Below, piece by piece: positions 1 to 64,000 of a stretch of 64,000 bases of DNA; position 1 is the first letter of the stretch; the number at the start of each line of letters is the position of its first letter. Source of the stretch: Sulfurimonas sp. HSL-3221. GTDB taxonomy: Bacteria > Campylobacterota > Campylobacteria > Campylobacterales > Sulfurimonadaceae. The notes under the pieces are model-generated. The model worked only from the letters and a program-made list of their open reading frames with translations. It was not told the DNA's origin and ran no database searches. The stretch is taken from positions 1,860,001 through 1,924,000 of the forward strand of contig NZ_CP087998.1 of the NCBI RefSeq assembly GCF_021044585.1, written 5' to 3'. Position numbers and translations under genes: made by a program.

Positions 1-1998
1 ATCACGCTTCGGGGGATGAGTCCCGATCAGATCCTCGTGCTCATCAACGGCAAACGCCTGCACACCTCTTCGCTGCTGCATGTCAACGGGACGATTGGAC
101 GCGGATCGAGCCATGCCGACCTTGATACGATCCCGCTGGCCATGATCGAGAAGATCGAAATCATGCGCGACGGTGCATCGGCACAATACGGCTCGGACGC
201 GATCTCCGCCGTAATCAATATCATCTTCAAAGGGATTGGAAACGACACAAAAGCCGGAGTCTTATATGGAGGACGGAAGGCGGGTGACGGTCACCAGGCC
301 GCTGGAAACGCGTTTGCCACCATTGCGCTTCCATATGATGGGTTTGTCAACCTTTCCATCGACGCCAAAGGGCAGGAACAGACACAGCGCGCGGGCCTGG
401 ACCGCCGTGTCTCACCTCCTGCGCTCACCACCCATGTCGGCATACCCGACAGCGACAGCCTCACCATCGGACTGAATGCGGAATTGGCAGGCGAAGAGAC
501 GACATCGCTCTACCTTGACGGATTCCTGCACCACCGCAATAGCCGGGCGGGGGCATTTTACCGCCCTGAACTAACCGCTGAAGGTTTCCCGGGCTTTCTG
601 CCGATCATCAACGCGGACATTCTGGACTATGCTGTGACCGCCGGCATCAAGGGGGTCAACGACTCCGACATCACCTGGGATCTGAGCAATACGTACGGTC
701 TCAACCGTATACACTACACGGTTGAAGACAGCCTCAACTATACCCAGGGCGATCCGCAGCTTCGCAGTTTCGACAACGGGAGCCTGCAGTTCACGCAAAA
801 TACGGTCAACTTCGATATCACCCAGCGCCGATCGAACTATAAGTTCTCCGCCGGAGCCGAGTACCGTTACGAAAACTACAAGATTCTTGCGGGTGAACAG
901 GCATCCTACGCAGACTACGGCGTTGTCAGCGGTGTCACTGCCGGAACACAGGGCTTCGCCGGATACTCTCCCTACAATGCGGTTGATGAGTGCCGCAGCA
1001 GCTATGCACTGTACGCAGACAGCGTCTTCGATCTGAATGAACGGTTCAATGTGGAGATCCTCGTGCGTTATGAAGAGTACTCTGATTTCGGCGAAAGCAC
1101 CAATGCGAAAGTGGCCTTGACGTATCAGGTTTCGCCGTCGCTGATGCTGCGCAGCTCCGGCAGCACCGGGTTCAGGGCCCCGTCGCTGTCCCAGTCTTAC
1201 TATGCTCAGACCTCATCGTTTGCCGGCGCAAACGGCATCGACACCCAGGGAACCTTCCGCGTTGACGACCCGATCGCGGAGGCACTGGGAGCCAAACCGC
1301 TTAAATCCGAGCGCTCCAAGAATGTCACCCTGGGCGGTGTCTATCAGTACGACGGCGAAACGGCACTCACCGTCGACTTCTTTTACGTGGAAGTCAACGA
1401 CCGCATCATGCTCAGTGACGACATCAACAATACCTCCGACCTTTGGCCGAACGTTTCCAAGGTCCGTTTTTTCATCAACGCGGCCCATACCTCCACCCAC
1501 GGCGTCGATATCAAGTTCAATAAGAGCTACCCTATTGAGCGCTTCGGCATGTTCAGAACCGGTCTCTGGTACAACTACAATATCAACAAAATTTCCGGGA
1601 ACGGATCGGACAACTCAAGCGCCGATGATGCGACACAGAAGATCCGAATCGAAAAAGGTCAGCCAAGGCACGCTCTGCGTTGGCTGAACAACTACAGTTA
1701 CCGCGGCCTGGATGCCACGGCGAACATCAGCTACTTCGGCACGTACTCCCAGATGGTCGATGCCAAAGAGTACGTTTTTGACCCGATGTGGACACTCGAT
1801 GCCGACATCGCCTACCGATTCGACTCCGGATTGACGATCGCTGTCGGAGGGCATAATCTTTTTGATGCCGTCCCGAACAAATGGGACGGCCTTTCGGGGA
1901 CCCTCTACGGCTACGACGGCATCAAGCCGTATTCGCGTTACTCCCCCAACGGCTACAGCGGCACTTTTTACTATCTCCGTGCCGAAATGACGTTCTAA
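1..1998 (+). CDS. TonB-dependent outer-membrane receptor (5' end outside window)
   Basis: The open frame runs in from base 1, so the signal peptide, TonB box and first part of the plug lie upstream. The visible N-terminus is plug domain: 'ILVLINGKR', then a repeated-isoleucine stretch ending 'RDGASAQYGSDAISAVINII', the classic plug signature. The remaining ~570 residues alternate aromatic and polar residues as in a 22-strand barrel, and the protein ends in Phe ('RAEMTF'), the usual C-terminal residue for Bam recognition. The family imports scarce ligands (siderophores, cobalamin, metal chelates) using TonB energy; the ligand cannot be told from sequence. A sensor kinase gene starts 10 bases downstream, suggesting co-transcription. 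Confidence 0.93.
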   Translation: MTLRGMSPDQILVLINGKRLHTSSLLHVNGTIGRGSSHADLDTIPLAMIEKIEIMRDGASAQYGSDAISAVINIIFKGIGNDTKAGVLYGGRKAGDGHQAAGNAFATIALPYDGFVNLSIDAKGQEQTQRAGLDRRVSPPALTTHVGIPDSDSLTIGLNAELAGEETTSLYLDGFLHHRNSRAGAFYRPELTAEGFPGFLPIINADILDYAVTAGIKGVNDSDITWDLSNTYGLNRIHYTVEDSLNYTQGDPQLRSFDNGSLQFTQNTVNFDITQRRSNYKFSAGAEYRYENYKILAGEQASYADYGVVSGVTAGTQGFAGYSPYNAVDECRSSYALYADSVFDLNERFNVEILVRYEEYSDFGESTNAKVALTYQVSPSLMLRSSGSTGFRAPSLSQSYYAQTSSFAGANGIDTQGTFRVDDPIAEALGAKPLKSERSKNVTLGGVYQYDGETALTVDFFYVEVNDRIMLSDDINNTSDLWPNVSKVRFFINAAHTSTHGVDIKFNKSYPIERFGMFRTGLWYNYNINKISGNGSDNSSADDATQKIRIEKGQPRHALRWLNNYSYRGLDATANISYFGTYSQMVDAKEYVFDPMWTLDADIAYRFDSGLTIAVGGHNLFDAVPNKWDGLSGTLYGYDGIKPYSRYSPNGYSGTFYYLRAEMTF

Positions 1999-2008
1999 AG
2001 TCCGTGCG

Positions 2009-3901
2009 ATGAAAAAACTGTTTGCTCATCTCAAAGCGGCGTATATCTTTCTCGCCATCGCCCTGGGAATATTCATCGTTGCGACCCTGCTCTCATTCAA
2101 ATACCAGGACACGCGCAATGAAATTTTCCAGATCAACAAGGCCCTCAATCTGCAATACGTGCAGGGACTTGCACAAAACCTCAGCGAAGACATCCTGCGC
2201 ATCGTCGACAAAAATTTTCATGATGAGCTCATGACGAACGCGCTCCTGCATGATTACGTCGAAGCCGACCTGAAACTGTTTATCACCACCAAATTCAAAG
2301 ATATCCGTCTGCTGGTAAAGCCTGCCGATTCTCAAACGTGTATGATCGCAGCAGACGGGAATGCGTCACCCAGCAGAGCTTGCAGCGAAAACGAACAGAC
2401 CATCTTTTCAGAGATTCATGACACCGGGGAACCACGGTATGTCGTCGACTCCTCCGAAGCAGACGTCTGGGCGACCTATTATGCCCCCATCGTCAGCCAC
2501 GAAAAAGTTCAGGCCGTCATCGTCATCAAGTTTTCGATGTTCGAGCAGCGGAGTATTTTGGGCGAACTTGCCAAATTGGGGAATCTGATCGAGTCGATTT
2601 TCATCTTTTTTGTCGTGATTGTCCTGCTGATCCTTTGGTTCGCCTATTTCGATTTCAGGCGCGAAAGAGACAAGAACAGACTGCTGCAGGAACTAGAAAC
2701 GTCCAATCAGGAGCTGAGTGAAAAGACGAAACAGCTTGCGTTCAAGACCCAAAAAGCCCATGAGCTTTTTGTACAGGCCAGCCAGAATCTGGCGACGCTG
2801 AATGAAGCGCAGAGAATCGCCAAGATCGGGAGTTTCGATGACTATCTGGATCAGGACCACTTGATCTTTTCGGAAGAAAACTACCGTATCTGGGAAATCG
2901 AACCCGGGCAGACGATAACACACAAATCGCTTCTCACACGCGTCCATCCCGAAGACATGGGGACCCTTGCTCAGCACATCAACGCCAACATGGAACAACA
3001 CGCGGACAGCATGTATTCATTCAGGATCATGACGTCAGACGGCGAAGCAAAACATATCCTGGCACGTGAGAGTTCCATCTTTGACGACGACGGGGTATTC
3101 ATCGGGATCAGGGGAACCCATCAGGATATCAGCGAAAAAGTGAAGGCTGAGGAGAAAGAGCAGAAACAGAACCTGCTGATCATGCACCAAAACCGCCTGG
3201 CGATGCAGGGCGAAATGCTTGAGATGATCGCACACCAGTGGCGACAGCCGCTCAACACGCTTTCGCTGACACTCTTCTCCCTGTATGTAAAGATCGCTGC
3301 CCTCCCGGAGGTCCCTGATGACGTCAGTGCCCTGCATGAGAAAGCGGATCACGCCATACAGTATCTTTCCAGAACCATAGACGACTTCAAAAGTTTCTTC
3401 GCCGAGGACAAATCGACCCAACGGTTTTCACCTGCCGTGCTCCTCGATGAAACCCTCGGCATCATAGACAACCGGCTGGAACAATACCGTATCGACGTGA
3501 ACAAAAACTATAATGCCGTTGACCGCGTGCAAATCGAATCCCTGCCATCGGAACTGGGCCAGGTGCTTCTTGCCATTGTCAACAACGCCATTGATGCACT
3601 GAAAGAAGTGCAGATCGACCGTCAGATCTTTATCGATATTGCCCCCTTCGGCGATTATGGTGTACGCATTGAAATCGTCGATAATGCGGGCGGGATTCCC
3701 CACGACGTGATACCGTATATCTTCGAGCCCTATTTTTCAACCAAGAAAGACAAAAACGGTACCGGACTTGGGCTCTATATGGCCAAGATGATCATAGAGG
3801 AGTCCCTCGGAGGCAGTATTGCCGCCCGGACGGAAAACGATCGGGCCATTTTCACGCTCATACTCCCGGGATCAAAGCCTCAGGAGCACCCCTTCTCCTA
3901 G
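2009..3901 (+). CDS. PAS-domain membrane sensor histidine kinase
   Basis: A 630-residue kinase. TM1 lies at about 10-30 and TM2 at about 194-215, bracketing a ~160-residue periplasmic sensor region. A coiled coil (about 218-262) leads into one PAS domain (about 265-380, ending 'GTHQDISEK'), then an H-box 'MIAHQWRQPLN' with the phospho-acceptor His near residue 408. The ATPase domain has an N-box ('IVNNAIDAL'), G1 'DNAGGI' and G2 'GTGLGLYMAK'. The HQWRQPLN H-box is typical of the large kinase family in Campylobacterota. No response regulator is adjacent. It follows the TonB receptor by 10 bases with no visible terminator, so it may sense the same ligand or its shortage; that link is inference. 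Confidence 0.92.
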   Translation: MKKLFAHLKAAYIFLAIALGIFIVATLLSFKYQDTRNEIFQINKALNLQYVQGLAQNLSEDILRIVDKNFHDELMTNALLHDYVEADLKLFITTKFKDIRLLVKPADSQTCMIAADGNASPSRACSENEQTIFSEIHDTGEPRYVVDSSEADVWATYYAPIVSHEKVQAVIVIKFSMFEQRSILGELAKLGNLIESIFIFFVVIVLLILWFAYFDFRRERDKNRLLQELETSNQELSEKTKQLAFKTQKAHELFVQASQNLATLNEAQRIAKIGSFDDYLDQDHLIFSEENYRIWEIEPGQTITHKSLLTRVHPEDMGTLAQHINANMEQHADSMYSFRIMTSDGEAKHILARESSIFDDDGVFIGIRGTHQDISEKVKAEEKEQKQNLLIMHQNRLAMQGEMLEMIAHQWRQPLNTLSLTLFSLYVKIAALPEVPDDVSALHEKADHAIQYLSRTIDDFKSFFAEDKSTQRFSPAVLLDETLGIIDNRLEQYRIDVNKNYNAVDRVQIESLPSELGQVLLAIVNNAIDALKEVQIDRQIFIDIAPFGDYGVRIEIVDNAGGIPHDVIPYIFEPYFSTKKDKNGTGLGLYMAKMIIEESLGGSIAARTENDRAIFTLILPGSKPQEHPFS

Positions 3902-4009
3902 CAACATCATCAGCGTTGCCGGACGTATAACGGTGGCCTTTTTGCCCCGCGCGTTTCGATCCATAATGCATCCTTAACGACAATTTCGATAAAATCACTC
4001 ACTTTTCTA

Positions 4010-4031
4010 CCCGCTCGATTATGGAAGCGGG
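4010..4031 (+). other. Hairpin in the leader of fabZ
   Basis: CCCGCT (4010-4015) and AGCGGG (4026-4031) can pair around a 10-base loop, 29 bases before the fabZ start. No T-run follows, so it is not a standard terminator. Its role is unknown. The rest of 3902-4060 shows only a weak GCAAC/GTTGC pair just after the kinase stop. Confidence 0.3.
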
Positions 4032-4060
4032 CATTACATAAAAAGGAAGATCCACCCACT

Positions 4061-4504
4061 ATGATCGATGTTGTCGAAATTCAGAAAATTCTGCCGCACC
4101 GCTTCCCGTTCCTCCTCGTAGACCGCGTCACCGAACTCAACCCGAACGAGTCCCTTACCGGTTACAAGAACGTGACAATCGGCGAACAGATCTTCGAAGG
4201 CCACTTCCCGGGCCACCCCATCTATCCGGGCGTTATGATCCTCGAGGGAATGGCGCAGGCCGGCGGTATCCTCGCGTTTAAAAGCATGGATATGAGCGAA
4301 GAGGAAGCGGCGAACAAAGTCGTCTACTTCATGAGCATCGACGGCGCGAAATTCCGCAACCCGGTCCGTCCGGGCGACCGTCTGGAGTACCGCATGAAAG
4401 TCGTCAAACACAAAGGCGCCATCTGGATCCTCGAGGGCAAAGCCTATGTGGACGACAAGCTCGTCTCCGAAGCCGAGCTCAAAGCGATGATCGTCGACAA
4501 GTAA
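4061..4504 (+). CDS. fabZ: 3-hydroxyacyl-ACP dehydratase FabZ
   Basis: A 147-residue hot-dog-fold enzyme that dehydrates (3R)-hydroxyacyl-ACP in fatty-acid elongation. The signature '[13 protein letters not shown]' is at residues 9-21, and the catalytic His of '[16 protein letters not shown]' is at about 48-63, with the active-site Glu in the last part. Length is normal for FabZ. It is followed 7 bases later by lpxA, the common arrangement linking phospholipid and lipid A precursor supply from the shared hydroxyacyl-ACP pool. Confidence 0.97.
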
Positions 4505-4511
4505 GGCAGGT

Positions 4512-5300
4512 ATGATGAGCAAAATCTCACCGCAGGCGATCATCGAAGAGGGCGCCGTCATCGGCAACGACGTCGAAATCGGCCCCTTCTGTTTCATCTC
4601 ATCCGAAGCGACCATCGGCGACGGCACCACGATCGCGCAGGGCGCCTGCATCTACGGGAAAACGACCATCGGCAAGCATAACGAGATCTTCTCCTATGCC
4701 GTCCTCGGCTCCATCCCGCAGGATCTGAAATTCGGCGGCGAAGACGTAGAACTCATTATCGGCGATCACAACAAGATCCGCGAGTTCACCCTCTTCAATC
4801 CCGGCACCAAAGGCGGCGGCGGCAAAACGATCATCGGCAGCCACAACCTCTTTATGGGCTACGTCCATATCGGGCACGACGTCGTGATCGGCAACCACTG
4901 CATCCTGGCTAACGCCGCGACGCTCGCGGGCCACGTCGAGATGGGCGATTACGCTGTTATCGGGGGGATGACCCCGATCCATCAGTTCGTGCATATCGGC
5001 GACTTCGCGATGATCGCCGGTGCATCGGCATTGTCGCAGGACGTTCCGCCCTACTGCATGGCCGAAGGGAACCGCGCCGTTATCCGGGGCCTCAACCTTA
5101 CCGGCCTGCGCCGCCACAGCGAGCGCAACGACATCGATGCCCTCAAGTCCGCCTACCGCGACCTTTTCGAATCGGGTCAGCCGCTCAAAGAGACGGCGGC
5201 GGAGCTGGTGGAGAGCAGCGACAACCACTACGTACACAACCTGTGTAACTTTATCCTGAAAACCAAACGGGGAATCCCCTTTGAGAGGAAAACAGCATGA
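4512..5300 (+). CDS. lpxA: UDP-N-acetylglucosamine acyltransferase LpxA
   Basis: This 262-residue enzyme catalyses the first step of lipid A synthesis, transferring a hydroxyacyl chain from ACP to UDP-GlcNAc. The N-terminal ~190 residues are hexapeptide repeats of the left-handed beta-helix (for example '[14 protein letters not shown]', '[16 protein letters not shown]'), and the C-terminal ~70 form the helical domain starting near '[10 protein letters not shown]'. The stretch '[14 protein letters not shown]' contains the catalytic-loop His region. There are two adjacent ATGs at 4512 and 4515; either could be used. Its stop overlaps the clpX start (ATGA), so translation is probably coupled. 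Confidence 0.96.
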
Positions 5301-6535
5301 AACAGCGCCACTGCAGCTTCTGCGGGACCCATGAGAGCGAGGCGAACCCCCTGATCGCGGGCAACGACGCCTATATTTGCAAGAACTGCGTCTTCTCCGC
5401 CTACAAGATCATGTTCGGCGACGAGGAGGCCCTCAGCGAAGCGGACAAGCATCTTGTCGAATATGTCGGCGATCTGATGACGCCCAAGGAGATCAACGCG
5501 TTCCTGGGCGAGTACATCATCGGGCAGGAGCGTGCGCGCAAGCTGCTCTCCGTCGCCGTTTACAACCACTACAAGCGGATATTCAAACAGCACGACCTCG
5601 ACGACGATACGGAGATCGCCAAATCGAACGTGCTGCTGATCGGACCGACGGGCAGCGGGAAAACCCTGATGGCCCAGACGATCGCCCGTATTCTCAACGT
5701 GCCCCTGGCGATCGCAGACGCCACCAGCCTCACGGAGGCGGGCTACGTCGGCGAGGACGTGGAGAACATCCTCACCAAACTGCTGCAAGCGGCCGACGGC
5801 GACGTCGAACGAGCCCAGCAGGGGATCCTCTTCATCGACGAGATCGACAAGATCGCCCGCATGAGTGAAAACCGCTCCATCACCCGCGACGTCTCCGGCG
5901 AAGGGGTGCAGCAAGCGCTGCTCAAGATCATCGAGGGCTCCGTCGTCAATATCCCGCCCAAAGGGGGCAGAAAGCACCCCAACCAGGATTTCATCGCGAT
6001 GGACACCTCCAATATCCTCTTCATCTGCGGCGGGGCCTTCGACGGCATGCAGGAAATCCTCAAGCGCAAAGCGGGCAAAAACGTGCTCGGCTTCGGCCAC
6101 GAGCAGAAAAGTACCGCCGAGCAGGAGGTCACCATGGAGAGCGTCGAACCCGATGACCTCGTGCACTACGGCCTGATCCCCGAACTGATCGGCCGTCTGC
6201 CGGTCATTGCATCGCTCAACGAGATCAGCGAAGAGGATATGATCCGCATCCTCACCGAGCCGAAGAACTCGCTGATCCGCCAGTACGCCAAACTCTTTGC
6301 CATCGACAACGTCAAACTGACCTTCGAAGACGACGCCCTTCGCGCTATCGCCGCCAAGGCCAAATCCCGCAAGACCGGGGCCCGTGGCCTGCGCTCGATT
6401 CTCGAAGAGACGATGATCGACATCATGTATGAACTGCCCGACTACAGCGGTTACGAGGTCGTCATTACGGCCGAGTGTATCACCGAGGGGGAGAAACCCC
6501 TCTACATCAAAACAGACGACAAGAAAAGCGCTTAA
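5297..6535 (+). CDS. clpX: ATP-dependent Clp protease ATP-binding subunit ClpX
   Basis: A 412-residue AAA+ unfoldase that feeds substrates to ClpP. The N-terminal zinc-binding domain has two Cys pairs ('CSFCG' near 6-10 and 'CKNC' near 32-35). Walker A is 'GPTGSGKT' (about 116-123), Walker B 'ILFIDEIDK' (about 176-184), and '[14 protein letters not shown]' follows. The 'IGRLPV' loop, which resembles the IGF motif region, and the C-terminal small domain '[12 protein letters not shown]' are intact. The gene overlaps lpxA by 4 bases and mreB starts 9 bases after it. clpP is not in the window. Confidence 0.97.
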
Positions 6536-6544
6536 AGGAACACG

Positions 6545-7582
6545 ATGCTTCTGAACAAATTGATCGGACTCTTCTCCAACGACCTCTCCATCGACCTGGG
6601 GACGGCCAATACCCTCGTCATCGCCAAGGGACACGGCATCATCATCAACGAGCCTTCCGTCGTCGCCGTGAAGATGGAAAAATTCGGCCAGCAGCGCGTC
6701 CTGGCCGTCGGCCACGAAGCCAAGGAGATGGTCGGGAAGACCCCGGGCAACATCCGCGCCATCCGTCCGATGAAAGACGGGGTCATCGCCGACTTCGACA
6801 TGACCGAAAAAATGATCCGCAAGTTCATCGAGAAGGCCCACGGCCGCTCGGCGCTGATCAGCCCGCGCATCATCATCTGCGTCCCCTACGGCCTGACGCA
6901 GGTCGAGCGTAAAGCAGTCCGCGAATCGGCCCTCTCCGCCGGCGCACGGGAGGTCTTCCTTATCGAGGAGCCGATGGCCGCCGCCATCGGTGCGGGTGTG
7001 GATATCCGCGAACCCCAGGGGAACCTCGTCGTCGATATCGGTGGCGGTACGACAGAGATCGGCGTCGTCAGCCTCGGCGGCCTCGTGCTCTCCAAGTCCA
7101 TCCGTACCGCCGGCGACAAGATCGACAAGGCGATCATCGACTACGTCAAACGCAAATACAACCTCCTCATCGGCGACCGTACCGCCGAAGAGATCAAGAT
7201 CGAGATCGGGACGGCCCTGCCGCTGGAAAAACGTCTGACAAAAGTCGCGACGGGCCGCGACCAGGTCGAAGGGATGCTGAGCACCATCGAACTCACCAGC
7301 GACGACGCCTACGAAGCGATGAAAGAGCCGCTCAAAGAGATCGCCGAAGCGCTGCGGGACGTCCTAGAGAAGATGCCGCCCGACCTCGCCGGCGACATCG
7401 TCGACCACGGCATCATCCTCACCGGCGGCGGCGCACTGATCCGCCAGCTCGACAAGTTCCTGGCCGACATCATCCGCATCCCGGTCTTCGTCGCCGACGA
7501 ACCGCTCCTGGCCGTCGCCAAGGGAACGGGACGCGCCCTGGAGGAGATCGACCTGCTCCAGGAACTCTTCGAAAATGAGTAA
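6545..7582 (+). CDS. mreB: Rod-shape-determining actin homologue MreB
   Basis: A 345-residue bacterial actin that organises lateral-wall synthesis beneath the inner membrane. The N-terminal amphipathic helix 'MLLNKLIGLF' for membrane attachment is followed by the phosphate-1 motif 'IDLGTANTLV', the phosphate-2 motif 'VVDIGGGTTEIGVVSLGG' and the adenosine motif 'ILTGGGALI'. It overlaps mreC by 8 bases. No mreD, pbp2 or rodA follows; the cluster passes straight to an outer-membrane protein gene. Confidence 0.97.
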   Translation: MLLNKLIGLFSNDLSIDLGTANTLVIAKGHGIIINEPSVVAVKMEKFGQQRVLAVGHEAKEMVGKTPGNIRAIRPMKDGVIADFDMTEKMIRKFIEKAHGRSALISPRIIICVPYGLTQVERKAVRESALSAGAREVFLIEEPMAAAIGAGVDIREPQGNLVVDIGGGTTEIGVVSLGGLVLSKSIRTAGDKIDKAIIDYVKRKYNLLIGDRTAEEIKIEIGTALPLEKRLTKVATGRDQVEGMLSTIELTSDDAYEAMKEPLKEIAEALRDVLEKMPPDLAGDIVDHGIILTGGGALIRQLDKFLADIIRIPVFVADEPLLAVAKGTGRALEEIDLLQELFENE

Positions 7583-8333
7583 ACGCGCCTCTGCGCTCCT
7601 CTTCCTGCTTCTGCTGTTCGCGGGGGCCGTCTACTTTTCGACGACCCTGCAATCCCCCCTGCTCTCCGTCCTGCAATCGATCAACCGCTCCTGGAACACC
7701 TTTAGCACCGGTATTGGCAATCTGATCGAGGAAAACTTCGAACAGAAAGAGACCATTCAGGCGCTGCGCAAAGAAGCCGAACTCTACCGACAGTCGCACC
7801 TGATCCTGCACGAGATGGCCACCGAGTTCAACGCCCTTCTGGCCGAGAATAACTCCACCTTCCGCTACGACCCGCGCGTCGCCCTCGTGCGTACCATCGC
7901 CTATGCCAACTTTGCCGACATGACCAAGCTCTGGCTGCAGATGGATGATTTCAACTCTTCGCGCCTCTACGGACTCATCTATAACGAGACGGCCGCCGGG
8001 ATCGTCACGGCGCGCGACGGCAGACCGCTGGCCCTGCTCAACGGCGATTACCAGTGCACCTATGCCGTCTTCGTCGGGCCCAACAAGGCCCCAGGGATCG
8101 TCCGCGGCCGCAACAGCGACACCATGCTCGTACAGTACATTCCCACCTGGGTCGCCATTACCGTCGGTGACGAGGTCGTCACCTCCGGCCTGGACCACCT
8201 CTTCTTCGCGGGGGTCAAGGTCGGCACGGTCAAATCCATCGAACTCACCGGCGGCTACCAGAACGCCGTCATCGAACCCTATTACAAAGGAAACGATCCG
8301 GATTATTTCCACGTGATCACTGACATCAGATGA
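7575..8333 (+). CDS. mreC: Rod-shape-determining protein MreC
   Basis: A 252-residue protein with a short cytoplasmic start, one membrane helix (about 6-26), a coiled-coil segment (about 45-85) and a periplasmic double beta-barrel domain. Recognisable family features are 'GIVTARDGRPLALLNGD' and 'VGDEVVTSGLDHLFFAGVKVG'. MreC bridges cytoplasmic MreB and the periplasmic wall synthases. Its start lies inside the mreB 3' end and its stop overlaps the next gene by 4 bases, so translation along the cluster is probably coupled. Confidence 0.93.
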   Translation: MSKRASALLFLLLLFAGAVYFSTTLQSPLLSVLQSINRSWNTFSTGIGNLIEENFEQKETIQALRKEAELYRQSHLILHEMATEFNALLAENNSTFRYDPRVALVRTIAYANFADMTKLWLQMDDFNSSRLYGLIYNETAAGIVTARDGRPLALLNGDYQCTYAVFVGPNKAPGIVRGRNSDTMLVQYIPTWVAITVGDEVVTSGLDHLFFAGVKVGTVKSIELTGGYQNAVIEPYYKGNDPDYFHVITDIR

Positions 8334-9145
8334 AACGATTACTCCTTTTACTGCTCCTGCCCCTGTTCCTGGGAGCCAAAGATGATATCTTCCTCGGGGC
8401 CGGCCCCTATTTCCAGACCCTGCCCTACAAGGATGCCGACCCCGTTGTTCTCGGTACGCCCGTCATCTTTTTCGACAACTCCCTCTTTTACATCCGATGG
8501 ACCCGGGTCGGGATGTACTTCTACGGCGAAAGCGGCGAGACGCAGAGCTGGGGGCTCTCTTTCACCGCGCAGCCCCAGATTATCGGCTACTACGAAAGCC
8601 GCGCGCTGACCCAGCTCAACCGCCGCTCCAAAACGCCTATTTTGCAGGGAATGCGTGAGCGCGACAGCGGCTGGGAAGGGGGCCTCGCGGCCAGCTACGC
8701 CTACGGCGATTTTTTCGCGGAGTTCGTTGCGCTGCATGACATTACCGATACGAACAACGGTACGAAACTGCGCCTGGAAGTAGGCCAGAGCTTCAGCGTC
8801 GGAGATTGGTACTTTGTTCCCAGCATCCTCGCCGTCTGGCTCTCCCAGCCCTTTGCAAACTACTATTTCGGCGTGAAAAACAGCGAAGAGGATCTGCTGA
8901 TCGGCCGGCCCGCCTACCGCAGCGACGCGACGCTGAATTTTGCCGTCCAGACCTATGTGAAGTACAACATCAACGCACACTGGCACCTGCTCGGCAATCT
9001 CCGCGCCGACCGCTTCGGCGACCCCGTCGCAGACAGTCCCCTGACGGAGACCAGATACATGTACAGCGGCATGCTCTCCCTGCTCTACTCCTTCAACCTT
9101 TTCGGCGAAGAAAAAGCCGTCCTTAACCCGCCGGAAAAACGGTGA
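8330..9145 (+). CDS. MipA/OmpV family outer-membrane protein
   Basis: A 271-residue protein with a signal peptide (leucine-rich core, probable cut after 'LFLGA'). The mature part has the MipA/OmpV layout: a short N-terminal 'DDIFLGAGPYFQTLPY', 'VLGTPVIFFDNSLFYIRWTRVGM', and alternating aromatic strands to near the C-terminus. MipA in E. coli scaffolds MltA and PBP1B, which would fit its place after mreBC, but OmpV-like members are general porin-like barrels, so the wall role is inference. The end is not a canonical terminal Phe; a ~15-residue polar tail follows the last strand. Confidence 0.8.
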   Translation: MKRLLLLLLLPLFLGAKDDIFLGAGPYFQTLPYKDADPVVLGTPVIFFDNSLFYIRWTRVGMYFYGESGETQSWGLSFTAQPQIIGYYESRALTQLNRRSKTPILQGMRERDSGWEGGLAASYAYGDFFAEFVALHDITDTNNGTKLRLEVGQSFSVGDWYFVPSILAVWLSQPFANYYFGVKNSEEDLLIGRPAYRSDATLNFAVQTYVKYNINAHWHLLGNLRADRFGDPVADSPLTETRYMYSGMLSLLYSFNLFGEEKAVLNPPEKR

Positions 9146-9149
9146 CGCC

Positions 9150-9184
9150 GGCGGGGAGCCTTTTCCCGCCTTTCACCCCTTTTT
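9150..9184 (+). terminator. Probable terminator after the fabZ-mipA cluster
   Basis: GGCGGG (9150-9155) pairs with CCCGCC (9165-9170) around a 9-base loop, followed by a pyrimidine stretch with a run of T (9180-9184). It sits just after the MipA-like stop and before the carB promoter. The T-run is a little distant from the stem, so efficiency is uncertain. Confidence 0.5.
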
Positions 9185-9198
9185 AAGGGCCTCCCGAC

Positions 9199-9204
9199 TA
9201 TAAT
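9199..9204 (+). promoter_or_regulatory. Candidate -10 box for carB
   Basis: TATAAT lies 37 bases before the carB ATG. No good -35 is seen at 16-18 bases, which is usual for sigma-70 promoters of Campylobacterota. A ribosome-binding sequence GAAGGG precedes the ATG. Confidence 0.45.
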
Positions 9205-9241
9205 ATCCTTCTGAAATTTTCATCTTTTTTGAAGGGTATAA

Positions 9242-12200
9242 ATGCCAAAACGCGATGACATCAAAACGATTCTGCTCATCGGCTCCGGCCCGATCGTAAT
9301 CGGTCAGGCCTGCGAATTCGACTACTCCGGCACCCAGGCGGTCAAAACGCTCAAAGAGCTCGGCTACCGTGTCGTCCTGATCAACTCCAACCCGGCGACG
9401 ATCATGACGGACCCGGAGTTTGCCGACCGTACTTACATCGAGCCGATCAAAGAAGAGATCATCGCCCAGATCATCGCAAAAGAGAACGTCGACGCGATCC
9501 TGCCGACCATGGGCGGGCAGACGGCCCTGAATGCCGCCATGAGCATGTACGAAAAAGGAATGCTCGACGGCATCGAATTCCTCGGCGCCAATCCCGAAGC
9601 GATTAAAAAAGGCGAGGATCGCCAAGCGTTCAAGGAAGCGATGATCAAGCTCGGCATGGACCTGCCGCATTCGCGCTACGCCTACAACATGGACGAAGCG
9701 CTCGCGGCGGCCGAAGAGATCGGCTTCCCGATTATCATCCGTGCCTCTTTTACCCTCGCCGGCGGCGGTTCGGGCGTTGCCTACAACATCGACGAGTACA
9801 AACTGCTTGCCCAGCGCGGTCTGGATGAGAGCCCGATCACCGAGATCCTCGTCGAAGAGTCCCTCCTGGGGTGGAAAGAGTACGAGATGGAAGTTATCCG
9901 CGACCGCGCCGACAACTGCATCATCGTCTGTTCCATCGAGAACTTCGACCCGATGGGCGTCCATACCGGCGACTCCATCACGATCGCCCCGGCACTGACG
10001 CTGACCGACAAAGAGTACCAGCGCATGCGTGACGCCTCCTTCGAGATTCTGCGCGAGATCGGCGTCGATACCGGCGGTTCCAACGTCCAGTTCTCCGTCG
10101 ATCCGAAAACGGGGCGCATGATCGTCATCGAGATGAACCCCCGCGTCTCCCGCTCCTCGGCGCTGGCGTCCAAAGCGACGGGCTACCCTATTGCCAAAGT
10201 CGCGACCCTGCTCGCCGTCGGCTTTACCCTCGACGAGATCACCAACGATATCACCGGGACGCCGGCCTCCTTCGAACCGGTTATCGACTACATCGTCACC
10301 AAGACGCCGCGCTTCACCTTCGAGAAGTTCCCCGAAGCCGAAAACACCCTGACGACGGGAATGAAATCCGTCGGCGAGGCGATGGCCGTCGGCCGCACCT
10401 TCAAAGAGTCCATGCAAAAAGCGCTCTGCTCGCTGGAAACGGGCCTCTCCGGCTTTGACGAAATAGCGGGCGACATGGACCACATCCGCCACGAGATCCG
10501 CCGGCCGAACGCCGAGCGGATGCTCTACGTCGCCGAAGGCTTCCGCCGCGGCATGGACGTCGAGGAGCTCTTTGAACTCTCCAACATCGATCCGTGGTTC
10601 CTCTACCAGATCGAAGAGATCGTCGCCGAAGAGCAGACGGTCGACCTCGATATCCTCAACGACGCGGCCCGCCTGCGCAAGGCAAAAGCCAACGGCTTCA
10701 GCGACAAGAAGATCGCCCAGCTCATCGCCAAGCAGGGTGCGGGCGACATCCGCGAGAGCGACGTCTACAACGCGCGCAAACGCATGGGCATCCACCTCGA
10801 GTACAACGAAGTCGACACCTGTGCCGCCGAGTTCGAGGCGCTGACGCCCTACCTCTACTCCACGACGAACATCACGACCCTGCCCGAACAGCCGACGCGC
10901 GCTTCGGACAAGAAAAAAGTGATGATCCTCGGCGGCGGCCCGAACCGCATCGGCCAGGGGATCGAGTTCGACTACTGCTGTGTCCACGCGGCGTTCGCCC
11001 TCGAGGAGATGGGGATCGAGACGATCATGTACAACTGTAACCCCGAAACCGTCTCGACCGACTACGACACCTCCGACGTCCTCTACTTCGAGCCGATCGA
11101 TCTCGAGCATGTCCGCGAAGTCATCGAATACGAGAAACCGAACGGCGTTATCGTCCACTTCGGCGGCCAGACCCCGCTGAAGCTCGCCAACCCGCTGACG
11201 GCCATCGGCGCGCAGATCGCGGGGACCCCGGCCAAGGTGATCGACCTCGCCGAGGACCGCGAAAAGTTCTCCGACTTCGTGACCAAGCATGACCTCAAGC
11301 AGCCCGACAACGGCATCGCGACGACCAAAGAGGAGGCGATCAGCGTCGCTTCGCGTCTGGGCTACCCGGTCCTCGTACGCCCCTCCTTCGTCCTCGGCGG
11401 CCGCGCGATGCGTATCGTCTACAAAGAGGAGGAGCTGCGCCAATACATGGAAGAAGCGGTCTCCGTCTCCAACGACGCGCCGGTGCTCGTCGACAAGTTC
11501 CTTGACCAGGCGGTCGAGCTCGACGTCGACGCCATCTGTGACGGCAGCGAGGTCTATATCGGCTCGGTAATGCAGCACATCGAAGAGGCCGGTATCCACT
11601 CCGGCGACTCCGCCTGTTCGCTGCCGCCGGTCAACCTCAGCGATGCGCTGCTCGCACAGGTCGAGCAGCAGACGAAAACGATTGCCCTCGGCCTCGGTGT
11701 CATCGGCCTGCTGAACATCCAGTACGCCATCTACCAGAACGAGGTCTACCTCATCGAGGTCAATCCGCGCGCATCGCGTACCGTCCCCTTCGTCTCCAAG
11801 GCAACTGGGATGCCGCTGGCCAAAGTCGCGACACGCGTCATGATGGGCGACACCCTGCGCAACGCGCTGGCCTTCTACGACCGCTACGATATCGTCATCG
11901 AAGGCGACGGGCTGCTCAAACCGCGCCTGCGCGACCACATCGCCCTCAAAGAGGCGGTCTTCCCGTTCAACAAACTCTACGGCGCCGACCTGGTCCTGAG
12001 CCCGGAGATGAAATCGACCGGCGAGGTCATGGGGATCAGCTCCAGCTTCGGTGTGAGCTTCGCCAAGTCGCAGATGGCGGCGGGCAACCGTATCCCGACT
12101 TCGGGAACCTGTTTCCTCTCCTTCATCACGATGGACAAACCTGCCGGCGTCGAGATCGCTCGCGGACTGCATGAACACGGCTTCAAGCTCGTCGCCACCC

Positions 12201-12499
12201 GCGGCACCCAGAAGGTGATCGAAGAGGCGGGCATCCCGTGCGAACCGGTCCTCAAGATCTCCGAAGGACGCCCGAACATCGAAGACATGATGAAAAACGG
12301 CGACATCACCATGGCAATCAATACCTCCGACAACAACACGTCGAAAAAAGATGCCATCGTCATCCGACAGATCGTCCTGCGGATGAACATCCCCTATTTC
12401 ACGACGCTCAGCGCCGCCCGCGCCGCGATCGATGCGCTCGGCCACATGAAGGACGATGCTTGGACCGCCCCGCAAGCCCTTCAAGACTACCTGGCCTGA
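9242..12499 (+). CDS. carB: Carbamoyl-phosphate synthase large subunit
   Basis: A 1085-residue enzyme making carbamoyl phosphate from bicarbonate, ATP and glutamine-derived ammonia for arginine and pyrimidine synthesis. It shows the internal duplication of the family: two ATP-grasp halves, each with a glycine-rich start ('[20 protein letters not shown]' near 12 and '[18 protein letters not shown]' near 561) and matching metal-ligand segments ('[20 protein letters not shown]' and '[19 protein letters not shown]'). The C-terminal ~140 residues are the MGS-like regulatory domain. Length is normal. carA is not nearby; unlinked carA and carB is common in the phylum. Confidence 0.98.
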
Positions 12500-12927
12500 C
12501 ACGGCTTCTGCTGGTCCAGACCGACACGACCGTCGGTTTTGTCTCGCAGAACGCGGAGGCCCTTGCGCGCGCGAAAAGCCGCCCCCCGTCCAAACCCTTT
12601 CTCAAGACCTTCGCCTCGATGAAAGCCTACAAACAGGCGGGGCGTATCCCCGGACGCTTCAAGCGCGAAGTGCGTTGCAGCACAAAGACGACCTACATTG
12701 TCAGGGGTCAGGCCTTCCGCATCGTCCCCGAGGGCAGCTACCATCAGCTGCTGCGCCCCTACGGCTGGCTCTACTCCACCTCCGCCAACGCGGCGGGGGG
12801 ACGATATGAGCCCGCCTATGCCGCTGAGACGGCCGACGTCGTCGTCGAGGATGCGCGGGGACTCTATGAAGACACACCATCCACAATCTATCAACTGAAT
12901 AATTGCAAAAAACGGAGAATCAGATAA
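12460..12927 (+). CDS. Short Sua5/YciO/YrdC-family protein
   Basis: This gene follows and overlaps carB in another frame. The recognisable start of the domain is '[16 protein letters not shown]', and 'KTTYIV', 'AFRIVPEG' and 'YSTSAN' are YrdC-fold landmarks. The usual YrdC N-terminal strand and the K-x-R nucleotide-binding region are reduced: the domain is ~140 residues against ~185. There is no ATG. TTG at 12460 with AAGGA 6 bases upstream is the best start; CTG at 12496, near the carB stop, is an alternative. A short YrdC-like gene next to carB seems to be a Campylobacterota trait (recalled, not checked). Given the missing N-terminal part, a threonylcarbamoyl-AMP synthase role is doubtful. 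Confidence 0.75.
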
Positions 12928-12929
12928 GT

Positions 12930-13487
12930 ATGAATCATGTCAAATCTATCGCTTCGGGCCTCTACCTCGGCACGGCGGGAATCACGATGATGAGCGTCCT
13001 CTCCGGATGCGTCCAGGAGCAGCAGGAACACCAGAACCGCTACCTCATCGTCCAGCAGCAGGCCGGCGGCAAATACGTCGTCGTCGAAGAGATGCCGACC
13101 GAGGGTCCGAACCGCGCCATCATCCGCGAGTATGACGCCAACGGCACCATGACCGAGCGCTTCATGAACGAAGCGGAGATGAAGGCGCTGGCCCAGCAGG
13201 AGTATGACAAAATGCAGGCGGGCCAGAGCGAACTGAACCAACCGCCCCAGGGCGAGGGGATGGGACTGGCAGGGACGATCCTTGCCGTCGCCGCAGGCTC
13301 CCTGCTGGGGAACATGATCGGCAACGCGCTGATGAACAACGCCAACTACCGCCAGCATGCCGACCGCGTCAACAAAAGCGCCTACCACGCCACGCAGAAG
13401 GCAAAAGCGTCCAGCAGCAAGAAAAGCTTTTTCGGCGGCACCAAAACGGGGACTTCTTCGACCTCATCCACGACGTACGGAGGGTAA
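12930..13487 (+). CDS. UPF0323 family lipoprotein (YgiB-like position)
   Basis: A 185-residue lipoprotein. ATG at 12930 has GGAGA at 12914-12918; an in-frame TTG at 12903 lacks a site. The signal peptide ends in a lipobox 'SVLSGC' (Cys near residue 26). The mature protein has a charged ~80-residue domain, a glycine/alanine hydrophobic stretch (about 108-130, 'GLAGTILAVAAGSLLGNMIG') and a Ser/Thr/Lys-rich tail. It resembles the UPF0323 lipoproteins of Helicobacter and Campylobacter. It lies 3 bases before a glutathionylspermidine-synthase-like gene, just as YgiB precedes YgiC in enterobacteria. Confidence 0.85.
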   Translation: MNHVKSIASGLYLGTAGITMMSVLSGCVQEQQEHQNRYLIVQQQAGGKYVVVEEMPTEGPNRAIIREYDANGTMTERFMNEAEMKALAQQEYDKMQAGQSELNQPPQGEGMGLAGTILAVAAGSLLGNMIGNALMNNANYRQHADRVNKSAYHATQKAKASSSKKSFFGGTKTGTSSTSSTTYGG

Positions 13488-13490
13488 AAG

Positions 13491-14669
13491 ATGGTCCGAC
13501 TCGATTCCGTCTCGGCACTGCCGAACGACGCCCTGGACGCCCTCGGCTTTACCTGGCACACCGACAGCGACGGCACCCGCTATGTCGCCGACGAACTGGT
13601 CCTCGTCAGCGATACCGAAGCCGAGGCCTACTACGAGGCGGCCAATACCCTCTATGACATGTACGTGCAGGCGGCGGAGTATGTCATCGAAAACGACCTT
13701 TTCTTCGATCTCGGCATCCCTTTCAACCTGATCGATCCGATCAAGAAGAGTTGGGAGAACGACGTACACTGGCACGTCTATGGACGGTTCGACCTTGCCG
13801 GGGGAATCGACGGACAACCCATCAAGCTGATCGAGTTCAACGCCGACACGCCGACGGGCCTCTACGAGAGCGCGGTGCTGCAGTGGGCGCTGCTCAAGCA
13901 CAACGGGCTCGATGAAGCGCGCCAGTTCAACAACATCTACGAAGCTTTGCTCCAAAACTTCCGCCGCCTCATTACCCTCTTTGACGACCCGGACGATTTC
14001 GAGAAGTTCTACGACGGCTGGAAAATCCTTTTCAGCAGCGTCGAGGGCAATGACGAGGAGGAGGTGACGACGAAGCTGCTGCGCCAGATCGCGACCGATG
14101 CAGGCTTTGCCACGGGGTTTGAATTCCTGCAGAATGTCCGCTTCGATGACGAGGGGATCTTTGATGCTGATGACAGCCCCTTTGAATACTGGTTCAAGCT
14201 CTACCCCTGGGAAGACATCGCCACGGACGAACCGGAACTCGCGGTCCTGCTCGGCGCGATCATGGCCAACCAGAAGGCGATCATCCTGAACCCCGCTTAT
14301 ACCCTGCTCTTTCAGTCCAAAGGGATGCTCAAGATCCTCTGCGACCTCTTCCCGGACTCCCCCTACCTGCTCAAGAGCTCGTTCGAGCCGCTTTCGGGCG
14401 TGAAACAGGTGGAAAAGCGGATGTTCGGCCGCGAAGGGGCCAATACGCAGATCATGGATGCCGACGGCAGCGTACTCGTCTCGACGGAGGGGCCTTACGG
14501 CAACTATCGCCCGCTCTACCAGGAATATGTCCCCTTCCCGCAGGACCGCAGCGGCAACCGCTACCAGGCGGGAGTCTTCTTCGCCTACGAGGCATGCGGG
14601 CTCGGTTTCCGCCGCGGCGGCGAGATACTGGACAATATGAGCAAGTTTGTGGGGCACATGCTTTCGTAG
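13491..14669 (+). CDS. Glutathionylspermidine synthase family (YgiC-like) ATP-grasp protein
   Basis: A 392-residue protein matching the C-terminal synthetase half of glutathionylspermidine synthase, without the amidase half. Landmarks: 'LIEFNADTPTGLYESAVLQW' (about 112-131), 'PAYTLLFQSKGMLKIL' (about 266-281), the ATP-grasp segment 'YLLKSSFEPLSGVKQVEKRMFGREG' region (about 291-315) and the C-terminal 'CGLGFRRGGEI'. It should catalyse ATP-dependent amide ligation, but YgiC-like members do not make glutathionylspermidine as far as known and their substrate is unknown. Its pairing with a lipoprotein suggests an envelope-related substrate. Confidence 0.88.
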   Translation: MVRLDSVSALPNDALDALGFTWHTDSDGTRYVADELVLVSDTEAEAYYEAANTLYDMYVQAAEYVIENDLFFDLGIPFNLIDPIKKSWENDVHWHVYGRFDLAGGIDGQPIKLIEFNADTPTGLYESAVLQWALLKHNGLDEARQFNNIYEALLQNFRRLITLFDDPDDFEKFYDGWKILFSSVEGNDEEEVTTKLLRQIATDAGFATGFEFLQNVRFDDEGIFDADDSPFEYWFKLYPWEDIATDEPELAVLLGAIMANQKAIILNPAYTLLFQSKGMLKILCDLFPDSPYLLKSSFEPLSGVKQVEKRMFGREGANTQIMDADGSVLVSTEGPYGNYRPLYQEYVPFPQDRSGNRYQAGVFFAYEACGLGFRRGGEILDNMSKFVGHMLS

Positions 14670-14680
14670 AAAGTGGTGAG

Positions 14681-14702
14681 AGCGTCCCGGACGCTGTCCG
14701 GG
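14681..14702. other. Overlapping GC-rich hairpins between convergent genes
   Basis: Two alternative perfect stems overlap: AGCGTCC/GGACGCT (14681-14695) and CCCGGAC/GTCCGGG (14686-14702). They separate the convergent YgiC-like and monooxygenase genes. There is no T-run on either strand, so this may block read-through or protect RNA ends rather than act as a classic terminator. Confidence 0.4.
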
Positions 14703-14710
14703 GAAACGCT

Positions 14711-14974
14711 TCATTCCAGAAAATAGATATCCGGCCGGTCGATGACGCCGACCTCCTGCATCTTCTGCTTGAGATCCTCGGATGCGGCAAAGGCACGGGC
14801 TTTTTCAAGATCGGCGGCTTCAAACAGCGCGATGACCTCCTGGGGGTCGTCCGCGTTTTGAAGCAGATAGAGCTCTTTCAACCCGGCAGCGTCCCTTGCC
14901 CCCTTATGCCCGTCATACCCGGGCTTCCATTCGTTAAAATCCCTGACTTTGTGTCGTACCATCATAAAAGCCAT
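14711..14974 (-). CDS. Small dimeric alpha/beta-barrel (antibiotic-biosynthesis-monooxygenase-like) protein
   Basis: An 87-residue protein with the pattern of a single ferredoxin-like alpha/beta-barrel unit: 'MAFMMVRHKVRDFNEWKPGY', then 'GLKELYLLQNADDPQEVIALFEA' and a C-terminal 'KQKMQEVGVIDRPDIYFLE'. This matches small cyclase/ABM-like proteins that form dimers and act on small organic substrates or stress metabolites. Substrate unknown. It has GGGAG 5 bases before the ATG. It is transcribed alone. Confidence 0.7.
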   Translation of the reverse strand: MAFMMVRHKVRDFNEWKPGYDGHKGARDAAGLKELYLLQNADDPQEVIALFEAADLEKARAFAASEDLKQKMQEVGVIDRPDIYFLE

Positions 14975-15002
14975 CTCGTCTCCCTTGGTTGGATTATCGT
15001 TT

Positions 15003-15060
15003 GGAGTACCGCCCGAAGGCGGAAGCCTTCATACTTTTTTCAGTATGAAACACCTCCGGT
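15003..15060. repeat. REP-like multi-hairpin element, copy 1
   Basis: CCGCC-CGAA-GGCGG (15011-15024; a cUUCGg tetraloop on the minus strand) is followed by a perfect 8-bp stem TTCATACT/AGTATGAA (15030-15037/15044-15051), the whole flanked by GGAG and CTCC that can close an outer stem. The first hairpin recurs at 19644-19659 after the FadL-like gene. Confidence 0.5.
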
Positions 15061-15197
15061 AGATTCCGACTTAATTATTAAAATCAAAATCTCCGTTTTA
15101 GGAGAGAAACTGATGGGAATTGCGAAGACTATCAGTCGATATTGTAACGTCAGGATGGGCCTTTCGTCCCGCTTTGGTATAGATTTAACACTTCTGT

Positions 15198-15221
15198 TAT
15201 AGAGTTTCACTATACTCTATA
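15198..15221. promoter_or_regulatory. Inverted repeat, possible operator of the copper-delivery operon
   Basis: TATAGAGT (15198-15205) and ACTCTATA (15214-15221) are perfect inverted arms separated by 8 bases. A -10-like TATACT (15211-15216) overlaps the right arm. The site is 82 bases before the PCu(A)C gene start. This is the geometry of a repressor or activator site; the regulator is unknown. Confidence 0.45.
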
Positions 15222-15303
15222 GATATGCCTGAATGCGTCAGAACAACGAAAAGGTGGTCTGAGAAAATTGCAGGAATGTTTATTATCATCTCGAAGGAAC
15301 ATC

Positions 15304-15780
15304 ATGACCCTTTTGCATCGCGTATTGATCACAGCACTTTTCCTTGTCGCCGGCCTCTCCGCCCAGTCTGTCGAAGTCTCCGGCATCTATGTCCGCGAAG
15401 TCCCGCCGAATATGCCGAACAGTGCCGCATTTATGAAGTTGACGAACGCCACCGACAAACCGGTCGCGCTGGTAAGTGCCACCTCGACGGCTGCCAAGAC
15501 GGTCGAACTCCACGAACATGCGAACGTCAACGGCATGATGCAGATGCGCCAGATCCCGAAGATCGACATTCCGGCCGGCGGGACGACGATGCTTCAGCCG
15601 GGCGGCCTGCATGTCATGCTCATCGGCCTGACACAGAAGCTCAAGGCGGGGGAGAATGTCACGATCACATTGAACTTCTCCGACGGCGAAAGCATTACGC
15701 TTGAGGCGCCTGTCAAAAAAGTAGCCGGCATGATGATGCAGCAAAAAATGAAATGCGGCAGCGGTAAGTGCGGTAAGTGA
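15304..15780 (+). CDS. PCu(A)C periplasmic copper chaperone
   Basis: A 158-residue protein of the DUF461/PCu(A)C family. The start is ATG 15304 with AAGGA 5 bases upstream; the frame is open further up without a site. Signal peptide about 1-20. The Cu(I) ligand pattern is visible: 'AAFMKLTN', 'VELHEHANVNGMMQMR' and 'LKPGGLHVMLIGL'-like 'LQPGGLHVMLIGL'. A Met- and Cys-containing tail ('GMMMQQKMKCGSGKCGK') may add copper sites. The family delivers Cu(I) to the CuA site of cytochrome oxidase or to SCO. It heads an operon with an unknown Met-motif protein and SCO. Confidence 0.92.
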   Translation: MTLLHRVLITALFLVAGLSAQSVEVSGIYVREVPPNMPNSAAFMKLTNATDKPVALVSATSTAAKTVELHEHANVNGMMQMRQIPKIDIPAGGTTMLQPGGLHVMLIGLTQKLKAGENVTITLNFSDGESITLEAPVKKVAGMMMQQKMKCGSGKCGK

Positions 15781-15783
15781 CGG

Positions 15784-16257
15784 GTGAGTCTCAAAAAACT
15801 TTTTAAGATTCTCGCCATTCAGCTTGGCATCGCCCTGCTGCTCATTTTTGCCTATCTTGCCTACGATGCGGACGTCATCTACAAATGGCTTAGCGGCGAC
15901 GTACAGTTCGGCACGACTGCAAAAGAGTGCGACCTTCAGACTAGCGCCTGTACTGCAACGATGGGCGACGGCACGCCCGTGACCTTTGCCATCACACCCC
16001 GTCCGATCCCGGTCATGCAGAAGCTGCAGCTGCACCTTTCGACCCCCCATGCCTACAAGACACTCAAGGTGGAAATCTACGGTCTGAACATGAATATGGG
16101 CCGATACAGCTATATCCTGACGCGCACGGACGATGGCAATTACAGCGGCGAAGGGATGATCCCCACCTGCACCGGACGGATGGATTGGCGCGCCAACATT
16201 ATTGCCGAAGAACCGACAAAGCGCATCGGTGCCTATTTTACCTTTTCGACGGAGTAA
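15784..16257 (+). CDS. Membrane-anchored protein of unknown function, possibly YtkA/FixH-like copper protein
   Basis: A 157-residue protein starting with GTG 3 bases after the PCu(A)C stop. One N-terminal membrane helix (about 8-28) is followed by a ~125-residue exported domain. Notable residues are Cys at 'KECDLQTSACTA' (about 49-56) and near 133 ('PTCTGRMDW'), and a Met motif 'GLNMNMGRY' (about 102-110). The pattern of a Met-Gly motif followed by 'G.G.IP.C.G.M.WR' recalls the YtkA/FixH fold that occurs with copper-insertion genes. Lying between PCu(A)C and SCO, it probably takes part in copper handling or oxidase assembly; that is inference. Confidence 0.65.
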   Translation: MSLKKLFKILAIQLGIALLLIFAYLAYDADVIYKWLSGDVQFGTTAKECDLQTSACTATMGDGTPVTFAITPRPIPVMQKLQLHLSTPHAYKTLKVEIYGLNMNMGRYSYILTRTDDGNYSGEGMIPTCTGRMDWRANIIAEEPTKRIGAYFTFSTE

Positions 16258-16259
16258 CC

Positions 16260-16838
16260 ATGGTCCAACGTCTGATCCTGATTCTTTTCCCCATTTTGCT
16301 GGCCGCCGTGGCCTACTTTTATGTTATTCCCGCCGTGGAACGCTCCCATTACGACTTTACCCTTGAGAGTGCCGACGGTCCGGTCAGCCTCAGCGACTTC
16401 CGGGACAAAAAAGCCGTCGCCGTCTACTTCGGCTACACCTACTGCCCCGATATCTGCCCGACGACCTTCTCCAATCTCACGGGGGCCATGAAGCTCCTGC
16501 CGCCCGAAGCGGCCGAAGAGATGCAGGTGATCTTTGTCAGCGTGGACACCAACCGCGATACGCCGCAGAGCCTCAAGGAGTATGTCGAATACTTCTACCC
16601 CACCTACATCGGCGCGACCGGGACGAAGCAGGAGATCGACGACGTCGTCTCACGCTTTGACGGGACCGAATACACGATTCTCGAGGGGGGAAGCAAGGCA
16701 ATGGGCTACACCGTCGGCCACACCTCCTACGTCTACTTTTTCGACAAACAGGGCAACTTCAGCTCACGCCTGAACCACAGCATCGACCCCCGCGAAACGT
16801 TGACGCATATGGAAAAAGCGCTCGGTATCTCCCACTAA
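16260..16838 (+). CDS. SCO family copper chaperone / thiol protein
   Basis: A 192-residue thioredoxin-fold protein anchored by one N-terminal helix (about 5-22). ATG 16260 is 2 bases after the preceding stop. The copper-binding 'YCPDIC' (CxxxC) and the distal ligand His in 'VGHTSYVYFFD' are present, as is 'FVSVDTNRDTP'. SCO proteins load copper into CuA of cytochrome oxidase or reduce its cysteines. It closes the three-gene operon. Convergent transcription with the AI-2E-type gene follows. Confidence 0.93.
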   Translation: MVQRLILILFPILLAAVAYFYVIPAVERSHYDFTLESADGPVSLSDFRDKKAVAVYFGYTYCPDICPTTFSNLTGAMKLLPPEAAEEMQVIFVSVDTNRDTPQSLKEYVEYFYPTYIGATGTKQEIDDVVSRFDGTEYTILEGGSKAMGYTVGHTSYVYFFDKQGNFSSRLNHSIDPRETLTHMEKALGISH

Positions 16839-16909
16839 TTATACGGTACCCGAGCGAAGCCCGGATGCCTACGCTAACGCTCTGTTCCCTTCGGCAGGGT
16901 GCCCATACC

Positions 16910-16969
16910 CCAAGGGTACTTCTTTCAGGGCGCGCGCAGACGACCGAAGGAAGTACCTTCAGGTATGAA
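16910..16969. repeat. Imperfect inverted repeat between convergent genes (REP-like)
   Basis: An arm AAGGGTACTTCTTTCAGG (16912-16929) is imperfectly complementary to CCGAAGGAAGTACCTT, about 14 bases further on. It lies in the 200-base gap between SCO and the convergent AI-2E-type gene. It could serve as a two-way transcription stop or RNA-end protector. No ORF is supported in 16839-17037. Confidence 0.4.
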
Positions 16970-17037
16970 CCGCGCTCGCAACACATTCAAAACAAACCGT
17001 TCAGCAGTTATTTTCCCGAAAACTTGAAGTGCTGCTG

Positions 17038-18081
17038 TTACGCTTCTGCCGTCTGGCCGTTACCGCCCGTGCCGAGCAGCACGGCGATCCAGCGGGTCGA
17101 CTCTTCCGAATCGAAAACGATCTTCACCATGATTGTCAGCGGGATGGAGAGCAGCATACCGACCGGCCCCAGCAGCCATCCCCAGAAGATCAACGACAAG
17201 AAAACGACCAAAGTTGAGAGATCGAGCCCTCTGCCCATTACCTTCGGTTCGATGATCGAACCGACCAGCACGTTGATTGCAACATACCCGGCCGCAATCC
17301 AGAACGCCGAAGCCGGGTCAAGCTGGATGAGTGCCAGCAAAACGGCGGGTACGGCAGCCATAATCGATCCGATATTGGGGATAAAGTTCAGCAAGAAGGC
17401 TACGACACCCCACAGTACGGGGTAATCCAGGCCGAAGATGAGCAGCAGCAGATAGACGAGCAGACCCGTACCGGCGCTGATCAATGCCTTAAGCGCCATG
17501 TAGTGGTTGATCTTCGCCAGGATCTCGTTGAGATGCTTCTGGCCTTCAGAGTGGTTCCGGCGGTAGATATAGGCGATCTTGTTACGGTAGGCCACCCCCT
17601 CTAGAAGCATGAATACCGTTGTCAGCAAAATGACGAACCCGTTTGTCAGGATCGATCCGAATCCCTTGAGGGCCCCGGTCATATAGGCAAAAACCGCACT
17701 GGGATCGAGCAGCGTCTGCAGGTTCTTTTCCGGCAGGGTTATCCCCTGCCCGGTCAACCATGCCGCCACCCCGCCGAGACGGTTTCGCAGATCGGCTTCA
17801 TAGCCGGGAAGATTACCGATAAAGTCATTCGTGGCATGACCGACGATCACGCCGAAAAGCACAAAGAAGAGCAGCAGCAGACCGATAAGCATCAGCATCG
17901 CCAGTGCCATCGGGATTTTTCGATCCATCAAGAAGTGCAGCAGCGGCATCAGGATGATCGCAAGGAAGAGTGACAACAGGAAAGGGATAATGATCGCAGA
18001 TGCCGCTTTGACACCGGCAAAGACGATGACAACGGCGGCAAGGATAATAAAAACGTTCCCGAAACGGTTTGTCTGCTCCAT
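17038..18081 (-). CDS. AI-2E family (PerM-like) membrane transporter
   Basis: A 347-residue protein with about eight membrane helices in the UPF0118/AI-2E layout: a hydrophobic N-terminal pair, a ~120-residue loop region with an amphipathic helix ('GYEADLRNRLGGVAAWL'), then a helix bundle with 'GLDYPVLWGVVAFLLNFIPNIGSIMAAVPAVLLAL' covering about 225-260, the family hallmark (P-N-x-G). The last part includes 'GRGLDLSTLVVFLSLIFWGW'. Members export AI-2 or other small solutes or act as antiporters; the substrate here is unknown. It starts 3 bases after the ABC permease stop. Confidence 0.88.
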   Translation of the reverse strand: MEQTNRFGNVFIILAAVVIVFAGVKAASAIIIPFLLSLFLAIILMPLLHFLMDRKIPMALAMLMLIGLLLLFFVLFGVIVGHATNDFIGNLPGYEADLRNRLGGVAAWLTGQGITLPEKNLQTLLDPSAVFAYMTGALKGFGSILTNGFVILLTTVFMLLEGVAYRNKIAYIYRRNHSEGQKHLNEILAKINHYMALKALISAGTGLLVYLLLLIFGLDYPVLWGVVAFLLNFIPNIGSIMAAVPAVLLALIQLDPASAFWIAAGYVAINVLVGSIIEPKVMGRGLDLSTLVVFLSLIFWGWLLGPVGMLLSIPLTIMVKIVFDSEESTRWIAVLLGTGGNGQTAEA

Positions 18082-18084
18082 AGA

Positions 18085-18900
18085 CTACGCTCCTGACTGG
18101 ATTTTTTTCTTATTGGTGCGCTGCTGAAGATAGTTGGCAAGATTCATCAGACTGAGCGTCACGAGAAAGATCATCAGTCCGGGGAAGAAACTGACCCACC
18201 ACGCGATGTCGATCACCTCCTTCCCGTTGCTCAGGATCGTCCCCCAGCTCATCTGAGGTGCGACGATCCCAAGTCCCAGGAAGCTCAGACCCGATTCGGA
18301 AAGAATGGCGCCGCCGACGCCGAAGGTAAAGCTGACAAAGAAAATCGGGGCGAGCAGAGGGGCGTAGTATTTGAGCAGGATTTTTGCCCGTGACACCCCT
18401 GCAATATTGAGGATCTTGATAAAGGGCTGCGACGTCACGGCGAAACTTTCCGAACGCACCAGCCGCGCCGTCGTCATCCAGCCCGTCACGGAGATGATGA
18501 GGATCAATACCAGCGCCGAAGCGTTGACATAGCTCACCAAAGCCAGCAGCAGGAAAAAGGTCGGGAAGGTCAGAAAGAGGTCCACGACAATGACAAACCC
18601 TTTATCGACGACTCCCCTCGCATACCCGGCGATCGCACCGAGTATAAACCCGAGGAAGGTCCCTATCAAGGCACTCCCGACCCCGATAATAAGCGAGATC
18701 TTACCCCCTTCCATAATGCGCGCGAGAAGGTCCCGTCCGAGCCGGTCGGTCCCGAATGGATGGGCGAATGAAGGGGCCGAAAGGATCGCATCGGCATTCA
18801 GCATATAGGGATCGGCCGTATAGAAGAAGCCGCCCGCAAAAGTCACCAGGACGATCACTGCCAGCAAGAAGAGTGTTTTGCGCGGGAAATCATGCATCAT
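18085..18900 (-). CDS. ABC transporter permease, DppC/OppC type
   Basis: A 271-residue inner-membrane permease with about six helices. The N-terminal '[27 protein letters not shown]' is the standard DppC/OppC start, and the EAA loop is '[24 protein letters not shown]'. The family imports peptides or nickel. No partner permease (DppB type), ATPase or binding protein is in this window, so the rest of the system must be elsewhere or lost. It overlaps the ung 3' end by 11 bases, a tight but functionally odd operon. Confidence 0.88.
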
Positions 18901-19573
18901 TCAGGCACCAGTCGATCGGGATGATGCCTACGCTTTGCAGGTAGGCATTGGTCTGCGAAAAGGGTTTCGAACCGAAAAAACCGCGGTACGCAGAGAGCGG
19001 AGAGGGATGCGGAGAGGTAATGATATGGTGGCGTGAAGCGTCGATAAGCGACGCTTTCATCTGGGCCGGCCGTCCCCAGAGAATAAAAACGAGCTTCTCC
19101 CGGCCGTCGCTGAGAGCCTTGATCGTCGCATCGGTAAAACGCTCCCACCCCTGTTCTTTGTGCGAATGCGCCTGCCCCGCACGGACCGTCAAGACCGTAT
19201 TGAGCAGAAAAACCCCCTGCTGCGCCCATGCTTCCAGCGTCCCGTGTTGCGGGACCTCGCAGCCGATGTCCTCTCTCAGCTCCTTGAATATATTCTGCAG
19301 GGAAGGCGGATGCGCGATGCCCCGCTGCACGGAAAACGCGAGCCCGTGCGCCTGGTTCGGCCCGTGGTAAGGATCCTGACCGAGAATTACAACTTTGACC
19401 TTTTCATAGGGTGTCAGGTTGAATGCAGCGAAGATATCGGCACCTTTGGGGTAGATGGGAAAGGCGGCCTTTTCAGCGAGAAGGAAAGTTTTCAACTCTT
19501 TGAAATAGGGCTGCTCGAATTCCGAGGAAAGCACTTGCTTCCAGGAGGGGTCGATCTTGGGGTCAATCTGCAT
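18890..19573 (-). CDS. ung: Uracil-DNA glycosylase
   Basis: A 227-residue family-1 UDG that removes uracil from DNA in base-excision repair. The catalytic water-activating loop is '[18 protein letters not shown]' (about 64-81, Asp and Tyr in place). The uracil-recognition Asn is in '[10 protein letters not shown]', and the Leu-intercalation loop is '[11 protein letters not shown]'. Length matches E. coli Ung. It leads the ung-permease-AI-2E unit. Confidence 0.97.
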
Positions 19574-19643
19574 AGCACCGTCCGTATATAGAGTCCGACG
19601 TAGTATACAGAAGAAAGTGTTTGGGATGCGTAAAGCGAAGGAG

Positions 19644-19659
19644 TCCGCCCGAAGGCGGA
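19644..19659. repeat. REP-like tetraloop hairpin, copy 2 (end of FadL-like gene)
   Basis: TCCGCC-CGAA-GGCGGA, read on the minus strand as TCCGCC-UUCG-GGCGGA, an extra-stable cUUCGg hairpin. It lies 30 bases after the stop of the FadL-like gene and has the same core as 15011-15024. It may end or stabilise the outer-membrane protein mRNA. Confidence 0.5.
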
Positions 19660-19688
19660 GGAATGAAGTTTCTTAGTGCACGATGCGC

Positions 19689-20993
19689 TTAGAACGCAAA
19701 GTTCACTTGTGCACTTACACCGGTTTGAGAATGCTTAACCGTCGCTTTTGGGCCCGCCATACCGAGTGCAGCAAGACCGCCTGTTCCGAATTCAGTTTTC
19801 TTCTCTGGTGCATAGACCACTGCAGCATCAACTGATACTCTGTCAGTAACGCCATATGTTCCACCAAGGCTGTAATGCTGTTCAACAGTTGCAGGGAAGC
19901 CAAGAAGGTTAAACATGTTCAAAGCAGCACCGCCGGCGTATGCATAGGTGTTCGGATCATTCGGGTCAACAAAACCTGTTCCATCCGGCAACTCCTGGAT
20001 AGGGTTTTCAGCATAGTTGAAACCGGCGCGCACTGCCCAGTTATCCATAGCGAATTCGTAACCGATCGCATAGACATTCTGGTTATCCCAACCAAAGTCT
20101 TTGTAGCCTGTCGCATCCGCCCATTTAATTTGCTTGTAATCAAAGGCAATGGTGTTTCCTGCGATGGAATAAGATACACCAACACCGATTTCGGCGGGCT
20201 GTTCCAGTTTATCACCCATAGGAGCCGGGAAGATACCAAAGTCGACAAATGGCTGCGTTGCAGATGAGAGCTGCTGTTTGTATTCCATTTCGATTGCACT
20301 TTTATAAACAGCGCCAAGAGTTAGACCCTTTACACCAACCTGTGTGAAATCGTAGGCTGCACCAATGTTGAATCCGAATTTCAGATCTTGTGCGACACCG
20401 CCACCAATGGAATATGGATTTCCGTTATTCTGGTTCATAAGATCCGGCATCTTGTAGTTAATACCAAGGGCACCGTATTGAAGAATAGGTGTAACACCGA
20501 CACTGAACCCACTGCGGGCATACGTAAATGGTACACCAAACTGCATCAGCTGAAGATTTGTCACCATCTGAAGGGTACCGTTGCCACCTGTAGCCGCATT
20601 GCCTGCTTCACGATAGTCAACACCCATACCGGCTGTACCCCACATACCGATACCCCAGTAGAAGTTGTCATTTACTTTGTACGCAATGGATACTTCCGGA
20701 ATCATATTCATATCCGCATCACTGTTTTGCGCACCGGCGCCTACATTCGCATCATATTTGACATGCGGCATAAAGAGTGTGCCACCAAAGGAAATTTCCA
20801 CATCTTTAACAGATGAGATCAGCGCCGGGTTGGCGAGTGCGGATTCCGCACCGTGGCTCATACCGATACCGACACCAGCCATACCGCGTGTCTTGGCACC
20901 CAGCCCAATAAGCGTATCACCATTTGTCGCAAATGCGGAAGTTGTCCCAAGCGCCATAGCCGCTGCAAGAGCCAGTTGGATTGTACGTGTCAT
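19689..20993 (-). CDS. OMPP1/FadL/TodX family outer-membrane transport protein
   Basis: A 434-residue barrel. Signal peptide about 1-22 ending 'TSAFA'. The mature start 'TNGDTLIGLGAKTRGMAGVGIG' with 'GAESALANPA' is the FadL N-terminal hatch (NPA motif), and the sequence ends in Phe ('AQVNFAF'). FadL proteins let hydrophobic compounds such as long-chain fatty acids or hydrocarbons cross the outer membrane. The gene has AGGAG 5 bases before its ATG. Its base composition is visibly lower in GC than its neighbours, which may reflect very high expression or transfer. Confidence 0.9.
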   Translation of the reverse strand: MTRTIQLALAAAMALGTTSAFATNGDTLIGLGAKTRGMAGVGIGMSHGAESALANPALISSVKDVEISFGGTLFMPHVKYDANVGAGAQNSDADMNMIPEVSIAYKVNDNFYWGIGMWGTAGMGVDYREAGNAATGGNGTLQMVTNLQLMQFGVPFTYARSGFSVGVTPILQYGALGINYKMPDLMNQNNGNPYSIGGGVAQDLKFGFNIGAAYDFTQVGVKGLTLGAVYKSAIEMEYKQQLSSATQPFVDFGIFPAPMGDKLEQPAEIGVGVSYSIAGNTIAFDYKQIKWADATGYKDFGWDNQNVYAIGYEFAMDNWAVRAGFNYAENPIQELPDGTGFVDPNDPNTYAYAGGAALNMFNLLGFPATVEQHYSLGGTYGVTDRVSVDAAVVYAPEKKTEFGTGGLAALGMAGPKATVKHSQTGVSAQVNFAF

Positions 20994-21046
20994 CTATTCT
21001 CCTACGAATAAAAATCAAATGGAAGTATTTGCTTCCGATTTCGATC

Positions 21047-21052
21047 ATTATA
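21047..21052 (-). promoter_or_regulatory. Candidate -10 box for the FadL-like gene
   Basis: TATAAT on the minus strand, 54 bases before the ATG, in an AT-rich setting. No clear -35. Confidence 0.4.
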
Positions 21053-21500
21053 TGCCCTGCAAAATAAACCGAATCTAAAGCCGAACATCCCTATTTAAGG
21101 AGTATTAATAATAATTTTAAGCAAAATGAGGAAATTGGAAGAAATAAAATATTTTTATATACTGTAGTTATGATACTGGGCATTTTTATTTATTTTCTGT
21201 TATTTTTTATACAGATTATTCATTTTGATAGAAATGTGTCAAATATTTGACAGAATTGTGAGAATGTTACTATTTGTAACTTTATAGGCTGACAATGATT
21301 TTTGCACGAGACAGTTTCCTTCTGCCAACAGCACTGTGGAACATTAGAAAAATAGCAGATAAAGGAATTTAAGCAAAGAAGATGATCATAGATGTTGATG
21401 TAATTTTCGAATATCGTTAGTTTACACTGTGGATAAATGATTAGTGATACTTTGGAAGTAAGTAAAAGAAAGATAAATCCGAGAACCAGGATATCTCATG

Positions 21501-21526
21501 AAAAAAGGCAACGGGGTTGCGTTTTT
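21501..21526 (-). terminator. Probable rrn terminator (also works on the other strand)
   Basis: A GCAAC/GTTGC stem (21508-21512/21516-21520) has an A-run on one side and a T-run on the other. Read on the minus strand this is a stem followed by CTTTTTT. It lies about 130 bases past the 5S rRNA 3' end. The stem is short (5 bp), so a longer-range fold may help. Confidence 0.5.
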
Positions 21527-21655
21527 ACAGGAGTAAAGTAAGATAGATGAAGAGCGAATACGTAGTATAAAGCCAACATAGCCGCCGGAGTTTAGACTTA
21601 AGAGATTGTTGGTAATAAATTGTTGTGATTGTTTGAATGTGAAGAAATTCCGAGA

Positions 21656-21771
21656 ACCAGGCGGCGACCTACGTTCCCAACCCTGCAAGGGTCAGTATTA
21701 TCAGCGATGAGAGGCTTAGCTTCCGGGTTCGGAATGGGGCCGGGCGTTTCCCTCTCTCTATAGCCACCTGG
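21656..21771 (-). rRNA. rrf: 5S ribosomal RNA
   Basis: On the minus strand the region starts with CAGGTGGCTATAG and contains the diagnostic CCCATTCCGAACCCGGAAG segment (helix III/loop C) and GTTGGGAACGTAGGTCGCCGCCTG at the end, pairing with the 5' end. Length about 115 bases. Boundaries are approximate to a few bases. Confidence 0.93.
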
Positions 21772-21776
21772 ACAAT

Positions 21777-21810
21777 CGGATCTAAAAGCACCGAAGTGAT
21801 CTTAGATCCG
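21777..21810 (-). other. Hairpin in the 23S-5S spacer
   Basis: CGGATCTAA (21777-21785) and TTAGATCCG (21802-21810) form a 9-bp stem directly ahead of 5S in the transcript. It is probably a processing signal in the 5S precursor. Confidence 0.5.
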
Positions 21811-21828
21811 ACTGTGTCGGGAAGTTTT

Positions 21829-21890
21829 CATTGTTAAAGTCAACGGCAACTACAGTGATTACAGCTTCTCATATTCAGTAAGGCAGTAAG
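21829..21890 (-). other. 3' arm of the 23S rRNA processing stem
   Basis: This spacer segment is largely complementary to 24782-24872 on the other side of 23S; for example CATTGTTAAAGTCAAC here against GTTGACTTTAACAATG there, and AGTAAGGCAGTAAG against CTTACTGCCTTACT. The two arms enclose 23S and form the expected RNase III stem, with a ~30-base bulge on the 5' side. Confidence 0.75.
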
Positions 21891-21904
21891 ACACTAATTT
21901 TAGG

Positions 21905-24770
<2,866 letters not shown>

Positions 24771-24781
24771 TCTAATTAGCG

Positions 24782-24872
24782 CTTACTGCCTTACTCAATA
24801 TGAATAAGACTGTAATCTTCAATTGTAGTTGCATATAGTAATTTCTTACTATATTTGTTGACTTTAACAATG
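24782..24872 (-). other. 5' arm of the 23S rRNA processing stem
   Basis: Complementary to 21829-21890 (see that entry). It lies between tRNA-Ala and 23S in the transcript. Confidence 0.75.
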
Positions 24873-24957
24873 ATAATTCAATGAACGATTTAGACTCTTA
24901 TACACTAAGAAGTCTAATATGAATACTTCATCAAGTACTCGTATTAGGCTTCATCCG

Positions 24958-25033
24958 TGGTGGAGAATAGCGGGATCGAACCGCTGACCTCCTGCGTGCA
25001 AAGCAGGCGCTCTCCCAGCTGAGCTAATTCCCC
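24958..25033 (-). tRNA. tRNA-Ala(TGC)
   Basis: A 76-base gene including encoded CCA (24958-24960). Acceptor GGGGAAT... pairs with ...ATTCTCC, the D-loop AGCTGGGAG and T-loop GTTCGATCC are standard, and the anticodon TGC lies in CTTTGCACG. It sits between 16S and 23S. Confidence 0.97.
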
Positions 25034-25045
25034 ACATAGTGATCC

Positions 25046-25122
25046 TGGTGGGCCTAGGAGGACTTGAACCTCCGACCTCACCCTTATCAGGGGTGCACTC
25101 TAACCAGCTGAGCTATAGGCCC
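25046..25122 (-). tRNA. tRNA-Ile(GAT)
   Basis: A 77-base gene including encoded CCA. Acceptor GGGCCTA pairs with TAGGCCC, the T-arm GTTCAAGTC is standard, and the anticodon GAT is in CTGATAAG. It precedes tRNA-Ala in the rrn transcript, the usual spacer pair. Confidence 0.97.
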
Positions 25123-25153
25123 CTTCTCGGCATTTCTAATTCAATAGAACACA

Positions 25154-25186
25154 GATCACTGAAAACTAAGCAAGCAAGCGGACAGA
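25154..25186 (-). other. 3' arm of the 16S rRNA processing stem
   Basis: This sequence just after 16S is the reverse complement, with few mismatches, of the leader segment 26887-26920; both contain CTTGCTTAGTTTTCA or its complement plus GGACAGA/TCTGTCC. It forms the RNase III stem around 16S. Confidence 0.8.
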
Positions 25187-25245
25187 CACAACTCTGTGTG
25201 AGATTTTCTCTTCGGGCCCTCAAACGAATGAGGCCCGGTTACTCT

Positions 25246-26750
<1,505 letters not shown>

Positions 26751-26886
26751 TTGAAAAGACGTTTCCGAAGAAACGATTACTGATCCAGCCCAAGATATAA
26801 AATCATTGGCTGTATAGTGTCTATCACTATTAATAGTAATAGACGGTTAAATTGTGTCTTATCTAAGTAAGACTTCCAGACTCGCA

Positions 26887-26920
26887 TCTGTCCATCCCAC
26901 TTGCTTAGTTTTCAATGATC
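26887..26920 (-). other. 5' arm of the 16S rRNA processing stem
   Basis: Pairs with 25154-25186 across the 16S gene; the AACTAAGCAAG core and GGACAGA block match. Confidence 0.8.
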
Positions 26921-26997
26921 TCAAACTTCCCAAATCTTCAACTCGAAGACCCGGCTGATCGGCTTCTTTCGATGCCTCTCATCGTTTGTGGACGGGA

Positions 26998-27026
26998 ATT
27001 ATAGGGGATTCCTAAAGCAATGTCAA
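26998..27026 (-). promoter_or_regulatory. rrn operon promoter
   Basis: On the minus strand: TTGACA (27021-27026), a 17-base spacer, TATAAT (26998-27003). Both hexamers match the consensus exactly, rare in this phylum, where -35 boxes are weak. The bases after the -10 (CCCGTCC) are GC-rich, as expected for stringent control. The first transcribed bases match those of the tRNA-Lys promoter at 59666. Confidence 0.92.
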
Positions 27027-27092
27027 GAGGTTTCTGCGCAAATTTTCGAATTTTGTGAAATTTCTTCGAATTTGCTAATTTATGTAAATTTG

Positions 27093-28358
27093 TTACTTGT
27101 TATTTGCGCTGTTTTCGCGTATGGATTTAACCTCGGCAACCGCCGTAAAGCGGCTGTCCATCAGACTGATTTCATCCCCTTCTCTTACATTATAAAGGGA
27201 AATGGGGCGCCCCTCTTTGACAACCTGGGCATATCCCTTTTTATCTTTGAGCTTCGGATCCTGGGATTCGATGTTTCGCTCCAATGCATTCAGCAGCGAC
27301 TGCTTCTGATTCAGCAGGAGCACTTCGCTCTGGTCCAGGCGGGTGTACATCGGTTCCAGCATAGATGCCGCCTGCTGAAGCCGGTATGCGATGCTTTGAT
27401 CAAACCGCTGTTGCAGTTGCAGCAGCAGTTCGCCCTGTTCTTTAATCTTCTGTTCGACCGAATGCTGTCGATAACGTTCGTACAGATGGGTAACCGTCTG
27501 CATGTTCACCTGCAGCTTTTCGCTAACACGGCGGTCCAGCTGTTCCTGGAGCGCATCGAGGTTCATCATTATTTCATACTGGTCCGGCAGAATCATCTGC
27601 ATTGCGGCGGAAGGAGTCGGTGCCCGCAGGTCGGCGACGAAGTCCGTGATCACCCAGTCGATCTCATGCCCGACGGCGGAGACGACCGGGGTTGCTGCTG
27701 CCGCAACCCCCCTTGCCAAGGTTTCGTCGTTGAAACCCCACAGGTCTTCAAGGCTTCCCCCGCCCCGACTCAGAACAATGACGTCATATCCCGCTTCATC
27801 AGCCGCCTTCAGTGCTGCCGCCAGTGAAAAAGGCGCCTGTGCTCCCTGGACGATGCTGTCATAGACGAAAAGTTCCGTCAGGGGCCAGCGGTGCGCCGCC
27901 ACCCGCTTCATATCCTGAAGCGCCGCTCCCGTCGCAGAGGTGATCAGGGCGATTTTTTTCGGGTAACGCGGCAGCGGCTTTTTCCGTTCACTTTCAAAAA
28001 GCCCCTCTTCCGAGAGCTGTTTTTTCAGCTGTTCGTAGGCCAGGGCCAATGCCCCCTGCCCCGCAGGTTCGATCATCTGGGCATTGATCTGGTACGTGCC
28101 GCGGGGTTTGTAGAGCGTGATCCCGCCGCGGACGACAACTTTGAGACCCTCTTCGAGCCGGAAACGCAGATGGGCCGCGTTTCCGCGGAACATGACGCCG
28201 CTGAGCGCCGAACCGCTGTCTTTGAGGGTGAAATAGATGTGGCCGCTGTTATGATAGGTAATTCGGGAGAGTTCGCCTTCGACGGCGACCTGGACAAAAG
28301 TCGTCTCGAGAAGGTTCTTGATCTGTTCGTTGAGGGCCGATACGGAGACCGCCTGCAC
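27093..28358 (-). CDS. xseA: Exodeoxyribonuclease VII large subunit
   Basis: A 421-residue nuclease subunit. The N-terminal OB fold runs to about 100 ('[24 protein letters not shown]'), the catalytic domain has '[15 protein letters not shown]', '[20 protein letters not shown]' and '[31 protein letters not shown]'-type '[17 protein letters not shown]', and a long coiled coil follows (about 255-360). It degrades single-stranded DNA with XseB, which is not in the window. Last gene of the ten-gene operon, 3 bases after ubiE. Its stop lies 67 bases before the rrn -35. Confidence 0.96.
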   Translation of the reverse strand: [421 protein letters not shown]

Positions 28359-28361
28359 GCT

Positions 28362-29072
28362 TTACACCTTCTTGGCGATGATCAGCGTGGAGATATCCAT
28401 GGAAAAACTCTGGATGAAGAGTGGCTCGAAGCCGGCAGCTTCCAGTTCGCCGCGCATCCCTTCCACTGTCAGGAAGCCCTCGATGGAGTTGGGCAGGTAT
28501 TCGTAGGCTTCTTTGTTCTTCGAGATAAAGCCGCCGATCTTCGGCAGGACCTTCGTCATGTAGAAGTCGCGGATCTTGCCCAGAAATGAGGGGTGTTCAT
28601 TTTTCATGAACTCCAGGATCACAACCATTCCTCCGGGTTTGAGGGCACGGTTGAATTCCTGCAGGGCTTCTTCACGCTCGACGACGTTGCGGATGCCGTA
28701 GGAGATGCTGAGCATATCCGCCGTATTCGCTTCAACGGGAAGCTCCGTCGCCTTGGAGATGGCAAAATCAAAATCGGGGAACTTTTTCCGGCCGACACCG
28801 ACCATCCCCTCGGAGGGATCGACGCCGAGGATCTTTTTGACGCTGATGTTTTTGACAGCGGCGCGCTGTCGCCAGTAATCCATCATATCTCCCGTCCCGC
28901 AGGCGACGTCAACGATGAGATCAAGTTCCGGCCGGTTATAGAAACCGAAGGCCTTATCGCACCCTTTTCGGCGCCAGCTGCGGTCGACTCCCATACTCAT
29001 GACGCGGTTCGCCTTGTCATATGTCGGCGCGATCTCGTCGAACATCGATACGATTTTTTCCTGTCTATCCAT
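28362..29072 (-). CDS. ubiE: Demethylmenaquinone methyltransferase (UbiE/MenG)
   Basis: A 236-residue SAM-dependent methyltransferase for the last step of menaquinone synthesis. Motif I is 'LIVDVACGTGDMMDYW' (about 51-66), with the family marks 'MFDEIAPTYDKANRVMSMGVDRSWR' near the N-terminus and 'SYGIRNVVEREEALQEFNRALKPGG'. Campylobacterota respire with menaquinones, often methylated, made through the futalosine route, so this is probably a MenG. It overlaps ribD by 8 bases. Confidence 0.93.
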   Translation of the reverse strand: MDRQEKIVSMFDEIAPTYDKANRVMSMGVDRSWRRKGCDKAFGFYNRPELDLIVDVACGTGDMMDYWRQRAAVKNISVKKILGVDPSEGMVGVGRKKFPDFDFAISKATELPVEANTADMLSISYGIRNVVEREEALQEFNRALKPGGMVVILEFMKNEHPSFLGKIRDFYMTKVLPKIGGFISKNKEAYEYLPNSIEGFLTVEGMRGELEAAGFEPLFIQSFSMDISTLIIAKKV

Positions 29073-30063
29073 TCACCATCCATTGTTTGACATCCTCCCC
29101 CGAACGGGACAGGTGCCTGATTTCAAATTGTTTTCTCTCTTGCAGAAAGCGTATTGTACCACCGCTTGAAGGCGCAACAAAACAGAGGTACATATCGCAC
29201 TGCGACTGTACCGCTTCGAACATCCCCGGACCACCCTCGACAAGAACATTGTGGTACCGGTCAATTGCAGTGAGATCAGACGCGATCATCACCTTCCGGC
29301 CGGGGACGTTGAAGAGCGGGATCGTCCGATCAAAATCGTCACGCTTGGAGAGAATAAGGATATCCGGTGCCTTGCCCTCCACCATCCTCGCATCCAGTGT
29401 CGGGTGGTCGGTACGTACGGTATTGCCCCCGATAACAAGCAGGTCCGCCGCGTCACGCATCGCGTGCACAAATCGGCGCGATTCATTCCCGCTGATGGTC
29501 CCTCCGTCTATCGTTCCGTCGAGCCGCTGGGCCCACTTGAACGTGACAAAAGGCTTTTTCTGCCACTGTACGAAGGGAAAAAGCAGATCTTCCGACGCTT
29601 TGGAAGGTTGGTGCTCGACACGAATACCCGCTTCACTGAGAATGGATGCTCCGCCGGCCGCTTCCGCATTCGGATCCGCCGCCGCGTAGACGACCCGCCC
29701 CATCCGCACGCCTACCAACAGACGGGCGCAGGAGGGGGTTTTACCGTGATGGGCACAAGGCTCGAGGGTGACGTGGATCGTGCAGGAAACGAAACATCCG
29801 TTATGATGGGTCAGAAGATAGTCATGGATCGTGCCGGAATCAGTGAGTGCCAGGATCGCAGTGTCAGAAGTCAGAAGAGCAAAGGCCTGCTGAAGCGCCA
29901 GAACTTCCGCATGAGGACCGCCCGCTTTTTCATGGGCGGCGACGGAAAGGATTCGGCCGGAAGCATCGGTAACGGCAGCACCAACGGCCGGGTTCGGGAA
30001 CGTACACCCCTGGAAAGCCCACGCCGCATCGACGGCCAGCGCCATCGGATCAGGCCGGGCCAT
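29065..30063 (-). CDS. ribD: Riboflavin biosynthesis deaminase/reductase RibD
   Basis: A ~332-residue bifunctional enzyme. The N-terminal deaminase has the zinc site 'GGPHAEVLAL' and 'LEPCAHHGKTPSC'. The C-terminal reductase begins near 'FVTFKWAQRLDGTIDGG' and contains 'VIGGNTVRTDHPTLDAR'. ATG 30063 gives a standard start ('MARPDPMALAVDAAW'); an in-frame GTG at 30075 would overlap rimP. The reductase half ends a little early ('GGTIRFLQERKQF...MVNG') relative to the ~360-residue norm, but its core is present. Confidence 0.92.
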   Translation of the reverse strand: MARPDPMALAVDAAWAFQGCTFPNPAVGAAVTDASGRILSVAAHEKAGGPHAEVLALQQAFALLTSDTAILALTDSGTIHDYLLTHHNGCFVSCTIHVTLEPCAHHGKTPSCARLLVGVRMGRVVYAAADPNAEAAGGASILSEAGIRVEHQPSKASEDLLFPFVQWQKKPFVTFKWAQRLDGTIDGGTISGNESRRFVHAMRDAADLLVIGGNTVRTDHPTLDARMVEGKAPDILILSKRDDFDRTIPLFNVPGRKVMIASDLTAIDRYHNVLVEGGPGMFEAVQSQCDMYLCFVAPSSGGTIRFLQERKQFEIRHLSRSGEDVKQWMVNG

Positions 30064-30068
30064 CCGTG

Positions 30069-30500
30069 TTACCACTCGAAGTAGGTTGCGGCCTTGACGA
30101 CGCTGTCAAAGGGGACCGCTTCGGTTCCCGCCTCGGTTTCGATGCTCAAAATGCCGTCTTCGCCGACACTTTTGAGTTCGCCGCGCAGTTTCGTTTTGTC
30201 CTGCAGGGTCAGCTCTACCTTTTCGCCGACGGAGAAGCGGAAGTGCTCCAGGGTTTTGAGCTTGCGCTCCACGCCCGGCGAGCTCACCTCGAGACGGTAT
30301 TCGCCCTGAACCGGCGGGGTAACATCGAGCATTGGAGAGATCAGCTTCGTCGCTTCGACGCACTGATCCATCGTCGTGCCGCCTTCGCCGATAACGTTGA
30401 CGCGGTAGATCGTCTCACCGTTTTCAGTAACAACAGACGTATCATAAAGGTGCAGGCCGATCGACTCGACCAGGTTCTTGATATCGGTCTCAAGACTCAT
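30069..30500 (-). CDS. rimP: Ribosome maturation factor RimP
   Basis: A 143-residue 30S maturation factor. The start is ATG 30500 ('[15 protein letters not shown]') with GGGGAG upstream; the frame is open beyond it but that part is rbfA in another frame. Landmarks are 'YRLEVSSPGVERKLKTLEHF' and the C-terminal SH3-like domain 'LRGELKSVGEDGILSIE'. It overlaps rbfA by 11 bases. Confidence 0.95.
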   Translation of the reverse strand: MSLETDIKNLVESIGLHLYDTSVVTENGETIYRVNVIGEGGTTMDQCVEATKLISPMLDVTPPVQGEYRLEVSSPGVERKLKTLEHFRFSVGEKVELTLQDKTKLRGELKSVGEDGILSIETEAGTEAVPFDSVVKAATYFEW

Positions 30501-30855
30501 CGTGTTTCTCCCCTTCGATCTGTTTGAAAAGCGCCTCGATCTGCTGTGTCTTCTGGAGCTGATCGTCAAACACGAATGCCAGTTTCGGGCAGCGGTACCA
30601 CCCCTGGTCTTTCATGCAGTAATCTTCGATGACCGGGCGCGCTTTGCGCAGCTGTTTCAAAAAAGCATTGCGCTCCGCTTCGCTGTAGTCGTGGGGGTCA
30701 AGGTAGACTTTGGCGTCGCTGCGCCCCTTGGCGCAGCGGACTTCGATGACGTCGAGTTCATGCAGACGGGCATCCCCGAGTTGCGAGATCGCCTCGGGGA
30801 TAAGCTCCTGCAGGATCGCGTCGGTGCGTTTAAGCTTGATCTCTGCGGGCGTCAC
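30490..30855 (-). CDS. rbfA: Ribosome-binding factor A
   Basis: A 121-residue KH-fold protein acting in late 30S assembly. Family segments are '[19 protein letters not shown]', '[16 protein letters not shown]' and '[23 protein letters not shown]'. The order infB-rbfA-rimP with 4- and 11-base overlaps supports the call. Confidence 0.9.
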
Positions 30856-33470
30856 AGCTCTACTTTCTGCTCCACACGGGTGAAGGTCTCGATGACGTCA
30901 CCGACCTGGACATCGTCGTAGCCGTTAAGGACAACCCCACACTCGTAGCCGTTACCGACCTCTTTGACGTCATCTTTGAAGCGTTTGAGCGATGTCAGTT
31001 CACCTTCGTGGATAACGACACCGTCGCGGATCACGCGGACCGGGCCGCCGCGGACCAGTTTGCCGTCGACGACGAGACAGCCCGCAACCATCCCTTTGGG
31101 GATCTTGAAGACTTCGCGGACATCGGCCTGGCCGCTGTGCTCTTCGCTGAATTTCGGTGCCATCATACCCGTCAGCATGCCCGTAATGTCGTCGAGCAGT
31201 TGGTAGATGATCGTATAGGTACGGATTTCGACACCGCGCTGTTTCGCCAATGCCTTGACCGCACCCGTCGGACGAACGTTGAAACCGAGCAGGACGCTGT
31301 TTTCGGAACTGTTCGCAAGCTCCACGTCGTTTTCGGTGATCCCGCCGACGCCGGAGGAGATGATATCGACCTTGACCTCGTCGTTGCGCAGCGCAAGCAG
31401 TGAGGTGCGGATCGCTTCGAGCGAACCGTGGACGTCCGTTTTCAGGATAACTTTGAGGGATTTCAGTTTCCCTTCCGCGATCAGGGCCGTCAGTTCATCC
31501 AGAGAGGTCTTCGTGCTGGCGGAGAGTTCTTTCTGGCGCTCGTACTCGGCACGTTTCTGTGCATACTCACGCGCCTCTTTGTCGCTCTCCATCGCGATCA
31601 TGATGTCACCGGCAGCCGGGACTTCGTTCAGACCAACAACCACGGCGGTTTCACTCGGTCCCAGGACCTTGATCTGCTCTCCCTGGTCGTTAATGAGGGA
31701 GCGGACCCGGCCGAACGCCTTGCCACAGACGACGTTGTCGCCGACGCTGAGTGTACCGTTTTGAACGATGACCGTTCCGACAGGGCCACGGCCCTTCTCG
31801 ACGGAGCTCTCGACGACAACCGCTTTGGCCGCCGCTTCCGGGTTGGCCGTAAGCTCCATCACTTCCGCCGTCAGTAGAATGTTATCCAGAAGCTCATCGA
31901 TCCCTTCGCCTGTTTTCGCGGAAACCGGTACGAATTCGACGTCCCCGCCCCAATCGATTGGAGAGACTTCATGCTCTGCCATCTGTCCTTTGACCAGATC
32001 CGGGTTCGCGCCCTCTTTGTCCATCTTATTGACCGCGACGATGATCGGTGCTTCGGACGCCTTGGCGTGCTTGATCGCCTCGATCGTCTGCGGCTTAACG
32101 CCGTCGTCCGCCGCAACGACAATGATAACGATGTCGGTTGCCTGGGCACCGCGTTCACGCATCGCGCTGAAGGCGGCGTGGCCCGGGGTGTCGATGAAAG
32201 TGATCTTTTTGTCGCGCTGCTCTACCGTATACGCACCGATATGCTGGGTGATACCGCCGGCTTCACCGTGGGCGACGCGAGCATTGCGGATCGCGTCGAG
32301 CAGAGAGGTCTTACCGTGGTCGACGTGGCCCATGATCGTAATGACCGGCGGGCGTTCTTCGAGGTGCTCCTCGGATTCCGCTTCGACGTACTCCTCTTCA
32401 TAGTTGAAGGCGTTTGTCGGGTCGATCGTCGTGACTTCGACCTCGAACTCTTCTGCGAGGATCTCGATCTCGTCCTTGCCAAGGAAGTCGTTCTTCGTTA
32501 CCATCATGCCGAGGTTGAAAAGGACCTTGATAACGTCGGAAATCGGGTGGTTGATCTTCTCGGCGAATTCGTAAACGCGGATATCTTCAGGGATCTCGAC
32601 GTGGGTAATAACTTCCTCCGCACCCTTCTCTTTCGTGTATTTTCTGCGCTTTTTACGAGCGACCTGACGCGGACGGTTGCCGCCGGGCTTCTTCTGACCG
32701 CCGCCGCGGCCGACCGGCTTCTTCTCGCGCGGGCGCTGCGGCTCTTCGGGCAGTTTCGGTTTGTCCTGCGTCGCTTCGCTCAGGTCGAGCAGTACGACTT
32801 CGTCGTCATCGTAATCCATGGAGACATCGGACATGGAACCGCCGAAGATGTCCAGGGAGGTCCCGCTGGTTTTGCGCTGTGTCGGCGTCGATTTGGAGGT
32901 TTTCCTAGCTTTTTTCTTCTGGGCTAGCTCTTCGAGTACGTCCGCATTGAGCTTCCCGTAGCTGGAGAGTTTTGTCGTCTCTTTGGAGACCTGGGCCGTC
33001 TCCTCAACGGACGGACGGTTTTTCTTTTTGATCCGCAGGCCGCTGCGCTTGATCGGCGTCACCTGTTTCAAGGCCGGTTCCGTCTGCTGAACCACTGCCC
33101 CGGAGACCGGCTTCGGTTTCTTTTCGACTGCAGCGTCTTCCGCTTTCGGTGCTTCTTCTGCCTCGGCAGCTGCCGGTGTTTCAGCTTTTGCCGCCGGAGC
33201 TTCTGCCGCCACTTCTTCGGCTTCGGCAGGTGCAGTTGCCTCTGCTTTGGCTTGGGCCGCTTTCTTCACGACACGGACTTTCGGTTCCGGCGCCGCAGGC
33301 GTCGTACCGCTCATGATAAAGTTAGCGATCTTCTCCGCCTCTTCCATCGAAACGGAGTTTGAAGCCGTTTTTACGTGGCCAAGCCCCATTGCCTGGGCTT
33401 TTTCGACGACCTCTTTTGATGCGATACCCAATTCTTTGGCAATCTCGCTTACTCTAACTTTATCTGACAT
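30852..33470 (-). CDS. infB: Translation initiation factor IF-2
   Basis: An 872-residue GTPase that brings initiator tRNA to the 30S subunit. The IF2-N domain ('[22 protein letters not shown]') is at the start, then a long Ala/Glu/Lys/Pro-rich linker (about 60-285). The G domain has G1 '[14 protein letters not shown]' (about 383-396), G3 'DTPGHAAF' and G4 'NKMD'. C-terminal domains end '[12 protein letters not shown]'. It overlaps ylxR by 11 bases and rbfA by 4. Confidence 0.98.
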
Positions 33471-33714
33471 CCGTGATGATCTCCTTTAACTCGTTCAGCA
33501 GGCGCTCGATCTCCCCGCTTTTGCATTGGCGGGCGAGCGCTTTGGCAGTCTGTTTGGCAGTGAAACACTCCGGGCACAGATAAAAGCTCCGTCCCGTCCC
33601 GCTATAGGGGCGCAGGGAACGCTCGGCGCATTGCAATCTCAACAGTTGATTCTGTGCTTCCCGTTTCCGACAGCTGACGCACATACGAACGGGGCCCGAA
33701 TAATTTTGGCGCAT
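33460..33714 (-). CDS. ylxR: YlxR/DUF448 family RNA-binding protein
   Basis: An 84-residue protein. ATG 33714 is chosen over a TTG three codons earlier. The DUF448 core '[18 protein letters not shown]' and '[13 protein letters not shown]' carries four Cys that could bind zinc; many homologues have fewer. YlxR-type proteins bind RNA, and in some bacteria affect RNase P activity or act as nucleoid-associated regulators. It occupies its usual place before infB, with an 11-base overlap. Confidence 0.88.
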
Positions 33715-33743
33715 TATATCCAAAGTTTCCTTGAATGAGCGTT

Positions 33744-34625
33744 TCAGCGTTCGACCGTCAGGCCGTAGTTGTCCAGGTTGAGAATTTTGACCGCAAACTG
33801 GGGGAAACGCTGTTCAAGCCTCGCCGCCAGCCCTGCGGCGTCTTCGTCGTAGCACAGGGAGAAGAACGTTGACCCGCTCCCCGAGAGCGTACTCATCAGT
33901 GCACCCTGCTCATACGCCGCCTTCTGGATCGTAAAGAGCTCCGGCATCATTTTCATCCGTGTTTTCTGGTGGAAACGGTCCTGGGTCGCGATCTTGAGCA
34001 TCTCCCAATCCTCGTTAAAGAACGCCGCCACCGTCAGCGCAGCATGCGAGACGTTGAAGACAGCGTTCTCCTTGCTGTAGGACTTGGGCAGTGTCGTGCG
34101 TGACTTCGCCGTCGAGATCGGCTTGTCGGGAATGACCACGACCGCCCGCAGGTAATCGGGGAGGTGCTTTTTTTGCGAAAAGACCTTGTTCTTCTCCACC
34201 GTGGCGACGTTGAAGCCGCCCATGACCGCCGGCGTAATGTTGTCCGGATGCGATTCATATACAAGGGCATGGTTCAGGATCCGGCGTTTTGAGACACGTA
34301 CACCCGCTGCTTCGTGCGCCGTGGCGATGGCGCTGACGATTACGGCCGAAGAGCTTCCAAGCCCACGGGAAAGGGGGATGCTGTTGTAAAACTGGAATTT
34401 GAAATTCTGTTTTTTGTGCGTCAGGCGTTGGTAATGCTCGTTGAAGATACTGACAAACATATTATTGCCCTTCAGCCGAGGGTTACCCTCTCCTTCGCCC
34501 TTGATGGAAACGCTGAAAAAACGCGACGGTTTGAACTCGACCCTGTTGCGCAGGTCGACGGAAAGACCGAGGGTGTCGAAACCCGGTCCGAGGTTGGCGC
34601 TTGTCGCCGGAACGCTGATAATCAA
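33744..34625 (-). CDS. thrB: Homoserine kinase
   Basis: A 293-residue GHMP-family kinase phosphorylating homoserine in threonine synthesis. The N-terminal '[16 protein letters not shown]' and the phosphate loop '[18 protein letters not shown]' (about 79-96) are diagnostic, with '[13 protein letters not shown]' as the C-terminal GHMP motif. It sits between tsaB (9-base gap) and ylxR (29-base gap). Confidence 0.96.
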
Positions 34626-34634
34626 TCGTGCTCC

Positions 34635-35087
34635 TTAACCGACGGCTCCGATCCCGTAGTAGGGCAATGCATCGTCGGAAAAATCATTGAGATCCAGGTG
34701 GGACGGAAGCCGGAAATCCGCCTCAACCGGCGTTTCGAACTTTTGCGTCTTGATTGTGTCCGCCATTTTAACGAAATAGAGCTTCCCAACGGCTTTGAGC
34801 GGGCGGTTGCCATTGAAGTAAAATGCATCGGCGGCGAGCAGGCGTGTTCCCAGAACGATACTGAGGGTTTTCAGGTAGAGGTAGGCGATCTTGATGGCCA
34901 TGAAACTGCCGGGGCCCTTAGCGTAAATGAGATGTGCGAGGGTGTATTTTTTCAGAATCGTCTCGAAAAGTTCCGGGAGGGAATCGGAGCTCTGTTTCGT
35001 ACTCTCGAAACGCTCGACGAGTTCCCCCTCTTTGTAGATCCCGACAACGATCGGGGTGGTCAGTGCAATGACGACGGCATCATGCAT
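34635..35087 (-). CDS. tsaB: TsaB-like tRNA threonylcarbamoyladenosine biosynthesis protein
   Basis: A 150-residue ASKHA-fold protein. The start is ATG 35087 ('[21 protein letters not shown]'), overlapping lpxC by 8 bases; the longer frame upstream is lpxC in another frame. The core '[27 protein letters not shown]' with '[15 protein letters not shown]' matches TsaB 'GPGSFTGLRIG', though the motif is altered to G-P-G-S-F-M-A-I-K. It is much shorter than E. coli TsaB (231), as is usual in Campylobacterota. TsaB works with TsaD and TsaE to make t6A. Confidence 0.8.
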
Positions 35088-35964
35088 ATGCTTTGGCCAT
35101 CGCCTTCGCTTCCGCCGTCGCGATCTCGACAACCTCGTAGTTCGCGGGGTCTTTGAGCAGCTCGAGGGTCAGCTTGTGGTTGAGGTCGTGGCTCCCGGCG
35201 AAGGCCTCGTACTCCCCAATGAAGTTGATGCCGATAAGGGACATGTCCCCAATGGCGTCCAGGATCTTGTGGCGGACGAACTCGTTACTGTAGCGCAGCC
35301 CTTCGGGGTTGAGCACCTTTTTCTCGTCCAGGACGACGGCGTTCTCCAGGCTGCCGCCCAGGGCCAACCCTTTGGAGCGGAGATACTGGACCTCGTGAAG
35401 AAAACCGAAGGTGCGGGCACGCGCGATCTCCGCTTTGTAAGTTTCACGGCTGAAGTCGAGGTCGAAGTGCTGTTCGGAAATGACGGGATGCTTGAAACGG
35501 ATGGTGAAGTGGTAGCGCAGGTCGTTCGAGGGTATCAGTTTGACGTACTTGTCCCCCTCTTTGATCGTCACTTCCTTCTTGATACGCATAATACGCTTCG
35601 GCGCATCCTGTTCGACCGTTTCCGCCTCATCCAGCAGGAGGCAGAAGCTTGCGCTGGAGCCGTCCATGACGGGGACTTCGTCGGCGTCGACGATGATGCG
35701 GAGGTTGTCAATGCCGTAAGCGTACACCGCGGAGAGAAGATGCTCGATCGTCGAGATGACGAAGCCGTCTTTTCCGATCACCGTCGCCATCTGCGTGTCG
35801 ACGACGTTTTCGGGCTTGAGGGGAATGGAAACACCGACATCCTTGCGGACGAAGACGATCCCGCTGTCCGCCTCAAGAGGTTCAAGCCGGAGACGTACCG
35901 GAGAACCTTTGTGTAAGCCGATTCCCACCAGTTCCACCGGTTTTGCGATCGTCGTCTGTTTCAT
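35080..35964 (-). CDS. lpxC: UDP-3-O-acyl-N-acetylglucosamine deacetylase LpxC
   Basis: A 294-residue zinc deacetylase, the committed step of lipid A synthesis. The zinc and catalytic residues are in '[16 protein letters not shown]' (His near 79), '[10 protein letters not shown]' (His and Asp near 230-235) and '[10 protein letters not shown]' (catalytic His near 260). '[18 protein letters not shown]' is also typical. It leads the ten-gene minus-strand operon. Confidence 0.97.
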
Positions 35965-35995
35965 GCATCCCCCTTACAGGCTCGTTATTGGCGCT

Positions 35996-36001
35996 ATTAT
36001 A
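35996..36001 (-). promoter_or_regulatory. Candidate -10 box for the lpxC operon
   Basis: TATAAT on the minus strand within GGCTATAATAGCG, 31 bases before the lpxC ATG. No consensus -35. It lies in the only gap (74 bases) between the M23 peptidase gene and lpxC. Confidence 0.5.
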
Positions 36002-36038
36002 GCCTAAAAACGTGAATAAATTGTGATAACTCCGCCTG

Positions 36039-37409
36039 TTAACGGCGGCGGTCGATCACCTTTTTTGCCTCTTTGATGACATCGCTGACATTGAGACGGA
36101 TCCACTGCTTGTCCATCCACTCCTCCGGTCTTACTTCCACGCCCTGGACCAGAACGCCGAAGTGGAGGTGGTCTCCCATGGCGTAACCCGTCATCCCCGT
36201 ATTGGCGATGTGCGTTCCCGCATCAACGTGTTCGCCCTGGGTGACGTTCAGATTCGAACAGTGCCCGTAAAGGGTATAGAGCCCCAGACCGTGGGCCAGG
36301 ATCGGCATATTACCGTAGATACCGTTCTCGTCGGCAAAGACGATATCCGCGGGGTTCTGAATCTTGATCTTGCCCATTTTCACGCTGGCGAGGTCGAGCC
36401 CAAGGTGGTAGGATTCGCTGACCTTCGCGCCGTTGTAGTAGTAAAGACGATGATCACCGAAACTGGCAACCACCTGTCCGTTGCGCAGCGGATAGAACGG
36501 CTGCTGGTCGAACCGGTCGATCTGGGCATCCCCTACTTTCGACGTAATGTTGTGGATCAGCTCTTCGTTCTGCGCGCGCATGGTTTCATTCACATAGCGG
36601 AAACGCTCAATCATATCGGCGTTGGCCGGAGCACCGTACATCTGCGCGAGATCGGAAACCTTTCCGTTAAGAAAGTGGTCGCTGAGTTTGATCTTCGAAA
36701 CGCGGTACTGCTTCTCCTGAAGGTGCAGCGGGATGTAGGCCTTTGCCCGATTGCCCGCGACGTCGTCGGCGATGACGTAGGCCCGGAAACGCTCGGCAGT
36801 CACCGGCCATGCGATCAGCGCGACATAGTAATTTTCCGCATAAAAGGGTACGGCCTTGAAGCGGCGCCCGAAGCTCGTCTCGATGTAGAGCTCTTCGAGG
36901 TTCTCGTCTTCGGCTTCAAACACCACGAGGGCCGAACCGCCCTTCGTGATCTTGTAGGAGTTGGCGATAATCCCCACTTTCGGTCGACGGGCGTCGATCT
37001 TCAGGGTGACGCGTTTGACCGCGCGGTTCCCGGCGAAGAAGTTCCAGCGGCTGGCGTCGCGCGCCTCGACTTCGAGGGTGACGACATCGGTCTGCTTGCC
37101 GATCGTGCGGGCAGGGACCTGCAGCTCAAACTGCTTCGACTTCTCCGGTGCAGGCGATTTCGCCTCGGAGAGGATCGTCTGGTTGCTGCCGCTCATCAGC
37201 GTGATCTTGTACTCCACGATGCCGCTCTGATCGTCGATGGAGACCTTGAGCGGGGCCTCGCCGTTCCAGTAACCGCTGTTTTCAATGCGGATATCCGGTA
37301 CGTCACGCTCGAACGCATCCGAGGTGTACAGGTAGACCGCTCCTCCGATCGCCGCGAGCAGGATGCTCAAAAACATCACGCCGCCGTATCCCTTTTTTCG
37401 TCGTCTCAT
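36039..37409 (-). CDS. M23 (LytM-type) metallopeptidase, membrane anchored
   Basis: A 456-residue protein with an N-terminal membrane helix (about 12-28), a ~280-residue periplasmic region of beta-rich and coiled segments, and a C-terminal LytM domain. Zinc residues are intact: 'YHLGLDLAS' (His and Asp near 336-340) and 'GDHLHFGV' (HxH near 411-413); 'LYGHCSNL' is the additional catalytic His. It should cut peptide cross-links in peptidoglycan. Helical and curved-rod Campylobacterota use several M23 peptidases (Csd family) for shape; which one this is cannot be said. Confidence 0.92.
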   Translation of the reverse strand: MRRRKKGYGGVMFLSILLAAIGGAVYLYTSDAFERDVPDIRIENSGYWNGEAPLKVSIDDQSGIVEYKITLMSGSNQTILSEAKSPAPEKSKQFELQVPARTIGKQTDVVTLEVEARDASRWNFFAGNRAVKRVTLKIDARRPKVGIIANSYKITKGGSALVVFEAEDENLEELYIETSFGRRFKAVPFYAENYYVALIAWPVTAERFRAYVIADDVAGNRAKAYIPLHLQEKQYRVSKIKLSDHFLNGKVSDLAQMYGAPANADMIERFRYVNETMRAQNEELIHNITSKVGDAQIDRFDQQPFYPLRNGQVVASFGDHRLYYYNGAKVSESYHLGLDLASVKMGKIKIQNPADIVFADENGIYGNMPILAHGLGLYTLYGHCSNLNVTQGEHVDAGTHIANTGMTGYAMGDHLHFGVLVQGVEVRPEEWMDKQWIRLNVSDVIKEAKKVIDRRR

Positions 37410-38335
37410 TCCAACTCCTTTTCAATAATGTCGATCATTTTTTCTGACAGTCGCTCCAACGCCGTCCCCGTTGCCGTGAACCCGGACGCAAAATGGTGTC
37501 CGCCGCCGCCGAAAGCCTCCGCGATCACCCCGACGTCGATCCCGTCGTCGGTACGCAGCGACACTTTGAGCACACCCGCTTCACGCTCGCAGAGCATCAC
37601 GGCCACGCAGACCGTCGGCAGACCCAGTACTTCCTGCAGGACATCGTCGCAAACCGTATCGTCCGCCCCGCTCTGTTCCATCATCGCCCGGGTCACCTGC
37701 AACAAAGCGATACGTGCATCGCTGCGCAGGGCAAGGCTTGAGAGCATCAAGGCCTTAAGGCGCAGTGCCGAGAGCGGACGGCGCAGGAAAAGCGCGTGAT
37801 TCACCGACACGACCTCCGCCCCGGCCCGGGCGAGCTCAGCGGCCATCTCGAAAACCGCCGCGTCCGTCCGACGGCTCATAAATCCCAGAGTATCTTCGGT
37901 AATCCCGGCGTAGAGCGCCGTCGCCATTTTGGCGTTGATTTTGATCGCTTCGGTCTTGAACCATGTCAAAAGGACGGCGGTGGTACTGACCGCTTCCTTG
38001 TCAATGAGCTTGATATGCCCGAAGCCGTCGTTACTGCCGTGGTGGTCGACATTGATCAACGTACATTTCGGAAGTACGCCCAGTCGTGCCGAATCACCGC
38101 AGTCGAACGCGATGGCCAGGTCTGCCGTTTCATCCCAACGCGATGTGATCTTATCCGCCCATGGCAAACAGAACAACCGTTCATCGATGGCTTCGCTTGC
38201 ACAAAAAAGCGTCACGCGCTTTTGCAGCCGAAGCAGGTGGGCATACATGGCGCATGCGCTGCCCAGCGAATCCGCATCCGGATGCACGTGGGCAATCAGC
38301 GCAATGTGTTCCGCGGCTTCGATCGCTTCGCGCAT
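37406..38335 (-). CDS. DHH/DHHA1 family phosphoesterase (NrnA-like)
   Basis: A 309-residue phosphoesterase. The DHH motifs are 'HVHPDADSLGSACAMY' (about 17-32), 'AFDCGDS' and 'NVDHHGSNDGFG'. The DHHA1 part has 'GGGHHFASGF'. It resembles NrnA, which degrades short RNA oligonucleotides and pAp/cyclic-dinucleotide products. It overlaps the M23 gene by 4 bases and nadC by one base. Confidence 0.92.
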   Translation of the reverse strand: MREAIEAAEHIALIAHVHPDADSLGSACAMYAHLLRLQKRVTLFCASEAIDERLFCLPWADKITSRWDETADLAIAFDCGDSARLGVLPKCTLINVDHHGSNDGFGHIKLIDKEAVSTTAVLLTWFKTEAIKINAKMATALYAGITEDTLGFMSRRTDAAVFEMAAELARAGAEVVSVNHALFLRRPLSALRLKALMLSSLALRSDARIALLQVTRAMMEQSGADDTVCDDVLQEVLGLPTVCVAVMLCEREAGVLKVSLRTDDGIDVGVIAEAFGGGGHHFASGFTATGTALERLSEKMIDIIEKELE

Positions 38336-39153
38336 CAGTCCATTTTCATGGAGAGATCGATCCAGTTCGCCTGATGGATCAATGAACCCGTGCTGATCGC
38401 GTCGACCCCCGTGGCCGCATACGATTCGATCGTTTCAAGGGAGATGTTCCCGCTCGCTTCAAGTTTGATGTAGGGGTAGTTCGTGTTTTTGTAGACAACC
38501 ACCTCGCGCAACTGCACGGGGGTCATGTTGTCGCACATGACAATATCCGCCCGCACGTCCATCGCCTTCTTCGCCATCTCAAATGTCTCCGCCTCGATCT
38601 CGATCTTGGCGGTATAGGGAATCCTTTTGCGCGCGTCGGCCATGAAAGCGTCAAGGTCCTTGATCGTGCGCAGGTGGGTATCTTTGAGCATCAGACAGTC
38701 ATCCAGCCCCATGCGGTGGTTCACGGCCCCGCCGATGCGCGTCGCATACTTTTCGAAGTTGCGGAGCATCGGGCGCGTTTTACGCGTATCGAGCAATTTG
38801 GTGCCGTAGGGTTCGATCAGGTCGACATACTGGCGGGTCAGCGTCGCGATCGAACTGGCATGCAGCATCATATTGAGGATCGTGCGTTCGCAGCGCAGCA
38901 GGGTGTGCGAATCCCCGCTGAAGTGGGCGATCACATCCCCTTTGGCAAAGCGCTCGCCCTCTTTCACGAACCACTTGACATAGATGCTCTCCATCTTCGC
39001 CAGGGTATCGACGTACAAGACGCCGGCCAGAACACCGTCGCTTTTGGCATAGATCTTGGCCGAAGCCTCAACCGCCTCCGACACCCGTGCGTAGAGGTCT
39101 CCGCGGCCGACATCCTCGGCCATCACTTCTTCGATAAAGTGTTCGATATTCAC
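38335..39153 (-). CDS. nadC: Quinolinate phosphoribosyltransferase NadC
   Basis: A 272-residue enzyme converting quinolinate and PRPP to nicotinate mononucleotide. Family landmarks are 'EDVGRGDLYARV' near the N-terminus, 'TLLRCERTILNMMLHASSIAT', 'LDTRKTRPMLRNFEKYA' and 'GGAVNHRMGLDDCLMLKD'. It overlaps nadA by 4 bases. Confidence 0.96.
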   Translation of the reverse strand: MNIEHFIEEVMAEDVGRGDLYARVSEAVEASAKIYAKSDGVLAGVLYVDTLAKMESIYVKWFVKEGERFAKGDVIAHFSGDSHTLLRCERTILNMMLHASSIATLTRQYVDLIEPYGTKLLDTRKTRPMLRNFEKYATRIGGAVNHRMGLDDCLMLKDTHLRTIKDLDAFMADARKRIPYTAKIEIEAETFEMAKKAMDVRADIVMCDNMTPVQLREVVVYKNTNYPYIKLEASGNISLETIESYAATGVDAISTGSLIHQANWIDLSMKMD

Positions 39154-40148
39154 AGCGCCATCATCCGATCAAGGGCGACCTTGGCCCATTTGCGCGTCTC
39201 TTCGTCCACGTGGATCTCGTTCATCGGTTCGCCTTCGTCGATCGACTTGAGGGTGTTATAGAGGTCTTCGAGGGTCGTTTCGTTCATCGTCGGGCACTCC
39301 GGCTTCGTTGATGAAAGGACGTAGGTGTTCTTAGGGCGCAGGCGGTTGACGAGATTGAACTCGGTGCCGACGGCGACCTTCTGATCCTCCGGAAGTTCGG
39401 CGATATACTTGATCAGCTGCGAGGTCGAGCCCGTGAAATCGGCTTCGGCGACGATAGAGGGATCGCATTCGGGGTGGACGGCGATGAGTATCCCCGGGTA
39501 CTTCTTGCGGTAGAAACGGATGTCGTCGACGCTGAAGAGTTGGTGGACCGAACAGAAGCCGTCGTAACAGATGATGTCGGCATCGGCAAGGTTGTCATCA
39601 ATCCCGATGACGGCGGATTTGAGCCCCATCATGTTGGCGATGTTCTGCCCCAGGCAGCGGTCGGGCACGAAGAGGATCTTCTTGCCCTCTTTCAACGCCG
39701 TTTCGATGATCGTTTTCGCATTGGAGCTCGTACAGACCATCCCGCCCATCTTGCCGACCTTGGCCTTGACGTCCGCGTTGGAGTTAATATAGGTGATCGG
39801 CAGGATATTCGCTTCAGCGATGCCCGCCTCTTCCATTTTCTTGACGGATTCGTCAAAGTAGAGGCTATCGATCATCCTCGCCATGGCACAGCAGGCGATC
39901 TTCGGCATGACGACCCGTTTTTCGGGGCTGAGCACCTTGACGCTCTGTCCCATGAAACCGACACCGCAGAAGACGACAAACTCGCTGTCGTCCGCCATCG
40001 TCTTCTTGGCCAGTTCCAGCGAATCGCCGGTAATGTCGCCCATGTCAAAGACTTCGTCGCGCTGGTAGAAGTGTGCAACGACCGTTACGCTCAGCTTCTC
40101 CTTGAGCGCGCGGATCTTTGCTTTGAGTTCTTCGGTGTTATCCGTCAA
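39150..40148 (-). CDS. nadA: Quinolinate synthase NadA
   Basis: A 332-residue 4Fe-4S enzyme condensing iminoaspartate and dihydroxyacetone phosphate. It shows the A-type layout: 'VVAHFYQRDEVFDMGDITGDS', 'VVFCGVGFMGQSVKVLSPEK' and 'PKIACCAM', with cluster Cys in 'VFCGVGF', 'MVCTSSN' and 'KPECPTM'. nadB, needed to make iminoaspartate, is not adjacent. It leads a four-gene operon with nadC, the DHH phosphoesterase and the M23 peptidase. Confidence 0.96.
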   Translation of the reverse strand: MTDNTEELKAKIRALKEKLSVTVVAHFYQRDEVFDMGDITGDSLELAKKTMADDSEFVVFCGVGFMGQSVKVLSPEKRVVMPKIACCAMARMIDSLYFDESVKKMEEAGIAEANILPITYINSNADVKAKVGKMGGMVCTSSNAKTIIETALKEGKKILFVPDRCLGQNIANMMGLKSAVIGIDDNLADADIICYDGFCSVHQLFSVDDIRFYRKKYPGILIAVHPECDPSIVAEADFTGSTSQLIKYIAELPEDQKVAVGTEFNLVNRLRPKNTYVLSSTKPECPTMNETTLEDLYNTLKSIDEGEPMNEIHVDEETRKWAKVALDRMMAL

Positions 40149-40214
40149 ATCATCTCCCCTATCTGTCTGGTATCGGGCCGCCGCCAGCGGTGCGCCGCCC
40201 GGAATATTAATGGA

Positions 40215-40220
40215 ATTATA
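40215..40220 (-). promoter_or_regulatory. Candidate -10 box for the nadA operon
   Basis: TATAAT on the minus strand in GGTTATAATTCC, 67 bases before the nadA ATG. No clear -35. The divergent plsY gene starts 60 bases to the right. Confidence 0.45.
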
Positions 40221-40279
40221 ACCAAAGCGTCGTTACCATATCCCTTACAATTCATATCTACTCTCAAGGCCCTGTTTTT

Positions 40280-40894
40280 ATGGACTTCCTCTTCAATCCC
40301 AATGTACAGTTCTACCTGCTGGCTTACTTTGTAGGCGGTATCCCCTTCGGACTCGTCCTGGCCAAATTGTTCGCCGGCGTCAATGTCAAAGAGGGCGGTT
40401 CGAAAAGCATCGGCGCGACGAACGTGCTGCGCGTCGTCAAAGAGACCAACCCCGCGCTCGCGAAAAAACTCGGTATCGCGACCCTCCTTCTTGACGCCCT
40501 CAAAGGGGTCGTCGTCCTGCTGATCGCGAAAGCCTTCGGGATGAGCGAAGCGGCCCAGTGGGGCGTGGCCGTCCTGGCCGTTGCCGGCCACTGCTTCAGC
40601 CCCTACCTCTGGTTTGAAGGGGGCAAAGGGATCGCGACGGGTATGGGCGTCATGCTCGTCATGCTGCCGCTTGAGACACTGATCGCGCTCGCCGTCTGGG
40701 GGATCCTGGCCAAAACGGTTCGGATCTCCTCCGTCTCGTCGCTGAGCGGCGTCCTTGCCCTGCTCGTGGCCAGCTTCATCCTCCATCCGGAGATGGCGCA
40801 CGCCCCGGTCATCCTGATCGTCGTGCTCCTCTTTTACAAACATATTCCCAACATCGTCCGCCTCGTCAGGGGCGAGGAGAAACGCGTCGTCTGA
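40280..40894 (+). CDS. plsY: Acyl-phosphate glycerol-3-phosphate acyltransferase PlsY
   Basis: A 204-residue inner-membrane enzyme with about five helices. Family motifs are 'GGIPFGLVLAKLF', 'GGSKSIGATNVLR' and 'GHCFSPYLWFEGGKGIATGMG'. It makes lysophosphatidate, the first step of phospholipid synthesis. It overlaps folB by one base. Confidence 0.96.
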   Translation: MDFLFNPNVQFYLLAYFVGGIPFGLVLAKLFAGVNVKEGGSKSIGATNVLRVVKETNPALAKKLGIATLLLDALKGVVVLLIAKAFGMSEAAQWGVAVLAVAGHCFSPYLWFEGGKGIATGMGVMLVMLPLETLIALAVWGILAKTVRISSVSSLSGVLALLVASFILHPEMAHAPVILIVVLLFYKHIPNIVRLVRGEEKRVV

Positions 40895-41220
40895 TGACCA
40901 TCGAGATCCGCGCCCTCACCTTCGACTGCATCATCGGCATTCTTGATTTCGAGCGGGTCACCCCGCAGCGCGTCATTGTCGACGCGGTCATCGACTACGA
41001 CTATGAGGCGGAGCGTTTCATCGACTACGCCGCCGTCGCCGACCATATCAGGACACAGATGCGGCAGGAAAAGTTCGCCCTCGTTGAAGAGGCTCTTGAA
41101 GCGCTTTCTATTACACTGAAAAAGGCGTTTCCGGGCATAAAAAGCCTCTCGCTCACCGTCGCCAAACCGGACATCCTCCCCGACTGCAGGGTCTCTGTCA
41201 CAAAAAAATCCAATTTTTAA
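40894..41220 (+). CDS. folB: Dihydroneopterin aldolase FolB
   Basis: A 108-residue tunnelling-fold enzyme of folate synthesis. The family pattern is 'CIIGILDFERVTPQRVIVDAVIDYD' (17-41), with the catalytic Glu in 'VEEALEALSITLKKAFPG' and the C-terminal 'LTVAKPDILPDC'. It is slightly shorter than E. coli FolB (122). Start ATG 40894 overlaps the plsY stop. Confidence 0.88.
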   Translation: MTIEIRALTFDCIIGILDFERVTPQRVIVDAVIDYDYEAERFIDYAAVADHIRTQMRQEKFALVEEALEALSITLKKAFPGIKSLSLTVAKPDILPDCRVSVTKKSNF

Positions 41221-41237
41221 AGAAAATTGAAAAAAAG

Positions 41238-41279
41238 TTTAAAATTTTCTAAAACTGTGCTATACTTCGCGAAAATTTT
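41238..41279 (+). promoter_or_regulatory. hsrA-like promoter with paired palindromic boxes
   Basis: A -35-like TTTAAA (41238-41243), 17-base spacer and -10 TATACT (41261-41266) precede the regulator gene by about 35 bases. The promoter is bracketed by AAAATTTTC (41241-41249) and GAAAATTTT (41271-41279), inverted copies of a nearly palindromic box about three helical turns apart. This fits a dimeric regulator, possibly the product itself. Confidence 0.55.
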
Positions 41280-41300
41280 CAACAATTAGAGGATTAATGC

Positions 41301-41972
41301 ATGCGCATTTTGATCATTGAAGATGAGATCACACTCAACAAAACTCTGGCCGAAGGGCTTAAAGAGTTTGGATACCAGAGCGACGTCGTCGAAACCCTCA
41401 AAGACGGTGAATACTACCTCGATATCCGCAACTATGACCTGATTCTGATGGACTGGATGCTCCCCGACGGTAACAGCATCGACATTATTCCCGACATCAA
41501 GGCCAATACACCGAAAACGGCCGTTGTCGTTCTCTCCGCCCGCGACGACAACGAGAGCGAGATCGCCGCGCTGCGTGCCGGTGCAGACGACTTTATCCGT
41601 AAACCGTTCGACTTCGACGTCCTCGTCGCACGCCTGGAAGCCCGCCTGCGCTTCGGCGGCAGCAACATTATCGAGATCGAAGACCTGATCATCAACCCTG
41701 AAGAAGAGAAGATCATCTACAAAGAGAAAGAGATCGAACTCAAGGGCAAACCGTTCGAGGTCCTCACGCACCTGGCCCGCCACCGCGACCAGATCGTCTC
41801 CAAAGAGCAGCTGCTCGACGCCATCTGGGAAGAGCCCGAACTCGTCACGCCAAACGTTATCGAGGTCGCGATCAACCAGATCCGCCAGAAGATGGACAAA
41901 CCCCTCAACATCACAACCATCGAGACCGTACGCCGCCGCGGATACCGTTTTTGTTTTCCGAAAGAAGCATAA
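41301..41972 (+). CDS. hsrA: OmpR-family response regulator, HsrA/CosR homologue
   Basis: A 223-residue regulator. The DNA-binding half (from about 122) is strikingly like HP1043/HsrA of Helicobacter and CosR of Campylobacter, as I recall them: 'KGKPFEVLTHLARHRDQIVS' and 'IEVAINQIRQKMDKPL'. HsrA/CosR are essential regulators of growth, respiration and oxidative stress. Unlike HsrA, whose receiver lacks the phospho-acceptor, this receiver has a full set: Glu7/Asp8, Asp51, Ser79 and Lys101. A histidine kinase gene overlaps its 3' end. The symbol marks homology; function may differ in using phosphorylation. Confidence 0.9.
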   Translation: MRILIIEDEITLNKTLAEGLKEFGYQSDVVETLKDGEYYLDIRNYDLILMDWMLPDGNSIDIIPDIKANTPKTAVVVLSARDDNESEIAALRAGADDFIRKPFDFDVLVARLEARLRFGGSNIIEIEDLIINPEEEKIIYKEKEIELKGKPFEVLTHLARHRDQIVSKEQLLDAIWEEPELVTPNVIEVAINQIRQKMDKPLNITTIETVRRRGYRFCFPKEA

Positions 41973-43258
41973 GGAACCGTTTCCTCATTCAGCTGATCGT
42001 CGCTTCGGCGGCGCTGCTGATCATCTTCTCCTCTATTCTCTACTTCTACATCCGACAGAACATTTATGACGAGAAACAGCATGAGATGCTGCAGTTCGCC
42101 AAGAACATCACCGAGTTCCAGTCCCTCTCCGATACGATGAGCAATGACACCGACGCCCTGCTGGGCGTCAGCGTGGAGCTGATCTTCTACGATGCTTCCG
42201 GCGACGAACCGCACTTTTTTGACGACAGCAACAACGGGCGCGACTACCTGGTCCTCCTCTACCCCTTCGAGCAGGCACAAAAGACCTATCTCAAAGTCTC
42301 CAAAGACATCAGTACGATGAAGAAGCTGCTCAAAAAGATCCTGCGTTCGATCTTCATCATCAACGCCATCGGCTTTTTCATCATCGTCCTCTACGCCATC
42401 GCCCTCTCCAAGATGCTCACCATCCCCATCCGGCAGCTCAGCCACCGCCTGGCGAATATGAACGAGCACCTTGTCCGCCCGATCCGCGTCGAGCATCTGC
42501 CCGAAGAGTTCGAACCCCTCGGCGTCACGATCAACCGCCTCCTGGCGCGGATCCAGAACTTCGTCAAATACCAAAAAGAGCTCTTCATCGGTGCGGCGCA
42601 TGAGCTCAAAACGCCCCTGGCCGTCATCAAACTCAAAAACCAGGTCACCCTGATCAAGCAACGGAGCCCCGAAGAGTATATCGAGGCGATCAAGAAGACC
42701 AACGAGACCGTCGACGAGATGAACAAGATCGTCGCCGATATCCTCAACATCGGCCGCCAGGAGGGGGCGCAGCTCGAAGCGCCGGTGCGCCGGGACATCA
42801 TCGACATGCTCCGGCGCAAGGGGGAGGATTTTGCGCTGCTGGCCCGGGCCGAACAGAAAACCCTCGAATACGACCTCCAGCCCGAATCGTATGAAGCGAC
42901 GATCCAGGAGGGACTGCTCAACCAGATCCTGCAGAACTTCCTTCAAAATGCCGTCAAATTCACCCCCGAAGGGCGCAAGGTCACCTTTACCAGCCGAGCG
43001 GAGGGGGAGGATCTTGTTATCCGGGTGATAGACGAAGGGTGCGGGATCGACGACAGCGTCGACCTCTTCGCCCCCTTCAAACGCCTCGGGACCAAGTCCG
43101 GCGTCGGCCTGGGACTCTTCCTCGCCAAAAGCGCCGCCGACGCCATGGGAGCGGAGATCACGCTGCGCAACCGAACCGACGGTGTCGACGGAACGGAAGC
43201 GAGGCTGGTGCTGCGCGCCAAACTCTGCTGTCCCCTTCCCCAGCAGAAGAAAAAATAG
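41951..43258 (+). CDS. HAMP-type sensor histidine kinase, partner of the HsrA-like regulator
   Basis: A 435-residue kinase. There is no ATG near the start; TTG 41951 ('LFSERSIRNRFLIQLIV'), inside the regulator's end, is the likely start and gives tight coupling (22-base overlap). TM1 about 12-32, a ~90-residue periplasmic sensor, TM2 about 132-155, HAMP, H-box 'GAAHELKTPLAVIKLK' (His near 218), N-box 'NFLQNAVKFTPEG', G1 'DEGCGID' and G2 'GVGLGLFLAK'. The C-terminus carries a 'CCPLPQQKKK' tail. Adjacency makes it the natural kinase for the regulator; Helicobacter HsrA and Campylobacter CosR are orphans. Confidence 0.9.
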   Translation: MFSERSIRNRFLIQLIVASAALLIIFSSILYFYIRQNIYDEKQHEMLQFAKNITEFQSLSDTMSNDTDALLGVSVELIFYDASGDEPHFFDDSNNGRDYLVLLYPFEQAQKTYLKVSKDISTMKKLLKKILRSIFIINAIGFFIIVLYAIALSKMLTIPIRQLSHRLANMNEHLVRPIRVEHLPEEFEPLGVTINRLLARIQNFVKYQKELFIGAAHELKTPLAVIKLKNQVTLIKQRSPEEYIEAIKKTNETVDEMNKIVADILNIGRQEGAQLEAPVRRDIIDMLRRKGEDFALLARAEQKTLEYDLQPESYEATIQEGLLNQILQNFLQNAVKFTPEGRKVTFTSRAEGEDLVIRVIDEGCGIDDSVDLFAPFKRLGTKSGVGLGLFLAKSAADAMGAEITLRNRTDGVDGTEARLVLRAKLCCPLPQQKKK

Positions 43259-43378
43259 GGCGCCCCTTCCTCCCCCTTTTTATCACGAAATCTAATCCGA
43301 ATGACACCTTTCGGGCGAATGCTTTACACTTCAAACTCGCCAAAGGTTTCTTCTGCTATAACTCGCAATTAAATTACT

Positions 43379-43392
43379 GACGCGAGCGCGTC
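43379..43392. other. Perfect hairpin before the ferredoxin gene
   Basis: GACGCG (43379-43384) and CGCGTC (43387-43392) are inverted arms with a 2-base centre, 15 bases before the ferredoxin ATG. A -10-like TATAAC lies at about 43356-43361. It could be an operator or RNA structure. Confidence 0.35.
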
Positions 43393-43407
43393 ACAAACGA
43401 GGTATGT

Positions 43408-43665
43408 ATGTCCCTGCTGATCAATGATGAGTGTATCGCCTGCGATGCCTGTAGAGAAGAGTGCCCGACCGAAGCAATTGAGGAGGGGGATCCGATCTAC
43501 ATCATCGACCCCGACCGTTGTACCGAATGTGTCGGTACCTATGACGAACCGGCGTGCATCGCCGTCTGCCCGGTCGACTGTATCGTCCCGGACAAAGACA
43601 ACGTTGAAACCGTAGCCGAACTGAAATTCAAACACGACCAGATCATGGCCGAGTACGAGGACTGA
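43408..43665 (+). CDS. YfhL-type 2[4Fe-4S] ferredoxin
   Basis: An 85-residue ferredoxin. Two cluster motifs are visible: 'CIACDACREECPTEAI' (about 9-24) and 'CTECVGTYDEPACIAVCPVDCI' region (about 38-59), the second with the extra insertion between Cys residues typical of the YfhL/Alvin group of low-potential ferredoxins. It probably carries electrons to oxidoreductases such as those for pyruvate or 2-oxoglutarate; the partner is unknown. GAGG precedes the ATG, and a terminator follows. Confidence 0.93.
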   Translation: MSLLINDECIACDACREECPTEAIEEGDPIYIIDPDRCTECVGTYDEPACIAVCPVDCIVPDKDNVETVAELKFKHDQIMAEYED

Positions 43666-43682
43666 TTCCGCTACTTCTTCCC

Positions 43683-43722
43683 GCCGTCGCCGCACATTGT
43701 ATGCGACGGCACAATCTTTTTT
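43683..43722 (+). terminator. Rho-independent terminator after the ferredoxin gene
   Basis: GCCGTCGC (43683-43690) pairs with GCGACGGC (43703-43710), 8 bp with a 12-base loop, followed by ACAATCTTTTTT. It starts 18 bases after the stop. Confidence 0.8.
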
Positions 43723-43774
43723 AATCCCCCTTTCCATGCACTCCTATCTTAGGAGCCTTTTACACGACAAAGAC

Positions 43775-43780
43775 TATAAT
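43775..43780 (+). promoter_or_regulatory. Candidate -10 box for ppx
   Basis: TATAAT, 35 bases before the ppx ATG, in GACTATAATCCC. This closely matches the GACTATAATATCC context before carB. No -35. Confidence 0.45.
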
Positions 43781-43815
43781 CCCTTCATTATTCCAATGCC
43801 GACACAAGGGACTTC

Positions 43816-45288
43816 ATGGCAAAGCGTACCGCGATCATCGATATCGGGTCCAACTCCGTTCGAATGGTGGTCTTCGAAAAAAGCAGCCGCTTTGCCTTCT
43901 CGCTGCTGCATGAGTCCAAGAGCCGCGTCCGGATCAGCGAAGGAGCCTATGCCGACGACGGCAACCTCCAGAGTGCCGCCATCGACCGCGCCCTGGAGGC
44001 CCTCGGCGAGTTTCTCAGCATCGCCCGCGCCTACGGGAGCCGCAAACTCCTCTGTGTCGCCACCTCCGCCGTACGCGACGCCCCCAACCGAGCCCTCTTC
44101 CTCTCACGCGCCCGTAACGAGCTCGGCCTGCAGATCAAAGTGATCGACGGGGAGAAGGAGGCGTATCTCGGCGGGGTCGCCGCGGCCAACCTTCTTCCGG
44201 CCATGAGCGCCCGCACCATCGATATCGGCGGCGGTTCGACGGAATACGCCTGTATCGCCTCCGGGAACGTCATGCAGAGCGCTTCGCTCAACCTTGGCAC
44301 CGTCCGGCTCAAAGAGCTCTTCTGCGACCGGGGCGACCTCGACGGCGCCCGCGCCTATATCGATGCACAGTTTGCCGCCATGCCGCCGGTTACGAGCCCC
44401 ATTGTCATCGGTATCGGCGGCACCTTCCGTGCCCTGGCCCAGATCATCCAGAAAAACCAGGCCCACCCCATCAAGAAGCTGCACGCTTTTACCTTCGGCG
44501 CGGATGCGCTGATGGCGCTGGGGAAAAAGATCCTCGCCGCCCCCGACGACGAGGCGCTCAAACAGCTCGGCGTCAAAAAAGAGCGCTATGACGTCATCCG
44601 GCCCGGAACCCTGATCCTGATGCGCTTTTTGCAGCATGTCGGCTGCGAAACCCTTGTCACAAGCGGCGCCGGGGTACGCGAGGGGCTCTACCTCACCGAC
44701 CTGCTGCGCCACAACCGCCACCGTTTCCCGGCGGGCTACAACCCCTCATTGCGCTACCTCCTCGATTGCCACACGATCGAAACAAGCTTTTCCAACCAGC
44801 TCCCGACCGTCGCCATGCGCCTGTTTGACCTGCTGCAAGCCCCCATGCACCTTCCCGAGGAGACCCGACGTCTCCTCAAGATTGCGGCCCAGCTCGCCAA
44901 GGTCGGCGCGTCGGTCCATTTTTACTCCTACCACAAGAACAGCCAGTACCTGGTAGAAAGCGCCCTGGAGTACGGCTACAGCCACGAAGAGATCATGACG
45001 GTGGCGGCACTGGTGCGCTATCACAAAACGCGAAAAATCGCCAAACCTTTTTACAGCGACTATCAGCGTCTGCTCCCGAAGGCGAAAACCCTCAACCGTC
45101 TCAACCTGCTGCTCGCGCTCTCGGATGCCCTGCTGACCCACCGGCCGCGCAATATCGATTTCGACCTCTCTCTCGATGAAACAGGTGTCCTGCATGTCCG
45201 GGCCAAAGAGGGCAGCTCCCTCTATCTTGCCAAAGAGCAGATCGCACGGCTGGGTATCGAGAAAGAGCTGACGGTTCAGATTGCGTAG
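43816..45288 (+). CDS. ppx: Ppx/GppA family exopolyphosphatase / pppGpp phosphohydrolase
   Basis: A 490-residue ASKHA-fold phosphatase. Phosphate-1 'AIIDIGSNSVRMVVFE' (5-20) and phosphate-2 'ARTIDIGGGSTEYACI' (about 132-147) are clear, with 'LVTSGAGVREGLYLTDLL' and a C-terminal HD-like helical domain ('AAQLAKVGASVHFYSYHKNSQYLVE'). The family removes terminal phosphate from polyphosphate and/or converts pppGpp to ppGpp; sequence alone does not separate the two. Confidence 0.93.
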   Translation: MAKRTAIIDIGSNSVRMVVFEKSSRFAFSLLHESKSRVRISEGAYADDGNLQSAAIDRALEALGEFLSIARAYGSRKLLCVATSAVRDAPNRALFLSRARNELGLQIKVIDGEKEAYLGGVAAANLLPAMSARTIDIGGGSTEYACIASGNVMQSASLNLGTVRLKELFCDRGDLDGARAYIDAQFAAMPPVTSPIVIGIGGTFRALAQIIQKNQAHPIKKLHAFTFGADALMALGKKILAAPDDEALKQLGVKKERYDVIRPGTLILMRFLQHVGCETLVTSGAGVREGLYLTDLLRHNRHRFPAGYNPSLRYLLDCHTIETSFSNQLPTVAMRLFDLLQAPMHLPEETRRLLKIAAQLAKVGASVHFYSYHKNSQYLVESALEYGYSHEEIMTVAALVRYHKTRKIAKPFYSDYQRLLPKAKTLNRLNLLLALSDALLTHRPRNIDFDLSLDETGVLHVRAKEGSSLYLAKEQIARLGIEKELTVQIA

Positions 45289-45290
45289 CT

Positions 45291-45306
45291 GCGGCAGCAA
45301 TGCCGC
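45291..45306. terminator. Hairpin between convergent ppx and bamA
   Basis: GCGGCA-GCAA-TGCCGC, a perfect 6-bp stem with a GNRA-type loop, 3 bases after the ppx stop and 33 bases after the bamA stop on the other strand. No strong T-run, so function as a terminator is only likely. Confidence 0.4.
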
Positions 45307-45338
45307 ATGAAATTTGATCGCAGGATGGAAGGGGCGGC

Positions 45339-47582
45339 TTAGAAGCGCTGCCCGATGGTAAATTCGAAGTGGGAGATCCGGTCGTCCGTTTCCGGGTTGA
45401 TCGGGTTGGCGAAGACCAGCTGCAGCGGTCCCATCGGTGAGAACCACTCCAGAGAGACACCGTATCCGCCGCGGGAGAACTCCGACAGCGACGTGGTACC
45501 GATCCAGCCCCAGTCCAGGAAGGTCGTCAGGCGCATCTTCGCCTTCGGGGCCAGCGGGAAGCTCAGCTCGGCATTGTGCGAGAAGGTCTGTTTCCCCCCG
45601 ATGCGGACGTTGTCGCCGGAGACGGTATTGCGGTAGTACGGCATGGAGTAGGACTCGTAGCCGCGGACCGACCCGAGCCCGCCCATGTAGAAGCGCTCCG
45701 CCAGCGGCAGGTAACCCGTATCGCGTGCGAGGTAGTAACGCGCTTTGTAGCGGAAAATCAGGTCAAAGCCGAGCCACTCGTCCAGCCCGTTGTATTTGCT
45801 TAGTTCCGTCCGGCTCTTGACATAGTTCGCCTGGGCCCCGAGCCCGGCCCGCTCGATACTCTCCGAGATCGCCCACCCGCTCCGCGCGACATAGTAGTCA
45901 TCCGTATTGTCGAAGCTCATCGCGACCGAGACGGCGCTCTTGTCATAGCTCTCGAAAAAGCGCTGCTGATCCTGCGAATAGAGCGACAGGTTCACGTCCC
46001 GGTAGTTGACGTTGGAGTAGGTATAGTTGAGGAATCCGGAGATGTAACGGCTGAAACGGTGTCCCGTCCCAAGCGTCACCCCATCGGAGTGGGTCGTATA
46101 GTCGTTGTACTGGAAATCGCTATAGAAAATCGAGAAGTTTCCGCTGAAATCGCTGTCGTTGAGGCGCGGGTTGGAGATGTTGAACGAATAGTTATTTGAA
46201 CGCTGGGAGCGCTCCAGACGCAGCCCGACATTGATGCCCGAACCGAAAATATTACGGTCATTGACCCCGACGCTGAGCATGAACCCGCCGTAGCTGCCGT
46301 AACCGCCGCCAAGCTGGATGTTGCCCGTCGGCGCCTCTTTGACCTTTACGACCAGGTCCATGGAGTGGTCGTCGACCCGTTTTTCCTCGATGGTGTTGGC
46401 GTCAAAATAACCGGTACGCCCCAGGGCGTTGCGCGAATCTTTCAGGTCCGTCAGCGAATAGAGGTCACCCGGCCCCAGGTAGAGTTCGCGGCGGACGATG
46501 CGGTCGAGGGTGCGGTTGTTCCCCGAGATCACGACGTTGCGGATCCACACCTTTTCGCCCGGAATAATGCGGTAGACGACCTCGAGCGTGCCGTGTTCTT
46601 TGTCCTTGCGCAGGTCCGGAAGCACCCGGACGTAGGCGTAGCCCAGGTCGGCAATCTTCGTCTTGATCCGCTCCGCGTCCTCCCGGAAGGTTTTGATATT
46701 GAACGGCTGCTCCGTCTCGAGGGTGATAACGTCACGCAGGACGGCATCGTCAATGACGTGGGTCTGCTGATGCAGCTCGATCGCCTTGGTGATGTAGACC
46801 TGCCCCTCCGAGACCTGGTAACTCATCTCGGCCGTATAATCGTCGAAGTCGATCCGGGTAAAGGGGGCATCGACCTTCGCATCCATATAGCCGTGCTGCA
46901 TATAGGTGTCGCGGATGCGCATCGGGTCGTACTGCAGCTGGTCGAGCATCATCTTCCCGTCGTTGCGGCCCCAGAACCACCCCATGAACTGATGCTCTTT
47001 GTTGGCGATGTTTTCATCGAAAACGTCGGGATCGAGCCCTTCCACGCCGCTGAAATTCAGCTTTTTGATCAGAATCGTCTCGCCCTCGTTGACGACGAAG
47101 GTGACGGCGACGGATCCGTTATCAAGATGCTCCGTTTCGATCTCGACGACGGAGTCGATCTTCCCCTCCTGCGAAAGGTTGTCGACGATGCGCTTCTTCG
47201 CCGCCTCGAGCTTTTTCGGATCGTAGAGGGTGCCCTTTTTCAGCTGGACGACATCTTTCAGCGTATCCTCGTCCTTCTCTTTCCACCCCTTGAGCTCGAT
47301 GCGCGAGATGACCGGCTTCTCAGTGAAATGAAGGGTCAGTACACCCGCGTCGTACGTCGCGTAGATGTCCGTGAAATATCCCTGCCCGAAAAAGCGCTCG
47401 ATCGTCTTGTCGACCTTCTCCGTCTCCAGCGGCGTCCCCGCCTTCTGCACCAACAGCTGTTCGGCCACCCCCTCGGAGATATGGACCAGCCCTTCGAATT
47501 GTACTTTTTCAACGGTTTCGGCGGCGAACGCGAGCGTCGAAGCCGTCAAAAACACCGCTATCAGTGCCGACCACTGTTTCAT
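45339..47582 (-). CDS. bamA: Outer-membrane protein assembly factor BamA
   Basis: A 747-residue Omp85 protein. Signal peptide about 1-20; five POTRA domains (about 22-395; 'VEKVQFEGLVHISE' begins the first and 'VWIRNVVISGNNRTLDRIVRREL' the last). The 16-strand barrel contains the lid-lock motif 'RGYES' ('LGSVRGYESYS', about 640-650) and ends in Phe ('EFTIGQRF'). It inserts outer-membrane proteins. It is divergent from tyrA. Confidence 0.97.
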   Translation of the reverse strand: MKQWSALIAVFLTASTLAFAAETVEKVQFEGLVHISEGVAEQLLVQKAGTPLETEKVDKTIERFFGQGYFTDIYATYDAGVLTLHFTEKPVISRIELKGWKEKDEDTLKDVVQLKKGTLYDPKKLEAAKKRIVDNLSQEGKIDSVVEIETEHLDNGSVAVTFVVNEGETILIKKLNFSGVEGLDPDVFDENIANKEHQFMGWFWGRNDGKMMLDQLQYDPMRIRDTYMQHGYMDAKVDAPFTRIDFDDYTAEMSYQVSEGQVYITKAIELHQQTHVIDDAVLRDVITLETEQPFNIKTFREDAERIKTKIADLGYAYVRVLPDLRKDKEHGTLEVVYRIIPGEKVWIRNVVISGNNRTLDRIVRRELYLGPGDLYSLTDLKDSRNALGRTGYFDANTIEEKRVDDHSMDLVVKVKEAPTGNIQLGGGYGSYGGFMLSVGVNDRNIFGSGINVGLRLERSQRSNNYSFNISNPRLNDSDFSGNFSIFYSDFQYNDYTTHSDGVTLGTGHRFSRYISGFLNYTYSNVNYRDVNLSLYSQDQQRFFESYDKSAVSVAMSFDNTDDYYVARSGWAISESIERAGLGAQANYVKSRTELSKYNGLDEWLGFDLIFRYKARYYLARDTGYLPLAERFYMGGLGSVRGYESYSMPYYRNTVSGDNVRIGGKQTFSHNAELSFPLAPKAKMRLTTFLDWGWIGTTSLSEFSRGGYGVSLEWFSPMGPLQLVFANPINPETDDRISHFEFTIGQRF

Positions 47583-47633
47583 CAGAACCCTATATGCATA
47601 TTTTCTTGTTTTTTGGAAACAAGGATTCTACCA

Positions 47634-47680
47634 GCCCGCAGGTTAATAGGACGTAAAAAGCCCCCTCTAATCCTGCGGGC
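47634..47680. promoter_or_regulatory. 9-bp inverted repeat in the bamA-tyrA divergent region
   Basis: GCCCGCAGG (47634-47642) and CCTGCGGGC (47672-47680) are perfect inverted arms spaced by 29 bases. The right arm ends 2 bases before a -10-like TACAAT (47683-47688) for tyrA. It may be a shared operator or a folded leader of bamA mRNA. Confidence 0.4.
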
Positions 47681-47711
47681 GCTACAATAAGCGCGACATT
47701 AAGGAGGTGTG

Positions 47712-48545
47712 ATGACACTGGGAATTATCGGACTGGGACTGATGGGCGGCTCGCTGGGAATGGACCTGCGGCAGCTTCCCTTCGTCAATGAGGTGATCGG
47801 ACACGACCACAACGCCTCCCACTGCGCCACGGCGCTGGAACTGGGACTCGTTGACAGGGTCGTTGATTTCGACACCGTCCTTCAGTGCGATACGATCTTC
47901 CTTTCCGTCCCCGTCGACGGCATCATGAGCATCCTGCAGCAGATGCCCGGCCGCATCAACGCGGACGCGACCGTGATCGACCTGGGAAGTACCAAGGCCC
48001 GGATCGTCGAAAGCATCCCGGAGAGCATCCGCCGCAACGTCATCGCCGCCCACCCTATGACCGGTACCGAGAACTTCGGCCCCCAGGCCGCGGTCTCTGG
48101 TCTCTACAGAGACAAGGTCGTCGTCCTGTGCGACATGGCCGATTCGGGCAAGCAGCAGCAGGAGACGGCCGTCCGGCTCTTCTCGGGCCTACACATGCGG
48201 CTGCACTACATGCGCGCCCACGACCACGACCGCCACGCCGCGTTTATCAGCCACATGCCCCACGCCATCTCCTACTCCCTGGCCAATACGGTACTGAACC
48301 AGGAGGACAAATACAACATCCTCGCCCTGGCCGCGGGGGGCTTCCGCTCCATGAGCCGCCTGGCGAAGAGTTCGCCAAATATGTGGGAAGATATCTTCCG
48401 CCAGAACAAGGAGCATCTCCTCGAAGCGATCACCCTCTTCGAAAACGAACTAGACGCTATGAAAAAGGCGATCAAGGATGAAGCGTGGGAGGAGGTGCAC
48501 AATCGCCTCGAGACCGGTAAAAAGCTGCACGAGATCCTCCTGTGA
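47712..48545 (+). CDS. tyrA: Prephenate dehydrogenase
   Basis: A 277-residue NAD(P)-dependent enzyme of tyrosine synthesis. It has the Rossmann loop 'GLGLMGGSLGMDL' (about 7-19), 'TVIDLGSTKARIVESI' and 'AAHPMTGTENFGPQAA' with the substrate-binding His, and 'SHMPHAISYSLANTVL'. ATG 47712 follows AAGGAGG (47701-47707), a near-perfect ribosome site; the adjacent GTG at 47709 is too close to it. It overlaps the next gene by 4 bases. Confidence 0.95.
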   Translation: MTLGIIGLGLMGGSLGMDLRQLPFVNEVIGHDHNASHCATALELGLVDRVVDFDTVLQCDTIFLSVPVDGIMSILQQMPGRINADATVIDLGSTKARIVESIPESIRRNVIAAHPMTGTENFGPQAAVSGLYRDKVVVLCDMADSGKQQQETAVRLFSGLHMRLHYMRAHDHDRHAAFISHMPHAISYSLANTVLNQEDKYNILALAAGGFRSMSRLAKSSPNMWEDIFRQNKEHLLEAITLFENELDAMKKAIKDEAWEEVHNRLETGKKLHEILL

Positions 48546-49141
48546 CCGAAGCCAATACGATTCTCCCGCAGAATCTCCAGGACCTCATTGCCAACCTCTC
48601 CTTCGTGCAGGCCGTGCCGCTCGGGACCCAGCAGGGGATCCCCTTCGTCGCCGTCAAGGTCGCGGACAATAACAGTAAGCTCCTCGAAGACAACGCCGTC
48701 ACCTGCGAGTTCAAACCCTCCATCTTCAACGTCGACTACAAAGGGCAGACCATCGCCCTCTGTATCGTCCAGTTCCGCCTCAACGGCTCCGACCGCCACA
48801 TCTACACCGCCAGCTACGACCTGCACAACGACAAGCAGTACAGCGACTGCCACGACCTGCTCGCCATGACCCAGTACGGCCTGCTCGTCGCGACGAACGA
48901 CGTCCACACCTTCTTGCAGTTCGACACGAACTTCGCCGGTACCTTCAACCCGCAGCAGATGATCAAAGAGGCCCGCGCAAACGCGACCGATTACGACCCC
49001 CTGCTCTTCGGCGAGGTCTCCTACGGTCTGACGATGCAGGCCGATACGCCTGCAAACCTCTGGGAGTACCTGGAGCAGATCGCCCCTGCCCTGCACCGCT
49101 GGTATGCCCGGATGCAGCTGGAATCCGAAAAGGTCGAATGA
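48542..49141 (+). CDS. Conserved-looking protein of unknown function
   Basis: A 199-residue soluble protein beginning with GTG 48542, overlapping the tyrA stop (GTGA), and overlapping the next gene by 4 bases. No signal peptide or membrane helix. Composition is normal with a high number of Asn, Asp and Gln; segments 'DNAVTCEFKPSIFNVDYKGQ' and 'TASYDLHNDKQYSDCHDLLA' look globular. I do not recognise a family. Translational coupling to tyrA and a BaiN-type flavoprotein shows it is expressed but does not tell its role. Confidence 0.8.
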   Translation: MTEANTILPQNLQDLIANLSFVQAVPLGTQQGIPFVAVKVADNNSKLLEDNAVTCEFKPSIFNVDYKGQTIALCIVQFRLNGSDRHIYTASYDLHNDKQYSDCHDLLAMTQYGLLVATNDVHTFLQFDTNFAGTFNPQQMIKEARANATDYDPLLFGEVSYGLTMQADTPANLWEYLEQIAPALHRWYARMQLESEKVE

Positions 49142-50388
49142 ACGCCTTCGACGTCATCGTCGCCGGCAGCGGCGCCGCAGGCATGATGGCCGCCATCGTC
49201 GCGGCCCGGCAGGGCAATCAGGTGCTGCTGCTTGAAAAGCTCTCCAAACCCGGCGCCAAGCTCAAAGCCACCGGCGGCGGCCGCTGCAACCTCACCAATA
49301 CCCTCGACAACACCGCCTTTATGGCCCGCTTCGGCCGCGACGGCCGCTTCATGACCCCGGCGCTGGAGGCCTTCGACCACAAAGCCCTGATCGCTTTTTT
49401 CGGTGAGATCGGCGTCAAAACCCACGCCCCCGACGGCTACCGGGTCTTTCCCGTTACCCATAGCGCGGAGACGATCCTCTCGGCATTGGAGAAGGAGCTT
49501 GAGCGCCTCGGGGTCGAGGTACGCTGCAATCAGAAAGTCATCTCCGTCGAGCATAACGGCGATCATGTCACCGGGGTGACGACGGAAACGGACGTCTTTG
49601 CCACCCCAAATGTCGTACTCGCCACCGGGGGGCTCGGCTACCCCCAGCTCGGCGCCGAAGGGGACGGCTACGCCCTCTCGCAGCAGGCGGGACACACCGT
49701 TACCGAGCTCTACCCCGCCATGATGCCGCTGAAAACCAAAGAGACCTGGGTAGAGCACTGCCGCGCCGATACGATCCCCAAGGTCACCATCAGAGTCGAC
49801 CTGAAAAAGGCGAAAAAACTGCGCGCGACCGGGGACCTCATCTTCACCAAGACTGGCATCAGGGGGCCCGCCGTGCTGGACTTCGCCCGCGACGTCACCC
49901 CGCTGCTGGAGACCTATGGCGAAGTACCGCTGCTGATCAATATGACGAAGGGGATGAGCGAGGACGACCTGCTCAAGCATTTCAGAGCATACCAAAACGA
50001 CCATCCCGACGCCGTCACGATCGACCTTGTCATGACCCTGCTGCCCGAGGCCCTAAGTTTGCAACTCTGCGCCCTCGCCCACGCCGACCCGCAGACGATG
50101 TTCAATAAACTGGGCGGAAAGGTGCGCGATGCCCTGCTCAGGCTCCTCGCCTGGACCCCCCTGACCGTCACCGGCCACGACGGCTTCAAGATGGCGATGA
50201 TCACCCGCGGCGGGGTCTCCCTCAAGGAGATCCGGCCCGAAACGATGGAGAGCAAACTCATCAAAGGGCTCTACTTCTGCGGCGAACTGATGAACCTCGA
50301 CGGTCCCTGCGGCGGCTACAACCTGCAGTGGTCCTTCGCCAGCGGCTACCTCGCCGGGCACTTGGGCGCCCTCCCCACCCCGCAGTAA
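49138..50388 (+). CDS. BaiN/RdsA (HI0933-like) NAD(P)/FAD-dependent oxidoreductase
   Basis: A 416-residue flavoprotein. FAD-binding 'VIVAGSGAAGMMAAIVAARQG' region at 5-25, 'EKLSKPGAKLKATGGGRCNLTN' (about 33-54), 'VVLATGGLGYPQLGAEGDGY' (about 158-177) and the C-terminal 'GLYFCGELMNLDGPCGGYNLQW' region (about 379-400) match the YhiN/HI0933 family. Its physiological substrate is not known in most bacteria. The 'CGELMNLDGPCGG' stretch has two Cys that could be redox active. Confidence 0.9.
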   Translation: MNAFDVIVAGSGAAGMMAAIVAARQGNQVLLLEKLSKPGAKLKATGGGRCNLTNTLDNTAFMARFGRDGRFMTPALEAFDHKALIAFFGEIGVKTHAPDGYRVFPVTHSAETILSALEKELERLGVEVRCNQKVISVEHNGDHVTGVTTETDVFATPNVVLATGGLGYPQLGAEGDGYALSQQAGHTVTELYPAMMPLKTKETWVEHCRADTIPKVTIRVDLKKAKKLRATGDLIFTKTGIRGPAVLDFARDVTPLLETYGEVPLLINMTKGMSEDDLLKHFRAYQNDHPDAVTIDLVMTLLPEALSLQLCALAHADPQTMFNKLGGKVRDALLRLLAWTPLTVTGHDGFKMAMITRGGVSLKEIRPETMESKLIKGLYFCGELMNLDGPCGGYNLQWSFASGYLAGHLGALPTPQ

Positions 50389-50439
50389 TCTTCAAGCGCG
50401 CCGGCGGTAATAAGACGGAAATTTTTGTTGGAGTATAAT

Positions 50440-51114
50440 GTGACAACCTCCTCAAAAGGCGCCGTAATCAAACAGAATATCAACTCTTTTTCCATCGCCG
50501 AAGAGATCTGGCACGCCGTCACCCATGGGCTCGGCCTGCTGCTCAGCGTCGCGGCGATGAGCATCCTGACGCTGCTTGCAGCCCAGAGCGGCAGCGGCAA
50601 AGCGCTCGCAGGCGCCCTGGTATTCGGCATCGCGCTTATTTTGATGTACGGCATCTCCACCCTCTACCACGCCGTCACCGCTCCCATGGCGAAACGGATT
50701 CTCCAGCAGCTAGACCACTCCGCCATCTACCTCCTTATCGCCGGGACCTATACCCCCGTCTCCCTGCTCGGCATCCAGGGCTCATTCGGCTGGATCATCT
50801 TCGGCGTCGAATGGGGAGTCGCCGCACTGGGCATCTATCTGAAAGTGGCCTACCACGGCCGTTTCGAAACCCTCTCCCTTGTCCTGTACGCCCTGATGGG
50901 CTGGCTGGTACTCGTCGCCGCCAAACCGATGCTGGCCCACGTCGACACGCTCACCCTCTCCCTCCTGCTTGCCGGCGGGCTCACCTATACCCTGGGGATT
51001 ATCTTCTACGTCTGGGATTCACTGCATCTCAACCATGCCGTCTGGCACCTCTTTGTCCTCGGCGGCAGCGTTTTTCACTTTTTTGTCGTCCTCTTTCTCA
51101 TTCCAAGCCGATAG
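50440..51114 (+). CDS. trhA: Hemolysin III / TrhA family membrane protein
   Basis: A 224-residue seven-helix protein of the PAQR/HlyIII family. GTG 50440 is preferred, with TTGGAG 6 bases upstream; in-frame TTGs at 50425 and 50428 fall on that site. The family metal-binding residues are in 'EEIWHAVTHGLG' (His), 'YHAV', 'LDHSAIYLLIAGTYTPVSL' and the final 'LHLNHAVWHLFVLGGSVFHFF' (paired His). Bacterial members regulate membrane energetics or lipid fluidity; a cytolytic role is not implied. Confidence 0.92.
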   Translation: MTTSSKGAVIKQNINSFSIAEEIWHAVTHGLGLLLSVAAMSILTLLAAQSGSGKALAGALVFGIALILMYGISTLYHAVTAPMAKRILQQLDHSAIYLLIAGTYTPVSLLGIQGSFGWIIFGVEWGVAALGIYLKVAYHGRFETLSLVLYALMGWLVLVAAKPMLAHVDTLTLSLLLAGGLTYTLGIIFYVWDSLHLNHAVWHLFVLGGSVFHFFVVLFLIPSR

Positions 51115-51208
51115 TTCCGCCGCTGTACTGCAAAGTGGAGAGGGGGATGCACTTTTTAGATGATAATGAAGCGTAAAAATTGCAGCAGAAGCAAGTACTA
51201 GGAGTGTT

Positions 51209-51541
51209 ATGAAAAGGTATCTCGGCTCCTTCACCATCGACATTTACGATCTCGGCGGGATTATGGACACGCGTATCAATGACGAGGCCCGGTGGATCGT
51301 CGAGCAGTATATCCGCACGATCAACGCTGTCGCCGATGTCGACCGCATGAGTCTCGAGCAAAAGGTGTCCGGTGAGTACATCGACGAAGAGCTGGACCGG
51401 TATCGGAACCTGCAGTTTTCGTTTGTCATGTCCTCCGGCGAAGAACGCCATGCGCTGCTGCGGGAGCTGTTCAGGCATTTAAGGGACATCGACACCGGCT
51501 GCATGGCCAATGTCGAACTCGAACCCTATTTCGGAGTATAA
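51209..51541 (+). CDS. Small acidic protein of unknown function
   Basis: A 110-residue soluble protein with AGGAG before its ATG (51209). It is rich in Arg, Glu and Asp, with predicted long helices ('EARWIVEQYIRTINAVADVDR', 'RHALLRELFRHLRDID'). No signal peptide or known domain is recognised. It stands alone between trhA (94-base gap) and the decayed gene on the other strand. Confidence 0.7.
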   Translation: MKRYLGSFTIDIYDLGGIMDTRINDEARWIVEQYIRTINAVADVDRMSLEQKVSGEYIDEELDRYRNLQFSFVMSSGEERHALLRELFRHLRDIDTGCMANVELEPYFGV

Positions 51542-51574
51542 CCGGATGAACCTAGCCTTGCGGAGAATGCCGGC

Positions 51575-52221
51575 TTACGGCGTACCGAACTCTTTGATGA
51601 CAAGATGATCCGCACTGCTGTCGGCAGGATTGTACAGCGCATTTGTCGACCCGACAGCCATCCCGGACGACTCGGCTCTGACCCACATACTGACGGTATG
51701 GCTGCCGGCCGAGAGGCCGTCGAAGATCCCCGTGATCGTCGCCGGATGCGAAGGAAGACCCCCTCTTCGCCATACTGCAGCATCGTACGCGCAGGTCCCG
51801 CCGACGAAGGTGTGTCGTCGACCCGCAGTTCGAAAATGACCTGATCGTCGGCAATGACCCCGACACAGATGCGGCCGCTGTACTGGATCTCGAGCACCGA
51901 TGCGTCCTGCTGCTTGACATAGCTCCCCATATCGCCTATTTTGACGAACTCCCCGACAAACGTCCCGGTAAGAGGGGATGTCGTCCGGGGGACGGCCAGG
52001 GTACTCCATCCCACCAGACCGATCGCGGCGATGGCGGCGGTGTTGGCCGAGATGCGGCTGTTGTTGTCGTTGATCTACGTCGTATGCTCGCCGAAGTTGG
52101 CGTTGACCTCATCGGCGAGGGCCGGCGTATTGGCGACAAAGGTGTTCATAGGGCCCACTTCCCCCGCCTCAAGCACGCTTACCAGCAGCAGTACGGCTGC
52201 TGTCCCCGTGATGCCTTTCAT
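51575..52221 (-). pseudogene. Decayed exported-protein gene (nonsense plus frameshift)
   Basis: Read from ATG 52221 the frame gives a signal-peptide-like start ('MKGITGTAAVLLLVSV', then 'PMNTFVANTPALADEVNANF'), followed by TAG at codon 49 (52075-52077). The same frame resumes as 'INDNNSRISANTAAIAAIG' and runs to a G-run at 51759-51763. There one base is missing: adding one G would continue as 'GIFDGLSAGSHTVSMWV' to a stop at 51575. With both lesions repaired it would be 215 codons. This type of beginning ('TPALADEVNANF...INDN') is familiar from secreted or surface proteins of unknown function. A ribosome site GGAGTG precedes the ATG. Confidence 0.8.
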
Positions 52222-52251
52222 CGTCACTCCTTTTGGCCAGGTTGAGCGGCG

Positions 52252-53106
52252 TTATTTGAAGACGCTGCCGAGCATCCCTTTGACCGCCTGCTGAACGTCT
52301 GCGGGATAAACGACGAATTTGCCGTTCTGGCTCTCGCTCAGTTTCTCCAGTGCCGCAATGTAGCGATCGCCGAGCAGGAACATGGCGGGCAGCTCCTTCT
52401 CCTGGATCGATTCCGAGATACGGGCGATCGCTTCGGCAGAGGCCTGGGCCAGTGCGACCTGGGCCTGCGCTTCGAGCTTGGCGGCCTCGAGCTTCCCTTC
52501 GGCTTCCAGGATCATGGCGTTCTTGTTCCCGTCGGCCTTGGTGACGACGGCACGGCGTTCGCGCTCGGCGGCGGCCTGCTGTTCCATCGCTTTTTGCATG
52601 GAAGGGCTCGGGCTGATGTCCTGGATCTCGACAGACTTGACGGTGACGCCCCAGTCGGCGACGTCGTCGATGATCTGCTCTTTCAGGCGGGCCTTGATCA
52701 TATCGCGGTTGGAAAGCGCCTCGTCCAGCTTCATCTCCCCGATAATGGAACGCAGCGTCGTCATAACGAGGTTGACGATGGCCATGCGGAAATCCTCGAC
52801 GCCGTAGACCGCGTCGGAGGGGCGCGTCACCCGGATGAAGGCGATGGCGTTGGTGAGGATGACGGCGTTATCCATCGTAATGACCTCCTGCTGCGGGACG
52901 TCGAGGATGATGTCCCGCGTCGTCATCCGCTCGCGCACGCCGTCGATGTAGGGGATAATGAGATTGAGCCCCGGGGTGAGGGTCCGGTAGAACTTGCCCA
53001 GCCGCTCGATGACCCACTCCTCGCCCTGAGGGACGACTTTGATCCCTTTGTAGAGTGTGACGATAATAACCAGGGCGAAGACGCCGATAAGATAGAGTGA
53101 AACCAT
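52252..53106 (-). CDS. qmcA: SPFH-domain membrane protein (stomatin/QmcA family)
   Basis: A 284-residue protein with one N-terminal helix (about 3-20) and an SPFH domain ('IKVVPQGEEWVIERLGKFYRTLTPGLNLIIPY', spanning about 24-56). A coiled-coil Ala/Glu-rich region follows ('EAEGKLEAAKLEAQAQVALAQASAEA', about 199-225). Such proteins assemble into large rings around proteases in membrane microdomains. It pairs with the NfeD-type protein directly upstream (no gap: NfeD stop abuts the ATG), the standard SPFH-NfeD partnership. Confidence 0.9.
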   Translation of the reverse strand: MVSLYLIGVFALVIIVTLYKGIKVVPQGEEWVIERLGKFYRTLTPGLNLIIPYIDGVRERMTTRDIILDVPQQEVITMDNAVILTNAIAFIRVTRPSDAVYGVEDFRMAIVNLVMTTLRSIIGEMKLDEALSNRDMIKARLKEQIIDDVADWGVTVKSVEIQDISPSPSMQKAMEQQAAAERERRAVVTKADGNKNAMILEAEGKLEAAKLEAQAQVALAQASAEAIARISESIQEKELPAMFLLGDRYIAALEKLSESQNGKFVVYPADVQQAVKGMLGSVFK

Positions 53107-53568
53107 TTAGTTCTCCTTGAGGGGGGTCACTTTGATCAGCTGGCCGCTGACGTCGACAATACGAACTTTGGTGCCTACGGCGAGCGGCTCGTCGGCGAAA
53201 GCGGGCCATTCGCGGTTGCCCAGGACAGGGATATCAAAGAGCACTTTTCCCCTTTGGGGCGGTTCGATCCCCTCGGTGACGGTCCCCTTTGTGTCGACCC
53301 TGTAATTGGGCTGACCGCTCTCCGACACGGTCCGTTGCCGTATAAAACGCCACCACCCCACGACAAAGAGCGTGGAGAGGATCGACCAGATCAGCAGTTC
53401 CGTAGAAAATGAAAGATCAAAGAGATAGGCCAGCGTACCCGTCAGGATCGCGGCGACGCCGATTCCCAGCAGCAGAAAGGTCAGCGCCATCGTCTCCAGG
53501 CCTATCAGCACCATCCCCAGGATCACCCAGTGCCACCACTCCACGTTTGCGTTCAACCAATCGAGCAT
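53107..53568 (-). CDS. NfeD family membrane protein
   Basis: A 153-residue protein with membrane segments at about 14-50 and 55-75 and a C-terminal OB-fold domain ('GTVTEGIEPPQRGKVLFDIPVLGNREWPAFAD' region from about 93). Short NfeD proteins pair with stomatin-like SPFH proteins. It starts 56 bases after the BatD-like stop, so the pair may be part of or follow the Bat operon. Confidence 0.9.
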   Translation of the reverse strand: MLDWLNANVEWWHWVILGMVLIGLETMALTFLLLGIGVAAILTGTLAYLFDLSFSTELLIWSILSTLFVVGWWRFIRQRTVSESGQPNYRVDTKGTVTEGIEPPQRGKVLFDIPVLGNREWPAFADEPLAVGTKVRIVDVSGQLIKVTPLKEN

Positions 53569-53624
53569 GCTTTACTCCTCCGTGTTCATACAAGTATAGC
53601 GAATAAACCTGCATGAGTATGTCC

Positions 53625-54716
53625 TCAACGCGCTTTCCGCTCCCCACGTTTCAAACGGCCGAGCAACATGGCAATCTTGCTGCTGTCCGGAGCTTCCGCC
53701 GCTTCGTAGAGGTACTTCTCTACCGCCTCTGCGCTCTTTTTCGCTTCGGGATCGTCCAGGTGCTTGAACAGTGCCACCAGCGCCGTGCGCAGCGAGTCGA
53801 CATGGACCCGCTCCTCTTTGCTTCTGCGGCGCACGGCAAGCAGCGTCAGCGCGACGCCGAGGACAAAACCGGCGGCACTCCCCGCCGCCAGACTCCAGAT
53901 CGTCATCGTCTCCTCCTTTGGAATTTCTCTCTGCTGTGAATGCACCGCGGCACGGACGTGGACCGGTATCGGCAGCGACGACGCCGTGACGACGCGCTGC
54001 GTCGCCGGGTCGAAACTGCGAAAACGCACCGAAGGGATCGTAAAGTCCCGCGCGCCGACCAGGGCGAAGGTCCGGTTCACTTCATTGTAATAGCAGCCGT
54101 CCTTCCACGCAGCATTCGCGGTATGCCCCTCGTCAAAAACGCTCACACCGGCAACCGCCATCCGCAGCGGTTGTGCCGTTGCCAGGTTGCCGCACCCCGA
54201 GAGCGACAAGGTAAGGCGGACGGGTCCGCCGCTCTCGGTCGTGTTGCGGTCGATGACGGCCTTCAACGCGAAATCGCCGACCGCCTGCACCCCGCCCGGG
54301 ACAGGATTGGCAAAGAGCGTTACGGGTTCGAAAAGATGCTGCTGCCATGTCACCGACGGCATCCACTGCCCCCACGCATCCTGCGTATAGGTGCGTTCGG
54401 CGACGTTCATCGCCGCCGTGCCGCTCGAGAGCTCCCCGCCTTGAAGCGGGGCGACGACGTACGTCTTCTCCCAAAGCTCCTTCCCGTTTTCGTTCCGCTC
54501 CTCGGCATGGCTCTGCAGCAGCTGGAAATGCGCCAGTTCCGGCGCCGCGAAACGGAAATCGACCCCCTTGTCCGGCGCGGTGTGCGCAAAACGGTAGACA
54601 AGCTGCAGCGGTTCACCCTGGTAGACCTGGCGTGAGGAGCTCTCGACCGTCAGCTCGTACCCCGAAAGCGCATTGACAGCCATCAGCAGAGCCAGCGCTT
54701 TACCACGGATCGACAT
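53625..54716 (-). CDS. BatD-like exported/membrane protein
   Basis: A 363-residue protein with a signal-peptide-like start, BatD-type beta-sandwich segments ('LTVESSSRQVYQGEPLQLVYRF', 'FALKAVIDRNTTESGGPVRLTLSLSGCGNL'), a single membrane helix (about 275-298) and a cytoplasmic tail. Its place after a MoxR, DUF58, BatA and BatB set supports the BatD call. It overlaps the upstream gene by 17 bases. BatD is thought to act with the VWA proteins in the periplasm; the mechanism is unknown. Confidence 0.8.
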   Translation of the reverse strand: MSIRGKALALLMAVNALSGYELTVESSSRQVYQGEPLQLVYRFAHTAPDKGVDFRFAAPELAHFQLLQSHAEERNENGKELWEKTYVVAPLQGGELSSGTAAMNVAERTYTQDAWGQWMPSVTWQQHLFEPVTLFANPVPGGVQAVGDFALKAVIDRNTTESGGPVRLTLSLSGCGNLATAQPLRMAVAGVSVFDEGHTANAAWKDGCYYNEVNRTFALVGARDFTIPSVRFRSFDPATQRVVTASSLPIPVHVRAAVHSQQREIPKEETMTIWSLAAGSAAGFVLGVALTLLAVRRRSKEERVHVDSLRTALVALFKHLDDPEAKKSAEAVEKYLYEAAEAPDSSKIAMLLGRLKRGERKAR

Positions 54717-56397
54717 GGTCGCCTCCCCCCGCGCGCTTCGGCGAGATCTTGTAGAGGTGCGTCCGGGTCTGCCGCTGCAGCGATTGGCGCCACATCGCCG
54801 CCTCGTAATCGCTCATCGCCGCCGTCTTCGCTTCGCCCGAGGCTTCGGAGGGCTTTGCCTCCTGCCCCTCGGATGTTTCCGTCTGCGCGGAAGGGGCCTG
54901 TGCGCCGCCTGCCGGAGAGGAAGCGTCGGAGGCACTGTGTTCCCCGCCCGCTTCCGTCATTGCGGCCGCTGCATTGCGGCGTCGCTCCGCCTGCACCAGG
55001 CGCATCAGCCGCCCCCGGACGATGGAGAGGTTCTCCCGCGTCTGCGGGTCGTTTTGGAGGTAGAGCGCCTTCTGGTACACCTTGATCGCCGCTTCAAGGT
55101 TCTCCCTGCCGCCCTGCATCGCCCGGGCGTTCCCCAGGTTGTGCAGGGTTGCAAACTGCAGCAGCCGCTCCTTGGTGCGAATCCGTCCCCACAATGCCGC
55201 GGCCGCGTCGTATCTGCCCGCACGGTAGAGGGCATGGGCGCTGTCGTACATCGCTTGGGGGTCGTTATCCTTACGTACGCCGTAGCGGTAAAAGGCGCGG
55301 GCCGCGCGATCGTAATCGCCCTGCTCATAATAGTGCTGCGCCGTCTCCAGCAGTTCGTAGTCAAAGGACTCCGCCCGCAGCGTTGCCGTATGTCCGAACA
55401 GCAGAACCCCCAGCAGCAGTGCCGGAGGAACGGCCACGCGCTCGCGGCGGCTCATCGAGGCGTTCGCCACGAGCAGCAAAAAGAGCGCCAGCCCCAGCGG
55501 CAAAATGTAGAGCTGACCGTACCGGCGGATCTCCTTGACCCCCGTCTCGCCCCCTTCGGCATGGCGGCGAAGCTCGTAGAGCAGCGCGGCGATGTCGCGG
55601 GAGCCCACCGTCGTGTCAACATAAGCGCCGCCCGTGGATTCGGCCAGGGAGCGCAAAGAAGGGTTCAGCGCTGTCCTGACCGGCTTCTCCCCCCGCAGGA
55701 CAGGGGTACCGTCTTGCTGCAAGACGCCCCCTTCAGCCGTCCCGATCCCAAGGATGTAGAGGTGGAGCTTCTGCGCATTCGCGTAAACGATCGCTTCGGA
55801 GAAGTCGCGACCGTCGCCTCCGTCGGTGAGCAAAAGAAGATTTTTCCGCCCCGTCTTGCCCATCACGCCGCTCGCCGCGGCCAGCAGCGCCATGATATCG
55901 GTCCCTTTCTCAGCGTAGGTGTCGGACGCGAAATCTTCCAGCAGCGCCGTCAGCGCACTTTTGTCCGCCGTTGGCGGCACTACGGTATAGACGTCCCGGC
56001 CGAAGGCCAATACCCCTATTTGTTCTCTTTTCGCCCGCGCGACCAGCGCAAGCATCTTCGTTTTCGCAACGGCAGCGCGGGAGGGGTAGACGTCCTCCGT
56101 CTGCATCGATGCCGAAATGTCGACGGCGACCGTCAACGCCTCGTCCGGCGCCTTCACGACGGCCGTCGCCTCGGTAAGAACCGGCTGGGACATTGCTGCA
56201 ATCAGCAGGACGAATATGGCCAGATAGATCAGGTTGCGCTGACGGAGGGAGAGGCGTTTTTCGTTCACCCGGAGCCGTTCGAAAACAGGGCCGGCAAAGA
56301 GCTCCGCCGCCGGCTCCTTCTGGGTCAGCATGAAGTAGAATAGGACCAGAACCGGCGGCAGCATCAGGTAGAAGAACTCGGGGTGGAGAAAGGTCAT
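54700..56397 (-). CDS. BatB-BatC-like fusion: VWA domain plus TPR protein
   Basis: A 565-residue membrane protein. Two N-terminal helices (about 9-25 and 55-75) flank a loop; a VWA domain follows (about 85-290) with MIDAS 'AVDISASMQ' (DxSxS) and 'LLLTDGGDG'. A further helix lies at about 297-313 and another near 325-345. Then come TPR repeats (about 350-455: 'AQHYYEQGDYDRAARAFYRYG', 'ALYRAGRYDAAAALWGRI') and a low-complexity Ala/Glu/Ser tail. In Bacteroides, BatB and BatC are separate; here they are one polypeptide. Confidence 0.88.
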   Translation of the reverse strand: MTFLHPEFFYLMLPPVLVLFYFMLTQKEPAAELFAGPVFERLRVNEKRLSLRQRNLIYLAIFVLLIAAMSQPVLTEATAVVKAPDEALTVAVDISASMQTEDVYPSRAAVAKTKMLALVARAKREQIGVLAFGRDVYTVVPPTADKSALTALLEDFASDTYAEKGTDIMALLAAASGVMGKTGRKNLLLLTDGGDGRDFSEAIVYANAQKLHLYILGIGTAEGGVLQQDGTPVLRGEKPVRTALNPSLRSLAESTGGAYVDTTVGSRDIAALLYELRRHAEGGETGVKEIRRYGQLYILPLGLALFLLLVANASMSRRERVAVPPALLLGVLLFGHTATLRAESFDYELLETAQHYYEQGDYDRAARAFYRYGVRKDNDPQAMYDSAHALYRAGRYDAAAALWGRIRTKERLLQFATLHNLGNARAMQGGRENLEAAIKVYQKALYLQNDPQTRENLSIVRGRLMRLVQAERRRNAAAAMTEAGGEHSASDASSPAGGAQAPSAQTETSEGQEAKPSEASGEAKTAAMSDYEAAMWRQSLQRQTRTHLYKISPKRAGGGDHVDPW

Positions 56398-57317
56398 GCC
56401 ACCCTCCGGTTGCGCAGATAGATATAGAGCAGCAGCGTCAAAAAGCCGGCAAAGAGCGGGTAGATGTAGTAATACTCATTGACGATCAGCACCGGCGGAC
56501 GCTGGGGCGACTTCTCCAAGGTATCGATCTGCGCGTAGACATCGGCAAGGGATGCACTATCGCTTGCCGTGAAATACGCGCCGCCGCTCTGCGCCGTGAG
56601 CGTCTCAAGAATCGACTCCTGCGGGGCGGGGTCTTCCCCGATAACGACGGCATAGAGGCGCACCCCCTCTTTGGCCGCCAGCCCAAGGGCAACGTCGCTG
56701 CCCACCGGAGCGCCGGGCGTGTTCCGGCCGTCGGTCAGAACCACGACGATCTTTTCGGCGCTCTTCGCACCGTGCAGCGAGACGATCCCCCGGGCCATCG
56801 CCTCGTAGAGCGCCGTGTATTTGCCGGCAATGCCGACGTAGAGCTGCCCGATGATCTGCGAAAGCATCCCCATGTCGGTCGTGGGCGGCGCGGCCGTAAA
56901 GGTATGGGTGCCGAAGACGACGAGGCCGACGCTGTCGCTGCTGCGCTGCGCCGCAAAGGCCTGCAGGATCTCCTGGACCGCCTCGAACCGGCTGCGGGTG
57001 CGGTCATCCGGGTCAAAGTCACCGTTGCGCATGGAGGCGCTGGCATCCACCACCAGGCTGATCGCGTACCCCGGGGTACTGACGGGTTGGTAGACCCGCT
57101 CTTTCACCGGCGACATCAATGCGACAAGCAGCAGGATCACTGAAGCCCATTTGAGCAGCCAGAGCCAGAAAGAGGGTTTGAGTGTGACCGCGGCGAAGGC
57201 GGCGAGATGCGGAAAGTAGAAGCCCTGATGGCGTAGTCGGCATAGCGCCTCGCAGGCCAGAAAAATGAAGAGGAAGGAGATGACTTTCGGGAATTCGAAA
57301 AAGACCCCTTCAAACAT
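56394..57317 (-). CDS. BatA-like VWA-domain membrane protein
   Basis: A 307-residue protein with N-terminal helices (about 10-28 and 55-72), a VWA domain (about 83-270) with an intact MIDAS 'VVDASASMRNGD' and 'VVVLTDGRNTPG', and a C-terminal helix (about 283-300). It overlaps the BatB-like gene by 4 bases and the preceding gene by 8. BatA is linked to aerotolerance and envelope stress in other bacteria. Confidence 0.9.
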   Translation of the reverse strand: MFEGVFFEFPKVISFLFIFLACEALCRLRHQGFYFPHLAAFAAVTLKPSFWLWLLKWASVILLLVALMSPVKERVYQPVSTPGYAISLVVDASASMRNGDFDPDDRTRSRFEAVQEILQAFAAQRSSDSVGLVVFGTHTFTAAPPTTDMGMLSQIIGQLYVGIAGKYTALYEAMARGIVSLHGAKSAEKIVVVLTDGRNTPGAPVGSDVALGLAAKEGVRLYAVVIGEDPAPQESILETLTAQSGGAYFTASDSASLADVYAQIDTLEKSPQRPPVLIVNEYYYIYPLFAGFLTLLLYIYLRNRRVA

Positions 57318-57714
57318 CGATCATCCCGAGATAGATCCTGAAATACGCACGGGTCTCCTCGTCGATGGGCGGCACGCGCTTGCGGAACTTGTAGGGTTCT
57401 AGGCGCTGCTCCAGGTTCATAAAAGCTTCTTGAAGCTGTGGGGAGTCCTCCGCGAAACGGCGGCCGAGGCGGGTGATGGCGTAGGCGGCCTGCTTCGCAT
57501 CGTCAAGGTTGACCGCTTCCAATGCTTTCAGAGACGTCCGACGGCCGTTCTCCCTTCTCTCCTCGCGATAACGGCGAATCAGCAAATAGAGAACGAGCAG
57601 CAGGAAAAAAAGTACTACGGCCGCCGCAGCCGCCAGGTAGTAAGGCGTGTAGTCATGGATCTCGACCAGGGGCTTGATGTCATGCAGCGGGATATCGTCT
57701 GAACGCATCATCAC
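57310..57714 (-). CDS. DUF4381-like Bat-operon membrane protein
   Basis: A 134-residue protein with 'DIPLHDIKPLVEIHDYTPYY' leading into one membrane helix (about 26-46) and a ~85-residue cytoplasmic domain ('DAKQAAYAITRLGRRFAED', 'VPPIDEETRAYFRIYLGMI'). This matches the short DUF4381 proteins found between DUF58 and VWA genes. Function unknown. It overlaps both neighbours (4 and 8 bases). Confidence 0.75.
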   Translation of the reverse strand: MMMRSDDIPLHDIKPLVEIHDYTPYYLAAAAAVVLFFLLLVLYLLIRRYREERRENGRRTSLKALEAVNLDDAKQAAYAITRLGRRFAEDSPQLQEAFMNLEQRLEPYKFRKRVPPIDEETRAYFRIYLGMIDV

Positions 57715-58568
57715 CCCTCGAACAGACGCCGGAGTTTGACGCCGATATGATCATCCGTGTAGACCTTCGTAAACCGGATGCCGTCTTTGCGAAGCTGCTC
57801 GTAGAGGGCATGATCATGCTCGCGGACCTTCGCTTCATAATTGCGGACGGTCCGGGCGTTGAAATCGCCTTCGAGCAGCATCCCGCTCTCGGGGTCGCGT
57901 AGCGACGCGAAACCGAACGGCGGCGGATGCTCTTCGAGACGGTCGCGGACGATGATACAGACGACCTCGTGCTTCTTTGCCAGCAGCCGCAGCTGGGGAA
58001 GTTCGAAGAAATCCCCGACGACGAGGAGCAGCGAACGGCGGCGGATGCGCTGGTAGAGCGTCTTGGCCATCGCGTCGTAATCGCTCTTCTTCCCGACCGC
58101 CTCGAAAGCATCAACCTTCTGCGTCAGCTCGGAGACGGCGTAGCGGTTCTTCGTCGGGCGCCCTTCCTCGTAAAGACGGTCCGCAAAGAGCATATAGCCC
58201 AGCGCGTCGCTGTTGTACTGCACGGCGTAACCCACCGTCGCGGCGATCTCGGCCATCACCTCCTGCTTGAAACGGTGCTGACCGAAATGGACGCTGCCGC
58301 CGAGCATCATCGCGACAACGACGCTGAGCTCCCGCTCTTCGCGAAAGATCTTGATATAGGGGGTGCGCATCTTCGCCGTGATATTCCAGTCGATATGGCG
58401 GATATCGTCGCCGGGCATGTACTCGCGCAGCTCAATAAAGTCGTACCCCTCCCCATGGAAGATGGAAGGGTTGTTGCCGATGAGTTCGCTGAAGACCTGG
58501 CGCCGGGCCTTGACGAGGATGCGCTGAACCGTTCCCATAAGGCTCCTACGGCAGCGGGACCGCTTCAA
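57711..58568 (-). CDS. DUF58 domain protein (Bat operon)
   Basis: A 285-residue cytoplasmic protein. The DUF58 signature 'GEGYDFIELREYMPGDDIRHIDWNITAKM' region (about 40-68) includes the conserved 'R.Y.PGDD.R.IDW'. The following part has a VWA-like fold without a MIDAS. It starts inside the moxR 3' end (23-base overlap), the tight MoxR-DUF58 pair seen in many bacteria. Confidence 0.92.
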   Translation of the reverse strand: MKRSRCRRSLMGTVQRILVKARRQVFSELIGNNPSIFHGEGYDFIELREYMPGDDIRHIDWNITAKMRTPYIKIFREERELSVVVAMMLGGSVHFGQHRFKQEVMAEIAATVGYAVQYNSDALGYMLFADRLYEEGRPTKNRYAVSELTQKVDAFEAVGKKSDYDAMAKTLYQRIRRRSLLLVVGDFFELPQLRLLAKKHEVVCIIVRDRLEEHPPPFGFASLRDPESGMLLEGDFNARTVRNYEAKVREHDHALYEQLRKDGIRFTKVYTDDHIGVKLRRLFEG

Positions 58569-59493
58569 TCACACGGTCGATGATTTCGTCCGCCGTGACG
58601 CCGTCCGCTTCGGCCTCGTAACTGAGCACGATACGGTGGCGCATCAGCTCTTTGATAATGAAAGCAACGTCAACAGGGCTGGCGTAATCCTTGCCGCGTA
58701 GGTAGGCCATGGCCTTGACGGCCTTGAACATGTCGATGCTCACCCGGGGGCTCGCACCGAACTGCAACTGATCTTCCAGGTCATCGAGCCCGTACGCCTT
58801 GGGCTCGCGGGTCGCAGTGACCAGCTCGATCATGTAGCGTTCCACCTCTTCATCAATGTGGACCTGTTTGACCTCCGCTTTGAGAGCCTCCAGGTCTTCA
58901 TGGGAGATGACGGCGTTAATCGTCTCGGAAACGCCCGCAGCAATGCGGCGGGCGATCTCGAGCTCCTCCTCTTTCGTGTTGTAGCCGACTTTGAGCTTGA
59001 GCATGAAACGGTCGAGCTGCGCCTCGGGAAGCTGGTAGACCCCCTCCTGCTCCACGGGGTTCTGCGTCGCCATAACAAAGAAGGGGGGTGCGAGCTTGAA
59101 GCTCTCCTCGCCTATTGTCACCTGACGCTCCTGCATCACTTCCAGCAGGGCCGACTGCACCTTCGCCGGGGCGCGGTTGATCTCGTCGGCCAGCAGCAGG
59201 TTTGTGAACACAGGCCCGTGCTTGATCTTGAACGCGTTATGCTGCGGGTCGTAGATCTCGGCGCCGAGAATGTCCGAGGGGAGGAGGTCCGGGGTGAACT
59301 GGACCCGCTTGAACTGCAGCCCCAGACTCTGCGACAGCGCCTTCACCGTCGTCGTCTTCGCCAGCCCGGGGATCCCCTCGATAAGAATGTGGCCTTCGCA
59401 AAGCAGGCCGATAAGCAGCCCGTCGATCATCTTTTCCTGACCGACGACGACTTTGGCCACCTCGGACTTGATCGCTTCGATTTTGGAGTACAT
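58546..59493 (-). CDS. MoxR family AAA+ ATPase
   Basis: A 315-residue ATPase. Walker A is 'EGIPGLAKTTTVKAL' (about 38-52; GxxGxAKT as in MoxR), Walker B 'LLLADEINRAP' (about 98-108), sensor 1 'VMATQNPVEQEG' and the Arg finger region 'GASPRVSIDMFKAVKAMA'. MoxR proteins act as chaperones that activate VWA-domain partners by metal insertion or remodelling; the three-gene set downstream supplies such partners. A TATAAT lies 29-34 bases upstream of the ATG. Confidence 0.94.
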   Translation of the reverse strand: MYSKIEAIKSEVAKVVVGQEKMIDGLLIGLLCEGHILIEGIPGLAKTTTVKALSQSLGLQFKRVQFTPDLLPSDILGAEIYDPQHNAFKIKHGPVFTNLLLADEINRAPAKVQSALLEVMQERQVTIGEESFKLAPPFFVMATQNPVEQEGVYQLPEAQLDRFMLKLKVGYNTKEEELEIARRIAAGVSETINAVISHEDLEALKAEVKQVHIDEEVERYMIELVTATREPKAYGLDDLEDQLQFGASPRVSIDMFKAVKAMAYLRGKDYASPVDVAFIIKELMRHRIVLSYEAEADGVTADEIIDRVIEAVPLP

Positions 59494-59521
59494 TAAAAAC
59501 CTTCATAAGGACAATGGGGCC

Positions 59522-59527
59522 ATTATA
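59522..59527 (-). promoter_or_regulatory. Candidate -10 box for the moxR-bat operon
   Basis: TATAAT on the minus strand in GCTATAATGGCC, about 29 bases before the moxR ATG; GAAGG precedes the ATG by 6 bases. No -35 consensus. Confidence 0.5.
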
Positions 59528-59665
59528 GCGTTTTGAAGGTATAGATTGCCCTGCCCCGATGCCGTTGGATGCGTGCAGGGAAGGTGAAAAAAAATCCCGT
59601 TTCGGCGCCGAAAAAGTGCCGGTGCACATTTTTTTGATTTTTTTGGCATATCTGCCGAAAAACTA

Positions 59666-59694
59666 TTGACTTTGAAGTGCGTTTTTCGTATAAT
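59666..59694 (+). promoter_or_regulatory. tRNA-Lys/tRNA-Glu promoter, rrn-like
   Basis: TTGACT (59666-59671), 17-base spacer and TATAAT (59689-59694). The bases from the -10 through about 28 positions match the rrn promoter with one difference. A/T tracts and a GGCA/TGCC inverted repeat (59645-59656) lie just upstream. Confidence 0.9.
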
Positions 59695-59735
59695 TCCCGT
59701 CCACAAACGAAGAGAGCTTATCTTAACGTTTGAAT

Positions 59736-59811
59736 GTCTCGTTAGCTCAGCTGGTAGAGCACGTCACTTTTAATGATGTGGCCGTTGGTTCGAATCCAAC
59801 ACGGGACACCA
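59736..59811 (+). tRNA. tRNA-Lys(TTT)
   Basis: 76 bases with encoded CCA. Acceptor GTCTCGT pairs with ACGGGAC (one G-U), D-loop AGCTGGTAGAG, T-loop GTTCGAATC, anticodon TTT in ACTTTTAA. Confidence 0.97.
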
Positions 59812-59826
59812 TTGTTACTCCTTAGT

Positions 59827-59901
59827 GGCCCCATCGTCTAGCGGTTAGGATCCCAGATTTTCATTCTGGTTACCGGAGTTCGAGTCTCCGTGGGGTCACC
59901 A
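59827..59901 (+). tRNA. tRNA-Glu(TTC)
   Basis: 75 bases with encoded CCA. Acceptor GGCCCCA pairs with TGGGGTC, T-loop GTTCGAGTC, anticodon TTC in TTTTCATT. It follows tRNA-Lys by 15 bases and shares its promoter. Confidence 0.97.
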
Positions 59902-59964
59902 CCTTCCCAACCATTTTTACACTGAAAAATACTGAAATAATAAAAGATGCTCTTATTGCGTTTA

Positions 59965-60492
59965 TTACTGGAGCGCGCCCGAGGCCACCAGGCGTTTGAC
60001 CAGCTTCATATGCTTCATGACCCGTCCGAAATAGGGCCAGTTCACCATGCCGCCGTTGTAGCCGCTGACGCTTTTCATATAGTCGTGGCGGCGGTTTTTG
60101 AGGATGACGAGGTAGTGCGCGGCGATGCCGGCGGAGAGTTTGAGGTCGGTGAGTAGTAGGTTGGCGATCTGCACATCGCTGCGCGCCTTCAGCCATGCCA
60201 ATGTCTTGACGCGCGCGGCCACATAACGGGCTGTGGCCACCTGCACCTGCATCGGCCCCAGCGATGCCTTGGTGATGTCGACCCCTTTATGAAAATCCCC
60301 GATGATATTCCGACCGGCACTGCTCTCCGTCAGACAGATGGCGCTGAGCGTGTTCTCGTACGTCTCGCCGCTGCGGTCGGGAATGCTGCGCGCGACATCC
60401 CGCACGGTCTGCAGTGTCGAGAGCTGTTCCGGCGTGAGCGCGGCGCGCAGGAATTCGGTCGTGGCATAGAAAAGTATCACTAGACGTTTCAA
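59965..60492 (-). CDS. Small lytic-transglycosylase-like (lysozyme fold) protein
   Basis: A 175-residue exported protein with a signal-like start (probable cut near 'LRAA'). SLT-type marks are the candidate catalytic Glu in 'AICLTESSAGRNI' (about 53-59), 'KASLGPMQVQVATARY' (about 75-90) and 'SVSGYNGG' (about 143-150). It lacks other domains and is smaller than most secreted transglycosylases. It should cleave peptidoglycan glycan strands, probably to open the wall locally. It is convergent with the two tRNA genes and stands alone. Confidence 0.75.
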   Translation of the reverse strand: MKRLVILFYATTEFLRAALTPEQLSTLQTVRDVARSIPDRSGETYENTLSAICLTESSAGRNIIGDFHKGVDITKASLGPMQVQVATARYVAARVKTLAWLKARSDVQIANLLLTDLKLSAGIAAHYLVILKNRRHDYMKSVSGYNGGMVNWPYFGRVMKHMKLVKRLVASGALQ

Positions 60493-60747
60493 TAAAGCTT
60501 CCTCGTCAAAAAAATGCGTGGAATTTTACAGGAAATGTGCGTTGAAGGTCGATGGATAATCGTTTTAAATAAAATTATTAAGAAGATTTAATACAAAAAT
60601 GTTGCTACCTTCCGTGACACAGGGAATAGATGGCTTAAGAAAAATGGGTAAAATTGATACTTTTTCGAGAAATATGCGCTCAAAATGGCTTTTTTCTTAA
60701 AAGGTATGCACTGAAAAAAAATGCGGAAGAGAGAAGAAGTGCTACTA
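60493..60747. other. AT-rich intergenic region, no gene seen
   Basis: About 255 bases, much poorer in GC than the flanks, with A-runs and no convincing ORF, terminator or repeat. It includes the upstream region of the transglycosylase-like gene. Confidence 0.5.
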
Positions 60748-61122
60748 TTATTCCCAATCCCTGAACTTGTCCGAGGTGTGTTTGTCCTTTTTATAGCGGC
60801 GGCGGTTCATGGACTTTTCGATCTGGTTGGCCGTGTAGAGGATATCCTCTTTAAGCGTTTCGATCGTCGCATCGCCGTCGCGGAAGGCGAGGATCTTTGT
60901 CACGAGGGTTTCGAGGTCGTTATAGTCCCCTTTGTAGAGCGGGACCTTCTCGATGCGGTCGAGGTATTTGCGGTTGTTGTCGACTTTCTTGTCGAACTGC
61001 TCCCGCGTCGGCTCTTCGGCCTTGAAGAGATACTTGGTGATACTGCTCGTAAAACGCTCGAGTACCCGGATATAGCGGAGCCTCGCGGCATCTTCCACTT
61101 TTTTCGCCGACGCTTTTGCCAA
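60748..61122 (-). CDS. Small charged protein of unknown function
   Basis: A 124-residue soluble protein, very rich in Lys, Arg, Glu and Asp with mostly helical character ('LRYIRVLERFTSSITKYLFKAE', 'IETLKEDILYTANQIEKSMNR') and a basic tail ('NRRRYKKDKHTSDKFRDWE'). No known domain recognised. The ATG (61122) is preceded by GGTGAA. It is divergent from the rhodanese gene, with a palindromic promoter between. Confidence 0.75.
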   Translation of the reverse strand: MAKASAKKVEDAARLRYIRVLERFTSSITKYLFKAEEPTREQFDKKVDNNRKYLDRIEKVPLYKGDYNDLETLVTKILAFRDGDATIETLKEDILYTANQIEKSMNRRRYKKDKHTSDKFRDWE

Positions 61123-61149
61123 TAGTTCACCTTTCGGGGGAGCTCAAAC

Positions 61150-61163
61150 GGTATAATTATACC
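61150..61163. promoter_or_regulatory. Palindromic promoter element, -10 box on both strands
   Basis: GGTATAATTATACC is a perfect 14-bp palindrome that provides TATAAT on the plus strand (61152-61157) and on the minus strand (61156-61161). It lies 25 bases from the rhodanese start and 27 from the start of the unknown gene on the other strand. Confidence 0.55.
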
Positions 61164-61188
61164 TATTCTAATAAGGTTGCAACGCTCT

Positions 61189-61581
61189 ATGAAAAAACTG
61201 ATTCTTTTTTGCCTCATCGTTTCCGGGCTCCTGCATGCCGAGGTCATCAACGCACCGGCAAGCCAGGCCCTTCTCGCCAAGCAGATCCCCATTGTCGATA
61301 TCCGGACCCCCGGCGAATGGAAAGAGACCGGCCTGGTCAAAGGGAGCATCCCCATCATGTTCTTCGACGAGAAAGGGAGCTATAACGTCGACCGCTTCAT
61401 GCTTCAGCTCAAAGCCAAGGTCGATACGACAAAACCCTTCGCCCTGATCTGCCGCACCGGTAGCCGCACGTCGATGCTCGCCCCCTTCCTGGCGCAGACC
61501 TACGGCTATACCGTCTACAACCTGCAAGGGGGCATCATGACCGCCTACCGCGCGGGGCTTCCCATCGTCCCCTATCAGTGA
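61189..61581 (+). CDS. Exported single-domain rhodanese
   Basis: A 130-residue protein with a signal peptide (about 1-17, 'LILFCLIVSGLLHA'). The rhodanese domain has 'IPIVDIRTPGEWKETGLVKGSIPI' (spanning about 34-57) and the active-site loop 'ICRTGSRTSM' with catalytic Cys near 92. ATG 61189 is used; an upstream TTG (61177) lacks context. Periplasmic rhodaneses in sulfur-oxidising relatives handle sulfane sulfur or thiols. It overlaps a small membrane ORF by 4 bases. Confidence 0.9.
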   Translation: MKKLILFCLIVSGLLHAEVINAPASQALLAKQIPIVDIRTPGEWKETGLVKGSIPIMFFDEKGSYNVDRFMLQLKAKVDTTKPFALICRTGSRTSMLAPFLAQTYGYTVYNLQGGIMTAYRAGLPIVPYQ

Positions 61582-61691
61582 AACCGCTTAAAATCGCCCT
61601 GCTGATTCTCTTGCGGGTCGCCGTTGTTTTCGGCGTCATCGCGCTGATCGTCTTTCTCTTCTGGGGATTTTTATACCTGTTACTGTATTAA
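61578..61691 (+). CDS. 37-residue single-helix membrane protein
   Basis: GTG at 61578 overlaps the rhodanese stop (GTGA). The product is 'VKPLKIALLILLRVAVVFGV' followed by a further hydrophobic run ending in 'LYLLLY': a basic start and one long helix. Codon use is like the neighbours and coupling to the rhodanese is typical of a real gene. Its TAA stop is completed by the first base of the MITE; the target sequence supplies the same stop without the insertion, so the protein is not truncated. Function unknown. Confidence 0.55.
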   Translation: MKPLKIALLILLRVAVVFGVIALIVFLFWGFLYLLLY

Positions 61692-61984
61692 GGGCACCTC
61701 TAAAAACCCTGTATGGATCTCAGAGAGATTTTGAAGCGTAAGATTTTCTTTGTTTTCAGCGCAGGCCTAGCCGTAGCTAAGTCAAGAAGAAAACGGAGGA
61801 AAGATCGTGCTTCAAAAGCCCTCCCGAAGGGCGCTTCAGAGAAAAGCCATACTCGGCGTTGCCGCTTTTCGACTTGGCTAAGGCCAGGCCTTGACCAAAG
61901 GGAATGCCCTCGGGTGCAAAGCGTCGCCTTGATTATAACTTTCTCTGCAGCGCTGAGACCGTACAGGGTTTTTAGAGGTGCCCT
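61691..61984. mobile_element. MITE-like element with perfect 23-bp terminal inverted repeats
   Basis: The left end AGGGCACCTCTAAAAACCCT plus GTA (61691-61713) is the exact reverse complement of 61962-61984. TTA flanks both ends (61688-61690 and 61985-61987), a 3-bp target duplication. The 294-bp body has no transposase; a 91-codon frame inside it is not convincing. End sequence, size and TNA-type target fit a non-autonomous relative of an IS5-group element (tentative). It sits between the small membrane ORF and the SUI1-like gene. Confidence 0.88.
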
Positions 61985-61991
61985 TTAAAGA

Positions 61992-62327
61992 CTATTTTTT
62001 GAAGCGGAAGGCTTCGGCTTCGAGGAGGGTGCGCAGCTTGTCGCTGCATTCGCCCTGGAACTCCATCCACGGCGTCTTGTAGCCGCCGCCGGAGCCCAGC
62101 TTTTTCTTCAGCCGCTTCAGCAGTGCCTCCGCATCGCCTTTCTCCAGGGCAAAGGGGCCAACCAGAGTCACGGTTTTTCCCCGCCGCTTTTCGCGCTTGA
62201 AGACGAGAAAGTGTTTTTCGGGTGCAAGCAGCTCTTGCGGCGTTTCCGCCTCACGCTCTTGCACTTCCGACCAGCCGCTTCCAAGGTCTCCGCCGATAAA
62301 GAGATCGAGCTTCTTACCGCGGCTCAT
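61992..62327 (-). CDS. SUI1/YciH-like translation initiation factor
   Basis: A 111-residue protein. ATG 62327 ('MSRGKKLDLFIGGDLGSGWSEV') is inside the 3' end of the DUF1653 gene. The SUI1 core 'FKREKRRGKTVTLVGPFALEKGDAEALLKRLKKKLGSGG' (about 55-93) is clear. Bacterial members resemble eIF1 and have a poorly known role in initiation fidelity. The MITE lies 7 bases after its stop codon. Confidence 0.87.
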   Translation of the reverse strand: MSRGKKLDLFIGGDLGSGWSEVQEREAETPQELLAPEKHFLVFKREKRRGKTVTLVGPFALEKGDAEALLKRLKKKLGSGGGYKTPWMEFQGECSDKLRTLLEAEAFRFKK

Positions 62328-62538
62328 GGGCTTCTCCGATATATTCAAACCGTTTGATGCAGACGCCTTCGTGGGGGATGCATTCGGTAAACATGGAAAG
62401 CGGACGGACCCAGAGCCCGTGTTCGCCGTAGAGGGCACGGTAGACAACAAGCTCCTCCTCCGTCTCGGAGTGTTTAGCTACGCCGATCACTTCGTAGTGG
62501 TTCCCCTTGTAGTGCTGGTAGCGGCCCGGTTTAAGCAC
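62314..62538 (-). CDS. DUF1653 family protein
   Basis: A 74-residue protein. GTG 62538 with AAGG 6 bases upstream gives 'VLKPGRYQHYKGNHYEVIGV', the DUF1653 signature; a GTG eight codons earlier is possible. 'EEELVVYRALYGEHGLWVRPLSMFTE' completes the ~65-residue domain. Function unknown. It overlaps the DUF5718 gene by 8 bases and the SUI1-like gene by 14. Confidence 0.88.
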   Translation of the reverse strand: MLKPGRYQHYKGNHYEVIGVAKHSETEEELVVYRALYGEHGLWVRPLSMFTECIPHEGVCIKRFEYIGEAHEPR

Positions 62539-63364
62539 CGACGACCTTCTGGGAGAGGACACGCATCCCGTTCGCCTTGTAAGCGCCCGCGTCGATGCTC
62601 TCCATCACGGTGTCGGCGTCGCAGCAGTGCGTATCGTAGAGTACGACGATCACCTCATCGCCCGCCTGCAGGAAAGTCGTCTCACCGTAAGCCGTGTAGC
62701 GCGTCGCGCCGATGCTGATGATCATCTTCTCGGGGTACCCCGCCGCTGAAAGATAGGAGAGCACCGGCTCCAGCGGGCCGGTATCCGTTTGTGTATTGAG
62801 CTGGTTGACGATCCAATCCGTAAGCTTGTCGTGAAAATAGCTGTAGCCTGTGAGCGCGGCATCTTCGCCGTAGCGGTGCAGCTCGCTGCCGCGGCGCAGG
62901 AAGGAGGCGATGTGCCAGCTGTCCATCACGCCGCCTTCGGCAAAGGTGTCAATGGGCGTCATCTCCGCTCCGAGTCCCTTGCTCATCGCACCCCAGTTCT
63001 TCTTTTCGGAGATCTTGTTGGCCCCTGGGCGGCGGATAGAGCAGTCGTTGTAGGGGGCGAAGCGCTCCGGTGTGATCGAAGCGACCTTTCCATCTTCATA
63101 GCGCAGACGGCACTCCAGTGCCACTTCCGGTTCCGCCTGGACATTCAGCGCGGCGTCTTCGGGCAGTTTGATGGTGCCGGAGGAGAGGGGGTAGACGCCG
63201 ATCTGCCCGTCGCGGCCCGGCATGTAGAAAGGGAAGATCCCTTTGGGACCGTTTTCATCGGCGACCTCGAGGTTTTTGAAATCCTCTATTTCACCGGCCT
63301 GTTCCAGGTGCAGGGCGAAGTTTCCGGCGATGCCGAACCCGGCGTAGGCGTTAAAGTTTTCCAT
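62531..63364 (-). CDS. DUF5718 family protein
   Basis: A 277-residue protein starting at ATG 63364 ('MENFNAYAGFGIAGNFALHLEQAGE'); the longer open frame upstream is the ABC-F gene in another frame. Segments 'FPFYMPGRDGQIGVYPLSS', 'FAPYNDCSIRRPGANKISEKKNWG' and 'VLYDTHCCDADTV' resemble what I recall of DUF5718. There is some likeness to the fumarylacetoacetate-hydrolase/5-carboxymethyl-2-hydroxymuconate isomerase fold ('PEVALECRL', 'KNWGAMSKG'), which would mean metal-dependent C-C bond chemistry; that is speculative. It overlaps the ABC-F gene by 14 bases. Confidence 0.72.
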   Translation of the reverse strand: MENFNAYAGFGIAGNFALHLEQAGEIEDFKNLEVADENGPKGIFPFYMPGRDGQIGVYPLSSGTIKLPEDAALNVQAEPEVALECRLRYEDGKVASITPERFAPYNDCSIRRPGANKISEKKNWGAMSKGLGAEMTPIDTFAEGGVMDSWHIASFLRRGSELHRYGEDAALTGYSYFHDKLTDWIVNQLNTQTDTGPLEPVLSYLSAAGYPEKMIISIGATRYTAYGETTFLQAGDEVIVVLYDTHCCDADTVMESIDAGAYKANGMRVLSQKVVGA

Positions 63365-64000
63365 TCTCTTTCGCCTCAACGTACTCTTCGTAGCTGCCTT
63401 TGAAGTCGTTGTAGGTGCCGTCAGGGTTGAGCTCGATGATGCGCGACGCGAAGGCATCGAGGAGTTCGCGGTCGTGGGAGACACAGATGACGTTGCCGTC
63501 AAACTCGAACAGCGCTTCGCCCAGCGCGACGATCGCCTCGAGGTCGAGGTGGTTGGTCGGTTCGTCCATGACAAGAAAGTTCGGACCTTCAAGCATCAGT
63601 TTGCTCAGCATCATCCGGTGCTTCTCACCCCCAGAGATGTTCGTCGCCGCTTTCTCCTGCTGCTCGCCGTTGAAAAGCATGCGCCCCAGACAGTTCCGGA
63701 TCTCGGAGATGTCCGCCTTCGGGTCGAAAGCGCGCAGCCAGTCATAGAGGGTGTCGTTGCTCTTGATGCGGTCGGTCGTATCCTGCGGGAAGTAGCCCGG
63801 CTCGATGGTCGCGCCCCACTTCACCTCCCCCTCTTTGGGCTTGAGCTCTTCCATGATAATCTGGCAGAGCGTCGTTTTACCGACACCGTTGGGGCCGATC
63901 AGCGCGATCTTCTCGCCTGGCTCGATATGGAGGCTGATGTTGTTCAGGACCGGGCCCTCGCCGTAGTCGTGGCTTACATTAAGGACGTCCAGGGCTTCGT
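63351..64000 (-). CDS. ABC-F family ATPase (N-terminal part outside window)
   Basis: The frame is open to the end of the window; the visible 215 residues are the second ATPase domain. Walker A is 'LIGPNGVGKTTLCQI', signature 'NISGGEKHRMMLSKLML', Walker B 'FLVMDEPTNHLDL' and the switch His 'VICVSHDRELLDAF'. These are soluble ABC proteins without membrane parts that act on the ribosome (EttA/Uup/YbiT types). The C-terminus 'YEEYVEAKENGKL' lacks a long tail, like YbiT. Confidence 0.93.
   Translation of the reverse strand, partial: EALDVLNVSHDYGEGPVLNNISLHIEPGEKIALIGPNGVGKTTLCQIIMEELKPKEGEVKWGATIEPGYFPQDTTDRIKSNDTLYDWLRAFDPKADISEIRNCLGRMLFNGEQQEKAATNISGGEKHRMMLSKLMLEGPNFLVMDEPTNHLDLEAIVALGEALFEFDGNVICVSHDRELLDAFASRIIELNPDGTYNDFKGSYEEYVEAKENGKL

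Follow-up and report, generated by a model that had tools for sequence, protein, structure and literature searches.

A promoter core common to the rRNA operons and a tRNA-Lys/Glu unit of a Sulfurimonas genome leads into a conserved RNA helix

Results

A promoter core restricted to stable-RNA genes

In the genome of Sulfurimonas sp. HSL-3221, a tRNA-Lys(TTT)-tRNA-Glu(TTC) unit shares with the rrn operons a promoter core that is found only at stable-RNA genes and that ends, across the family, at about position +6. According to the predicted folds, the last bases of this core, ACAAAC, make up the 5' arm of an RNA helix beginning at the predicted first transcribed base or immediately downstream of it, and this helix is conserved in the leaders of both kinds of transcript. 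The best explanation, which we put at a little better than even, is a stable-RNA promoter module joined to a 5'-terminal stem-loop whose role would be to protect or insulate the precursor.

The window, that is, the whole stretch of DNA analysed, is 64,000 nucleotides long, and its relevant features are collected in Table 1. An initial annotation had noticed that from TATAAT onward 28 bases read alike in front of the tRNA genes and of an rrn operon, with one mismatch, and that TTGAC[A/T] lies exactly 17 bases upstream of both -10 hexamers. Direct reading of both strands confirmed this: positions 59689-59716 of the plus strand (TATAATTCCCGTCCACAAACGAAGAGAG) and 27003-26976 of the minus strand (TATAATTCCCGTCCACAAACGATGAGAG) differ at 1 of 28 positions, where the tRNA copy has A59711 and the rrn copy a T. 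The upstream parts differ, as had also been remarked, and the flanks of the two segments are unrelated on both sides; the tRNA copy ends 19 bp before the tRNA genes and the rrn copy 224 bp before the 16S rRNA gene. Shuffled versions of the window gave zero matches to the 28-base segment, and none is expected by chance.

Table 1. Coordinates of the promoter and leader features in the window
Feature	Position	Strand	Basis and remarks
tRNA-Lys/Glu -35 hexamer TTGACT	59666..59671	+	Read directly; among 16 perfect TTGACW-N16-18-TATAAT sites genome-wide
tRNA-Lys/Glu -10 hexamer TATAAT	59689..59694	+	Read directly; 17-bp spacer from -35
tRNA-Lys/Glu discriminator TCCCGTCC, 8 nt, C-rich, same as rrn	59695..59702	+	Read directly; family-wide form TCCCNTCC
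tRNA-copy bases after discriminator, ACAAACGAAGAGAG	59703-59716	+	Read directly
Predicted +1, A, ninth base after TATAAT	59703	+	Predicted from helix starts
CAAACG, 5' arm of 5'-terminal leader helix	59704..59709	+	Pair probabilities 0.99-1.0 in fold of leader with tRNA-Lys; leader z-score -4.56
GAGA, 5' arm of inner helix, pairs with 59721-59724	59712..59715	+	Fold
TCTT, 3' arm of inner helix	59721..59724	+	Fold
CGTTTG, 3' arm of leader helix, 3 nt before tRNA-Lys	59727..59732	+	Fold; GTTTG(T) kept in relatives
tRNA-Lys(TTT)	59736..59811	+	ARAGORN, Rfam
tRNA-Glu(TTC)	59827..59901	+	ARAGORN, Rfam
rrn -35 hexamer TTGACA	27021..27026	-	Read directly; 17-bp spacer to -10
rrn -10 hexamer TATAAT	26998..27003	-	Read directly
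rrn discriminator TCCCGTCC	26990..26997	-	Read directly; genome search
rrn-copy bases after discriminator, ACAAACGATGAGAG	26989-26976	-	Read directly
CAAAC, 5' arm of helix closing rrn leader domain	26984..26988	-	Fold z -3.67; +7/+8 covariation and paired insertion in relatives
GTTTG, 3' arm of rrn leader helix	26922..26926	-	Fold, comparison of relatives
boxA-like GATCATTGAAAACTAAG, directly after rrn helix	26904..26920	-	Conserved across family
16S rRNA	start 26751	-	ARAGORN/Rfam annotation

A search of the complete 2.52-Mb genome, allowing up to 3 mismatches, found the segment at exactly four places, the three rrn operons and the tRNA-Lys/Glu unit; it is thus confined to stable-RNA genes rather than spread over many unrelated promoters. 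The tRNA-Lys/Glu and rrn promoters all combine TTGACW, a 17-bp spacer and TATAAT with the discriminator TCCCNTCC followed by ACAAAC. An Rfam search of the leaders returned no known element apart from tRNA and rRNA.

It had further been claimed that consensus -35 boxes are unusual in this phylum, and this holds. Perfect TTGACW-N16-18-TATAAT sites number 16 in the genome, 10 of them at stable-RNA genes (3 rrn, 7 tRNA units), and promoters of Campylobacter jejuni lack a clear -35 box as a rule (PMC3656092). Most other tRNA promoters of the genome are likewise of this Campylobacterota housekeeping kind: they have no -35 hexamer, and their discriminator is another one, in most cases of the TTCGGCCTC type, whereas the -35 hexamers of the tRNA-Lys/Glu and rrn promoters are perfect or nearly so. 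Because of the rarity of -35 boxes and the other discriminator of most tRNA promoters, the tRNA-Lys/Glu unit groups with rrn and not with ordinary tRNA promoters. As a side observation, four rrn promoters of relatives (L040, L051, L102 and L118, from G017, G008, G027 and G010) lack TTGACA and instead carry a TTAAGC-type sequence some 16 bp upstream of TATAAT, and many of the tRNA promoters without a -35 box in the window's genome are preceded by a similar TTAAG-like element.

Conservation of the core across the family

The genome belongs to the Campylobacterota family of Sulfurimonas and Sulfuricurvum, which are also the named relatives in our sample of 228 searchable genomes. Many genera have a promoter of the rrn type in front of tRNA-Lys, and every genus for which an rrn leader was read has one in front of rrn. 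The piece common to both loci family-wide is TATAAT-TCCCNTCC-ACAAAC, ending at about +6. Exact matches in a collection of 84,980 species amounted to 37 records; wherever these name an organism, it belongs to the Campylobacterota, in most cases to Sulfurimonas or Sulfuricurvum.

The initial annotation had ascribed the likeness to selection on the discriminator and the initial transcribed region rather than to a recent duplication of a long region. Recurrence of the pair in many genera, with unrelated flanks, supports the rejection of such a duplication. Selection on the discriminator and on the start of the transcript is supported as well, but over a shorter stretch than had been proposed: when the tRNA and rrn promoters of one genome are compared, identity is 91% over +1 to +6 (ACAAAC) and 43% over +7 to +14. 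This boundary is expected, since ACAAAC is the 5' arm of the helix described below.

A helix at the start of the tRNA-Lys and rrn leaders

In the window, the 33-nt tRNA-Lys leader folds with a minimum free energy of -9.0 kcal/mol (z -4.56), and 0 of 200 shuffles did as well. Its pairs keep a probability of about 0.99 or more when tRNA-Lys is included in the fold, and the only mismatch to rrn, at 59711, falls in the internal loop of the leader.

We then compared 119 distinct tRNA-Lys leaders, nearly all of them from the family. The mean longest helix near the predicted start was 5.63 bp in leaders of the rrn type and 5.01 bp in the others, against 3.67 bp (sd 0.14) and 3.65 bp (sd 0.12), respectively, after shuffling of the downstream part. 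When the 3' parts were re-dealt among leaders, the helix averaged 4.29 bp (sd 0.11) instead of 5.29 bp; in the rrn-type leaders, where the 5' arm hardly varies, the same exchange had a small effect (6.02 to 5.67 bp, sd 0.07). Mean folding z was -2.0 and -3.4 for the two leader types; as relatives are not independent and shuffles ignore relatedness, the probabilities attached to all these comparisons serve as a guide only. Among the rrn-type leaders with helices of at least 5 bp, 42 of 47 helices start at the ninth to eleventh base after TATAAT, the ninth being the commonest. If the RNA started 2 or 3 bases earlier than predicted, the helix would not be quite terminal.

Other tRNA-Lys leaders build an equivalent hairpin from unrelated arms (ATAAATTGT/ACAGTTTAT, CTCTTAA/TTAAGAG, or the CTCACAAGC type), and outside the family yet another unrelated pair, ATTTTAAG/CTTAAAAT, does the same. 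The rrn leaders tell a similar story: in 73 of them, +2 to +5 pair in all and +6 in 70, while +7 and +8 covary (p < 0.001). The leader of one genome (G165) carries a matching insertion, one extra A in the 5' arm and one extra T in the 3' arm, giving CAAAAC/GTTTTG. As comparative evidence for the helix, this paired insertion and the unrelated arms are stronger than the shuffles. Conserved base pairing at the 5' end, as in a stabilising stem-loop, is thus present in both tRNA-Lys and rrn leaders.

The rrn helix CAAAC/GTTTG spans a branched domain and ends at GATCATTGAAAACTAAG, which we call boxA-like for its similarity to Bacillus rrn leaders. The 3' arm GTTTG adjoins this element, and its conservation could serve boxA itself. 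Within the domain, the window (26989-26921, minus strand) and the rrn leaders of relatives share a short hairpin in which the AGTT loop (GAGTT/AAGTT) is conserved; between genomes, the two sides of its stem change together (CCTAAAGTTTAGG, CTTCGAGTTGAAG, CATCGAGTTGATG), and it may be a boxB-like binding element.

A hairpin on every tRNA leader was considered and rejected, as 7 or 8 of the 23 other tRNA units of the genome fold one. Units with leaders under about 20 nt mostly have none in the window's genome, which indicates that the hairpin is not required for every tRNA, and it is absent in some order-level relatives. As a control, the 6 perfect TTGACW/TATAAT sites away from stable-RNA genes, a small set of predicted promoters, mostly lack a 5' hairpin, L212 being the clearest exception. 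Two further observations concern leaders. Four tRNA units of the window's genome, mostly with longer leaders (G000:C1:142872, 1462856, 1769591 and 1310617), fold 5'-proximal hairpins of unrelated sequence. In three relatives (G022, G021 and G016; leaders L085, L081 and L082), the tRNA-Lys leader has a hairpin followed by a T run just before the tRNA, an arrangement that resembles an intrinsic terminator about 25 nt past the start.

Discussion

Proposed module

We propose that the tRNA-Lys/Glu unit is placed on an rrn-type module made of a consensus -35 hexamer, a 17-bp spacer, TATAAT and an 8-nt C-rich discriminator of the form TCCCNTCC; in both rrn and tRNA-Lys/Glu, transcription would probably begin at the A of CCACAAAC. 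The DNA part would provide strong initiation, tunable by growth rate. The first bases, ACAAAC, would supply the 5' arm of the helix with which the RNA begins. In the tRNA transcript, a small hairpin closed by this helix would occupy the leader as far as the tRNA; in the rrn transcript, the helix would close the branched domain that ends at boxA. The RNA part would thereby hide the 5' end and make the leader unavailable for pairing with tRNA or rRNA sequences, so that the precursor would be guarded from 5'-end-dependent decay and from mispairing for as long as it carries the leader, which is taken off by RNase P or by rRNA processing. As tRNA precursors are processed quickly, however, protection of the 5' end may matter little.

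In bacterial mRNA, a stem-loop at the 5' terminus has a known stabilising effect, since both RppH and RNase E require the 5' end to be single-stranded (PMC3997798). The hairpins described here resemble the mRNA-stabilising stem-loops of the ompA and papA type in lying at the 5' end or within one or two nucleotides of it. They differ in being carried by tRNA and rRNA precursors, where stabilisation is presumed. In the open-access literature, we found no paper on Sulfurimonas rrn promoters, nor any on 5' hairpins of tRNA leaders.

Alternative explanations

Gene conversion or a partial duplication, copying sequence from one of the two loci to the other, would account for the identity that reaches +14 in the window's genus, and for the tRNA and rrn copies of one genome (G005) in which all 28 of 28 bases are identical. 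The stretch is very short and its flanks are unrelated, however, and agreement of 75-88% over +7 to +14 is kept only in the window's genus and in genus g8; over the sample, this region agrees at 43% within genomes against 35% between genomes. The free base of the discriminator (TCCCNTCC) differs between the tRNA and rrn promoters in 11 of 33 genomes, close to what is expected if the two are unlinked; the loci have the same state in 22 of 33, where 20.0 would be expected (p = 0.14). With agreement so little above chance, gene conversion between the two loci is unsupported at the level of the family. Moreover, the bases from TATAAT to ACAAAC are unchanged in genomes where the rrn -35 hexamer has been exchanged for a TTAAGC-type or similar sequence (G017, G008 and G027). 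The recurrence in many genera, the unlinked discriminator base and the -35 exchange argue for selection on -10 to +6, and we consider copying between the loci very improbable. An antitermination role was also weighed, in which the 5' helix would be the boxB-like part of a nut-like site, borrowed by the tRNA unit to modify RNA polymerase. The boxB, boxA and boxC elements of bacterial pre-rRNA load an antitermination complex (PMC10250234), and in the rrn leader a base-paired domain likewise stands directly before a boxA-like sequence and encloses the AGTT-loop hairpin. In contrast to the known boxB-boxA element, the helix here has its start in the first transcribed bases and a branched domain as its interior, and it also occurs before a tRNA: no boxA-like sequence was seen by eye between the promoter and tRNA-Lys, the loops of the tRNA-Lys leaders are not conserved, and a unit of two tRNAs would hardly need antitermination. 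This role therefore seems improbable to us, if less so than copying.

The remaining question is whether control at the DNA level would suffice, the discriminator and initial bases being kept for the action of ppGpp/DksA and the initiating nucleotide on the open complex, with the RNA helix incidental. The initial annotation had read the discriminator and the initial transcribed bases in this regulatory way. With its 8-nt C-rich discriminator followed by A, the promoter is like the stringently controlled rrn P1 promoters of E. coli. The likeness extends to the consensus-like -35 and -10 hexamers, to a long GC-rich discriminator, to A as the likely first base, and to the service of rRNA and some tRNA genes by one kind of promoter; growth-rate and stringent control operate there, whereas no response to ppGpp, DksA or Fis is known here, and we know of no described helix that starts from the first bases of E. 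coli rrn P1. The genome encodes, by domain matches only, one RelA/SpoT protein and three zf-dskA_traR proteins, that is, a ppGpp synthetase and DksA-type proteins, which makes ppGpp control possible alongside the GC-rich discriminator TCCCGTCC. The discriminator persists even in promoters whose -35 has been replaced, and pairing alone would not require ACAAAC to be so uniform. Control at the DNA level alone nevertheless would not lead one to expect a complementary 3' arm, whereas a covarying one is present, and each unrelated 5' arm has a 3' partner of its own; most tRNA promoters of the genome, besides, have the different discriminator noted above. The regulatory reading had missed that ACAAAC is a covarying helix arm, for which ppGpp/DksA control has no need, and as a full explanation it appears unlikely, though it is the alternative to which we give most weight. 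As part of the stable-RNA module with its 5'-terminal stem-loop, ppGpp/DksA control acting on the discriminator is plausible from the sequence. The three DksA/TraR zinc-finger genes are located at G000:C1:1118385, 1084191 and 1461381, the last of them lying about 1.4 kb away from a tRNA unit that has a consensus promoter and is encoded on the other strand.

Significance

Conservation just downstream of a transcription start is usually read as a sign of initiation control; here, the conserved bases are also the arm of an RNA helix, and the DNA and RNA roles therefore need separating by experiment. For the Campylobacterales, we tentatively suggest, as a possibility somewhat short of even, that a 5'-terminal stem-loop is a general design of stable-RNA precursors, in which the first bases would serve both as initial transcribed region and as arm of a helix that protects the RNA or insulates its folding, making up a combined DNA/RNA module common to rRNA and selected tRNA operons. 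If the hairpin is general on the tRNA and rRNA precursors of this group, it would offer bacteria, possibly those that depend on RNase J-type decay, a simple and testable way to protect or insulate stable-RNA precursors.
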